Source of the DNA: Ectocarpus siliculosus
Lineage: Eukaryota > Sar > Phaeophyceae > Ectocarpales > Ectocarpaceae
DNA length: 64,000 nucleotides
Assembly: GCA_000310025.1 (NCBI GenBank)
Contig: FN649732.1
Location: 1,657,736 to 1,721,735 of the forward strand
Reading direction: 5' to 3'
Shown piece after piece: positions 1-64,000 of this stretch (position 1 is its first letter; each line of letters opens with the position of its first letter). Made by a program: the position numbers and the translations under genes. Under the pieces are notes generated by a model that saw nothing but the letters and a program-made list of their open reading frames with translations, searched no databases and had not been told where the DNA came from.

Positions 1-1990
1 CCCTGCCAATTGGTTGGTTCCGTCACGCCGTCCTTGTTATATTAGAGAAGACGATGTGCATCGCGTTTGACCGGACTTGTTCGTTTCCGTTTCCGTGTTT
101 CGAGATGGTCGCTTAGAAATATAATTTGGTCGCTCTCTTACCAGGGTAGCGTGTTGTTGCTGTTAATGCTGTACCTGTACGTAGAATTTATGTATTCGGC
201 AAGCCGTTTGTCGCGAATAGTTTTGAGTTGAGGAGGGTATACGTGGCGCTGTAGAAGACATAGCTTGGGTGCCGTGGAAGAGACATGTTGGAAATCTGTA
301 GCATTGGGAGTTGAAAAATAACCGGACCATGGGATAGTACGTTTTTGCCAACGGCACCCTTCTCAGGTGCAAAACATCGGCAGGATGGCGTGCGTTTGCG
401 TGGTGTATCGTACAGGCCACATGCCCACTGCGTGTCCGTGTGATGGCATGAATGGCTCCTTCTCTGCCGAACGCTTTCCACATTCAAATCTCTAATACGA
501 TGTCGATACAGCTTGCCGACGACATTCGATTTTGAACAGTTGTATCGATGTCCATTGCCCCGAAAAATCATATTGCAGATGGTCTACATCCATGTACAAC
601 AGTATTTGTCCAGTCACGGTTCATGTGTCCATATGTCATAACTTTCGAAAGAAATGGAGTTGGTCAGAAATTAAGCCAACATCAAGGCGAACAATAAAGA
701 AAGGTCTGAAGCAAAAAATTGGACTCTCCCCGCTAAGAGCTGGGTAGCTGGGGTAGCGCGTCCAACGAGACACGTCCCACTGCCCCTTCTGTGCTCCCAC
801 CCCATTGCCTGGGGGGCGATTATTTTCGCGGCGCTCGCCGCGCCCCAGCGACAACAACCTGGAAGGTGACTTATTGGACGTTGACTACACAACCCAAGTC
901 TAATGCATTCTGAAGCTTTACCTTCAGTCTCATTGTTCGACACCCCTGGGTAGCACATTTATGTGTGTAGTTGTGCGTAGTGCGTGCAAAGCTATGCGCA
1001 TCTCCCACGACACGCAAAAAAATGTACGTCAATCATGATGTTATTTCTTGTGACTACAAAGCTATCGACGAGAGACAGTTCCAACCCCGCCATTTTCGGC
1101 CCCGCCATTCCTTCTGCCGTGGAAATCGAGCTTTGAACATCTGTTCAGGGGGTGTCATGTCTTACGTAACCTACGGTATGCAGAACGCTTTTTTTTCGTG
1201 CTCGCTGCCTGCGCTCTCGACCTATGAAAGCTATAAAAAACTGGAAAGCTTCAGACAGGCAACGCAACGCGATGATATACTCGTCGAGTTGCTATCACAA
1301 TGCAGTAAGCACCAGGCAGCAAAACGAGATTGATTGCATTCCAAAGGAGAACCAGCCGGGATGCGACAGCGGCAGCCCACTAAGAAATCCGTTTAAAGAA
1401 AATGGACAACTTCGGCCAACTTCGGCTGGTGCTTCGAACCAAAATAAAGGAAGCAGGATTGGCAGGATCGTTTGACGTTTATCTCAGGACCCGTTCGGTA
1501 TGTCGTCTGGTCCTGCCGCTGCTGCCTCCACCGCTGCTATGCCGAACATTGAATATCGGTGCGAGCGTGGAAGTACCATCATTCTGCCGACCACTACCAT
1601 CGCTCATGAACACGAGAGGAAGCGCGGGTTTTATATAGTGTTGTGCATTGTGCATGAGATTTCTCGATACAGTAATTCAAGATGTGGCACTGGGGGCTCG
1701 GAACGTGTACCCCCCTCATCCATCCGGGGGAGCCGTGGATCATTTCCAGTTGCACAGCGCTAGCAGACAGCAGACAGCAGACACACACGCTGCCCGTTAG
1801 CCGCCTACTTTCGCCCACAAGGTTGTGCTTCAAATTTAAGCGTAAGCCTGCATTACTTGCAAGGACGAGCGCTTCGTATTTTCAACCACCAGCTAATTTC
1901 GGGGTGTGTGGAGGGTCACACACACAGTAAACGCGGCGGGTTTTCTAACGGAGAACGCTCCACACGGAAGCAGGCAAGGGCAGCAGCATC
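1..1990. other. Upstream flank without a supported gene
   Basis: No exon here has both convincing splice signals and recognisable protein. The stretch 1083-1180 belongs to a dispersed repeat whose other copies lie near 36.0, 47.4 and 55.4 kb. The last few hundred bases before 1991 should hold the promoter and 5' leader of UFD1. No TATA box or other element could be called with confidence. Confidence 0.5.
1083..1180 (-). repeat. Dispersed repeat family X, copy 1
   Basis: About 95 bases resemble the reverse complement of 47388-47475. The shared core is a CTTTGAA block followed by CAGGGGGTGT and an ATGTCTTACGTAA/ATCTTGTGTCGTA end. Only one arm of the element is seen here, so this is a solo or truncated copy. 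Confidence 0.55.
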
Positions 1991-4900
1991 ATGTCTGCGT
2001 TCGGGCTGGGAGGAGGGCCAGGAGGCTTCGGGGGTATGGGCATGGGCATGGGGATGGGGGCGCCTCGCGGTTTCGAAGAGCAGTATCACTGCTACCCTGT
2101 CTCTTTTCAGGTGAACCAACAAAAATGACCGAGGTCGATCATTTGACGATGTCTGTGGAACATCGCGGCGTGGTCTACAGCAGTACATGTCGATGCCACT
2201 CATCGGGCGAGAAAAGTCCGTTGTTGGACCATCGTGACATTCCGGGTAGCGGCGTTGGGGTACCGCTGTGTAGAGTGCGGCAAGTGGCCTGGAGTACGGT
2301 GGTGCACTTTGCACGCTTCGTCTTTCGAATGGTGAGGTCGTTGCAGTGCTTTGAATACTTGCTGTGTCCAACGTCACAGCATTGTTACATCATCAACGTA
2401 CACTACAACGTTGTAGGCTGCAGGGAAGAGGTGGCCTGTTGAAGGGTGCGACCATCATCCAGGCAACCGAGAAGACTCGCTTTCCACACTGCTTGCATCC
2501 GCACGGCCTCGTTTCACCTGCGGAGGATTGCAGTTTCACGTCGGAACACGCCCTTTTCTCGATGGCACCCCTGCTACTTGCACACATCTCGTGTGGGGCG
2601 GACCACAAGACTATCACATCAACGAGCCCGAAGGGTCACAGCCATATCGCTGTCTGTGACGAGAAGAGAGAAGTCCACTGGGTCTTCTTGGTGATACCAA
2701 TATCCTCGTGCCTCATACTGCTGTATTGGCTTGTGTTTTCGCTTGTTCCTGGTGCGCTCTTTGCGGTGGGCAACCTGCCGCGGAGCAATATTTATATTTT
2801 GTTGAGGCGAGACTCCCGGGCATGCTTCGTGGCCGCGTTTTGGAGACGCATCAAGCTGAGAATACGAGATGAAACAAAACAGCAGGGATCAACAAGGAAT
2901 GCTTTAAAATATCTTGCAACATCGCCTTCGATTTGCCTGTCAACTTCGAAAAGGCCGGCCGATAGGAGAAACGTATTAGGCATTTGTATCCGATCAGCGA
3001 TCTTCATGTGTGGGCATTTTGTGAAAAAACTTGTGCTCGGGGGAATCTGGCAAGAAGGTTCGCAGACACGCCTTATCCCAGGCTGGAAGGGCACTCAATA
3101 TATACATCATTAGATGTGCTAACACTGCTGTAGATCGTAGATTTGTCTACCCCGACGAAACTTGTAATTTTGGGGTGGTCGCCTGCTGGTACGGGTTGTT
3201 GGTCTTGTTGCACTGCCGACACCGCAAGACGCGTATGTCAGTTTCACGTTCGTACAGCAGTTTCCGCCTTCGTACTCTCCTGAATGCCAGGCACGCCAAC
3301 TACAACTTTTACCTTCATCCCACTCGCACTCCTGCTCTTGTCTTTTGTGTTCCCGTGCATGGCACAACATGAGAGTACATGTGAGAATTTTTGGCGTTGT
3401 TCCCCGCGCACGAGAGTCTCATGCCTGCCTGCCTTTGTACGGTTGACAAATCCTACTTCACTACGCACCCGTTCCGGAAATATCTGGGCGCCGGAGTGCG
3501 TGTATCATCATGGTTCTGTCCTTTGTTCTCGGTGTGTTTTGGGGACAAATAATACTCCGAGGCGGGGAGATGCAAGGGGATTGCCCAATGAGCACACATT
3601 TTCATTGACACCAGTCCCGAAGCCTTGTTGCCCTCTACCAAAGCATTACAGTCCGGCAACATGGACACCGCCGTTGGCTGCTTTCGATCGGACTGCTGTT
3701 TGTTATTAATAGGAGTTTTGTACCATCTGAGGTGCGGTAGGGCTACCCTGGTGCTTAGGCTGCGATGGGCGCATCCCCCCAGAGCAACCTTGCACGCTAA
3801 TCGCGCTTCCCGTTTTGAACACGGGGCGCATGTTCGCCTGCTTTGTTGACAACTCTCGGCTTCATTCAGGACAAGGAGCACCTGGAGGCCGGAGACAAGA
3901 TTCTCCTCCCTTCCTCGGCCCTTGACGCGCTCGCGAGACAGCAGGTCGAGTACCCCATGCTCTTCGAGCTGTCGAACCCTTCCCAGGTGGGTAGCGTTTG
4001 TGTTGGACCACACCCCAGCTCATTGCTGGTTGGATACTCCATACACGTAGGCTAACGGGTAGTGCCTTGCCTGGACGCACGGCCCAATGCTGTTATGCAA
4101 CTGTTTTGTGGGCGTCGTGCGGGCGTGCGGTTGGTCTTGGTGGTGTGCTTGGCACAGCGTAGGATCACGGCTTATGGTGGGTGGGTTTTGTGCGGCTGTG
4201 GCGGGAAGAGCTGCACAGTAGTCGTGTGTGTTTGTGTTCCTGCATCAACAAACTTCGCGCAGACCTCCTCCATCAATCACGGAGGGTGTGTTTTGAAGAT
4301 CACGTCACTCCGGCGGCAGCCTCCACAAAACTTCGCCATTCTAAAGCGATATTTGAGGCGTTGCCAGGACAGCAGTGCTGTGCTCGCGTGCATGTACACA
4401 GTAGTAGCTCAAATGAAGGCAAGTAAGGGCACATTCGTCGTCGGATAGCGTAGAAATCGTGCACAGGTGCTTTTCGTCTTTGTTCGGATCTGTACCTGAT
4501 GATGCCCCTCCACGTCGATTTGGTTATCGCCGGCATGGGCCCACGCCGCCGCGGCAGGGAAACCGGACCCACTGCGGTGTTCTCGAGTTCTCCGCCCCCG
4601 AGGGGAGCTGCTACATCCCTCACTGGATGATGCAGAACCTCTTGCTGGAGGCGGGCTCCCTGCTCACGGTGAAGAACGTTTCTCTGCCCAAGGTGCGGTG
4701 TGTGGAAGACAGCACTGCTACGGCTGGCGGTGCCTTTCGTTTTGTTTGTCTGCGTGGCGTGAAAGAGGACGGCCAATCGCAAGGAGCGAGGGGGGCCTTT
4801 TGCGTGTCTGAATGGAAAGAAGCGGCACTTGAATCGATTGTGTTGTCTACGGAAACCTTGGTTGTCGTTTTTCACTGTCCGCGGGGGAAGGCGAGGTGGC

Positions 4901-7900
4901 CAGGGGATCTCGGTTGGGCCCGATCGCTGTTCTTCTCCCTGGTCGAGTATTTCGCTGTCAACAGGGTCGTCGCCGCGGTGAAAACATGCCTGTTGTATTC
5001 ACAGGGAGGAGGTATGTCGTCCAGGATGCAACTTGGGAGCGGTTCGGCTTCGTTCTCATTCCCAGCAACACGATTCAACATGTTCGGGTGCGGGTTGGTT
5101 GTTCGCTATGCAATTGTGGGCGCGCCTGCGTGTGTGTTTCGTAGGGCACCTTCGTGAAGTTTCAGCCGCAATCGGTGGACTTCTTGGAGATCAGCAACCC
5201 TCGCGCGGTCCTGGAGACCACGATGCGGCACTTCTCCTGCCTAACGGAGGGCGACGTCATCTGCCTGCCGTACAACGATCGGGTGGGTGTCTTTTTTTTT
5301 TTTTTTCGCTCGTCGTGTGTCCTGCGGCATCTGGTTTTTCTTTCGCGGTGCAAGATTAGATGCGCGACTGGGAGACACGTTTGAGACGCTACGGGTAGCA
5401 GCCAGACTTACCATCTTAATTCATTAGCGCCGTGATGTGGGGCGGGAGCTCGGCGAGGCGGCCTTCAGCTAGCAGGTCCAAGTGTTGGTCGATGACGTGC
5501 TGCATCTTGGCCAAGGTCGAGGACAGGTTGGTCATGTTGGTGACGCACCGACATGGATAAGATGGTAAGTCTGGCTGCTACCGGTAGCGTCTCAAACGTT
5601 TCTCTCAATCAATCTGTCGGAACCATGTCGTCTGTCCCCGCGTTGACGGAATCGTTCGCCGCGGCCTTGTCTAGTCAAGAACATGTCGTCTCACACTATC
5701 GGACGTCAAACAAATCCCCCGCCTGTCCGGCAAGGCCGAAAGTATTTGGTGTTACTCCCGCCCTTGGGCTTGGTTCGTGGGGTGACGTGTTTATTGACGG
5801 ATCTCAGTGCTTTCGTATTGTTTCTTCTGTTCCCGCAGACGCAAGAGGTGGCCGATGGCACTGTTGTTAACGGGATTGTCCGAAGCCGACCGCTCACAAT
5901 GCGTACGTTGTGCGGAAAATGGTAAAACAGTCGTGCGTTGGAGCTTTCGTGTGTGCATGAAACCTGGTCGCATTGGCTCGAGTGAAAGATAAAAATTCCG
6001 TCGGGCTAAGTGCTACATAAAACTTTCACGTGGCCGCAGCTGTAGACGAAAATGTTGTCGGGTTCAAAGGAAGGCAAGACTCGCCTTTTTCTCAGCCCTA
6101 CTTTTATGCACGGTCACACAAGACTCGTTCTTCTCGCGTGCGCTGACAGGTAGTGGACTCCCTCAGACACCACCGCGACACCTCTTGTACATGTTTTGCC
6201 CGCACATCACCGGAAATCGGGCTTGAGGGGGGCTTGGCCAGTGGCGTCCTACGTTAAACTTATCATCTTTGGACACGCTACGCAGAGCTGCCGAAGAATT
6301 TTTGTGAACAATGTCGTGGGCATGACCCTTCCATCCAGTTATTATCGACCATGTGCTTTTCTTCAGATTCACAGGAGCGCGCTCGTATTGTATCTGTACC
6401 AACAATGGAACGTGCGATCGACGCTTCCCTTCTCCTACCACCACCGCTGCAACGTGTTCACTCTCGGCATCGCTGGTGTATTCCTCTCCCCGCCCCGCCC
6501 TTCTCCCCACTCCACTCCACCGCCGTCCGACACAGAACTACGAGTTGGCGGTGAAGGAGTTGAAACCGTCGAATGCGGTTGGCATCGTGGAGACGGACCT
6601 CAATGTCGACTTCGATGCCCCCGTGGGGTACGACGAGTCGCTGGCGGCTTCCAACGCGGCGGCGGCGGCGGCGGCGGCAGCAGGGACGGGAGGGGCGGTG
6701 GCTGGAAGCAGCAGCGGAGCCACAGGGGCGATCAACATTCCGGCCCCGGCATCAGGTGGGTCAGACATTCGCTTGTCTTGATGGGTCACTTCTGTGGCGT
6801 GTTGTTTGAGAACGTTTTTTGTGCCGTAGCGAGAGGAATCATGAGCCAGGTGGTTGCTGTGAGAAATGAGAACGGGGCGGCATTGCAGCTACCGGCGCGG
6901 GGCCGCGAATAATACGATAATGATCCGGGCGGTGCTGTTGGCGTGGGTACGTTTCTTTTTTTCTTAGGCTGTGCGTGTGCGCTGTTCGGGAGAGACTTCC
7001 AAGTTGCCGTGTACAAGCGTGGCTGATGAGTGGTTTTGAGCATTCACTGAGTTCGCTGAATATATTTCCCCACGCCGGGGCGTACTCACGATTCCTAACC
7101 ACATGGCTACACACGTTTTTCAATGTATTTAATACCCCGCAACCTTGAATGCGAGCCATGTCCTGAGACAACCAAGCGTGGTAAAACGTGCCGTCGCTTT
7201 CCGGCAGGGAAAGCACCCAAGCCGGTCGACGAAGCGCCGAAGTTCGTTCCGTTCGGCGGGGGCGGGGCTAGGCTTGACGGGAAGAAGACGCCGGCCAAGG
7301 GAGCCGAGGAGGAGAAAGATGACAAGGCTGCTGGCGACGGTGCTCGTCGACCATGTGCGTGTCAGTCAGAAAAGCTTTTGGTTGCGTCGGCGTTTAGGGT
7401 GGTTTCACTTTGTGATAAGTGGGTGTACTCAAAGTGGTGCATGTCGTAGTCGTTAGACCATTGACCTCGCATCCCTTCAAAGCCAGGACGGAGCACGCCG
7501 GGTTCTCACCGGACCAGGCTCTCACATCACCAAGCGCGAAGCGCCGTGAGGTATTCGGCGAGTCGCATGGAGGGTGCGCTGCATCCTGCTAAGGGTGTTC
7601 GGCATCTTGTGCTTACTTCCTTGCGTACGGATGACAGCTGCGTATGACTTAATTTATTTTCTGGTGCTTTCAATTCCAGAGACAGTTATAAGCACTGTGT
7701 AACTTCCTCGAGGGTGCTTGACCAATTTAACACAACGTGGTGCGATCATCCCCCTTGCGCGGAGTGAGGGTTCTCGACCCCGCACAACATGATCTACTCG
7801 ACCACCATTATGGTTACCGCCCAAAAAAAAAAGAATGGTAACCGGTTGCCGAGCTCACGAAGTGAATTGGCTTGTTTTACAACGTCGTTTCCAAGCGACG

Positions 7901-8306
7901 AAAACCCAACCCCGATGGCAAACACCGGGGGGGGGATAAGTGGGGGCGATATAAAGGCAGCGGAAGCCATCGCGTAGCGGCTGAGAGCGGAACACCTAAA
8001 GCAAATAGTACACGGGATTGTTTTTTGACACTACGCTGTTGTGACCCCCCCCCCCCCCTCGAATCTAAGGTTCACTGCTCCCGTCTGCACTTGTATTTTG
8101 TGTGTGCGTTTGTGTGGTTTGTTTCAGCGGCAGCTGCAGCGGCTGCGGAAGCCAGAGCAGCGGCGGCAGCAGCCAGCGGCGGAGGTGGGGCTGGGGCTGC
8201 ACCAGCCAGACCACCTGTGGGTCTCAGGGCACCCGCAGGGAAATGGTCCAAGTCGAAGAAGCTGCAGGCTGGCGCCTTCCAGGGATCTGGGAACAAACTC
8301 GCCTAG
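1991..8306 (+). CDS. UFD1: UFD1, ubiquitin fusion degradation protein 1 (7 exons)
   Basis: UFD1 is the substrate-recruiting partner of NPL4 and the AAA ATPase p97/Cdc48, which pulls ubiquitylated proteins from membranes and complexes for the proteasome. Exons: 1991-2110, 3870-3986, 4558-4692, 5145-5282, 6536-6755, 7208-7354, 8128-8306 (stop TAG). All phases join and give 351 residues, close to the usual family length. The Ufd1 double-psi-barrel region spans about residues 28-200, with the family signatures [37 protein letters not shown] and [10 protein letters not shown]. An alanine run lies near residue 207. Two p97-binding SHP-type boxes follow: [10 protein letters not shown] (259-268) and a C-terminal FQGSGNKL (343-350). 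The N-terminus carries a short Gly-Met repeat. The start at 1991 is the first in-frame ATG and needs no upstream exon. The donor of exon 6 could also be 15 bases earlier (after 7339); both keep the frame. Identity is sure; the exon 6 end is not. Confidence 0.95.
5377..5599. repeat. 42-bp inverted repeat with ORF-like loop in UFD1 intron 4
   Basis: The arms 5377-5418 and 5558-5599 are reverse complements with one mismatch. They enclose 139 bases. On the minus strand the enclosed stretch reads openly for about 45 codons with an amphipathic composition and then stops, which suggests a captured gene fragment or a pseudo-exon. The transcript of UFD1 could fold here into a strong hairpin. Confidence 0.75.
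7425..7950 (+). repeat. Intronic repeat family Y, copy 1 (UFD1 intron 6)
   Basis: About 525 bases are closely similar along their whole length to 33905-34450. Shared landmarks are the left end TTAGACCATTGACCTCG, the internal CACGCCGGGTTCTCACCGGA, and the right part with GAGGGTTCTCGACCCC followed by an A run. No coding capacity is seen, so it is a non-autonomous element or old duplicate. It lies entirely within intron 6 of UFD1. Confidence 0.8.
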
Positions 8307-9171
8307 ATGTTCGTTGTTCCACGTACCCCGCAAGAAGCCGGGGGGGGGGTCTAGCTGTGTGTCCCATTTTTTGTCAGGGTCGATGAGAAACTGAGGGGGG
8401 TTCTGCGTCTCTTGGTTGTGTCGGGGGCACCGTAGAAATGGAACGGGAGGGGGGGCGTCCTTGCCGCTGGCGAGGAAAGAACACCCTCGGTTGGTGTATT
8501 TGTTGTTACCGGTTACCGCGACGGTACGTGCAAAGAGGAGGCACGGGTGGCAATCGGCGCATCCGTCTCTCTCTCTGTGGTGTGTAACCTCGGCGTGAAC
8601 TGTCCCACTTCATTCCGCTCTGCGGCGTGAGCTCGTTGCCCTGTCGCCTAGCCGAGTCGGCTGCCGAGGTGTGAATCCCGAGCCTTTTTTCTGAGGTGCT
8701 CCCCAGACAGCACGCTGCCGGTGTATAGTACCTCGATGGCAATTGTTTATGATTTGTTGTTTCGATGTTGATGTGCAAAACCGAAAAAAAGAAATGCGCC
8801 GCCGTACGACCCAGCGGCACGAAGTTTTGATTGCTTTCCGACTCTTGACGCTCTCGATATACACCCATGGATGTCCTCTGCCAGCGCATCGTTAGCCACG
8901 TTTTTGCATTGTTTTTGTTTCCTCCTGGTTTCGGCGGTCGGGTGGGCGTGTTTCGTGTATCAGTGGTGGTGGCTGACCGCATAATTTCATGATCATCTGT
9001 TCTTGCATAACATTTTTTGAGGTGCCTGCCCTGCGCCCTTCGTGTGTTGATCAGTTGCCAGGGAAATGGGCCAAGTTGCTTGTGGGCCTTTGTGTCGTAC
9101 ACGCCACGACTTGGGAAATATTTTTTTTGCGCCAGGCTTGCGTCTTACTTTCTTGGTGGGTAGCCCAACAG

Positions 9172-9313
9172 CGACTATATTGGTTTTGGTATGGAGAACG
9201 TGCTGTACCCCTTCACCACCAGACCCAACCCCGTGCTGCATATTCTCGAACATGAAGGAATGAAGCCGCGAGGGTTGCCCTACGAACAGGAGGCCACGTA
9301 TGTACAGCAGTAG
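9172..9313 (+). CDS. Orphan coding-like terminal exon
   Basis: After a CAG acceptor at 9171 the frame stays open for 46 codons to TAG at 9311-9313. Codon use resembles the neighbouring real exons (many C-ending codons). The peptide contains MENVLYPFTTRPNPV and ends in EATYVQQ. I do not recognise the family. No upstream exon could be joined with certainty. An alternative reading uses a donor after codon TAT (9301) and splices to the candidate exon at 9497. It may be the end of a small gene between UFD1 and METE. Confidence 0.3.
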
Positions 9314-9496
9314 TTGTCGTTCTGTACCTTATTTAACCCGAAGTCGTCCAATTTCTCTCTTTTTTTAGCCTGAACTTCTTATGTCCCGGGTACCCCCATG
9401 CTTAGTGCTCCTACAGTAAATAAATACGTCCTGCCCTGTGTACAGCTCCTACGCTGTAAACGCGTCGCTGTCGCTGTTTGTTGGATCTTTTTGCAG

Positions 9497-9640
9497 ACTT
9501 TCGTCACCCCATTTGCCTCGGACGTGGGGTCTTGGACACCTTGCCGTACAGTATTGATGGACTCTCCAGCCGGGATCGCACGGGAGGACGCCACGTATTA
9601 CATGAGATTTTTTCGTCTTCGTTCTACACACCACAAGTAG
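9497..9640 (+). CDS. Second orphan coding-like exon
   Basis: A pyrimidine-rich CAG acceptor ends at 9496. A frame of 47 codons then runs to TAG at 9638-9640 and includes SWTPCRTVLMDSPAGIARED. A second frame over the same bases is also open, so the coding status is weak. In phase it can follow the 9172 exon if that exon ends at 9301. Product unknown. Confidence 0.2.
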   Translation, partial: TFVTPFASDVGSWTPCRTVLMDSPAGIAREDATYYMRFFRLRSTHHK

Positions 9641-10417
9641 TCTGTACCGCATATGCTGTATCAAGGGAGGTACTGTATACATGTACGACCGCCTCACATT
9701 TTCGCGTCCTGCATGCCACGTGGTGTATGCGTATGCCTACGTATATCATACTCGAGAATGATGTACAGAAAAACCGCAGATATTGTTCCGAACACAAGAA
9801 AACGGTGCCGTTGTGTTCATCACACAATCCACCATCCTGCCAACAGCAGACACCAAGATGCTGCTGGAGGCGTGCAGTGATCTTGCGTCAACATCAACCA
9901 AAGCGTGTCTACCGCCGTACCGTCCAGGATGGAAAAGACGCCAAACACGAACCCAACAGCCCTGACTGTCTGTCCGTCTTAATCGCTGTCTCCCCCTCCC
10001 TCCCCTCTTGTTGTTCATGCCTGGGGCGGACCATCGTCCTGTCATGACCTCCTGCCTAGGGCTGGTGGTTCACGTTCCCGAACGCGGCACATCTATCTTC
10101 GGTCCGTACCGCGTTTACAAAAGCAACGACTCATCCTGTTTTTCGTCATGGCAAGGTACAGCAGCAGCATTTGTTATGCAGTACAATTTGAAGGTAACCT
10201 CGCCATCGGGATGGATCTCTTTGGAAACAACTGCGCTGTTCCTGTGGTTCCTGTTGGTCGAAATCAATCGAAACTTGTAAGGTGTGTATGGGCTCCTTTG
10301 CCGCCACTGACTTGGGATATATCTCCCCGTGCCATCAGGCCACATATGTATCCGGTCCGAGGTTGATTCCCACGAGATCTTGATCGAAAGGGCCGCACGG
10401 GGCAGGTCTGGTGGTTT

Positions 10418-10535
10418 GGCCAATGTCATGGCGACGAGGACATCGCCAGTTGTCTGGATTTTGGTCGGTATCTAAATGCGCGGGTTTGGCCAATCGCAGG
10501 ACGTGGCAGCCCATGGAAATATTCTCGTGGCCAAT
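10418..10535 (+). promoter_or_regulatory. Cluster of three CCAAT boxes upstream of METE
   Basis: GGCCAAT occurs at 10418-10424, 10488-10494 and 10529-10535, about 210-330 bases before the METE start codon. The first two sit in the same longer context, GGTTTGGCCAAT. CCAAT boxes bind NF-Y-type factors in eukaryotic promoters. That these act on METE is inferred from position only. Confidence 0.4.
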
Positions 10536-10665
10536 GAGCGTGCTCCGCAGCCTGGTTTAAAATTTGAACTGTACTTTCCGAGGGCTGCAGTCGGGCTCCG
10601 TGACGAAGCCCACCCCAAGCCCACCCCACCCAGGTCATTCTCTACCACAACATCGTTCCTACACG

Positions 10666-10731
10666 AAGCAGAAGACATCCACGCGCATCCACCTCACCCT
10701 TCGCCAAGCAGAAGACATCCACGCGCATCCA
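10666..10731 (+). repeat. 26-bp direct repeat in the METE 5' leader
   Basis: The units 10666-10691 and 10706-10731 are identical and begin 40 bases apart. They lie 16-81 bases before the start codon, probably within the transcribed leader. Each unit contains GAAGACATCC followed by ACGCGCATCC. Confidence 0.85.
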
Positions 10732-10746
10732 TCACAGCCAAACAAG

Positions 10747-13700
10747 ATGGTTTCCAACAGCGGAGCCCTGGGTTTTCCTAGGATGGGACCGAACCGCGAG
10801 ATGAAGTTCGCGTTGGAGAAGCACTGGAGGGGGAAGATGGACGAGGCCAGCATGCTCGCTATCGCCCGCGATGTCGAGCAGCAGGCCTGGGGCATTCAGA
10901 TGGACGCCGGGGTGGGACTCATCTCGGCCGGGGACCACTGCCTGTACGACAACATGCTGGCTTGGTGAGAGAGAGGATGGTACTGCTGCGGTACCATGTA
11001 CAGTCGGGTAGCCTGCCGTCCTTGCGAATCTTTTGGACCATGTGGTTACCGCTCGTGCATGAACATCGCTCGTGTATGAATCCTGCTGTGTTCCGTCTGT
11101 TTCTACAAGATACGACAGGCTGATCCTTACCGCTGATGGCAATGCGCACATTGGGAACAATAAAGTTTCGTCATCTGGATACAGTCGTGCGCCCCAATAG
11201 CGCGAGGATGCTCTGGGCCCATCCATCGCACTACCGCGGGCGCCCGCGGGCGCCGGCCTACAGTGCAATCAAAACATTCTGAACGGCTTGGATGTTTCCT
11301 GTCTTTGCCAAAGAGATTCCGTTTACACCGGCCGCCGTCCTATCTTCGTAACCGGTTCATGTACGACTGCATAGGATTTTCGAGCTGGGCCGTCGCCATT
11401 TCATTGGCGGTTGCGTGTTGGTTGTACTGCAGGATAGTACCCTATGTACCGTAGACCATGGAGTACCACCGCGTTATGTTGACCTGTGCGGGCCGTCTGA
11501 ATAAGGTTTTTGAGACTTGAGATAAATTGAGCAATGGCATTGGATACTGACTGCACTACATATGTACATCGATCGATCGGTGGACAACCTGCTGCACCCG
11601 CGCACATTACTCTCGCTTTGGCAAGGCCAACGGACAGCCCAGCTACGCTACCGAGTGTCCCGGCGCCGTACCCAAAGCTCGGCTACTGTCGAATGACTCA
11701 TGCAAGACCTCCTCCGAACTACGGCACATGTCCTAATGATGTATTGTCACGACTTGACAGGACCGAATATCTCGGCGCTGTGCCGAAGCGCCATGCTCAC
11801 CTCGCCCCCGGCAACGAGCGCATGTTCGCCATGGCGAGGGGCATCGACAACGCCCCCGCCCTCGACATGACCAAGTTTTTCGACACGAACTACCACTACG
11901 AGGTTCCCGAGCTCGAGACTCCCGTCGCGCTGCAGCCCAACTTTGCGAACTACCTGGTAAGAAGCTAGCTGTACAACCTAGTCTAGGCAGGCACGCAGAG
12001 TTGAACAAAGCATCAGTTTCTTTCCCGACTACTGACAAGCTGGCACGCCAAAGCCTGACGACGGACGCGCCATCGGCTGTTTCTGAACAGGCGTGAACAC
12101 GTTCGACGATGGTTCATTGTGCCCTGAACGCGGCGCCTCAACTTCTTTCTCTCCCTTTGCTCGCCTCGGTGAAAACGTTCACAGGAGACCATCTCCCGAG
12201 GAATCGCCAAGATGGGTGCTGACCGGACCGCGCCGGTCGTGCTTGGCCCTGTGACCTGGGTGCACCTGGCCAGGCATGCCAATGCCGAGGCGTCGGAGGA
12301 GGCGACGACCGCGCTCAAGGACCAGTACCTTGACGCCATCCTCCCCGTGTACGCGGTGAGCCCCTGGTAGTTTCTGAAGAATTGATTGCTCTCGGGCACC
12401 GTGGGTGTTCATGGCGTTGTTTGATCGTCGTCGTCGTCGGGAAACCTTCCCCGTCGTGTCTCGTGACATCTGATCTATGATAGCATCGAGACCTCTCGCC
12501 ATCGAAACCATGCCTGCCTCGGAGTACGACCTCGTGAAAGGAAACTGTTTCGAGCTACTGTAGTATGGAATGGCAAGGTGGGTTGGTGTGCGTTGTCGTC
12601 CCGGCAATCCTCGATGCCCATCTCTGGAATTCCTATTCATTCCCATTGACCCACACACACCGGAATAAAACGCGCACGCTCGACAGGCCTTGATTGGCAA
12701 GCTGGCCGCCATGGGCGTGCAAGAGGTTCAGCTGCACGAGCCGGCCCTGGTCATGTGGGATTCTTCCAAGACCCTTGCCGCCATGTTCAAGAAGGCCTAC
12801 TTCGCCAACAAGGTCGGTTTCTTTTCTTCATTGTTGTTGGTGTTGTTGATGATGATGTTGTTGTTGTTGTGGTGGTGATTGGCGTGGTCGCTAGGCGAAG
12901 TAAGGGTCATGCATCGTTTTGGTTCGGCATCGCGGAAGAACGATGTTGTGCAAGGTTCGAAGCGGGTTAGCGCTGTAGTCGGTTGCTTGGTTAGCGGGAG
13001 CAAACAACCTTGAACGAGGTTTCAAGAGTGACTCAACGGAGACGGATAGCCGCGTGGAGTGTTTTATTCTGTGGGGTTTCCCTGGACCCTTTCTGTCGTC
13101 CGCCATATCTATATGTGGGCATATCACGACCACGACGTATTCAGGCAGGTTATTTAAACCCACCCGTTTTCACAAGCAACACGCGCCCTCAACCCCTCAC
13201 ACCGCTGACCCCCCCCTCCCCTCCCCCCGCCAATGCGACCCTTCTTCACCGTCTTGTCACCTCCTCCAGGCGTGCCCGATGCTATCCGCGGATGTGAAGG
13301 TGAACCTCGTGACCTTCTTCGAGGACGTCGGCGCGGAAGCATACCAGTGGGTCACCGCCCTCCCCGTCAGCGCCATCAGCCTGGACTTCACCCGCGGGGA
13401 CTCCCTCAAGCTCGTAAAGGGCTACGGCTTTCCCAAGGACAAGGTACATCGCTAGTGCTAGCCATTGAAAGTTTGTGAAACGGTGGTTACTCGTAGGGCT
13501 TGTAGATGAGCGTTCACGAGTGCGAGGGCATGTTGTCTTCTGGTACATAAGACTCCGATCAAAATATATCAATCGGCAAGAGATTAAGCGCTGGGTTGGG
13601 CTTGTTTCCTGGAGACTGGGGGTTGTTACTTGAATAACGTTGGAAATAGGCCCATGAGAAACAAAGCTGTTACGAGAAAAGCGTTGTTTTTTTTCCTGTT

Positions 13701-16700
13701 GCTGCGGTACAGTAGTCCCTGGATAACCCACGCTTCGATGTCTCCCCAATTTGACGCGAAAGTGATGCCGCTCATCCCCCACAATCCCAATGATTTTACT
13801 TTCCGTAATTTCTTGTTCTTGCGCATGCACGAGAAATTCCGCTAGTGACTTTTCTGGCCGTCATGTGTCCATACCTCCCGTCATCCTTCCCGACACCCAA
13901 CTTGTTGTTGGAAGGACTGCGTCGAGCCACGGGTCAACACTCGTATACGAAGGCTTTGCAGCTCTCTCTCCCTCCAGCCCATCTTGTGGCAATCTTTTTA
14001 CGTGAGTTCTACGGTCAAGATATGCCAAGCGGAACTCGCCCGCCCATTTATTTGGTTGTGGAACAGGTTCTGGGTGCGGGGATCATCGACGGCCGGTCCC
14101 CCTGGGCGATGGAGCCTGCCAAGGTGGTGTCGCTCGTGCGCGAGGTGGCGTCGGCCATCATGCCAGCTAACCCGAACGGTAAGTATCCAATTGTGTTTTC
14201 TTGGGGGTACGTGATCGAGAGACTGATGCAACAAAAATCACCGCAAATACGGTCGTGATCCGTGTATGTGTACGTGACGGGTTAGCTTCCGCGTCTCTTG
14301 GTGTGTGACGCTGCGGGTTAGCGTTGACTTTATCTTCTCCAAGTAGGCAGTGCCGGCGAAAAACGCACTTTTCTGTCCGTGAAAACAGTATGCACGTTTC
14401 AATCGTTCATTCTGGTACGAACTCGATCTGTTCGTCCTGTGACGCACCCTTGATGGTTTCAGATGCCCTCTCTACACCTCGCTGTCGCCGTACATGCGTT
14501 CATTGCCACGAAAAGCGTCAGCGTCTCGGTTCTTCGTTCATCGCTCCCGACGACTCAAAGTCAAACATTTTATCCGTGCCTCGCTCGTATCGTCCGTTTC
14601 GGGGCTCTCCATGATTGCACGCAGGAAGCGACAACATCCGGGTCCAGGCTTCCTGCAACCTGCAGTTCGTTCCCTGGGATGTGACGTGCGAGGGAGACCT
14701 GGCCGAGAAGGTCGGCGGCGACGTGCTCGCCTTCGCCGTGCAGAAGGTGCAGGAGATCGTCGCCCTGGCGGAAGCCGTTCCAAAGATCACGGCCGGAAAG
14801 GAGGTACGAGGCAGAACACGTGCACACAATGCGGTTGCTGCTGCGGTAACGGCAGACCTGTGAACGTTCCAAATAACGGTCTCCGTTCAGGAACGTTTTC
14901 GACTAGGCCGGCATTGGAGAAGAAGTGCGCTTCTCGCATCAGTTCTTTGTTGCGTTCTTATCGCGCACACGGTCGGACGTCGCTGATGTGTACCTCGGAG
15001 TTCGCGGACAGGTTTGGCGATGAGAATCCGTTTTTCAGAGAATGAAGACCGACGTCTCAGGCTTGTTTTCGTACAAGAAAAAAAACGCACTCTGGCCGGG
15101 CGGGCCGACGGGCCTACGCTTGAGAGACGGCCTCTACGAATGTAATGCCTCGTTGCTCACATTCTTGTTCGATCTGTTCCCCTGAACGCAGGCAAAGGAC
15201 ATTTTCCCGGTTCTCGACAAGGCGTGGAAGGCTTTCAGCGCGAGCGTCACCGACAACACCAACACCGCCAAGCGCCTCGCCGGTCTGACCGAGGCGTCGT
15301 TCTCCAGGCCTGCACCGTTCAAGGAACGCGTCGCGGCGCAGCAGAAGTCCCTGAAGCTCCCCGTCCTGCCCACGACGACGATCGGGTCATTCCCTCAGGC
15401 AAGACTCGCAGGATCTTGTCGAAGGAAGCGTTTGAGTGTGAAGCATGACATATGAGGAACGACCACGGCTTGTAACTCCTATTTGGCAGAAATGCCTCGA
15501 GCGCTGAGTTTATGTGAACAGAACAGAACGAACGACAGATAGATTAAACAAGTTGAGATGCCTTTTGGCTTGGTCACCACACAAAAAGAGGTACCGCGGT
15601 GGCCATGCTTGCTAACAACCTTAGCTGCTGTGCCTTTGCGCTCAAGCCCCACTGATGGAATTGAAGGTGAGGTTATTCACCGGTGTTTTGTCGTGTTGTG
15701 GTTTCTGCCCTCATTGTGACCTTGACAGACTGCCGCCGTGCGGAAGCTCCGACGCGAGTTCAAGAGCGGCGCCCTCTCTGCCGAGGACTATGAGCGTGCC
15801 ATTGACCAGCAGATCTCGTACGCTATCGGCATCCAGGCGAGTCGTGCAGTCAGTTATATTTCACGTTGTGGTTGGTGGCGGTGTCTTCCTCGTCCCTGTA
15901 TGGTTGTTGGCGTGAAACTGCTTCTTCGCGCCACAAGATTCCACCGCGAGTTTTCGCAACCGGCACAAGAGCGCGTATGATCGCGTCATGACCCGATTTG
16001 AAACACCATACACATGCGATAATCGTGAACCGTGCAGGAGGCTCTTGGGCTAGACATCCTAGTCCACGGGGAAGCTGAGCGCACGGACATGGTCGAGTTC
16101 TTCGGCCAGCAGTTCCAAGGGTTCGCTTTTACCTCCAATGGATGGGTGCAGGTGGGCAGGGACACCCCGAGTGCTAACTCAACGTCGCCCCCCCCCCCCC
16201 CCGCAGTATCTTGTCAACACATACCGCTTCAGCAACGCAATACAAACACCGACTCATTGCGTGTGCGTATTAATTGGGATCAAATTATGTGAAACAGTGT
16301 TGCACGATCGTTTTATCGACATTGTAGGCGAGGAGCCGCACGTGGAAACACAACTTGCAGCGCTGCCGTGCCTGAACCTCCTGCTAAGGCCATGCTGGTT
16401 TGACTGTCATTTCGCTGTAAACGGTTGCTCCCCCGTCGCTAGTCTCTTCCAACTCTCAATCACATCGTACGCCACACCCGTTTCCCAGTGTTTCTCGACA
16501 TGAAACAAGCTCCTGGTTTGTTTCAATCGTCATCCCCCTCCGACAGGGATGCGTCACTATCAATTCGAAAACTTTACGGCACCAAACACAATGATGGCCA
16601 AACAAACAAACAAAACAAGGAGAATGCTTCGAGATCAAACAAACAAAACAACAAGAATGCTTCGAGATCAATCTTAACACACACTTCTTGCCCGCCCTTT

Positions 16701-19390
16701 GCGTTTGATTTGCCAGTCGTACGGGAGCCGCTGCGTTCGCCCTCCCATCATCCACGGCGACGTATCCCGTCCTACCGCGATGACCACGAGGGAGTTCAAG
16801 GTAGCCCAAGAGCTGACCCTCCGCCCGGTGAAGGGGATGCTTACGGGACCTGTCACTATCCTCAACTGGTCCTTCCCTCGCCTCGACGTCTCTCGCAAGG
16901 AGCAGGTGCGGCGAGAGAGCTTCAGGTTTATCACATTGAGTGGCTGTTGTGATCGTTGGGTGTGTCTCTGTCGGTACACCCTGGAGGAATCTAGAAAACA
17001 AGTTTTTCCTCTTCACCACATGTCCGGGGTCCGGGGTCCTCGGGGTCTGGTGGGCTATAGAATATGATCCAGATGGAAATCCAAAAGCATCTCTTTGATT
17101 CCGTTGCCCAAATCGTTTTTTTTTATTTTATTGGAAATTGATTCGTGCCGTTTGTCCTTGAGTATGTATGCAAAGGGATTGCCCTAAACGTTTGGCCAAG
17201 GGTATCTATGGCTAACGTTTGAGCTGAACGTGGTAGCAACTGTAACGCTGGAAAACGAACACGATTCCCCGCGTACCACCTGACAGGCCTTCCAGATCGC
17301 GTTGGCCATTTCTGATGAGGTCGCCGACCTAGAGGCTGCCGGCTGCAAGGTCATTCAGGTCGACGAACCAGCCCTCAGGGAGGGGCTGCCTCTCAAGCCC
17401 CTCAAGAAAGCCGGTGAGGATCTGACCTTTGGAACAACCATCCGCTTGAGCTTTAACAATGAAGCGCCTGGATTGGGTAATGAAGAGCGCTTCGTTTTTA
17501 CAGGACTACAGGAAAAGGTTCGACTCTGAATCGAAATAGATTGCTCTGGATCAAAGGCAATACATTTGACTTGGTTCCCCATCCGAACCGAAATGCTCGT
17601 CGCTCAACCATCTTGACTCATTCTGGAGGAAGCCGTGGTAGAACCGCTATCACGACCTTCGTTGAGGTACATACCCCACGGGCACCGCTTACATTTCATG
17701 GTTTACCCTGTCTATGATTTTCCAATTCTTACGCCAGACTACCTGAAGTGGGCTACGGATTCGTTCCTCCTGTCCACGGCGATCGCCAAGCCGGAGACGT
17801 CGATCCACACGCACATGTGCTACTGTGACTTCGGAGACTGCATGGAGGCCATCGACAGGCTCGACGCTGACGTTAATAGTATCGAAAATGGTGCGTCCCG
17901 GTCAGAGACGATATACGACTTGCCGCCTACAAGAACCCATTCGTTGGATGAGTGACCGAGGGGTTCTTTAGAGCATTGGGGCTTGGTGTAGAGATTCTAG
18001 CGTGGCGCAACAATGCTTGGACCTCTCACTTTCTGGAAGCCAACCAGGGATCACCGACACAGGCCAAACGGTTCCACGGGTAGCCCAATAACCGACATCA
18101 CGCATTTGGTTCCACTCTCCTTGCTTGGCGGGCGGTGTGTAGTTTGTTCACTCCTGCGAACTGTGCTGAAAATTCCTTCTCCCCGTTCTTCCCCCCCAAA
18201 TGAAACAGCTCGCAGTGACAACACGACCCTTCAGTCGTTCAAGGAATTCAACTACAAGAAGGGACTGGGCCCTGGGCTGTACGACATCCACTCTCCGGTT
18301 GTACCCCCCGTGAGCACCCTGCAGGACAAGCTTGAAGGTACGCAGTGTGTTCAAATCGCAGACCCAGTACTTGTCTGGCTGTAGCGGTATAACCCGACGA
18401 AGAGACCGTTCCGGTACCGAAGTAGTTCCAAGGATATGCCATACGGAGCACCGTGCGGTAGCACATGCGCTTGCCTTGGCTTGTTCCTGGTCCGTTGTTC
18501 TTGTACACTAATTCACTGTTGATCGCTTGAAGTGTGGATATCGTTTCAGTGACTGTGAGAGGGGCGAGTAGAGTAGCAGTAAGCCCACTAATCTAGTGTA
18601 CGGTGGCCCGGTTGTTCTGGAGTACTTCACTACATGGGGTTCCCATGAAAACTGGCGAGTATTTGGTGTCTGTATTGAGTACCAATAGGCTCGAGATGAT
18701 GAAATATTCACTGATGCACCTCCCCGCACGTGTGCCTACTCGTGGCAGGCTTTCTCAAAGTGCTTCCGAAGGAGCAGCTTGTCTGCAACCCGGACTGCGG
18801 ACTCAAGACACGCACCTGGCCTCAGGTACAAACCACCTTCGCTTGGTTTAACCCAAAATCTTGCCATACGAGCAATATCTGTCGATGTGTGCGCCACCTT
18901 GGTACTTTCCCGTGGTCATTGATGCTTCTGAGCTGACGGAATCAGATCGCCACGTTTTGGGCTGTGGTAGTTTGGTAGGGAATTGTAGGAAATAACCTGT
19001 CCGAATCCTTGTTGGGAGGTCCTTGTAAAATTTCGCCAGAGTTCCGATTCTAGCCACCTTTTGGTTATCAATCCCCCTCCGTTCCCCACGCGTTCTGCCA
19101 TGCCATTACACCGAGAAATCTCTGTAGTTGTGAATATATGCCACAATTTAAAAACTTCTTGGGAGTTAGGATTGTTGGCATGAGTACTTCAAGACGACTC
19201 TCTTTGTGCTGCCCGGGTAATTATGTTCGTGATCCTACGCTTTCTACAGGTGCTCGGCGCCTTGCGGAACCTGGTCGAGGCAACCCGCAACGTGCGGACC
19301 CTCAACGGTATCAGCGACGCGTCCGGACAGGCGGTGACAGTGCCGAGCGGTGGGCACGCCGCCTGCTGCACTCCCGTGGCGGCTCACTAG
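10747..19390 (+). CDS. METE: Cobalamin-independent methionine synthase (16 exons)
   Basis: METE moves the methyl group of 5-methyltetrahydropteroyl-glutamate to homocysteine without vitamin B12. Exons: 10747-10964, 11761-11956, 12185-12355, 12687-12812, 13270-13443, 14067-14178, 14625-14803, 15192-15398, 15729-15836, 16038-16151, 16717-16905, 17287-17413, 17738-17890, 18209-18337, 18749-18825, 19250-19390. Every phase joins and the product is 806 residues (the E. coli enzyme is 753). The N-terminal barrel starts with [11 protein letters not shown]. The C-terminal barrel includes [42 protein letters not shown] and [12 protein letters not shown]. The zinc ligands are H666, C668 (HTHMCYC), E690 (SIENARSD) and C751 (NPDCGLKTR), all at a constant +25 offset from E. 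coli. The introns after exons 8 and 9 start with GC. The tail after GLKTRTWPQ ends in a non-conserved, Ala/Cys/His-containing segment. No missing residue or frameshift was seen. Confidence 0.97.
15399..15728 (+). other. GC-AG intron 8 of METE
   Basis: The exon ends in CCTCAG and the intron begins GCAAGA, the known GC-AG donor consensus. The acceptor is TTGACAG. Joining restores the conserved [15 protein letters not shown] reading. No in-frame GT donor nearby keeps the conserved residues. Confidence 0.85.
15837..16037 (+). other. GC-AG intron 9 of METE
   Basis: The exon ends in ATCCAG and the intron begins GCGAGT; the acceptor is CCGTGCAG. Joining restores the conserved run [19 protein letters not shown]. 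It is the second GC-AG intron in a row. Confidence 0.85.
16603..16669 (+). repeat. Tandem duplication in METE intron 10
   Basis: Two near-identical units of about 33 bases, each an AAACAAACAAAACAA run followed by GAATGCTTCGAGATCA, lie back to back shortly before exon 11. Confidence 0.75.
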
Positions 19391-19670
19391 AGGCCGGTGC
19401 GCCCGCCCGCGTGACTATTGACGCGTTGGCAATATTGTTGCTTGCGGACCTAATGGGAAACTGACCATCCAGACAGTATTCTCCCAACGAATCGTAACAA
19501 AAGAGAGGCGCATGCACATACAATAATAATCCGATTGTTTAAATTCGGAACGTCGAGAGGATGAGCGCGATATATGATTCGAGTGAATAGAACCTGGCCA
19601 ACGTAGATCCTCTGACGTAGTGAGAGGGGGTCGGGTTCTTGTAGCGAGCTCATGTGTCCCGTCATCGTAT

Positions 19671-19862
19671 TACCGGCCACCCGTGTGGCGAACACCACGC
19701 GGGCCGCTGGTGCCGACTCATTTAGAGGGCAGATAGTTGCGCCTCGGATGCGGTTCTGGGTGCAAGCGTTGTGAGTGAAGTGTTCCGTGGTTCCGAGTGT
19801 AGAATTGCCGGCCACCCTTGCGACACCACGTGGGCCGCTGGCGATATGCGGAAAGGGCAGAT
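19671..19862 (+). repeat. Imperfect direct repeat downstream of METE
   Basis: The block 19671-19735 (CCGGCCACCCGTGTGG, CACGCGGGCCGCTGG, GGGCAGATA) recurs with small gaps at 19806-19862. Both copies end in GGGCAGATA. Confidence 0.6.
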
Positions 19863-20292
19863 ATAATTTCATTCTAAACGTTTATTTTGAGCTGTAGTAT
19901 AGCAACGACACGACCGTCCGTAGTGATCCACAGCCTCCTGGTTGGTCTACTTGCTGTGCGCGCATGCAAATATCAAACTTGCCACAAGCACAACTACCAC
20001 ATGCAAGGGCGATCCCTGATTGGGGCCTCTTCATATATGTGCTGAAACGCGAGGTCAGTCCTTTGATGAAGTATTTCATTACCATATCTGTTTCGTCTCC
20101 CAAAAAAAAACGGAAGACACGTCGTTTCTCGATGTACTATTCACTACCCGCGCGCGCAGGTTGAGTTGATAGCACCCACGACCTTTCCTCAGGGCTGTCT
20201 GTGCCCACTTCGTGGCGGTATCTTCCATTATACTTTAAAACAAAAGCAGCTTCAGCTATTATGCGGTGCCGGCAGCTTTCTCTCACTACTTC

Positions 20293-21057
20293 CATGAACA
20301 TTTACATTTTTGAGCAGTGGCCAAAACCTATACCCGGTCCAAACACGGCCATAATCGGGTACCCCTATAAGATGCCGCTGGGAGCGACCACATGCCACCA
20401 TCTGATTGGCCGATGCCCACCCCTACCGCCTTTCCACCGGGTGCACCCGATCTTGGGTACTCACCTGGAGTACCCAGTTTTTCTTTTCCCAATCTGAAAA
20501 TTGCTGGGCTGTGCAACCAAAACACATGCACACAAGCATGTCAGGAACGCCCTGCCCTCGAATCCGGAACTTCTGACGGCCTCCGCGGATAAACTCCCGC
20601 CGGCGGTTTAAGTCTCCCTAGGGGGAAACGGCTGGCGATCTGTGCAAATTATCGAGAAGAAAGAGCTGGATGAATACCTCCCTCACAAGATGCGACACAC
20701 ACTACACGGGACTCATCTCAAGAATAGACATTTTTCTCTCCCTCCACTACTTCCTGATTGTTGGCGACAAACGAGGGCCAGTGGTGTGTGTCCGACCCGT
20801 GGTTGTGTGCATGGGTTTTGGTCGAACAGCCCAGCCATTTTCGGGTTGGGGAAAGAAAACCGGGTACCTCTCCCGGGGTGAGTAGCCAAGATCGGGTGCA
20901 CCTGGTGGAAAGGCGGTCAAGGTCGGGTAGGGGCGGGCGTCGGCCGATCAAACGGTGGCATGCGGTCGCTTCCAGCAGCATCATGTATGAGTACCCGATT
21001 ATGGCCGTGTTTGGACCGGGTGTACCCGATTTTGGCCACTGGTGTACATTTTTCATC
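20293..21057. mobile_element. Foldback element with arms of about 250 bp
   Basis: The left arm 20293-20541 is similar over its whole length to the reverse complement of 20798-21057, with scattered mismatches. The spacer is about 256 bases. Each arm contains CCCGATTATGGCCGTGTTTG in one orientation or the other and a GTGCACC...GGTGG segment. There is no coding capacity. Open frames across the arms are by-products of the repeat. It looks like a non-autonomous foldback or MITE-like element. Target-site duplications were not identified. Confidence 0.8.
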
Positions 21058-21879
21058 AGAATGGGCAAAAATGTTGCTCTAAAGCTCCCAATCCGAGTGG
21101 AAAGTTCCACATGCACCACAAAACGATGATGACCAGTTATTTTTATGAACCGCACGATACACCTTCAAACTGCGGTGGGACGACGGTGGTATCGGAACGC
21201 CATCAGTCATGAAGTACAGCATGTTTGGTTCTTCCTGTTGCTGGAAAATAACTTTTTGGATGATGCAAAAGTACGGCTGCCTACATTGAGGACAACTTCC
21301 CTCGACGAGGTGGTTCACTTGTGATGTGTCCTCTCTTTTGTGCTACAACAACCCTTGGCGACTGCCTCTCGTTTTCCGACAAGTCCCGCAAGCTATGGCT
21401 GACCTAGCATTGACATGTTTCGTTAGTTGAACCGCCGTCCGTTTCAACATCATTCACTCACTCGAAAAGTCCCTTGGCCATTCGCGAAGTCAGCCGAATG
21501 AATTGTTCTTCGACCAGGCGTCCGATTCAACATTCACTCGAAAGTTCCCTCGGCTACCATCAATCGAATTGGGTTAGTTGTGTACGTGCCAAATGTATAA
21601 AATGTATGAACTTCATCTTCAATCTCTCCGACTTAAATTCATTGGTGTCGCAGACCCTCATATTCCGATTCCCCCACCCCTGCCTGACCGTGTCTCAAAA
21701 ACCGATCTTGATCCATGGTGTACGTCTCGCGACATCTCGACTATGCCTCGTTAGGGCATCGCAAATGATGGCCCCTCGCCAAGTTCCATCGATTTTCGCG
21801 CCCTCGCCAAGTTCCATTGACCATGCGCGCTGTTTTTCTCTCGTCTTCACCGTTTCGCCGTGTGCCTGTTTTCATCGCT

Positions 21880-22760
21880 CTTTGGCACATTCCGAAAAAA
21901 TCGAAGCTCAGGGTCCGCTTGACAGCAAGCAACGGACCGATCTCGACCTACGGCGCACGTCTAGCGATGTATTGACAATGCCGTTGCAGGGTATCGCGCG
22001 TCGTGGACCCTCGCCGACTTCCATTACCCTCCGCGCGCAGTATGACATACACCACAATACGAGTGTGCGCCCATAATAGGCGTTTCTCTGGTTCGCCGCC
22101 TTACCGTCAACACCAAATTTTTCACTGTTGTATAACTCAACAAATCCATCCCTTCCACAGTCCGCTATAGAGTAGCAATGTAGATTCATATGTTGCATCT
22201 GCTCTTTGTCTTCTTGAACAATTTCATAATGTCGGCAAAAATCGAATCTCAACGTCCAACTCGACAATGTTCATCGGAGGTGGGTGGCAGAGAAAATGAA
22301 AGTGTGTGCGTGGACCGAGTGAGTTTCCAACGTGAAGTACTGAAGTGCCAAAAAACCATGATACGACGAAAGCTCATTCGGCGAGTCGACGATCAAGCGG
22401 GTTGCATGTTGCGCAATAAGTGTGCTACCATGCGCGTTGTCCCGCTTTTTCGGCCCTCTTGATTGACCAGTTCGCCTTCCATCCTCCTGTTCCGATCGAT
22501 CTTCTTGGCTTCTCGAACAATGTCGGAAAAACTCGAATCTCAGGGTCGACGTGGCAGCAACCACGGCATCGTGTTCATTTCAGAGGCGGTTTCGTATTGA
22601 AAATGTGTGCGGGCCGAGTGAGTTACCAGCGCGAACTACAGCAGAGCCAGTAAGTTATGGCGACGACACCGCATGCTAACGCAGATGCACCACCATGCTG
22701 CATACGTCAGAAGTGCGCGACCACGTACGACCATGCGCAATAATCACCGGTTCGATCTTT
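21880..22760. repeat. Degenerate repeat cluster
   Basis: A motif of the form CGGAAAAA-TCGAA-CTCAGGGTCC recurs near 21893, 22228 and 22518, about 290-335 bases apart. Each is followed by further loosely matching blocks, for example GGACCGAGTGAGTT near 22313 and GGCCGAGTGAGTT near 22612. It appears to be an old tandem array or several decayed copies of one element. Confidence 0.5.
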
Positions 22761-24123
22761 GTTGTTGTCTCTATCGCAATATTTTGACATCTTCTTGAAA
22801 ATGTTTTGAAAGGCGCATCTCATATAGGCATGCATTCAGATGGATTCGTTCGTTGCGACAGTCTATTGTCAAGAAAATAAAGAAACACCAAGCGGTGTCA
22901 TCATCGCCAACAACAGCAAAACAATTGTTCGATATTCATTGATGGCATCGTTCATTGCCGTTCGGGGATTAGAAGGTAGTGTGACTGACTGCCTGACTGA
23001 GCAAGCCATAAGCCGACTGTATTATATTAGTCGACCACAACAACAAACCGTGACCGGCGAATTCTCTACATGCAGCGCCGCACCGTTTCTCTTTGACAGA
23101 CAAGAGTGCGCGGTAGATTACAATCAATCGTGTTGTACTTTGACCAACGTAATTTCTAAAGTTGTCCCCCGAGCAGCTGTTTTTTTCCTTTTTAGTTTCC
23201 ATCCGCCGTCGGGTTGTGATCTGTAAACAACGCAGTAAGCTCAGCCAGCATCAAAGTAGACCCGCAAAAAAAACAAATCAGCTTCAGGCAGGCGACGCCG
23301 ACGATACTCGTCTCGTTGATTTATCACATTCCTGGTGAATAGTTGTGCCACGACGTCTTTGACGTTCGTGAGGAGCAGAAGATGAATGCGTGGGTACGTG
23401 CGTGCGTTGGACCATCAATAATTGACGATTATCGTTATCCGGAACTACCAATGTATCGTTATCACGTGGCAGGAAAATTGCCGACGCTACATATGCAGAG
23501 AGCGACTGCTCACAGCCCCCAGCTGCAAGGCGGAGCACCACAGCGGAATTTAGGCTTGCAGAACTAAGAAGCGAAGATAATACCAGTATTATCTGCATAC
23601 GATAGTCCCCTCGAACCGTCGAATGCAATCTTGGACGAAGCTGGCAAGCACATAATATGTGAAGAAGCTGATGCCGCTACTCGCACGATCTGCGGCAAGT
23701 GGGGGTATTTTGTATGGTCTGATGCTCGCATGCTCGCCATGCCTCCAATATCAACTCCCGCGTCTGTGCGGACTTCCGGCGAAGATTAAAGCCTCAAGCA
23801 ACAGCGATCGTGGGATAGACTCTAGTGCAGGGTCCCACGTGGGATAGACCTGTTGCTGTTATCGTATCGTGTGTACCAAGTACTGGAACACCAATCAATG
23901 CTGCTTGATGCCGTTTACATAGTCTACCGTCGTTGTACTTTGGTCAATAAATGTATCGGTCATTTTGCACGTAAGTGCAGACCCACAATATATTTTCTCA
24001 ACCAAAGGTTTTTTCTCAATGATCAAGATCGCATGTTCACAGGTAAAACTTTGAAAATAGTTGTGTTCGTCTACAGTACGGAACTCCCTCCTAAAAGTAT
24101 TGTTCGAGACACTATAAGTTTGA

Positions 24124-24508
24124 AGCATCCCGTACACCTGCGCGAGGGGTTTCGGTCGACGGCACCCCCGAGCTTCGAAAGCCCAGGCCATCTTGGTTTT
24201 GATTCAGGAGGAACGGTCGCTCATATGAATTCCTGGTCACGAAGGAAGGTATCGAGATCTGCGAAGGGGGAAATTCGACTGGAGCACCAAGGCCCACACA
24301 GTCGCTACATTAGCAACGGTGGGGGACGAGTTGCTACTGTAGCGGCCGTGGGTCTTGATCTCCAGGCGTACCGCCCTCGTCGCGAGATCGCGACACCCTT
24401 CTTTGTGACCAGCACTTCTATGAGGGCTGTTTCAGCCTGAGTCCAAAACGAAGATGGCCTGGATTTGCGCAGCAAGGTGATGCCGTCGACCGAAACCTCC
24501 CGCACAGA
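24124..24508. mobile_element. Foldback element, copy a
   Basis: The arms 24124-24300 and 24328-24508 pair as imperfect inverted repeats. The outer ends carry GGTTTCGGTCGACGGCA and its complement, and the inner part carries CAGGCCATCTTGGTTTTGAT and its complement. The element is adjacent to a second element of the same family. Confidence 0.75.
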
Positions 24509-24529
24509 TGTACCGTCGACAGAAACGAG

Positions 24530-24815
24530 GTGAATACACCTGCGCAGGAGGTTCTGTCTACGGTACCACGGTGCGTCGCAAATCCAGGCCATCTTGGTTT
24601 GGGTTCCGGAGGAATGACTCGTCATACGACGTCCGGGTCACGGAGGAGGGGGCGCGATCTCGCCAATAGGGAAGCTTCCGTCCTGACGACATCACGAAAC
24701 CCTCGTCCGTGATCCGGGGTTCGTATGACGGATATCATTCCTCCTGAGTCCGAACCAAGATGGCCTGGATTTGCGACGCACCGTGGTACCGTCGACAGAA
24801 ACCTCCTGCGCAGGT
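24530..24815. mobile_element. Foldback element, copy b
   Basis: The arms 24530-24660 and 24690-24815 are inverted repeats sharing CACCTGCGCAGGAGGTT at the outer end and CAGGCCATCTTGGTT inside. The same inner motif occurs in copy a, so the two are related and sit side by side. Confidence 0.8.
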
Positions 24816-25689
24816 CAGTATTGTACAAGGTCGTAAAAGCACAGACGGTTGAAGGACAGTGTGAGAGGACGGTGGAAGGGTGTTGCGTGCCCACGGTTTG
24901 CGATACAACTGCATCTCTGCCTTCTACCACAATGGGAGGGAGAGGGCACCGGTGGCGGAGGGACGGCAGATTACCGCTGGATGCACCCGAAAGAATCAGC
25001 CAAGAAGTCGATTCGTTAGAACAAAATCATTGAGCTGGGCAGCGATCCCAACCCACAACGTCTTTCGTTTTGTCTCCTCCACCACTAACCTTGGTACTAC
25101 GGTTAGGGCTCCACTTATTCCCTCGCTCGTCTCTCGAGGAAGCCATGCTTACCGAACGGCCACAAAACCCATGATGGTGGCCACGTTTGACCATTGGTGG
25201 CCCCGGCCCTCGTGCACTGCCTTCTACTCGTCCATTGCCGCCAAGGTGTCGGACCAAACCCGCCAAACCTTGGACATAATGACTATTGTTGCTGTTGTCC
25301 CTGTCGTCACCGATACCGTTGCCCTTGCTGTAACGATGTTTTGATCTGCTGCTTCCACGCCCATATTTTAGCTACGAGTCGACGAGTTTGCCTCGGGAAT
25401 TGGCGAAGGGCCCCCGTGACCGCCACGGTGGCCGTAAATGCCCTCTTCGTTGACGGCCTCGAACCTCACGGGCCCTGCCTAGCGGGAAAATCGCACGACA
25501 CGATTCGGTTTGGCAGCAGGTACGTAACGAAGGGGTTGCGGAAACAGCGGTGGCTGTAGACGCGGAAAGGGCATTGGCGGCAGCTGCGATCTTGTCGCCA
25601 TCGCCGTCGTTGGGCGCAGCGGCAGCGGAGAAAGGCGCGCTGTTTGGGGAAGTGGCAAAGGTGGACCTTGTCGTCAGCGACCTCTAGAC

Positions 25690-25995
25690 TATGACGGTAA
25701 GAGCAAGGTCGGAATTGTTTGGCGGCTGGTCGTTGCCAGTGGCGGCAATCCTGCACTTCCCATGTTGCTTTTCGCGTGCACCAGGACTAGTTTCCGGCGC
25801 AGCTCACGGTCGGTAGGCATCGTTGCCTGCCCAGGGTCGGCAATACCCGACCATGGGCAGGCAACGATGCCTCCAGACCATCAGATGCGCCGGAAGCTAG
25901 TACTGGTGCACGCGAATTAAGCAACATGGGAAGTGGAAGATCGCTGCCACTGGCAAGGACCTTTCTCCGCACAACTGCGACCCTGCTGCTGGCGT
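25690..25995. mobile_element. Foldback element with perfect 18-bp core
   Basis: Centred near 25844. The core stem 25816-25833 / 25854-25871 is a perfect 18-bp inverted repeat around a 20-base loop. Outer stems 25758-25800 / 25886-25930 pair well, and weaker pairing continues outward past 25690 and 25995. No protein is encoded. Confidence 0.8.
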
Positions 25996-26734
25996 CAAAG
26001 AAATCGCCCACTGCAAGTTCTCCTACGCCACCTCCCCGATATCGCGCCTCTCTCCACCGTTGTTGCTACCATCGACGGCGATGTTGTTATCGAGACGCGC
26101 GCGGTAGGTGGGGGGAGGGACGGAGACGGTAGTGGAACGAGAGAGACCGCGGGGAGGCCAGTCAGCTTCTTTGTCCTGAAGCAGTCGTACCACTAGTTCG
26201 AAAACTCTTTCAATATGTTCTTGTCGAGCACATGCGCACGCGGGGAGATGGTGGCTACACATGGCGAAGGTCATTTTCGTCGTTTGAAACTGGCGTTGCT
26301 TTTCTATGACACATTTCTTGGAACAACATGTTACGGGGGGACGTCACCGCTTGGAGGGATCACCGTGTTCCGAAGACCCGCCAGATTGTTTCATGTGCGC
26401 GGCCCTTTTACCCTACACCGTTTCATGTCCTTGCGTGCGTCACTTCGTGATACAGCATTCATTGCGTCGTTTGCGTATTCTCCATATATATGTAGTCTAG
26501 AATTCCGACAACAGCCTCGTTAACACGTATGCATATGCATATAAGGGATCCAAGAAACACAACATGACCTAAAAGCAGCGTAACCACCCACCATCCCGAA
26601 AACATCGATTGGCCCATCCATGTTTCGAACCAAAAGCACGCATCAGTGCCGGCGAGCTTCCTCCAGGCGTCCAATGACGACGGGGACCGTGTTAAACAAA
26701 AATAATAGAAGCATCCCCGTGCACTACTGCATCG

Positions 26735-26970
26735 GTGGTCAGGTTGTCCCGTTCACAGACGATGCAAGGTCAACCCATTCTCCGGCTGCCAGGAAGCGTG
26801 GACTTCGAGGTAACCACCTGCCTTGCCCAGCCCCCCGAACGACCCCTGGTAAGCACACAGAGCGATGGTTGTTATCGCTCTGTGTGCGTGCCAGAGTTCC
26901 ATCGAGGTAATCGGGAAGCCAGTTGATGGCCTCGAATCCGACGCTTACCATCACCCGGAGGATGGGTTGA
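26735..26970. mobile_element. Foldback family Z, copy 1
   Basis: The central stem is 26854-26866 / 26874-26886 (CACACAGAGCGAT and complement, 7-base loop). The surrounding arms pair imperfectly, including GGTAA at both outer sides. The left arm matches the left arm of the element at 27930-28200 closely (GACCCCTGGTAAGCAC in both). Confidence 0.75.
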
Positions 26971-27060
26971 ACTTGCGTCGTCTGTCAAAGGGGGTTCGTA
27001 GTGGGGAAAAGCGGATTTTGCGGTATCGGTGCTCCAGTGCGTGATCGGCAGCAGGAGGGG

Positions 27061-27121
27061 GAGACAAAGACAGAGACAGAGACAGGTGGGGGGGAGGGAG
27101 CGAGAGAGAGACAGAGACAGA
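27061..27121 (+). repeat. GACAGA simple repeat
   Basis: Interrupted tandem GACAGA/GAGAGA units just right of foldback copy Z1. A related GACTGA run lies at the same relative position right of copy Z2 (28274-28300), so it is probably part of the element. Confidence 0.7.
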
Positions 27122-27370
27122 AATCCACATGTGTCTTCCTGCGTCGATCGACAGCGGTCAGCAAGAAGTAGAATGATATCCCTTCAATGGGAAAAATTGG
27201 ACGACCTTAACCTGCAGACTGCAGCAGGTGGTATGTTCTAGTTTCCAATTACCGCACGATGGGATGGATGAAGTTCCACAACTAGTGCACACTATGTAGA
27301 GACATCCATCTTGATGTGCACTTGGCTCACCCCCCTCCATGACGGTCGGCGTCCGGATCGTCAAATGGGC

Positions 27371-27460
27371 GCCGGGGTGCGCAAGCTCGACGCCATGCCC
27401 ATGCTTTTCGTCCCACTCTGCGATGAACACAATGGGCATTGGGCAGCCGTTTGGTAGTAC
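27371..27460 (+). pseudogene. Possible Ulp1/C48-type peptidase fragment
   Basis: One open stretch of about 28 codons contains MLFVPLCDEHNGHWAAVW and then a stop. The pattern of hydrophobic residues, Pro and the HW pair resembles the histidine-site region of Ulp1-family cysteine peptidases, which some DNA transposons carry. It is too short to be sure. It lies between the two copies of foldback family Z, which would fit a decayed autonomous partner. Confidence 0.25.
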
Positions 27461-27929
27461 ACTGTGGAATGGCCATGTTCTCGGTGATGATGTTGATTGT
27501 TTTGCACCGTATATCCAAAAGGAAACATGACAGGAGAACCGAGGATTGGACAGTGAAATTGAGAGAGTGCAACGCAAACCAGCATTGCCCTGTATTCCGC
27601 TGATCAGTTTCATCTCTATTGCAATCACGTGTTCATACATACTGAAGAGTGAATGCTGTCGTGTCTGTACAGTATGATCTCACCACGATGAATTGTACGG
27701 TATGTCTCGGGTGTGTCTCGATGGCAACATTCAGAGAATGACACAAACGTTTCCACACCCTCACGGCGCAATTGACAAAAGCGAGGTGGACAACGTATTT
27801 CTCAATTCCTTTGCATACCCTTAGGGGCCCACTCATCTTCATTGTCACGCCCCGGGACACTACAGTATCATGGGAGGAGGCGGCAACTCACGGCAGCGTA
27901 CGGAATACATGGCAACGACATTGTCGTGG

Positions 27930-28200
27930 TCAAGTTGTCCTGTTTGACAAACGGTGCAAGGCCAACCCATCCTCCGGGTCCTGGGGACCGTGGACTTCCA
28001 GGTTACTAACTGGCTTCAGGAATACCTCGATCGACCCCTGGTAAGCACAGAGAGCGATGACTGAATAAGTCATCGCTCTGTACAGTCATCGCTCTGTGTG
28101 CTTACCAGAGTTTCATCGAGGTACTTGGGAAGCCGGTTGGTGACCTGGAATTCAACGTTTCCCGGCACCGGTAGACTAGAGGCGTGCCTCGTCTGTCCAA
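27930..28200. mobile_element. Foldback family Z, copy 2
   Basis: The central stem is 28051-28062 / 28068-28079 (AGAGCGATGACT and complement, loop GAATA). It is followed by a further copy of the CATCGCTCTGTGTG arm. Outer arms include GGTCCTGGGGACCGTGG and the right-hand CCGGTTGGTGACCTGG. It shares order and sequence with copy 1. Confidence 0.78.
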
Positions 28201-28319
28201 CGAGGTTCGTACGGCTACAGAATATCGTATCGGTACCCCAGTGCCTGCTCGCCAACAGGGGGGGAGAGCCAGAGACTAAGACTGAGACTGAGACTGAGAT
28301 AGGTGGGGGGGTACTCATA

Positions 28320-28370
28320 GTCGTGCATGCCGTAGTCGTTAGACCATTGACCTCGCATCCCTTTCCTTGT
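28320..28370 (+). repeat. Fragment of intronic repeat family Y
   Basis: The block GCCGTAGTCGTTAGACCATT and the following GACCTCGCATCCC match the left end of the 7.4 kb and 33.9 kb copies. The match stops after about 50 bases. Confidence 0.7.
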
Positions 28371-30938
28371 TGGTATATGTGTTGGACAATCTCGCCACTC
28401 ACGTGCTACAGTAGTTCTGGTGGTTCTGATGGTCTCAAGAGAGCGCAGGTGATGTTCTTGGAGTGCGATGGAGGAGGATGTGTGTGTGTGTGTTGTGTGG
28501 GCAGTGGAGGAAGATGTTTAGGTAGTGCAGCAGCCCGCATTGCACAGATCACCAAGAGTTAGAAATTCGCGTCCGATCACGTCTGTCTGCTTTGCGGATA
28601 AACCTCCAAGTCACAGGTTCGACGAGATTTTGGCGGTCTCCATTCGCAAAAACAAACAAAAGAACGACCAGCACTTTTTCTCACAAGTTTGAAGCTCTGA
28701 CGGATGTTATTGCTGCAGCAGCTGGTGGCGACGTCCCCCCAACGAGTGCAATGGGCTTGCGTGCATGCGTTCTATGGGAATCACGTACCGTATTTCCATC
28801 ATCTATAACTGTAGCATCCTCGACAACAGCGCGCATGTTGAAGAGGAGTACGGATAAACGGAGGAACCGCGACTGGACAAAGATCATCCGCCTACAGCAA
28901 CGGCCCAACCGCAGGTTAAAAGCGGGATCCTGGTAATGTTTCTTCCTGATCGAAAAAGCACCCGGAATGAACGACAACGACCGCTGCCTGCTAATCGTGC
29001 ATGACATCTTCAACACTATTAATTGTAAACTACTGCTGTCGTTGCTGTGCAAGGGGTATCGTAGTTGAATATTTCCTCGGGATAGCCAATCACGACCTTA
29101 GAGGTGAACCCGTGGAAAGCAAAGGTTATCTCGGGGGGGGGCAGAATCTACTCAAGCGTACCACACGCACTCCATCATGCTTCCCAACGAACGTAATGGG
29201 TTTAAAACACGCGTAATACCGGTACTTCCTGCATGTAGCATATGTTGAGGCGGTTCTTCAGTGGCACCCGAGTGAAAATTCGAGTAGTCTTTTGGTCACA
29301 CCGTAGGGGACCCTGGCATTCATTCGCCCTCTTTGGTCATGAGTGCCTTTCATCGCGGTATGTCCCCTCACTCTCGCCGCTACTCCAAATTGACATGAAT
29401 AACTACGTTAGACGATCGATATAGTCTATCATTGAAAGAATACCGTTGTCCGCCCGCCCGCCATGTGCACATGTACCTTGGTCCTCGGAGTTGCTCCTAT
29501 ACGCTGATCGCTGATCATGGGCCATTCATTACATTGCTTGGATTGAGTGCTCAATTTCCCTTTCAGAGGAAATGCGTACGGTCGGAGAGAGAAATCTTCC
29601 ATGAAAGCGCGGCATGATGCACCTGGTTTTCCACACACGAAGCCAGTTTTGCAGTAAAGCTAGAGAAAAAATGGAGCAATCAATCACAAGTCTGTCAATG
29701 CTGCTGTGCGCGGTTGCTTTACGTCACAGCAGCTTGTCATGGATTCTTGCTTTTTCAAGCACCAAAAGGCGACGACAAGAACTGCCATTTTCGCCTCACA
29801 AACCCGAAGTGCGCAGGGCGCCTCTCGAGAAAATTCGGCATCATATCAACAAATGCCCTAAATAAAAAGGTTGCTTGGGATTATGCCAAATGAACAACAC
29901 ATCATCGGGGGGCGAAGCAGATAAACGCAATCACCCTTGTGCTCGCTTTCTGTGCATCCTGGTAAACGGTCAACGAACTGAGGTAGTCAAGAAGACACAG
30001 GATACAATCCAATCCCAACTTCCGTCAGGATGATTCCCTCTTGGTCACAGGTAAAACAAAAAAAAAAACGACACACCCTCGTGCAATGAACGCCAATAAC
30101 GCCTGCTTACACGACTACGAAACACCAGCCGCAAAGTCGAGCGTGCAAGGCCCAAACACAAACCTACAACAAGAGGTATTTAGAATTTCGTTGGGTTCAA
30201 CAAAGGACTTCCTATGACTGTGACTGCGACGCGCCATACAAATACACCCTCACTTATTTGAAGCGGAATGCGCGAGACAGCAGTCACCAAACCTCGAATG
30301 GAGAATGACGAGGACGACGCGGTGGAACGGTAGGAAGAGTGGGCGACCAGGATGTCGCATGCCTCGTTCGCAAAAGACGCGACGCGCTGTCGCATTGTAT
30401 GGTACTCGCAGTTCTCTCGCCGACTTCTGCCCAGACATACTCCTCTTTCGTATTCCAACATGTGCTTGACACCAACTCCAAACAACACATACCAAGCACC
30501 GACGAACACGTACAAATGAGACGAACAGCAGTCTGAACCTGTAAACCTCCCCCGCCAAAATACAAGACTCCCATCTCGACAGTCCGCAGTAAGTATTGGG
30601 TGCCAACAAAACAAAACCCAAAAAAGCACCGTGTGGAAGACTAGATGCGTATCATGGAACTATCGCAAACAAGCAGGTAGATATTCATACAAAGCCCGTG
30701 GCGTTTGTCTTCCCAACTACTCCACACGACCACGACCTCTACCGTTTCCTCCTCCTCCTCGCCACCACCACGACTTGCAGTAGTAAAAACTTTGGGTATA
30801 TGCCAGTAACACTATTACGCCCCTGCACACCGAAAAAAAACAAATACAAAAACGGCAACTACAACCAAAAAGTAACTAAGCACAGGCGGCATGGCGGCTG
30901 CCGCCGCTACCGACCCGTCTCGGGGGCGTCAGCGCAGG

Positions 30939-33900
30939 CTACAAGCCCAACACTACCCGCCGCTGGTTCTGAAGGACCTCGTCGGTCACGACTTGGTCGT
31001 TCCCCGCAGCGCGCATCTCCTGCAATAATAATTTAAAAAAGAACCCAAGTACTCAACGGTCAGGCAGAAGCAAAAGGGTACATGTAGTCGTGGTACCTCA
31101 ATCGCGGAAAACGGCAGCCGAGAACAAGAAAAGTTGAAAACGCCAACAATCGTTGAGATTGCCAACGAGGATAAGAACGATCGCTGTGATACCAGCTCGC
31201 CGCATCGTACAAGTCTCAGACGTGAGGAGAGACAAGTGTGTAGAAGCCAGCGAATAACGGCGGAGACGAAGCGATGACATCGATCAAGACGGACGCCAGA
31301 AACCAACCGGAAAAAAGCACATGAGGGAGATCCGCCACGGTGGCGAGAACACGTTGTTATCAAGGAAGGCCTTTTGACACCACAGAAAACGACGATAGCG
31401 ATGAGTCATGCGGCGTTGGGAGTTCCCGACGGAAATATCCTTTGAAACACGACTGCTTCGTTCTGGCACTCCCGACATCTTGCCAGCCTTGTATTGCAAC
31501 ATTGTGAAAAAAAAACAACCATACACACAATGGTGTTTCGGCGACGGGTGATTATCATGGCAAATATCGTCTCATTGGATCCACCACATGTACGTCGATT
31601 GCAACAGGGAACGACACACTGGGCTTCCATGAAGCAAGCGGGCACGGAATGAGAGGCCTGCTTCGACCGAGCTGCAAGTACGCCGAGGACAAAGCAGCAG
31701 CAAAACGTGTCCTTACCTCCATCAGCTTGAGCCGCCGCTCTGCCAACGCCTGCGCCGACTCCGCCTCCCGGCTAGCCTGTAACCGCTCCTCCAGCAGCAG
31801 CTGCCTCTCCTCCAGGCTCGACGCCCCCCCGCGTGCCCCCCGCTCCCCCTGCGCTAGGTTTCCGTTGCCTCCGAGAGCTTCAACCCCCGCCGCCGCGATT
31901 GCTGCGGCGCTACCCCCGCCTCGGGTGAAGTTCGGTGATCCGATCTTGGCCTGTAGCGACTGCACGAGTAGGGCTGTAGCCGCTAAGGGCAAGTTCAGGG
32001 TGCTGATCTGAGCCATCACCCTGTTCACCAGGTCGGTGTGGTCCACCTGTTGTTTGAATGGGGTTTTCGCATTCCTGTGTGACTGATCGTTGAAGGCGAC
32101 AAGTCGGCCAGCTAAATGGCGTCGAGGGTTGAACAATCAACGGTGGATGAGTCTACTGCCCACACGAAAGACTGACGCGACCACAACAAAGGCCGCTCGA
32201 AAGCACAGTCATATGCATCGCGTGCGCACTTTGTCTTTGGTTCTCAAGGAGGACGAACACTCTGATCCACAATACCCATCCACGGGGCAAACAATCCAGT
32301 CGTCAGACTACACCAAGGGTGCGATTGAGCACTTTCTGCACCTTGGTGCCAGTGAATTCGGCCATTACTATAGAATCAGGCGGTATATGAAAGTGAATAA
32401 GTCCGAAAAACAAACTGAGGCAGCCCGTGCATTATCTAGACCGCAGGTCAAGTGGCACGTCCTCGAAGGGACTACCCCCCCAGCAAATACGTGATTGCAT
32501 TGGTGTATTTGAGATAGAAAGACAGCATTCCATATGCACACGGATACACAGACGGCCGAATTCCATTTACGAAGCGCCTGTTCTTTTAAACATCTAAATA
32601 GGGCGGACCAATTTTAAACATCTAAATAGGGCGGACCAACCAAAAGCAGACATCGTCCACTCCCGAGATATCCGAACATCTAGGGGCAGTGGATGAAGAG
32701 ACTGACTTTCCGGCGTGGGGCCCGAAAAGCAAACATGTCTTCTCGACGTTCGCCGGGGGTGCTGTACCGTGATTCTACCACATGGTCGCCAGTAGGTCGG
32801 CTTCAACGTTGGATTACGTGCCTGGGAAAGCAGGACCCCCACTGGGGAAGGAGTGATCGCCACAGCCAACAGATGCGATAGCCTAACCCGTTACGCATTC
32901 CCATCCACGTCAGATCTGCGCACTGTCAGGAAGAGGACGCTGCCGATATCAATCAAGCGTATCTCTCTACCAAGTCTGACAATCCAAACCCGACCCGCGA
33001 TGATCCCATCCCACCTTTTTCCTCTTTGTTGGCGGCGCTGTTGTTGTGGCCGATGCCGCCGCCGCCGCCGCCGCTGCCACAGCCGTCGAGTAACCCCTCA
33101 CGGCGCCCCCCGATCCGAGTCGGAAATCTTCTGGCGTGGTCTCCGACGCCGTTCTCGGCCTCGACACGCCCGCCGCCGCCGCGGTCGTGCCGCCGGCGGC
33201 GGAGAACGCGCTTCCTCCGCCGAGGTCGATCCCGTTCGCGCCGCCCGCCTGCGCGGGGTCGTTCCCGGCGACTGCCGGCGGCTTCGGCAGCAGCGGCCTG
33301 TTCGCGCTTCTGACCGGGGTGGTTTGCGGCTGCTGCTGCTGCTGCTGCTGCGGTTGCTGCGGCTGTCGTTGTCGCAGCAACGTCGTGGAGTCGTTGCCGT
33401 TTTGGGGGGACAAGAAGGGACTTCCCGCCGAGGTGGAAGGGGCTCCGTCTGCCGCGCCGGCTCCACCGGCAACAACAACGCTGGTTGAGAGACCGGGGGC
33501 GCTGATCGCCGCCGGGGCCTTTGCCGCGGAGGCAGCTGCTGCAGCCGCCGCCGCTGCCGCTTGTACCGTCGCGCTGCTGCCACCGTTTTGGCCGGGAGGG
33601 GCGAAGAGAGCTCCGAACGGCTCGGGAGAAGGGTCCCGCCCCGCCTGCGTGGCCCCACCACCGGCGGATGACGTTCCCGACCTAGCCGCTGCTGCTGCCG
33701 CCGCCGCCGCTACCGCTTGAGTGTCACCGCTCCCCACCGCCCTGGGAACCTCCCCGACGCCCTCTCCGTCCTTCTCGAGGGAAGCCGCAGTAATTTCTTC
33801 GAACACCCGCGCCCTGAGTTGCTGGACCTATCAGCAAGAAAAAAAAGGGTAAACTGATGTTACTCACAAGTAGTTGGTACCTTTCGACGTAAGCAGGGGG

Positions 33901-36900
33901 GGGCGGGGTACTCATTGTCGTGCATGCCGTAGTCATTAGACCATTGACCTCGAATCCCTACAAAGCCGGGACGGAGCACGCCGGGTTCTCACCGGACCAG
34001 GCTCTCACATCACCAAGCGCGAAGCGCCGTGAGGTACTCGGCGAGTCGCATGAAGGGTGCGCTTCATCCTGCCAAGGGTGTTCGGCATCTTGTGCTTACT
34101 TCCTTGGGTACGGATGACAGCTGCGTATGAAGTACTGTATTTTCTGGTACTTTCACTTCCAGAAACAGCTGTAAGCACTGTGCAACTGCCTCGAGGGTGC
34201 TTGACCAATTCAACACAACGTGGTGCGATCATTCCCACTGCGCGGAGTGAGGGTTCTCGACCCCGTACAACATAATCTACTCCACCACCATTGTGGTCAC
34301 CGCAAAAAAAAAAAAATGCAAAAAAGACAAGCGGTAACTTGGTGGCCGAGCTCACGAAGTGATTGGCTTTACCTTACAACGTCGTTGCCAAGAGACGAAA
34401 ATTTAACCCCGATGGCAAACACCGAGGGAGGTGTGTGGGGGTCTTTGAACATTACAGAACAAAAAATCTCGTCCCTGCGCCCGGACCACGACGTTCCCCG
34501 AACAACAAACACGGGCGAGTTTTTTTTCGTTTCTGTCGTTGGTTTGATGTTTCGTCTTTCCAGGCTCCGTGCAGGCGGCGTTGCCCTGACGCACTTGCAT
34601 TTGGCAGAGGGTGATCTTAACCTCCCTGCCTTTTCCGTCCTCCTTCTCGTTGCCGAGTCCCGAAGGCATTGCCACTGTCGGGTTAGCAACTAAACAGCCC
34701 ACTTGGTACAAGTTCCGATGCACTTGCTCTTGGGAAAAAGAAGAAGAGGGGGAGGTTTGCCGCATTGCTCCCACTTCTGCCTCTGCCTCTACCTAAGCCC
34801 TCATCTAAACTCGCCTGCCAAAATCTCTGCCAAGTTTGTGGCCGACGGCTCAAATGCGCGGGATCAGGCGTGCCGCAAGACGTGGGAGACTACAGGTCAC
34901 GCAGCGACGTAGCGTGTGCCCGCGGATACGTTACGTGCATAGAAAACCAGTCACAACACAGCTCTTCCGTACGTGACGGACTCATCAAGAAAATGGGCGT
35001 GTACTTGGCTAGAGGGCAAAAATGGATAACATACTTTTGGCGAGAAAAGTCACGGCCACAACCACCACCAACAACAACATCGATGACTGCGACAACGACA
35101 ACACCCGCACGCACACGTCCAATAGAAGCCGAAATCACACCATTAGACTAGTCAACGCACCTCCGACAAAGGCCTTCCCGGGGGCGACCCCGGCATCCGC
35201 TGCCGCTCTCCCTCCACGCGCTCCAGCTCCTGGGTCCTCTGCGAGCGGACCCACTTTCTCAGATTCTCCACCCCAAAAGAGCCGCTAAACCTCAGGTCGA
35301 CGTCGTGCCCCATTTCCGCGTACCTGGGAAACATTGCCGGAAAGAGCGCCATGCCCCCAATAGTATTGCTCGTCGTCTGAGGTCACCATGCTGTCAGAGC
35401 GCCCCGGGGGCTCCGTGATTGCGTCGTGGCTTCAACCGTGAGTGTCCTTTGTTTGTTGTCCCATCTATTCTGGGTGCCGACCTGCCCTTTCCGTATGCGA
35501 TTGACGTACGCACGGTACCAAAACTGTTCCAATCGTACAAAGTTCTAGATCAAACTGGCCGGTGTGGGGCCAATGCACTGCTCCCACAACCACACGGCCT
35601 GCTACAACAATACTGGCGACGGTCGGTACCGAGTGTGCGAGTGTGCGAGGGCGTGGGTTGTGGTAGCAGACAACAGCAGTCGTGGGCACGCAGCAAAACG
35701 ACTGCAGAGATTGTTTCTCCAACTCAAAATGACAGCGGTCTCACGAAAATCCAGAACGCTCTTGGAAACCCGCCCGCTGAGGCCTAGAAACGGAGGTGTC
35801 ATCCCGAATGAAGCAACGAGTTGGACGCGGATATGGTGCATGTCCACAAATAAGCTCGAAAAAGGGCAGCGCAATAGTTTGCCAAAAGTACTACCCTAAA
35901 CAGTCATGGAGATTCGACACGTTACAAGTATGCATATGATCGAGCAGTGAGACCTCAGCTGCAAAAGGTGCCACAAGATACCCTGGCACCCGCCGGTTGG
36001 CACGAGATATTACGCACCCCCGGGGCTGATTTTCAAAGCTCATCACTCTGCAGCAAAACCAGCGACGGTGCCGAAAAGGCGGCCTGGCAACGTGACATCG
36101 AGAGCCACCCGCAAATGTATTGTTGACTGCCGTGGCATCCTGTTTGTCGAGGGGAATTCGATTGTAAAAATCCGCCCAGGGGTGTGTGGAATCTTGCAGC
36201 CTGCGGTATTGTTATCAGATTCGCGTGTGAGGACAACTGCCGGAAGGGCCAAGGAGAGGTGCAAATAACGTGCACCGAGCAAGGAGGGAGAGTGTACAAT
36301 CTGGATGGTACATGGTGTGAAGACACGAAAAAAAAAAAAAAACACCCACCGAGCGTTGCTCTTGAGCTTCTCTCTGACGGGAAGCGCCACCCTCTGTTCC
36401 CAGAACAACATGCGCCACGGCTTGTTGATCGATTTCTCCATTTCCTGGACCGCAAGGCAAAAAAAACACGAATGCGAAGGTAGCCGACGGTCTTCATGAN
36501 NNNNNNNNNNNNNNNNNNNNNNNNNNNNNNNNNNNNNNNNNNNNNNNNNNNNNNNNNNNNNNNNNNNNNNNNNNNNNNNNNNNNNNNNNNNNNNNNNNNT
36601 TTTTTTTGGAGGGGAATTTGTTTTTAAAATTCCCCCCGGGGGTGTGGGGATTTTTCCACCTTGGGTTTTTTTTTTTAGTTTGGGGTGGGGGGCCAACTCC
36701 GGGAGGGGCCAGGGGGGGGGGAAAATAACGGGCCCGGGCCAGGGGGGGGGGGTTTCCATTTGGGATGGTCCTGGGGGGGAAGCCCGAAAAAAAAAAAAAA
36801 AACCCCCCCCGGGGGTTGTTTTTGGGTTTTTTTTGGAGGGGAAGCCCCCCCTTTTTTTCCCAAAACACCTTGCCCCCGGGTTTTTTGTTGGTTTTTTCCT

Positions 36901-39011
36901 TTTCTTGGCCCCCAGGCCAAAAAAAACAGGAAGGGGAGGGTGGCCGACGTTTTTCATGTTGGGGGGGGGGGGGGGGGGGGGGCATGAAACCGTTGCAACG
37001 GATAACCCCTCGTTGCTCAAAAGCGTGGCAAGCGGCGTCGGGTGTCCCTACTCGACACACAAAGGTTGAGGTGACGTATTCGAAAAAAAAAACAGGAATG
37101 GACTAGACCTTCTCGGGGTAGGCATGAAGCATCTACGCAATTTACCTGGGAAACAGGATAATCCACGGCAACAAGGTGTTGAGGGGGACACAAGAGTAGG
37201 CGGGGTACCCTTACGCCGACACTCTTACCCAAAGCTCCATGCCAACCTCCAGCAGCACGGACAGGATGGCTATCTTCTCCTCCTTGATGTACTTGCAGCT
37301 CGTGACCTGCAGAGAGATGAAGTGGCACGTGGGGAAGGAGGGGCAAGCATGGTGCCTTGAACACTCGGCGGTCCCTCGCATGACACGTACCCCAAAAAAC
37401 GAGACGGACCGGATGGTCGTACTTGCTTGCAATCGTGACTGGACAAAACTTCGTGCAAACATCGTGACGCGATACCCTAGAAAGGGTAAGGGACAGCCGC
37501 GCCGATTTGACAAGACTGCTTCCAAGACCCACACCCATGCGTGCGAAAAGCGGTAAAGGGGGACGGGGAACGCAACGACGTTATCCCCGGGCCCAACACG
37601 TGCGCACTATCAACAGAGGTAGTCGTGGCTCCGATATTTGAGGGTGGTGTGATGAAGGCCCTCGACCCTCATGTGTCGGAGCCCCCTCTTTCGTTGTTCC
37701 GGAACAAGAGGATCAACCTCCTCCATCTGGATCCCCTCTATATCAATACATGTGTTCAATTAGTAAAAAAGGAAGATCGGGAATATCGAGAAACAAAGCA
37801 CTTGCAGCAGAGCATACATTAACCACGCGTGTGGTGGGCTGACTGACCGAATCGGCATGCCCAAAGCAAACCAGGCGGTTGTGATCGTGTCGGCAACGCT
37901 ATATTTCGTGTTTACATACAGTTCGTGCATGGAGTGGTGACATCTGCACAGAAGATTTGTCCCTGCAGACATTGATACGAGGCAACTTACATGTAAAATG
38001 CATGCACTACACGCCTACAGGGTCGAAACAACATGTTACAATGCCCTTCCCCGAGAAATTTCATGCACACGGACTGCAGCTACTGTACCGACGAGCCACC
38101 TAAAATGCCTTGCATACTTCGTTCGAAGTGCTTCACAGCACCACGACAGCAGTACCTCACATCTGTTGGGCCCAAAGCGGCGCTGACAGCTCTGACACTG
38201 TCCGCACCACCTTCAAGGAACAACAATCCGCTCTCAATCAACGCCACACATGTCCGAAGCATACATTCAAACCTACAGTACCCGCACCGTCTCTTCGTCA
38301 TCTCTGGTGTTAGTGGCTGGTGGAGATTGAAAGCATCTGCAGTCGGCGGGGAGCGAAACGGCGGGTCTCAACCCGCTTTAAAATCTACATACAATACATG
38401 GCATTCACAGAGACGGACCCAACAAAGTTCAACCGACAATAAATCTTGATCAGGGTAGGAGTAACATACGATTGGAACTGAGGTTGCTGGCCCTGAGCGC
38501 GTCATGGCCGCTAGCAGGAGCTAGCAACTGGTTCCACCGGCGGAAGACTGCTGTCGCCCCTTGCCCTGGGGCTAAACGCGCGATGCGATCCTCGGAACGT
38601 TTGATTTGTAGTCTACATGGTCTACTCACGGAGATGGGACTGGACCTAAAAGGTGTCGGTCAGCCCGAAAGGGGGCATTCTTGTCAGCATACCCATCCGG
38701 CCAACAACAGCTCGTTTGTTCCGCTGTCCTTCGTTCTAGCATCAATACAAATGCACCTCTCTCACGAGCAACTCCTCAATCCACACGCCCCGTACAGCAG
38801 TACGGATCGTCACATCTCTCACCCGCCACAACCCCCAACTGACTCGCCAACACACCTTCTTCGGCTGGCTGGGACTCTTTCTCGTCTGCTCGTTGGGATC
38901 CTTCTGGACGTCAATTTGACTATTGTCTTGTTGGCCGTCCAAGACCTGAGCGGGCGCCGCGGTAGAGAACGGAGCAGGACTTGCCGGTGTGATGTTCGGC
39001 GGCTGCTCCAT
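30939..39011 (-). CDS. Six-exon gene of unknown function, Gln/Ala-rich with coiled-coil tail
   Basis: Exons in transcript order: 39011-38856, 37306-37229, 35376-35161, 33827-33015, 32046-31717, 31019-30939 (stop TAG). All introns are phase 0 with GT-AG signals. The joined product is 557 residues. Residues 1-52 are Pro/Gln-rich. Residues 53-78 contain YIKEEKIAILSVLLEVGMELW, which loosely recalls the start of a Myb/SANT-like helix set. Residues 79-150 contain MGHDVDLRFSGSFGVENLRK. Residues 151-421 are low-complexity with Ala runs, a Gln run and a basic KRKK end that could be a nuclear localisation signal. Residues 422-557 are helical, with a Glu/Arg/Leu coiled coil. A nuclear regulatory role is a guess. 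The 35377-37228 intron contains the assembly gap, so an exon may be missing there. Confidence 0.65.
32584..32639 (+). repeat. Perfect 28-bp tandem duplication
   Basis: Two identical 28-base units (TTTTAAACATCTAAATAGGG plus eight bases) are directly adjacent. They lie in the intron between the fourth and fifth exons of the minus-strand gene. Confidence 0.9.
33905..34450 (+). repeat. Intronic repeat family Y, copy 2
   Basis: Nearly full-length counterpart of 7425-7950, with single-base changes throughout and a longer A run near 34305. It lies in the intron between exons 3 and 4 of the minus-strand gene, antisense to that gene. Confidence 0.8.
35998..36085 (+). repeat. Dispersed repeat family X, copy 2
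   Basis: It shares the order CACCCCC, GATTTTCAAAGCT, CAGCA and GTGCCGAAAA with 47395-47470. It is a single arm only, upstream of the assembly gap. Confidence 0.55.
36500..36599. other. Assembly gap (100 N)
   Basis: Exactly 100 N, the conventional size for a gap of unknown length. It interrupts the intron between exons 2 and 3 of the minus-strand gene. Long open frames through it have no meaning. Confidence 0.99.
36600..36982. other. Corrupted copy of 36140-36499 plus a 22-G run
   Basis: 36600-36959 follows 36140-36499 base for base at a constant offset of 460, without insertions or deletions, but with bases replaced by their neighbours so that homopolymers dominate. A run of 22 G follows (36961-36982). 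This is what a poor-quality read placed beside its own good copy would look like. It should not be annotated as biology. Confidence 0.85.
37617..37800 (+). repeat. Partial copy of the 44.5 kb element
   Basis: It begins TAGTCGTGGCTCCG and continues with a GGTGGT-TGA-AAGGC-CTCGA pattern, then TCGGAGCCCCCTCTT and GGGAATAT, the same order as 44499-44660. The right end of the element is not seen. Confidence 0.6.
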
Positions 39012-40664
39012 CCTCCTCTCCTCTCCCTCCTCTCTGTGTGTGTGTGGCTCTTTCCCTGCACTTTCCCCGCCGTAATATTTTCAAATGGGGCTCCACTGGG
39101 ACTCTCTTTTTTTCAGCGCTATTTACCCTCTTCCTCTCCCACACATGCACACAAGCACTTGTCCAGAAATCTGGCCACAACGCGCTACCCCCTTTCCACA
39201 CAGTCACATGCACGCGTCAAAATATCACGCGCAACGCCGGTCAACACCTGTGCTCGCGGTGGCGTGGTCGTAAGTTTTAGTCACGCGCGGGGGGCTTCGC
39301 ACATCGTATTTTTGCAGGAAGCACATGGGGCACGAAGCAGAAGGAAGAACTCTGTGGCGGGCCCCCCAAAAAAGATTGGATTGGTTACAAGTACAGCAGT
39401 AGATAGAGTATGCATGTCGTAGTCTTTGGATTGAAGCATTTGTGAAGCATGACATCACATGAGCAGGCAGGATGACCGACCACGCCACCGTGCACCGCGG
39501 CGTCACAGCAGTGTCCTGGGCTTCTGGACTCGATGTGACGTTCCTCTTTCATATTCAGAATTGGCCTCAGAACACTGCTGTGCCGGTGGACTGTTGCTCA
39601 AATAAATGGTATGCATCTGGTTGGTATTTAGTGGAAAATAGCTCTCCACTCCCTCGTGGTGCTACAGCAGTCTACTGGCGTAGGAGGCGTGAGCTGTCTT
39701 GTAGGTCTAGACCACTTAGTTAAGTCCGAGGACGTGCGTGCTTGCTACCGCGAGGGTTTTCTGGGGCTCTGTTGAAAGGGGAGAGGAAGAACAATGGTTG
39801 CGATGGTGTGATACCGATGCACTACATACACATACATAATCTACATACGTACGTTGGAATAAAATCGGAGGCTCTCGCAACAGTATAGTACAGTATTGGG
39901 AACTTGACCCTTACCCTCGAACAGGGAATAACATTTACTCTACAATAGACTACCGGAAGGGGATGAACTCCGTCAATATCGAAAACCAGCGCACACAACA
40001 CGCGGTCATTGTTTTGCCGCGGTTTTCGACCCATGTCTACATACCGCGACAACTATTGTAAGAGAAACTGCACGAATTACGCGAGGGTAAACGCTACATA
40101 TAAACGCAGGAAATGGCTAGCAATTGCGGGGGGGGCTGTTGTGGACCACTTCAACCTAACAAGTATAATTGTTCCGCGCTCAGCGAGGCCGCATCATTAT
40201 ATTTTCGTGGGAGTTCTTTTGGAGTCTGATTCCCCTTCATTTGGTTGGTTGGGTGGTGTCACCGCCCAACTTCAAAACCAGCAAACGCCACAAGAGCAAA
40301 CAAGGAACACAAACCTCCCCCACATTGTTGGCTACTCTTTGTCGTCTTCCCATCACAATTTGTCGTAGAATCTCATCGATCGTAGGGTATAATGGGATTC
40401 GTGCCAGGTGTTACTCTCGCTCCGAATGCATGCAGCTACCCCGCTCATTGTAGGATCAGCCCCTGTGCAAGCGCTTACGGTTCAGTACGCCCCTTTGTAT
40501 CCAAAAGTCGCAGAACCATACCATGTCGGAAAGAGTTAACATTCGTCGCTCAGAACAACCACGAGGGAAGAACTCGCAACGGTAGAGTCGGCGTTGTCCG
40601 ACTACACAGACTCGTGCCGTGCAGAGCTTAAACCACCACAACGTGTCCTTGGCCATCATCTGAT
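39012..40664. other. Intergenic stretch between two minus-strand genes
   Basis: It contains the presumed promoter of the six-exon gene at its left side (CT-rich on the plus strand just upstream of the start) and the 3' flank of the ankyrin gene at its right. No other gene or repeat could be supported. Confidence 0.5.
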
Positions 40665-42581
40665 TCACACGAAACACAGAATGTTTCGGAAAATTTCTTC
40701 GTTTCCCCCCCGCAAACTGAACAGGTTCGCCACGAGCCCCCTGAAGTCATCCGCAGCTGCATCACCCGCTTCCTCAACCCTTGCAACTTTGTTGCGCCCC
40801 ACCTCCTGCTCAAGCCTTGCGTGGCACGCAAGTAAGAGGCCACGGCGCCACCACAACGATCGCACCAGGTATTGATGTATCTGCTCGAAAGTCGCATCAT
40901 TATTCTCAACATCATAACGTGAAAGTGATAAAGCTTTTGAGACCGGGGTATCGTCGTCCTTGTTCTTGGCCAGTTGATCTGCTCCCGCAGCCACCAGCAT
41001 TTCCAACAACTCCAGCTTCGATCCTCCGTTGTCGCCCGCTTCCGCTCCCACTGCCATGTGCAACGGGGTGTTGCCGTTCTGATCTAGTGCGTTGATGGCC
41101 GGCCCGTGCGTCAGCAAGGCAGCCACGGTCTCCAGGTTGTGGAAGCTGCAGGCGGCATGCAGGGGGGTCCGGCCATTCGAGTCAGGCACGACCTTCGCCC
41201 CAAGTCTGACCAGTGCATGCACAGCCCAGGGGTCGCATTTCGCTGCCGCGTGCAGGGGGGTATCGCTGTCGTCATTCGCAGCATTGACCTTCGCACCAGA
41301 TTCAAGCAGCGCAAGAAGTACACCCCAGTCGATTTCGCTGATTTCGGAACTAATCGAGGCGAAGAGCACCGTCTCGCTATTACCGGAAATGTTGGGGTTG
41401 GCTCCGGCAGCTAGCAGGGCTTTCACGGCTTCTAAATACCGCCATTGTACTGCCCGAAAGAGCGGAGTTGTGCCGGCCTCTTCGTGCCAGTCAAGGTCTG
41501 CACCGTGACGCGCGAGAGCCCCTATTGCGTCCGCCGCGCACCCCTCCACCGCCGAGTGGACAGGGCTGTCGAAGCCAGCCGGCCCGGAAATGACGGCGCC
41601 GGCCTTGATCAGCACGTCGATCGCTTCCGCCTCGTTTCCCTCGGCGGCCTTGTGCAGAGCCGTTAGGTTGCGCCAACTTCTCGTACTGGGGTCAGCTCCA
41701 TGTTTGAGCAGCGTTTCCATCATGGACACATTGCCGTAGAAGGAGGCGATATCCAGCGCGGCGAAGCTGTCACGCTCTTCGCACAGGTAGGCCATCGCAC
41801 GGCAGGACGTGTCGGCCCCTGCAACACAGAGGGCGTCCACAGCTGGCTCCCGGCCTCGTAACGCTGCGATCAAGAGAGGTGTGTGCCCATCGGTATCGGT
41901 GGCGTTGAGATCAGCCGTGGTCTTTGCGAGGTACTCGATGGCAGCTGCCTGTCCGCATTCAGCAGCAAAATGGAGAGCCGTACGACCTTTGCTATCCACC
42001 GCTGTTACCACCGCCCCACGCTCGACTAGCAGCCTCATCCCCTCCGCATGGCCTTGCGCCGCTGCGACGTCCAAAGGGGCGTATTTGGCTTCCTTGAGAA
42101 CTCGTAGAGAAACATTTGCCCCGGCGGCCAGGAGAGCTCTCGCCACCGCCACCTTGCCGTGGCGACATGCCACGTAGAGTGGCGTTCTTCCATTGCTGTC
42201 AAACGAATCAGGGTCGGCCCCTTCGATTAGCAGCGTTCGCACGACTAGGTCGTGGCCGTGGCAGGCAGCGATATGGATAGCTTCCATACCGTGACGGTCC
42301 TTCGAAGCTACAGACGCCCCGTGCTGAAGCAACTCACTGACGACACGTCGATGGCCATTCCGAGCAGCCGCGGCCACTCCGTTTCCTTTGGCCCCTGCCT
42401 TGAGCAGCATCGTGGCCAGCTCAACCTCTCCGTAAGCAGCAGCGCGCTCAAAGGGCACTTGCAGCCACTCGCCCCACACCTGGCACAGATTCAACGGATG
42501 TTGCGGTTGCAAGTGTGGAAAGTTGTGGTACCACCATGGAAAAAAAATGAAAGTAGGAAAAGACCCGCCTTTTGTCGACAA
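40665..42581 (-). CDS. Ankyrin-repeat protein, about 16 repeats
   Basis: One uninterrupted frame of 638 codons. From about residue 40 it is a solenoid of roughly 16 ankyrin repeats, many with the TPLH-A type signature (for example RTPLYVACRHGK, RTALHFAAECGQ, DTPLHAAAKCDP, NTPLHMAVGAEA). Such solenoids bind other proteins. A non-ankyrin tail of about 70 residues follows, with a WWRRG motif and an acidic/helical segment. The first 34 residues are not repeat-like. The sequence CTGTGCCAG at 42488-42480 is a good acceptor directly before VWGEWLQVPFERAAA, so the true coding exon is probably 42479-40665, with a 5' exon further right that I could not find. The start at 42581 is therefore doubtful. 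The specific partner and role are unknown. Confidence 0.85.
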   Translation of the reverse strand: MSTKGGSFPTFIFFPWWYHNFPHLQPQHPLNLCQVWGEWLQVPFERAAAYGEVELATMLLKAGAKGNGVAAAARNGHRRVVSELLQHGASVASKDRHGMEAIHIAACHGHDLVVRTLLIEGADPDSFDSNGRTPLYVACRHGKVAVARALLAAGANVSLRVLKEAKYAPLDVAAAQGHAEGMRLLVERGAVVTAVDSKGRTALHFAAECGQAAAIEYLAKTTADLNATDTDGHTPLLIAALRGREPAVDALCVAGADTSCRAMAYLCEERDSFAALDIASFYGNVSMMETLLKHGADPSTRSWRNLTALHKAAEGNEAEAIDVLIKAGAVISGPAGFDSPVHSAVEGCAADAIGALARHGADLDWHEEAGTTPLFRAVQWRYLEAVKALLAAGANPNISGNSETVLFASISSEISEIDWGVLLALLESGAKVNAANDDSDTPLHAAAKCDPWAVHALVRLGAKVVPDSNGRTPLHAACSFHNLETVAALLTHGPAINALDQNGNTPLHMAVGAEAGDNGGSKLELLEMLVAAGADQLAKNKDDDTPVSKALSLSRYDVENNDATFEQIHQYLVRSLWWRRGLLLACHARLEQEVGRNKVARVEEAGDAAADDFRGLVANLFSLRGGNEEIFRNILCFV

Positions 42582-44500
42582 CTACAACGACAAGGTGTGA
42601 GGGTGCACAATGTTGGGTTATGAAAAAGACAAACAAGTCTGGCAATCGACGGGTTCGCCACTTCACGGGGGGACCCATCACAGCGGACCTAGCTGCCTCT
42701 GTTCAACAATATTGAATGTACTCGGAAGTTGATCGACTCTTTGCCAAAATGCTCCCTCGACCCAAACAGCTGCAACACATCCCCTCGAGTCCCGTCTTAA
42801 GAAACAATACTAGTCCACCTACTGTATTTCTACAAGCTTTCAAACAATTTCACGAGCATCCGCAGGCCGCCTTCAGAAAAACCAAAAAAGTTTCATCAGA
42901 CAAGGGGAACTTCACGCTCATGAAGGCCAACATGCCCACCGATGCAACAATTTATAGTTCATAGTGCGGGCTCAGCACTATGGAGGTTGGCTCCAAAGGA
43001 CGACTCGAGTGGGTCGGGCATATGATCATCGAAGCCGGTCGAAGAGGAGTCCAACGAGTGGACCACAATCGTCGTCGGGACGTGGATGGGAAGCGGCTTC
43101 TATGGAACCGACACATATTCATCACCAAAACTGTGGGAAAATTGAGTTTTATGGGCAGACCTACACCTGGAGAGAGGAGGGCCGCCTATATTCTTCAGGG
43201 ACTGTCAGCAGAAAACGACAAGACAAGATGTAGTGCAAAAGTGCACCGGACCGACTACGTTTCCGAAAATAGTTCGGGCGATACCTCATCATCATCATCC
43301 TCGTCACTAGAAGGCAACAACATTTCAATGCGGGTTAAAAAGACAAGAAAGCGAGGCCAACAAGAGAAAATACAACAGCAAGCGAACCAATATGCTCCAG
43401 GTGGAGTTGAACCGCTTGGCACCGCGAGGAAAGCTATGTGCACGAGCGCGTGAGATACCACCGTATCCAGAAGAATTGTTCGTCTACCCGGTTCATTGTC
43501 GACGCTGGGCGCGTACTATGAGGAAGATATGCCATTAGTGAGCGCCGAACGTTAGAAAGACGACATCAACACAGGAGCATCCAGGGCCTCAAGAACGACG
43601 AAGACGAAGACCTAGTCAGACTAAATGTCTGTCCTCCAGGATCGACAGCGATCAGGTTGTAGCCGGAACGAAAACGATCAAATACATCAACCAGGAACAT
43701 AGGCAAAGCAGCAAGATTTCGCTCATCCAGGGCGACAACAACAGCGTCTCCAGAGAAACATCAGCCAGCGGCTTCAAGGCTACCTGAAGAACAAGAAATC
43801 GACTGAAGAATGCGACGCGAGCACATCGGGTAAGAACCGTAAGGAAAATGGAAAGATACAGGTAATCTGCTGACGCTAACGATGAGTTCACGGAAGGATT
43901 TCACGAAGAGTCAAGGTGAATCTCCGGCATATATGTGAACATCACAGACGCGATGTCTATTTCTGGTCGATTCTACAAATGAAGGGTGGGTGATATGCCA
44001 AAGGCAGACACCTCTGTGTAGGTGTAGCTGAGTGCAGCTGCGATTCTCGGTAGTAGGTGCTATCAACACCGTTTTCCCAGTCGTAGCGGCAAACATCGTG
44101 ATGAGCCGTACTACATAACGAGCAAATATAGGAGGGAAAAGTCAGTTCGTCAATCGAAAAGAGGTTTCGAGCTGAATTCAACAAACTTTTGGAACGAAGC
44201 ACTACTGTTGTTTGGCTCACTGCCAAGGGGAAGAAATGACTGGCGGTCAAGCGACAACGGAAGGTTTCTGAAGCACGAAGTAAGGCGTGCACCAGGGGGC
44301 GTGTCGGACTGCAGTAACACCATGCGTGTGCACGTCAAGCGGTAGAATGTGTACAGCACGGTCAAGAAAGATTTGGGAAAAGTTGTTGAATTTCATGTAG
44401 CATGTGCACCCATCAAAGGCGTGTGTTGAAACGCAGCAGTAGCACAGCCCTCAAAGTTCGCGAGTATTCTGTAGGAAGTTAACAGTCAAAGTACATGCTA

Positions 44501-45218
44501 GTCGTGGCTCCGTTATAAGGGGGTGGTATGACAAAGGCTCTCGAACCTACAATATTATATCGGAGCCCCCTCTTACATCGGTATAAGAGGGTACCCTGTT
44601 ATATCGGGGTACTCTGTGTGGGGTACCGTCTTGGAAAGGGAAGACCGGGAATATGCATTAGACCGCGCCAACCGCCTAACCACCTAACCAATGAATGTGC
44701 GCTAGTCTCAGTGCGGTTGAACACAGAAAATGCTTCAAAAGGCCTCGATCTGGGACCCCGTGAGGGGGCGTCACGGGGGAGGCTAATCAATTCTCCAGAT
44801 TAAAGATAGAACATTGCACGTGTTGACCAAGGCCGCCACTTTGCACACGTGACAACCGATTTCGACCCTCATATATCGGAGCCCCCCGCCATTGACGTGT
44901 AGATTTTTTTTTTTTTTTTCTTAATATGACACCACGAAACCATCTCCATCATAGAAAAGAGTCTGAGACAGATTAGCAATGGATTCAATTTTAATTTTCC
45001 CAAAACTTCCAACGGGAGCGGGTACAAGGTCTTGGAAGATCCGTTCGAATATTATTCCGCATGTACTGTAACAGATTGCGCTGGGTTGCGTTGCTGCCTG
45101 GGCAGCGTGTCTGGCACCTTACACAGCATCGCAGTTAGACTACTGCAAGGTATTGAGTCGTCACCCGCGACTAATGACCCTCTTATAAGGAACCCTCGTA
45201 CAATAACGGAGCCACGAC
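44501..45218. mobile_element. Element bounded by 16-bp terminal inverted repeats
   Basis: GTCGTGGCTCCGTTAT at 44501-44516 is the perfect reverse complement of 45203-45218. The 718-base interval encodes no protein but repeats the internal motif ATATCGGAGCCCCC (near 44563 and 44874). It resembles a small non-autonomous DNA transposon. A related partial copy lies at 37617-37800. No target duplication was identified with certainty. Confidence 0.65.
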
Positions 45219-45531
45219 GGTAGAGCCGATTGAAGCTACAGCAGTATATCGTTTCGAAATTACGCAAAGTCTAGAGAGGACAGGGAGGGTGGCGCAGCCC
45301 CACATGCTCTCCCCAAGTTTCCACCTCCTCAGTCAGACCTCTACGATATTTCCCCTCCATCGTCTTGGATTGTGTAGTCTAGATTGCTTACAGTACATCT
45401 CAAGTGGAGTATTTGAATGAAAGGTGCCGCCAGGAATCGATTCATGTAAACAACTGTAGTAATGTATAGTCCTTCTTTCAGTGTACATATTTGTACATCT
45501 CTACAACTGCTGTGTTCCTAGATACAAAATC

Positions 45532-45861
45532 TCACCAGGACACGAACTCCCAACCTCTCGGCGGAAAAAAATTCGGGTTACTACCGGTTACCGATGTACC
45601 TGCAAACGGCCAGAGCGACCGGTTTTTCTGCACTACAGCATTAGATTGCTCCTGTAGGTGATGATGCGGTAACTGCTGCCTTGTGTGTGTAGGTGCTGTG
45701 TACGGCTTGGATTTCAAAAGTACGAAATGTTTCAATTTCAAATTCATGCCCACTTCAGCCGTTAGCTCGTTCTGAAGTGAGACAAGTTGCAGAATCTCCT
45801 CGCCCATCCCGTCCAGCATGCAGCGCTGCTCCTCGCTGACCAACACAGCAGTGTCTGGCAT
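45532..45861 (-). CDS. Start-like frame of unknown function
   Basis: From ATG at 45861 a minus-strand frame reads 109 codons. The first about 45 residues, starting MPDTAVLVSEEQRCMLDGMG and continuing in a regular helical pattern, look like real protein. After about residue 45 the composition becomes irregular, as if reading into an intron. No donor or following exon could be fixed. It would be divergent from the CEP135/BLD10 gene. Confidence 0.25.
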   Translation of the reverse strand: MPDTAVLVSEEQRCMLDGMGEEILQLVSLQNELTAEVGMNLKLKHFVLLKSKPYTAPTHTRQQLPHHHLQEQSNAVVQKNRSLWPFAGTSVTGSNPNFFPPRGWEFVSW

Positions 45862-46220
45862 GGTTTCAGTCGTCTGCTGACAAGGCTAAGCTGCTGGTGG
45901 ATGTTGTGTGTGGTACCGTGGGTACAGAGCATGTCAGCATGTCAGCACTAGAGGGCACACGCTGCTGATACATGTACCCTAACCACGCACTTCTCACCAC
46001 GAAACCCCCTATTTAAATTTCAAATGCGGGCTGTCTCCCTGTCTGCTGTTTCTCGCAGGAGGCGGTGTACTGCTGCTGCGTACGCTGTGCGCTAGCCCCT
46101 GCCAACGGGTACGTCTGTGGGTGTGTTGCACATCGCCGCGATGTGGTGATAAGGAATTTCGCGGCCTCCGTTATTCGTGACCAACTCACGTATTTTGGAC
46201 CCCTCCGAGGACAGGACCGC

Positions 46221-46350
46221 CCGACAGCAGGGTCATCATCGAGGAGCGGGAGCTTGATCTTGCTGGGCTGGGGAAGAAGCTGGGGTTGTTGGTGTCGCCA
46301 CTTTTCGTGCAGCTACAGCAGTCGCTTACGACGGAAGACCAGAAAGCAGC
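46221..46350 (+). CDS. Unassigned coding-like segment
   Basis: One frame reads ELDLAGLGKKLGLLVSPLFV followed by QLQQSLTTEDQKAAG, preceded by an AG and followed by a GTGGGT donor. The composition is protein-like, but no family is recognised. It could be a 5' exon of the CEP135/BLD10 gene or part of another gene. Confidence 0.2.
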
Positions 46351-46527
46351 AGGGTGGGTGATTGGCACCGCACGAGCACATCAAGTACGGCAGCGTACGG
46401 AGTTCAGACCCATCAGCTGCGTGTGGAGTGTGGATACGACGAGGCTAACGTCTGCTGCTGTGGAGTTAGAGAGACTAAGAGAGTAGGAGACCAAAGGGGA
46501 TCTGTTGTGCGCTCGGATCCCACTGCG

Positions 46528-49500
46528 ATGAGCACTTCTGCTGGAGTCAGCGTGCAGAAGAGACTCTCTGACCAGAGGGCTAGACTGCTGGCTTTGGATT
46601 ACCATGACCCCTTCACCGCCGAGTCGCTCGCGTTGGTGGAACGGCTGTTTGAGGATCTGGTCACCACTACAGAGAGCTACGAAGACCTGCAACAGCGGGT
46701 GAGAGAGCACAGGGATGCAGAAAGCACGCATACGGGAGGACCCACACCTATTGCATGATGCTGCTGGTGCTGCTGCTACGCACTGCCACACATGCAGCCT
46801 TTGGAGTGTTGCGTGCTGTGTTTTCTTTTTCTCTTGCGGAAGCAACCCGGTGTACTCTTTGTACTCTTGCTCGCGGCAAGGAATCACGCCGCACGCTTTT
46901 CGTCAACTCCTCACCAGATGTTACCGCTGTACGGCTAAATATTGGTCTGCTGCTGTGCAGCGGTGCCGGCTCGCAGGTCCTGTTGTATGTTGGCGATGTC
47001 ATCATTGCGAGATGGGCAGTAGGGGTACCTGCAATGTAGATGGCCGCATGGTTTCGTATTATCCTCGTTTGGCGGGCTTGCCACGGCCAAGAATGGGAGG
47101 AATGTCATGTCTGCAATAGTTCTAGAATGGTACGAGTTCAATGTAACATTAACATTCCGACCAACCATTCGGCGGCATGGCAGGCGCGACCCCCACCCCC
47201 TCCCATCGCCGATTCCGCTGGTTCTCGCGACCCCCGCCAAAGAATGTGCAATTGGCCCCCAAAACCAACCTTGGCTGTGCCCGGCGCATGTATCGCCTTT
47301 CTGAAGACACAAAATATGCATACATTCGCCTACAGGGCGAAGGCGATCCAAGTATCCCGGGGATGCAGCAAGGAGTACTTGCACGTATACGACACAAGAT
47401 AACACACCCCCTGGACCGATTTTCAAAGCTTGATTTATCAACAGCAGAAGGAGTCGCGGCGCCGAAAATGGTGGCGTTGAAACCGTCTGGTGCAGAGCTC
47501 TCCCAAAACGTATCGTTTCGTTTTTGCATCCTCTCCGTCGTGGGGTAATCGAGCTTTGAAAATCGCTCCAGGGGGTGTGTTATCTTGTGTCGTATACGGT
47601 ATGTTGGGGTTGTGCAGTACCATATTTGCATCGACACCAAACCCGGTTGTACTCGTGGTGTGCATGTAGTAACAGGTGGGGTCTTTTGGACTTCTCGGAC
47701 ACAGGAAAATCAAGCCGTTTCCGAAAGTTTTGTCAATTGTCCGGGTACATGAGAGCATGTCGGACGTTTTCGGTCTTGCGCGTTTGGTCCGTTTGTACTT
47801 CTAGGATGGTAAGCGGTGACGATGTGTTGCAGAATTTTTTTGTGTTCATCCGTGTGTGTGTTTATGGCCGCTGTTGCGTCCTTTTTCTGTCGTTATGTGC
47901 CTGTCTCGCTCTGTGTCGTATCGCACGATATTGAAAGTCTTTCGTTTTTACCATACATACATCGTGCCTGCAAACACTGCTTCGCAGGAGGATCAGACGG
48001 CCGCCGACCTGGCCCTCAGCCGCGCGCAGCTCTTCCCGCTCAAGAAGGAGAACGCCCGCCTGCTACGGGACAACAACCTTTTGCACCTCAAGGTGCAGTA
48101 CCGTAGCAGAAGGTCTCCCGCCGCTGCTCGCAGTCGTGGTGCTCGCAGTCGTGGTTGCTGATGCGGCTGCTGTTGGTACGAGGTCGATTGCTGCCCGTGA
48201 CGAACAGCAGGGAAGTTTCTCTTTTTTTGGTCCCACACCGACGCTTGCGGTCGCTGTTGCTGATTCTGCTGCGGTTTCATTGCTGTCGTTGCTCTGTCGA
48301 TTGCTGTCCGTGATGAACACAAGAAGCAGGTTTCTCATGTTCTGATTGGACTCCACGGCAGAGCGTACAGTCGTCGCATGCGCCCCCTTCTTTGGACTGA
48401 TTGGTCGGCATGCCATGTACTGACCAGCCCTACCACGCGCTACGGCACCTCGATCGTACGTTCGTCCCCAGTGGTGAATGCACAATCTCTTTACGGAGTG
48501 CCGTTGTATGTTTCTTGTATCCCGGCCGAATCTCCTCAGTTTTTCACCACGTTTCAAAGACCCTTGCGCCTCAGCGTAACTCGAGTCCTCGTCAAATTCA
48601 AACCAAAAACTCTGCAAAGTGTGAACAACAACACCTCCCCCTTGCCTAGTTGTTCCTGACGCCAACACGCATCCCTGCCCGTGCTCCATCGACGACCGAC
48701 CAATCAAAACTTCCTCGGTAGGTGATCAAAGCGGCGGAGGACGCAAGCGGGGCAGAGCGGTCCTTCTTGCTCCTGGAGAAAAGAGCCGAGGCAGAGCGCG
48801 AGGAGAGCAGGTGCTTGGGAGCGCAGAAAGATCTCAGGATCTCGGAGCTGGAAGCGCAGGTGCTACTCGTCGTCAAGCATTGGATGCGGATAGCAAGCAT
48901 GATGCCTCTTTGGTGTCTGGGGTCTAAACTAGATTCCGCGTAGATCCGGGACTTGTGTCATGGCTACGTACAGCAATGTTCGGGCAGCGCGTGCGTAGAC
49001 TCGTCAGGCTTGGTTGGCAGCAATCCACTTTCCGCATAGGCCGCATTGCTATGGTTGGCAAGTGTACTGGGTGTGCGATGCATGTGGCCTTCTTGAGAGA
49101 CACGGCGTTTTTCACAAGGCACGTCACTTTTCAAGCGTTGATGCGTATGTGGGCGACCCCTTGACCAACAAGAAACACCGCTGTTTCTAGCCGGCATCTG
49201 GTGAGGTGACACGAGTAATGCGGAGTCTGCAATGCATAACGCAGTCAACAAGCGTGTTAGGCTTCGTGCATGGCGGCACTGCCACAGCGTTCCAGCTCAC
49301 AATAGTCGCGGGAAAATTCGTCGCAATGTGCTGAGCTCTCTCCCCCATCAGTACTGCCTTTTTTTTTTCCTTTTGAACTCGGTAGGTCTTTTTTGAGTAA
49401 GCTTGAGGCCCCCCCTATGGTCGTGGCAGTCTGATCCGTACTATGCATTCTGGTGTCGTCCTTGCAAGTCGGTTTCGCCATGGTACCAAATACCCGCAAA

Positions 49501-52500
49501 CGCCGTATGGATCGTTCGCTCGCAAAACAAACCTCAACCGAGTAGGTCGACCAGCTTCGGACCAGCTTGGCCGGAGCGCTAGACGGCGCTACCGCGACCC
49601 AGGAGGACCTTGCTGGCGGACGCACTGGGAGAGCTACGGCGAGGAGGCGTAGCCGGGTGCAGGGTCTGAACGGGCTCGACAGGTACGTCCTGTAGGGGTG
49701 ATGATGGTGATCGTTCTTGCAGTGCTTCTAATGCCGTTGTTGTTGGTGGTGGTGGTGTTGTTGTTGATGATGATGGTGGTGGTGGTGCTGGTGTTGTTGT
49801 TGATGATGATGGTGGTGGTGGTGCTGGTGCTGCTGCTGCTGCTGGTGCTGCTGCTGCTGCTGTTGTTCCTGTTGTTATTGTTGTGCTGTCGCTGGTGATG
49901 GTGATGGTTCTCGTGGTGCAGGTGCAGGTGCTGCTGCTGCTGCTGCTGCTGCTGCTGTAGTTCCTCGCGGCAACCAGGAGAGTCCCGTCCTCGCGGAAAG
50001 AGACGCGGCTTCCCCGGCCAGAGCTCTGATGCCACTCCCTCCCATTTCAAGGAAGAGGAGACGAGGTTCGCTGGCGGCACGGGGAAGGTGCTCTGCCTGT
50101 TTTCGCTCTATCGTGGCGGTTTCACGAGTTGTGGGACAGAACCGCTAACGTGGTGTGTATGTTTTTGTTATTCTTGCCCGTTTCTCAGGGAGATGGAGGT
50201 GTCCAGTCCGATGATGCCGCTATCGTCTCATGAGGGAGGGGGACGAGGAGGGGCGAGGAGCGGCAGCGGAAGGAGGCGTGAAGACGACGTCGGGATGGGG
50301 TTGGGGCCTGAGGTAGGACTGTAGGGTAAGGGTTGGGGGGTGCGCGAAATGAAGGATTCGCTATCCCGGAGGGGGGCTTGCGCCCCATGGCAGGACCTAG
50401 TGTGGCACCGCTCAAGCGGACACGCGGGGAACGGGCCTGCGTTATTTTGGCGAACGGTGGTAGAGTTTGAGTGAACATTGGGTGTCTCTTCAGGTTGAAA
50501 CAAACGAGGGGGTGATTTCTGAGGTGGAACAGGAGGTACAGTTTGGGTATTGTTGTCGTCCCTCGCAGGAGGAGGGAAACCAAGCGTTATTGGCTGTGTT
50601 GTTGGGCTGGAAGCAGCGTTTGCAGGGCGGAGATGTCCTAGAAGCCGTGGTCGTTTCAGGGCGATCGATCGGGTGAGTGTCAGACCGCACGCCACCGTCG
50701 TAAGGTGTTCCCCGTGTGTGCAGTAAAGAAATGCATGCCCAGCGTTCCCACCCGCGGCTTTGGTCCCGGCAAGGTTGTACCAACGGCGCTGCCGTACCCG
50801 TGGTCCGAGAGATCGAGCTGCTGCAACGTTCGGGTTTACGACGACAACCACCCTTCACCCAGGCGCCCTTCGTCTTACCCCGCCTTGTGTGTTTGGAAAC
50901 CGAATCCATCCAGGACGAACAACGCTTGTCGGACGTGGTGGAAACCCTTCGAGCGAGACTGGAGGAGGCGTCTCAGTCTCTGTCGGGCATGGAAGAGGAG
51001 AGGGCGCGGCTGGAGAAACAGGTCGAGTCCCGGGAAGAAGAGATAGCCCGCCTCGGCAGGCAGACCGGCAGCGACACCAACATCGAGAAGGTAATGGAAA
51101 TAGAATACATACGCACGTGTATCGCGTCAGTCGTTTCGTTTATTTTCTGGGGAATGCTGTAGAAAAGTGACAATGGTACCGAACTCGAAAGCATACTGCC
51201 CACTACCCTGGCAGGAAACTCCCGGATGGACGCATCAATTCTGCAATGAACACCAAGAACAACTGAACTCGCCAAAAACAGAGAAACAGCATGAATACGA
51301 ATTGCCTTGTTTTTCCTTTTTGTAAACAACGATGCCCGTCCCCAGAAAGCTTTTGTTCGACAAACGTTGGCACCGCGAAACGAAGGGTGCCATCGAAGGG
51401 CACCATGAAGCGTGATTCTACCAATAATTTTTCCTGTTTGACCGGTTTGTGTCCACGGATACATGGAGTAGTCCAACGTTGCTCCGGCTTCTGTCAACAT
51501 CATTTCGCCACCCTCGCTGGCTGAAATACCCATGACAGGCTACATGGGTACGTACGTCCACCCGAAACCATGTGTGCATGTCTGGCGATTGATTAGTCAA
51601 ATAAGAGAGATTAGTACCAAGGAAAGTGAGTGTGTCCCCCATCCCTTCCGATTGGCGGAAACCCGACTCTGTTCATTTCGAGGGCTACAGCCAAACACGG
51701 TGTACACTTACTGCCGTGCACGACGCACGACGCTGAGAACACCGACCCCCCACCCACGATCGTTCTCCCTGGCGCCCTGCATGGTGTACCAACAGGTGAC
51801 GCTGGCGCACGCTTACGAAGCGAACCAGCGCATCGTGGACCAGCTGAACGACCAGGTCGACTTCTTGAACAGGCAGCTGGCCAACAGGGAAGCCCAGCTG
51901 GCAGAGGTGGGCGGGAAGTGAAAATTGAGAGTGTAAACAATTGAGGATTCTTGTTCCCGATTGAGTTGCCCCCACCGCAGCTGCTCCATCCTCTTGAGGA
52001 CGCGCAGTCAATGATCTAACAACTAAAGCGTGCCAAACACGAGTACGCCCCCAGCCGTAGGGTAGGAGTCGCGCATCGTCCCAATTGCCGAACGCGTTGC
52101 TTGCAAGGGGATTGCAACGACGAGAACCAAGACAGGCGGCACGTTTGACTATCGGGCGGTTCCTGTGTTGTTTGGTAGAGCGTGAGAGTGATACTCGCAT
52201 GCAGGTTCGACAAGCATGGGCCCAAAAAAATGGCGCTGAAGGTTTAAACTGCAGTCGCTTCTTGGCGTTCTTCAGCTGTTTGCTCAAACAAACCGCATGC
52301 CTACCCTCGGCGGCCGGATTATCCACTCGCTTTTTTTGTTCGCTTTCGAGGCGCTCCCTTCTCCAATCTGTATGTTTCTCGGAGCGAAACGCGGTTATCT
52401 CTCATGCGCTCTCGCCCCTCGGTTTCGGTCGGACAGGCCCGAAAAGAGACGTCCAACAGGGGGAAGGCGGAGCCGATGACGACGACGGCCGAGCTGGAGG

Positions 52501-52540
52501 TCACTCGTCTGCAGGTGATCCATGCCCGCTGGCTTACGGA

Positions 52541-52614
<74 letters not shown>

Positions 52615-55600
52615 CTCTCTCTCTGTATCTCCCTCTGTATCTGCTGCTACTCTTGCTGTTGTTGCTATTCCGCTCTCGGTCACGTCAGTTCTTGCGTCCG
52701 CCTCTATCTTCACAGCACCCTTTACACGTACACACTTGGCGAGGAATCACCGCTTGTACAGTAGGCAGGGGAGTGACATTGTCGCTCCGATACTCCTTTG
52801 GTTTATACCGCATCGTCTGCCCCGGCATCTAGAGCAACTACCCCTGACATACTCCTTGCTTGTCTTGCTTGTGTCTTCGTCGTGTTTTTTGCGACAGACC
52901 CTTGCCCGTACGCTTGAGGAAGACAACGATCGTCTGTCGAGACGGACCGCAGAACTCGAGAACAAAGCCTCCGCCAACAGCTCCGGCAAGGGGGGGGGGG
53001 AGGAGGAAGGGTGGGAGGTGGTCGGGGAGGGAGAGCACGAGCGGTCACAACTCGAAGCGGTAAACTGCGTTTCGTTGGCGTTACTCACAGGACGTTTATC
53101 GAAACATCTAGTTCCAAGGTTGCTGACCTTGGTCTTGGCAAGCGAAAACGAAGACTCGGAAGCTCACAAGTCCACCACCACAACGATCGATGTTGTGTGG
53201 ACGAGTATCTCTCTTTTTTTTTTTTTTTTTGCAGTGAAATTTGATCGAGGAAGAACCTGCCTCAAGATGTTCTTCGTTTTTGGAGTGAAATTCTTCTTGG
53301 TTGCTCGTTCTAGTCGCCACCCTCTCGCCCACGCGCACGACATCGAGCCTGCACCAGATCGCCCCGCTGCGCCCACTCCAACTTGTACACAACGCGGCTT
53401 TCCCCTGTTCCCCACGTCGATGCCGCCATCCAGACCTTGGGAGAGACGAAGAAGGACTTGGTCAAGGCAGCGGCAGCAGCAAGCGAGGCGACGGCCGACG
53501 CTGAGGCTCTTCGGAAACGCGTGGCGTCCGTCCAGGGGGAGGTGCGAAACCGCCATGTTTTCAATCATGAGGCAGATAGGAGCCGCGTTTTTTTTTTGCC
53601 TACCGTAATTTTTCATTATCTTTGCATGTCTAGTCATCTGCGGTTGAGATTTCGCTCACTATGCCACTATCTTGCATGTCTAGTGATCTGCTGTTGAGAT
53701 TTCGCTCGGTTCTAGCAGACGACTAAGGAGTGCCTAATCAAAACCCGGGACTTCACCCCTACATCAAAGCAACCCACGGGAGGGTTGTCAGCGAAATTTA
53801 TCGCCAATCTCTCCACTGATCACAGAGTAAAAAAATAGAGCTGAGTCATGATGGAGTGACATGGTTCACTCGCACGGCGGCGTTTGCTGGTGTACTTCAG
53901 GGCGGAGACTTGGTTTAGTCCCGTGGCGTGCTCTCCAATCACTGCCTGCAAGATCAAGAATATAAGTAAGGCATCCGTTTATCCGCCTCTGTCCATGCCC
54001 GCCCTCTGTAGGTTGCTCGGCTACAGGGGGAAGCGGCAACCAGGACCGAAAGGCTGGAACAGCTGTCACGAGAGCGGGAGGAGCTTCTGGAGAGGCTCAA
54101 GACATCCGCGAAGGACCTAGAGAGCGCTGAGGTCGAGGCTGCGAGCGGAGTCGCACGGGAGAGGAAGGCGGAGAGGCAGCGGGGAGAGGAAGCTCGAAGA
54201 AGCAGGTGCGTTTCGTTTTCTCACTATGTTCCGGGTTGGCTGGTGTAGCGCGGCGTGTTCGGTCGCAGCTGGCCGCGAGACGAGTGTAGCACCGTGCTCG
54301 TTATCGCATGCAATGGTGAAGTTGGTCGAGATACGACCAGCGAAGATGTCCACCTCTCAAAGTCACCGTCTCTCCTGCCCAATTCACGACGGCACTGCAG
54401 CCAAGTGCAAGTGAAATTGCCTCAAATGTTTTCGTACAAGTACGAGTGATGGCTCACACGCGAGACCGATTTATAGGGCTCGATTTCTCCATAACCAGGA
54501 GGGTTGTTGCGCAGACCAAAGCTTGGCATGTTCACTCTTCGCAATGATATTTGGACGTCGGCGGCCTCCCTTCTCTGCACAAGGCCGACAAGAGATCGCC
54601 TCTTACTTGCTCACGTGGCCCAAGCGCGCAGCAGAGGGAGTTCCCACCCGCTGCTAGCCCGAACCATGAGAAGGCACACACCCTCCCATGCCAACAACAA
54701 AGTCAGTTCTCGTTGAACGAATCGGAAGGCGCTGGAGGTAAATCAAAACGGGACTTGTAGCGTACAGCGGCCACTTCCCGCCAGTATTGTCATTAAGCCC
54801 CCCTTCCCAGTGAAACCTATCCTGGTCCGGAGAAAAACCGGCGTATCGCTCCGTCCCGGAGTTGTAGGGATGCGAGGTCAACGGTCTAACGACAACGGCG
54901 TGCGTCTACACGTGTACACCCCCCATCTCTCCGTTCCTTTGGCACAGGGCGACCACCGAGCGCCTCTCCGTCGTGCAAGAGCAGACGGAGTTCCTTGCCG
55001 AGGAGGCCGAGTCCGCAAAGGCGGGGGAAGGGGTCGCGGCCAGGCGCGCGGCGGCGGCGGAGGCCCGTGCCGCCGAGGCGGAGCTCGACGCGGCGGCCCT
55101 CGAGAGAGCGCTGCGGGCGGAGTCTCGCCGAGCGCTGGGGGCGGAGGGGGAGGCGGCGAACGCGAGGGAGGCGGAGTTGGCGGTGGAGGACCTGAGGGAA
55201 AGGATGGAGAGGTTGCGGTCGAGGCTGGAGGCGTCGGAGGCTGCCAGGTGTGTGTTGGATCGCTTAGGATACCACGCCCCCAAGACCGACGCTCAACTAC
55301 TGCGCGTTCCATCATCAAGTTGATCCGTAGCTGGGAAGCCTCTCGACGAGGGGGTTCCAACGCCCCCCCCTTTCTGCATCGCTGCTCCCTTTGCTGCATA
55401 GTTATTAAGCTTTGTCCAGTGGGTGCGATATCTTGTGCGACCTACGGTAGGTGATCGCGGACCGGGGCCGGATGAGAGGAGTGTTCCTTTCGAGTTTTTT
55501 TTTTTATGTGGAGGAATGTCGCTCTTGCTTGCGGGGCGAGCAGTGTGCCTTTCGTAGACGAGATTGGAAGCGTTGGTGTGTGTGTGTTTGTGGCATGCGT

Positions 55601-58600
55601 TCTCCTTCCCCCGCCAAACCACTATAGCCATTTTTTGGGCGACACGCGTAAACTCCGCCAGATACTCAAGCTTCCTCCGCTTCCGCCTCGTTTCGACAAC
55701 AGGGATGCCCTGAGCGAGGAGCTGGAGCGCTTGGCTGGACAGGGCAGCCTCCTTGGGGTGGAGCACTTCGCGCAGTCGGTGGGTTTCAGCCAACCTCTGC
55801 CGTTGACATACAAGAATATTTCTTCCTCCCTGATCGACAAGATGCAAATCGAAGTAAATTCTTTGTTCCCAGCCTTGGACTACCGCCGAACCCGGCGTTC
55901 AGGACCACTCGACTCATCACGTACGTTGTCATCCCGTCCCTGAAGTAGATATCACAACCCCAACTCTGCTCAACCCTTCAACGCAACTCAACACAACCTA
56001 TAAAACCCTAACCCACCAAAACAACCGCCAGTATTCTATCACAACCACGACCTGTAACCCTAATCTACCCCAACCAACCAAATATATATCTTAACCCAAC
56101 GGGACCCAACCCGAACCGAACCCAACCGAACCCGAACCGAACCCAACCGAACCCGAAACACAGAGCCGAGTGGGTGCCCTGGAGCGCGAGTCTGCCGCTC
56201 TCACAGCCGACCTCAAGGCCAGAGAGAGGGACGTGGCCGGCCTCCTTGAGCAAAAGCGGGCTCTGGAGGAGGAGGTTTCGAGGGCGCAGAGGGCGTTATC
56301 GCGGGGGGCGGTTGAGACGGCGACGATGGCGCAAGGGGAGCTGGCCCTACAGGTATGCAATGAAGGCTAAAGCATCTCGTGTTCGCTTTCTCTTTTGTGT
56401 TTGTGTTTCAGTCTCTTTCTTGTGTGTCTCGGCAGACCACGTCTTCGGTATGAACCAGTTTTTTCTTCTTCGTACGCCAACGGTACTTGTATATATAAAC
56501 GTTTGTGAGGAATTATGAACGGGTTGTCTGGATAACGTGTTTAGTTTATTTTTTTGCCCGAGAAGGGTACGCGCATGTCGGGCTCGAGGTCGCTCGTGCG
56601 AAGCCGGCAGATGGACGACGTCGGTGCGCCGTCTGTCTCGCGGAGATTGTGGTGGAAGTCTGCTGAAGAATGTTGTTGGAGCTTGTATTTGTGGGAGTCG
56701 AACTCTGGGTTGGTTGGTGGCCTTGCCGTTTGTTTCCAGGCATGAAGCGAAGCCTGGTACGGCGTTTGCTGTTGCATCTACGCTATCGTGTCATGTTGTG
56801 TTTGGCGTGTGCTCTTCCTGCTCGGAGAGTCTTATTTTTCGAATTGCAGGTTGTCTGTCCTCATCACACATTTTTTCTCCATCGTCGTTGCAGACGTAAG
56901 AGATCATTAGGACGACAGTTGCCCTCGGGGTACTTTATAGTGCGGCGTGAAAGGGTGAACTGCCCTCGGGCACCTGACAGTTGGTCGTGCTGGCAGTGTT
57001 TGTAATATTTGACTCATCACTTCCGCTTTCGCTGTTGGTGTTGTTGATTCATTGTGCGGTAAGGATTCATAGTAGCTTGTGAAACACCAAGTTACAACAC
57101 TGTTTACGGGTTCTTATTCATTATTATTCACTTCAGACACACCTCTCCCAAGTAAATCGTGCTCTTACGCATTTTCCTCTTTTCACCGGTTGATGTTCCA
57201 GGCAAGGGTGGAAGAGGCCACTGACGAGGTTAGAGGGCTGAGGGCTGAGGTCGGCAGGCTCACGGATGCCCTGTTAGCGGAAGAGAGAAAGGTGGGCCGC
57301 TTCTTGTTGTGCTGCCGCTGGTGCTGTTGGTTGTGGCCATCGTACTTATAGGCCATCGCTTTCGCTCGCAAGTAATTGTTTTTGGCTTATGGTGGCGCCG
57401 AAACACGCCGCCCGCCCTCTCACCTTCACCCAGCGACCAGTTGCCCCGCATGCCTTGGCATGTTTTGGTGGTAAAGGTGGATGTGACGCGGAATGTGTCG
57501 ACGGTTTTGCAGGTGCCGACTGGTGTGAAAAGCCCTAGTGTTCCTTACAGTCAGCCGTTGGCTAAGTTACTGTCATTCTCATCTACCCAGTATTTTTATT
57601 GTGAAGCCTCTCTCACAACATTGATCCTGCCCACCCAGCAGCCAGTCGGGCTGCCAACAGTATCCTAGTGCCATACAAACCTTCCTCCCCACCTTGCTCC
57701 CTTGCGAAGACCGTGGCGGCCAGAGACGAGGCCGACCGCCTTGCTACGCGGCTATCTCACCGCAGCGCAGGGTTCGAGGGCTTGGAGTCGGAGTTGGCCT
57801 CCTCTAGGGCGGCGCTGGCGGTGGCCAGGGCTGAAGCCACGGAGCGGGAGGGGATGCTCGCGAGGATGGAGGCGGAGGCCGAAAGGTCCGACCGGGGGGG
57901 GGCGTATTTCTGCAAATGTGTTCGTCTACGCACTGTGATACGTGTTGGTCTTGTTGGGGATGGGGTGCATGAAACTTCACGTGTGTTTCCTTTCGTCGGA
58001 GGGGGGAGCTGCATGTCGCGAGTCTCGAGCATTTGACCATTGGACACGCTTTCCTTTCGAGACAAAGCAGGCAGGGTCGGTCCCCTACTCCGGATAGAGG
58101 CTTCCTCGATCAGACCTTTTAGCCGCTGGGAGACTCGTGTTTTTTAGACCCCGGACCCCGGACGTGACTATTGCATAGTCCATGGCAGCAAACTCACCCC
58201 GTTCATGTCAGTGACTGGTGCCCCGTGCCTCTCGGTCATGGACATGCGCCCTGCTTCTTCCTCGTGTTTCTATTTTTGTTGTTATTGTGTTTTTTTCAGA
58301 TCGAGGTCGAGCCTGGCGGCCCTGGAGCAGCAGGTGGTGGTGTCCAGGGAAACTATCTCCGACAAGGACGACGAGGTCAGGCGGTTGAAGGCCCTCGCCA
58401 GGCAGCTCGAAGGGTCCAGGTGAGGTGTCGCCCCGGGCAATGTCGTCGTGCTTCTATTCTTCCCGCCGATAGCAGTTGGCGTGCCGATGTGCGTTTTGAC
58501 GAAGGCGAAAAGGGGCGTCAAGGGTGTGCACGGAAGGTGGGGCGAGGAGACCGGAGAGGGCGGCGGTTTGATGGTATGGGTGTGGAAGGAGTATGGAATG

Positions 58601-61369
58601 CGGATGACCACAATATTAATTGGTGACGCGGATGAAAAATGAGTCTTTTGGGTGTATTCCGTCCTGGGGTTAACTTCCCGCCTGCTACAACGGTTAGGCC
58701 AGCACGTGGCGACCACGGGGTAAATTTGTCGAAGTGAAGGTAAATTATCAACCGACCAACGACGAGCGAGAATCGAACGTTGTTCTCTTGTTCTCTTGCT
58801 TCAGAGAATCGCTCAAAACCTCCAGCGACGAGGTGCACGCGGCCCTCCGAGACGCGGAGATACGAGTGGGCCAGGCGTTATCGGCAGGGGACAGCGCCAA
58901 GAGGGAAGCGGAGGCTGCCCGAGCAGAGGTTCGTGTCTGGTTTCTGCTCGATGCCGTTGCCCTCCTGTGCATATCATCAAAATCTCATAAACTATTAACC
59001 CCTTTGGGGGCCTGAATGCCGTATCTCCCAGGTTGTCAAAGCGGTGGCGCGTAATGTATGGGTATGCTAGATGTCTTTTTTTCTACCCGAGCGTGTTGCA
59101 TGAACTAATTTTACTCCCCGTTTCTAACAATTTACCGTGTTTTCTTTTTTAATTTCAATGCCCCGTCAACGTCACAAATTCCATATTATCCGCGGAATTC
59201 CGTCACGTTGTTCGCAGGAGCTGGTTCTCCGAACGCACAACACTGGCCGCATATTCGGAACCTGTTTTTTTTCGTCCCACGAGTTCATGTCATCTTCGCT
59301 CCGCGCCAGATGTTTACCCGTCCGGTCTCCGTGTGTAGCACGATACGTGGGGTGTCAACGGAGATACTTCTTTCTGTGGTGCTGCGATTATCCGAAGAAA
59401 AGCGCGTGTGCTATTCGTTGCTGCTTCGGCTCTCTCTCTCGTCTCCCCAATGACTGACGGCGTTGTTGATGTGCGCGGCTGGTTGGGCAGGTGGCGCAGC
59501 TCAAGAGCGCGCTGACGGAGCTAGACGCGGACCGCGATCGTCTGCAGGTGAAAATGGCTTGCGGGTTCCTTGCTCTGGTGATTTTTTTTCCTTCGTAGTC
59601 GTCGTTATTTCGTTGTTGTTGTTCTCGTGGTTGCCTTCAGCGTGGTGACAGCAGTGGTAGTGGCAGTGGCCGTGGTGATGCCAATGTTGGGCAACGCTAT
59701 CGGTTGTCATATGCATACAGTGGGTTCTGTAAGTGTGAAAAGGTACAACGACAGGTGTGTTGTGTTGTTTGAATGCTGTTGCAACAGAACAGTACACGTT
59801 GTCGTTGTCGTTGCCCTTGCTGTCGCTGCTGCTGCCGCTGCCGCTGCTGCTGTTGTCCGAACCGGTGACGTGCTTACCCCGGTGCCCTCTTTGTAACCCT
59901 TGCACCCTCAGGACACTCTGGACAAGCAGAGTGAAAAGATGGCAGAGCTGCGAACGGACGACGCTCGCTGGCGTTCGCAGGTGAGTGAAAGTTACTGTTG
60001 TCGACGCTGCCGATGGTGGTGATGATGATGGATGGATGGCGTTGTTTTGCTGTTGTTGCTGGTAGTGTTGGTGGTCGTCGTGGCCGTGATGCTGCTGCTA
60101 CGTCGGATTGTGCAGTATGACGCAACTGTTGCTGTTTGTTGTGAGAAAGCCCCACATGGTCGCGCTGCTGTCTCCAGGTCGAGGAGGCGGAAGAGCGCCT
60201 GAGAGAAGAGGGCTCAAGGTGCTCCGATCTCGAACGAGCACTCGAAGACTCGGAGAGGAGGTGCGTGTCTTCAAACCATGTTGTTCTCGAACCACTTTGC
60301 TTTTTTTATCTGCCCAAGCATGTTCATGACCTGCCCATGTCATGTGAAAGCATCGTCTGTCCCGCACACAGTGTGCCAGTCGATCAAACAGATGCTGCAA
60401 GTATCAGCCAAAACGGGAGATATCATGGCTGTATGCTTCTCGAAGATCAGTAGAGGCGCTGGTAGACCATCAGACGTTAGTCAAGCTTGGAAATTTTTTC
60501 TTTGGTTCGTTGAGGCTCGCTGGGCTCTTCGAGTGAACCACGTCAGATGTGTGATCCATTGAGCTTGGGAAGCTTCACACTACAGCTGGCAGCCAGCTGT
60601 GGGTTGGTCCTACTGCCTGCTTCTAGTTTCATTTTGCGTCACCCCGTGGATAACACTGCTGTGCTCTCATGAGCCCGCTCCTGAGGAGTCATTTGTATGC
60701 ACTGTGGATCCGTAGTTATCTGTGGGTATGGGCTTCTATGAATAATTTTTGGTGCAGGAAAAACGAAAAAAAGGAGATCGTGTGGTTTTTTTTTTTCTTG
60801 AACAGCCTTGCAGTGCCAGAGCCCCGCAACCAACCTCTTGAGCTTGAGTTGCGACTCATGATCGATTCTCTCGGCTCCGAGATGACAGCGGTGCGAACAC
60901 GAGTGCAGTGTGTGTGGAGGCATCTGTTTTTCCAATGAGATACTTTCGAAACCACCTCGCCATCAATCCCGTTCTCTTTCTCTTCATTCCCCCTTTCTGC
61001 GCGCCCCCCTGTTCTTGCACGTGTACGTGCCCACGGACCCACTGCTGTCATACCGCCTGATCACATTATTTTGCAAACTTTTGTTTGGCGGAGCGGTCTG
61101 TTGCCTTTCTGTCTTTACGGTTGGGGTCCTACGAAGCCGCTGCGCATGTGAAGATTTTCGTCACCCGAAATTCGTATTTCCTGGACTGGTCTACATCCTC
61201 CTTTGTTAACTCTCTTTTCTTTTTGGTCGTTCAAGGGCTAAGGAGGCTAGTGGGAGCGCGGTGGAGAGTTTGCAGAAGACAGAGGCGTTATCGTCTGCCC
61301 TGGAGGCCAAGACCGGGCAGCTCGCGGCGGCGACCGAAGACTTGGAGGTTGCCGTCGTCTTCGTTGCCC

Positions 61370-61407
<38 letters not shown>

Positions 61408-63766
61408 CGTTGTTGGTATTGCCACAGTAGTCATGTTGGAAAGTATGTATCTCTGTTAGAACATTAGTCATGAACTCGCGAAGGAGAAGGCGTGGACGTG
61501 CACTACGTTGGTTTCATAAAACACGTGGCGCATGTGTACGTCTTCATTTGTGAACGCTTGCAATTTCGAAGGTATTCTTGCTGGTCTTGTTCCATCACAA
61601 AGCCAGGTCTCAGCCCACGTCTCCCGTCTAGAACATTACCCCCTTACCTAATCGCTGTTCCCTTGTTGCACGAACACACCGGAATACGTTTCCGGTTGCC
61701 CCCCTTGATGGCTATTTTTCATTGTTGTCTCGTCTCTCCTTGACGTCGCTTCGTCTTCGATCTCTGTACAGATGATGGCCAAAGAGAACCAAGCGGTGAC
61801 GTCAGAGCTGACACGGCTAGTGGCCGACAGAGACGAGGGCCGCCGCAAGCTCGGGGACGCCCTCCACAACCAGTCCACGGCAGAGCAGGTGTGCGTGCGC
61901 GTTTTGAACAGCGAACCCTTCGCATTGCGTGGGTGGATAGGCTTCTTGAGCGTGGCTTCCCTTTCCGTAGGCATGTACCACGCGCAGGCACCAAACGCTA
62001 GACAATATGCTGGTCACTATGAGGTTTGTAATCACCATGCAAGACAAAATACCAGGTTGTACAACGAAGTGTGGCATCATTCGGATTCTCAGCGGTCGCG
62101 AAGCTTCATGGATTTTCACTTGGCAGAGTTACGAGGCTTGTTTCGCGCTTTGCCCCCACCTTCAGCTACCACGAAGAAGTTTCACTACTCCATGTTCGCA
62201 AAAAAAGCAATTTTTGCCCAAATTAGTTCTTCTGCCTAACAAGCAGAGCGCGTCACCTGATGCCTCTCCGCGTTTTGTTCTGCTTGTCGTACCCCCCGCT
62301 TTTTCGACCTCGTTTGTTCGCTTGTCCTCGTTCCTTTGGTTGGTTTTGCCAGGCGGCTCGTGCGGCTGAATTCGAGAAGGAGGACGTGCTTAAAAACTAC
62401 AGGGGTTTGCACGCCGAGAAGAGGCGGTTGGAGGCGGGGATAGACGAGCTCCAGCTCACGCGTCAACGCCTCACCAAGGTGTGCCTTGCTAGATACTCCT
62501 ACAGAAGGCCGTGAATGCCGTGCGACTGCGTCAGGATGGATGGTGGAGTCCGCAGGAATATATACCACATCTATTTTGTTGCGGCTGTGATATTCCCACG
62601 CGCACTCCATCATTTCGCGAAGGTTTCATGAAGGGCTGAACTAAATAACACCGCATCGTCATTGTGACTTTAAGCGTGTTTGGTCAGACAATAAGAAGTT
62701 TGTTTTTGCTCGCGGATTTACCTCGGGCTTGTGTCCCATATTTTGTGACTGCCCGTCTTGTGTTTTTTCCTGTTTTGTTCGCATCGTCGTCACACTTTTT
62801 TTGTTGCTTTCTTTTTTGGCCTATTTTGATTATTTTTCTGATCTTTCTCGCTGCCAATGAGCAATTCGAAAGCGAGACGCTGAATTGTCCAAGCCAAACA
62901 TTTCTCGGTCACGATGCCCGAACACGTGCAACGTTTCGCTTACAATTCGCGCCTTGGAGCCCCCACCTCCCATCTTCCCCCGACATCCTTTGGGAAGACG
63001 AAGAGAGGAACATGGACTGCGCGATACTGAGTGAACATCTTCTCAACCACTTGCATACTTCCACAAGTAAATATCGTAGTGACTACAACAATATGTTGGT
63101 GGGCGCTATTTCTGGTGGTTATTTTCAATCCAAATGTTTTTTTGTTTTTCCCATCCGTTCGTTGGTTCCCCTTGGAAAATTGCCGAGTGTTTTTCTTGTT
63201 GCGCCTTAAGATGGTGTTGGTGTTTCCTTCCTTTTCCTTCCAAGTTTGAAACGAAGAATCGTGTCATTTTTGTTAAATTCTCTCGAATTAGAGCTTGGCG
63301 GGGCGAGACTCTGAGGTGTCGAAGCTGAGGTCCTCAATCACGGCCCTGGAAGTCGAGCTGCAACGCAAGACCACGGATCTTGGAGCCGTTCAGCGACAGG
63401 TATGATGTATTGTACGCTTGGGGTGTTGGTTTTGTGCTTTCGTTTCGCCTCCACTATCGCGAGAGTGGCGCTGAGCACACTTGCGATACGTTGTGGCTGG
63501 GGTCTGTCTGGCGCATCACCCGCGATAATTGCTGAGTGTTGTTCGACATGCTTCGTAGTGTTTGGGAACCAACGGAGGGCTTTGTTGGCGACAATAGCCT
63601 AACCTCCCAATGGAAAGGCAGGGAGTGACGCTTCATTATTTGGTCCCTGTATTAGGCCGCATATTGCCAAGCGATTCGGGTGGCATGCGTCCTATTGTAG
63701 GCATACGCCAAACAGGTGTTCACCTTGGAGTCTGGAAAATCGGATGAGGAAAGAAACCAATACTCC
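46528..63766 (+). CDS. CEP135: CEP135/BLD10-like centriole cartwheel protein (28 exons, 3' end missing)
   Basis: CEP135/BLD10 is the coiled-coil protein of the centriole and basal-body cartwheel, linking spoke tips to microtubules. Exons: 46528-46698, 47988-48092, 48722-48859, 49546-49682, 49961-50065, 50189-50312, 50914-51090, 51796-51906, 52437-52514, 52898-53059, 53434-53541, 54012-54205, 54948-55247, 55703-55778, 56164-56352, 57202-57291, 57710-57885, 58300-58419, 58805-58928, 59491-59547, 59912-59980, 60178-60260, 60806-60890, 61243-61347, 61772-61888, 62353-62478, 63292-63399, 63701-63766. Phases join. Family landmarks: LALVERLFEDLVTTTES in exon 1, FPLKKENARLLRDNN in exon 2, PRGKRRGF in exon 5, QVESREEEIARL then LNDQVDFLNRQL in exons 7-8, ENQAVTSELTRLVADRDEGR in exon 25, FEKEDVLKNYRGLHAEKRRL in exon 26. 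Almost all is predicted coiled coil. The exon 5/6 joint, possible exons within 50313-50913, and the starts of exons 24 and 28 are uncertain. Exon 23 is weaker. Confidence 0.9.
47388..47594. repeat. Dispersed repeat family X, copy with both arms
   Basis: 47388-47432 and 47549-47594 are inverted repeats of about 45 bases with two to three differences, each with TTTGAAAATCG and CCAGGGGGTGTGTTATCTTG in one or the other orientation. They face each other across about 115 bases. It lies in intron 1 of the CEP135/BLD10 gene. Confidence 0.75.
49730..49960 (+). repeat. GTT/GGT/GCT triplet-repeat tract
   Basis: A long imperfect triplet repeat fills most of intron 4 of the CEP135/BLD10 gene. It contains a 36-base segment repeated twice and ends in about ten CTG units that run directly into the TAG acceptor of exon 5 (49960). 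Open frames read across it are repeat artefacts. Confidence 0.9.
52545..52624 (+). repeat. CT dinucleotide microsatellite
   Basis: About 40 CT units with a single interruption at 52611-52612, in intron 9 of the CEP135/BLD10 gene. A long open frame through this region reads Leu-Ser repeats and is not a protein. Confidence 0.97.
54785..54905 (-). repeat. Antisense fragment of intronic repeat family Y
   Basis: The reverse complement contains GTTAGACCGTTGACCTCGCA, then GGGACGGAGC and TCTCCGGACCAGG, in the order seen at 7450-7540 and 33920-34010. It lies just before exon 13 of the CEP135/BLD10 gene, in the opposite orientation to the other copies. Confidence 0.65.
55375..55455 (-). repeat. Dispersed repeat family X, short copy
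   Basis: It contains TTAAGCTTTG, TCCAGTGGGTGCGATATCTT and GTGCGACCTACGGTA, the right-hand end of family X in the orientation of the 1.1 kb copy. It follows exon 13 of the CEP135/BLD10 gene. Confidence 0.5.
56110..56151 (+). repeat. 21-bp minisatellite before exon 15
   Basis: Two perfect 21-base units (CCCGAACCGAACCCAACCGA plus A) lie directly upstream of the ACACAG acceptor at 56163. They are embedded in a longer ACCCAAC/ACCCTAA-rich stretch from about 55985. Confidence 0.9.
61371..61406 (+). repeat. TTGCTG hexanucleotide repeat
   Basis: Six perfect TTGCTG units lie 24 bases after the donor of exon 24 of the CEP135/BLD10 gene. Confidence 0.95.
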
Positions 63767-63960
63767 GTAAGTCTAGTCGGTTGTGTTACATAGGAGAGAC
63801 CGTTAACGGTGTCGCATGTCTTCGGTGATAATTTTTTTGAAATCTTGAGCGCTTTTCAGATTGAACATCATTTTTTATTTATTTCGCACTACCCTGCATG
63901 GGCCAGCGGCTGACAAAAAAGTAGCAGGCCCAAAATGGCCGTATTTGACCCCTTTCCAGA

Positions 63961-63980
63961 GGGGGGGGGGGGGGGGGGGG
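63961..63980 (+). repeat. 20-G run near the window end
   Basis: A run of 20 G is followed by A-rich sequence to the end of the window. The run after the assembly gap at 36961 looks similar, so this may also mark poor sequence near a gap. Confidence 0.6.
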
Positions 63981-64000
63981 CTAGTGAAAAAAATAAAAAA

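Follow-up and report, generated by a model that had tools for sequence, protein, structure and literature searches.

The 64,000-nucleotide window of Ectocarpus siliculosus DNA analyzed here contains, next to a scaffold gap, a blurred second copy of the sequence on the other side of that gap, and this copy very probably is not genomic sequence. As judged from the sequence, it is best explained (at a probability of roughly 0.93) as the slippage stutter of one or more minus-strand capillary (Sanger-type) reads that ran into a 22-nucleotide G tract from its right-hand side. The blurred copy consists of two overlaid registers, one base apart, of its clean counterpart.

Clean copy, gap, blurred copy and G tract

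The clean copy (36140..36499, plus strand) forms the right end of the left contig, stops about 1 base short of the G run called in the other contig, and gave a single match, its own locus, when searched against the genome. It is followed by a scaffold gap of exactly 100 N (36500..36599) and then by the blurred copy (36600..36960), which forms the left end of the right contig and presumably comes from minus-strand reading across the G tract. The blurred copy also retrieved only its own locus from the genome, in a search that missed even the 71%-identical clean copy. Because the flanking contigs overlap by about 360 bp, the 100-N gap is likely to be a "negative" gap.

The blurred stretch begins directly at the G22 homopolymer (36961..36982, plus strand), the putative slippage point, whose called length is unreliable. 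On the side of G22 away from the gap the sequence is clean (36983..37132, plus strand), and the transition rate was 0.69 in this 150-nt right flank versus 0.38 in the gap-facing left flank. A mechanical open reading frame on the minus strand (36043-37020) spans both copies and the gap.

Two registers in the blurred copy

The first-pass annotation had described an indel-free duplicate at a constant offset, rich in homopolymers and adjoining 22 G, and this description was confirmed: positions 36600-36959 align to 36140-36499 at an offset of 460 with zero indels and 257 of 360 bases identical (71%), and homopolymer runs number 252 in the clean copy versus 126 in the blurred copy. Its further observation that bases had been replaced by a neighboring base holds for all 98 mismatches away from the ends and can be sharpened, as 96 of the 98 carry the right-hand base of the clean copy, that is, the neighbor on the side of the tract (neighbor matches averaged 43% in 1000 shuffles and peaked at 59%). 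When the clean copy is denoted A, 357 of the 359 testable positions in the blurred copy show either A[i] or A[i+1]; the next-best register pair (-1,0) reaches 85%, and 2000 shuffles averaged 43% and never exceeded 51%. The two exceptions, which count against the mechanism proposed below, are both A[i-1]; these sole calls outside both registers fall, in the read direction, past the A15 tract of the clean copy (36328..36342, plus strand), which the blurred copy renders as A16 (36787-36802). Positions at which the two registers agree, having equal neighbors, were called correctly in 108 of 108 cases, and 249 of the 251 discordant positions took one of the two bases, with a split of 149 to 100 in which the smaller share belongs to register +1, the right-hand neighbor.

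These counts contradict random miscalling. A generic low-quality read left beside its own good copy, with the G tract coincidental or itself miscalled, would suit the poor quality of the copy and its position at a contig end, but random errors should neither spare every equal-neighbor site nor confine practically all discordant calls to two named bases, and we regard this explanation as very unlikely. Thus, the earlier proposal of an assembly artefact, with a bad read placed beside its own good copy, gains support from the offset alignment and from the register fit, and the read was indeed poor; what has to be abandoned is the generic character of its errors, since they form a fixed two-register superposition starting at G22.

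The same counts bear on a real local duplication that diverged by neighbor-copying mutation or gene conversion. The constant offset and the 71% identity would be compatible with such an origin, but the ordinary divergence expected of a real duplication was not found, there being no indel in 360 bp and only neighbor-base changes. The right-hand neighbor was written into 100 of the 251 discordant sites while all of the equal-neighbor sites stayed intact, and we know of no mutation process that acts in this way. A similar blur, mirror-imaged, also stands beside long G/C tracts and gaps at other sites (see below), and the chance that the duplicate is real appears negligible.

The mixing ratio of the two registers was followed from the tract outward. 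Register +1 accounted for 10/33, 15/36, 18/43, 25/55, 18/44 and 14/39 of the discordant positions in six successive segments, i.e. for 30-45%, with no growth with distance and the lowest share beside the tract. This flat ratio indicates a fixed shift rather than a progressive dephasing. Poly-G ends and neighbor miscalls are typical of two-color short reads, and an artefact combining two-color poly-G with cumulative phasing would fit the blurred copy in kind. Such reads, however, reach at most about 300 nt, their blur rises with cycle number, and they carry their G run at the distal end, whereas here the blur and the tract together extend over 383 nt from one side, the registers mix at a flat ratio, the G run (which would appear as C in the inferred read direction) precedes the blur in that direction, and mirrored cases exist. 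A short-read origin is therefore highly improbable.

The slippage account, by contrast, would run as follows. One or more minus-strand reads would have crossed the G22 tract from the right, and either the polymerase slipped within the tract or the template already contained both tract lengths, n and n+1. Past the tract, two sets of molecules shifted against each other by one base would have been read jointly, with the base-caller choosing the stronger peak position by position, and such a mixed signal would produce a copy that is rich in homopolymers, keeps a constant offset and has no indels. With the two copies 71% identical, the overlap with the left clean contig, which ends at the same tract, may have gone unrecognized by the assembler, and the unmerged contigs would then have been set side by side with a 100-N gap, giving a false duplicate. 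The platform behind 36600-36982 was probably of the capillary type; a 90-residue stretch encoded in this genome is identical to chain 4b0n_A, a protein of Ectocarpus siliculosus, and the Ectocarpus v1 assembly is Sanger-based according to PMC7386250. PMC6141087 reports slippage artefacts in PCR at homopolymer runs of at least 8 nt and stutter products in sequence chromatograms. Sanger stutter past mononucleotide runs likewise gives a one-base-shifted mixed signal beyond a long homopolymer, but in the present case the signal was left untrimmed and retained as assembly consensus, where it forms a false duplicate across a gap.

Recurrence at other long G/C tracts

The genome-wide tract counts come from samples and are not a complete census. 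A gap lay within 400 bp at 21 of 25 sampled sites with G/C tracts of at least 20 nt, and 4 of the 25 had none nearby. At 14 of the 15 such sites at which it could be measured, the gap-facing flank was blurred, with the blur between tract and gap, a distribution that further argues against a generic low-quality read in the window. The exception was the gap-facing flank of L039, with a transition rate of 0.64; the cut-off separating it from the blurred flanks (0.17-0.54) was set after the values were known. Six sites (L016, L033, L034, L041, L077 and L080) were counted as gapped and not as blurred, because at most 25 nt separate the tract from the gap, too few for a 60-nt flank to be measured; at L080, the 25 nt from tract to gap were not blurred (0.88). 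Of the 21 gapped sites, 11 have an N run that extends past the extracted stretch, and "blurred" there denotes a low transition rate only. The gap was short (57 or 100 N) at the other 10, and an overlap across it was found at 7 (two weaker). Tracts of 15 G/C were clean and without a gap in 9 of 10 cases, and all six A/T tracts of at least 20 nt that had no G/C tract of at least 17 nt nearby were clean.

To compare blurred segments with the sequence across the gap, 13 segments were taken from 9 hand-picked sites, the window included, at which the gap measures 57 or 100 N, so that both contigs are in view. Twelve of the 13 fit two adjacent registers across the gap at 0.82-1.00, versus a background of 0.39-0.45. 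For L040, the fit of the right-hand segment is poor (0.65, or 0.77-0.78 with three registers), and the best offset of L044 is barely above the runner-up (0.85 versus 0.77). The overlaps at L040 and L044 are the weaker ones; these sites failed the strict duplicate scan or passed it away from the gap, and were measured by a looser whole-segment search.

In six segments (L013 right, L038, L044, L076 left and both of L078), the fit rose from 0.85-0.95 to 0.97-1.00 once a third register was allowed, although a third register also lifts the fit by chance and these gains lack a shuffle control. They bear on a narrower variant of the slippage account, in which both tract lengths, n and n+1, were present in the template itself, through slippage in the cloning host or as two alleles, and no slippage occurred in the sequencing reaction. 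The same two-register blur would be expected from such a template, and the discordant split of 149 to 100 in the window would suit a two-part mixture, but the third-register gain, chance aside, suits repeated slippage better than two alleles. We consider this variant rather unlikely.

The strict scan, which required at least 56 of 60 matching bases at 20 loci (19 plus-strand sites, one of them present twice), detected just three blurred overlaps, at L002, L013 and L038. Its hits in L016, L024 and L044 were assigned to a 67-68-bp tandem repeat (TRF on L016 and L044; L024 and L044 represent one site) and the hit in L036 to a triplet array (TRF), and neither was counted as blur. A second hit in L013 is a direct repeat at about 220 bp, as read from the sequence, and was set aside as an ordinary repeat.

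At L013, L076 and L078 the tract is crossed by both contigs, and each contig is blurred on its gap-facing side only, so that reading through the tract in opposite directions is accompanied by a mirror-image blur. When the preferences within base pairs were pooled over nine of the thirteen segments (L044, L074 and both segments of L040 were omitted as poorer fits), leftward and rightward reads correlated at 0.92 in read-strand letters and at -0.11 in plus-strand letters, each over six points. The preference for A over G does not hold equally in all segments, being 4:6 in L038 and 29:25 in the rightward segment of L078.

Meaning for the assembly

Extended to the genome, these data tip the balance slightly toward the view that many short gaps are false: they would sit at G/C tracts of roughly 17-20 nt or longer and be flanked by false duplicates, blurred by slippage, that decode into two or three superposed registers. 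Larger gaps at such tracts would also have blurred, unreliable ends, and a genuine, marked excess of long G/C tracts would lie beneath. If this is true, register decoding could reveal such overlaps without new sequencing. The pattern also lends itself to a simple screen for two joint signs, a depressed transition rate in the stretch from a G/C tract to a gap and an overlap in two registers between the sequences on either side of that gap. In the assembly, the blurred copy now passes for a duplication, adds homopolymers and contributes to a spurious reading frame, and counts of low-complexity sequence, local duplications, homopolymers or gaps could be misled in this way.

False duplications in assemblies likewise arise when overlapping contigs are laid side by side and a stretch appears twice. 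Their usual causes are haplotype differences or repeats, whereas the cause here would be a one-base slippage at a G/C tract. Among the matches listed, no description of an artefact of this kind in an assembly was found, which does not imply that none has been published. An excess of long G/C tracts is common to this genome and to that of Caenorhabditis, whose poly-G/poly-C tracts are the subject of PMC2211496; that paper treats the biology of the tracts, whereas here they matter as assembly breakpoints.

A blurred duplicate beside a gap and a G tract

A gap of exactly 100 N follows the clean copy (36140-36499), and beyond it the next contig starts with a homopolymer-rich, blurred stretch (36600-36960) that runs into a tract of 22 G (G22, 36961-36982), followed by ordinary sequence. 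Direct alignment of the clean copy with the blurred copy (36600-36959) at an offset of 460 gave 257 of 360 identical positions and zero indels, in agreement with the indel-free duplicate at constant offset described by the first-pass annotation. When each copy was searched against the genome (189 Mb in 492 contigs, some of 6-9 Mb), its own place was the sole match, the search being one that misses weak matches and did not return the other copy in either case. The transition rate, i.e. the share of neighbouring bases that differ, was 0.69 over 150 nt on the right of G22 and 0.38 over 150 nt on its left, the window average being 0.74 (SD 0.05, tiles of 150 nt). The left contig stops about 1 base before the G run as called, and hence one contig ends just before the tract and the other after crossing it, i.e. 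both break at the tract.

The blur follows a simple rule. At 357 of 359 positions the blurred call equals either the clean base at the same position (register 0) or the next one (register +1), whereas 2000 shuffles of the blurred copy averaged 43% and peaked at 51%; the runner-up pair of registers (-1,0) fitted 85%. Where neighbouring bases of the clean copy are equal, all 108 blurred calls are correct, and where they are unequal (n = 251), 149 calls correspond to register 0, 100 to register +1 and 2 to the preceding base. Register +1 had a share of 30% to 45% in each of six segments, being lowest beside the tract and showing no steady rise outward; the shift thus occurred once, at the start, without accumulation. 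Both preceding-base calls lie beyond an A15 tract in the read direction; a weak further slip at A15 would be expected to produce such exceptions, but two cases are only a hint.

The first-pass annotation had proposed an assembly artefact, and this reading held: the calls fit two registers and the pattern recurs elsewhere, and the blurred duplicate is a well explained artefact of both sequencing and assembly that in itself has no biological significance. What makes it worth reporting is its recurrence and the fact that a mechanical screen can recognise it. An example of a spurious frame produced by the artefact is the mechanical ORF of 325 residues at 36043-37020 (minus strand), which spans both copies and the N gap between them.

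Recurrence at long G/C tracts

Long G/C tracts on one contig (C1) were taken in search-listing order, yielding 25 sites: 19 from the plus strand among the matches listed, with tracts within 1 kb merged, and 6 from the minus strand, the first six listed that were not already covered. A gap lay at most 400 bp from the tract at 21 of the 25 sites, and at the four sites with no gap in the fetched stretch (L012, L036, L075, L079) both flanks were clean (0.68-0.78). The flank between tract and gap was at least 60 nt long at 15 gapped sites and was blurred in 14 of them (0.17-0.54), L039 being the sole exception (0.64). At six sites (L016, L033, L034, L041, L077, L080) the gap begins within 25 nt of the tract, and the 25 nt available at L080 show no blur (0.88). 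Ten of the 21 gaps are short, nine having 100 N and one 57 N; the other 11 extend past the fetched stretch, leaving the other contig out of view, and blur was judged there by transition rate alone.

A cross-gap overlap was found at seven of the ten short gaps, clear at L002, L013, L038, L076 and L078 and weaker at L040 and L044. It was not seen at the short gaps of L016 and L034, neither of which has a testable flank, or at L039, where the duplicate scan found no blurred match in the other contig. At L039 (991-1247) two G tracts flank a 100-N gap and the stretch from the first tract to the gap is unblurred (0.64); this site is either a misjoin of a different type or a genuine insertion.

The background was assessed in the window plus eight arbitrary 10-kb stretches (144 kb), where five runs of N occur, of which three extend over thousands of bases. 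Only 8 of 2450 tiles of 100 nt fell under 0.5; seven belong to the duplicate at 36140-36982 and the eighth, in L050, contains a C23 tract near a gap. Among the first 10 listed tracts of exactly 15 G/C, nine showed neither blur (0.64-0.81) nor a gap in at least 385 nt fetched per side, and the tenth sits between a gap and a C23 tract. Among the first 10 listed A/T tracts of at least 20, six (A20 to A27) were clean (0.60-0.80) and without a gap, and the other four blur near a gap, each with a G/C tract of 17-21 nearby. The breaking element is thus a G/C run at least about 17-20 long, not just any homopolymer.

Read strand and proposed origin

The tract is crossed by both contigs at L013, L076 and L078, where the picture is a mirror image: blur lies right of the tract in the left contig and left of the tract in the right one, and the outer flanks are clean. 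In a cross-gap register test of 13 hand-picked segments from nine sites (window and L074 included), 12 matched the opposite contig at 0.82-1.00 in two neighbouring registers (background 0.39-0.45), the right-hand blur of L040 reaching only 0.65. At L044 the best offset (0.85) had a close runner-up (0.77), and a near-complete fit took a third register in six segments, as judged without a shuffle baseline.

When A and G compete, in read-strand letters, A wins 87:10 in the pooled leftward and 117:35 in the pooled rightward reads; this lean was present in eight of nine segments, barely so in the right-hand one of L078 (29:25), and was reversed at L038 (4:6). The six pooled pair preferences of leftward and rightward reads correlated at 0.92 in read-strand letters versus -0.11 in plus-strand letters. 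Preferences that follow the read strand implicate the sequencing chemistry rather than the genome. In dye-terminator chemistry, G peaks that follow an A are characteristically weak.

We infer the following chain of events. Minus-strand capillary reads would enter the tract, C22 in their letters, and slippage, in the sequencing reaction or beforehand in the template, would yield tract lengths n and n+1, so that the calls for all sequence past the tract would mix two superimposed registers. With identity to the left contig reduced to 71%, the overlap would then go unrecognised, and scaffolding would put the contigs next to each other across a 100-N gap. According to PMC7386250, the v1 Ectocarpus assembly (1561 scaffolds) came from Sanger data and formed the basis of the linkage-group v2 (N50 6.5 Mb) and of later versions.

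Genome-wide scale and other features

G/C tracts of at least 20 with a non-G letter in front occupy 1144 + 1175 = 2319 genome places, about 11 times as many as A/T tracts of at least 20 (100 + 101 = 201), counts that are inflated by tracts appearing once on either side of a gap and by runs that the blur itself created. Tracts of like length are present in both contigs at L002, L038 and L044, which speaks for real tracts. The excess is reminiscent of that described for Caenorhabditis in PMC2211496. If the C1 sample were representative, hundreds of gaps would have such blurred ends, as extrapolated from 25 sites of a single contig.

A 67-68-bp tandem repeat is common to two C1 sites (L016:2108-2313 and L044:1751-1883). 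Its units end in G runs, the last L044 unit running into a G21 tract, and long G tracts could in part derive from units of this kind. The second tract of the window, G20 at 63961-63980, has a clean left flank (0.64) and 20 nt of right flank inside the window.

The window also holds an uninterrupted frame of 638 residues (40665-42581, minus strand) rich in ankyrin repeats (Pfam Ank_2, E 1.9e-69), TGG/TGC-type arrays at 49744-49957 and, at 52544-52636, 46.5 tandem copies of the dinucleotide TC. A stretch of 90 residues encoded by the genome matches, without a difference, PDB chain 4b0n_A, a type III polyketide synthase from the brown alga Ectocarpus siliculosus.
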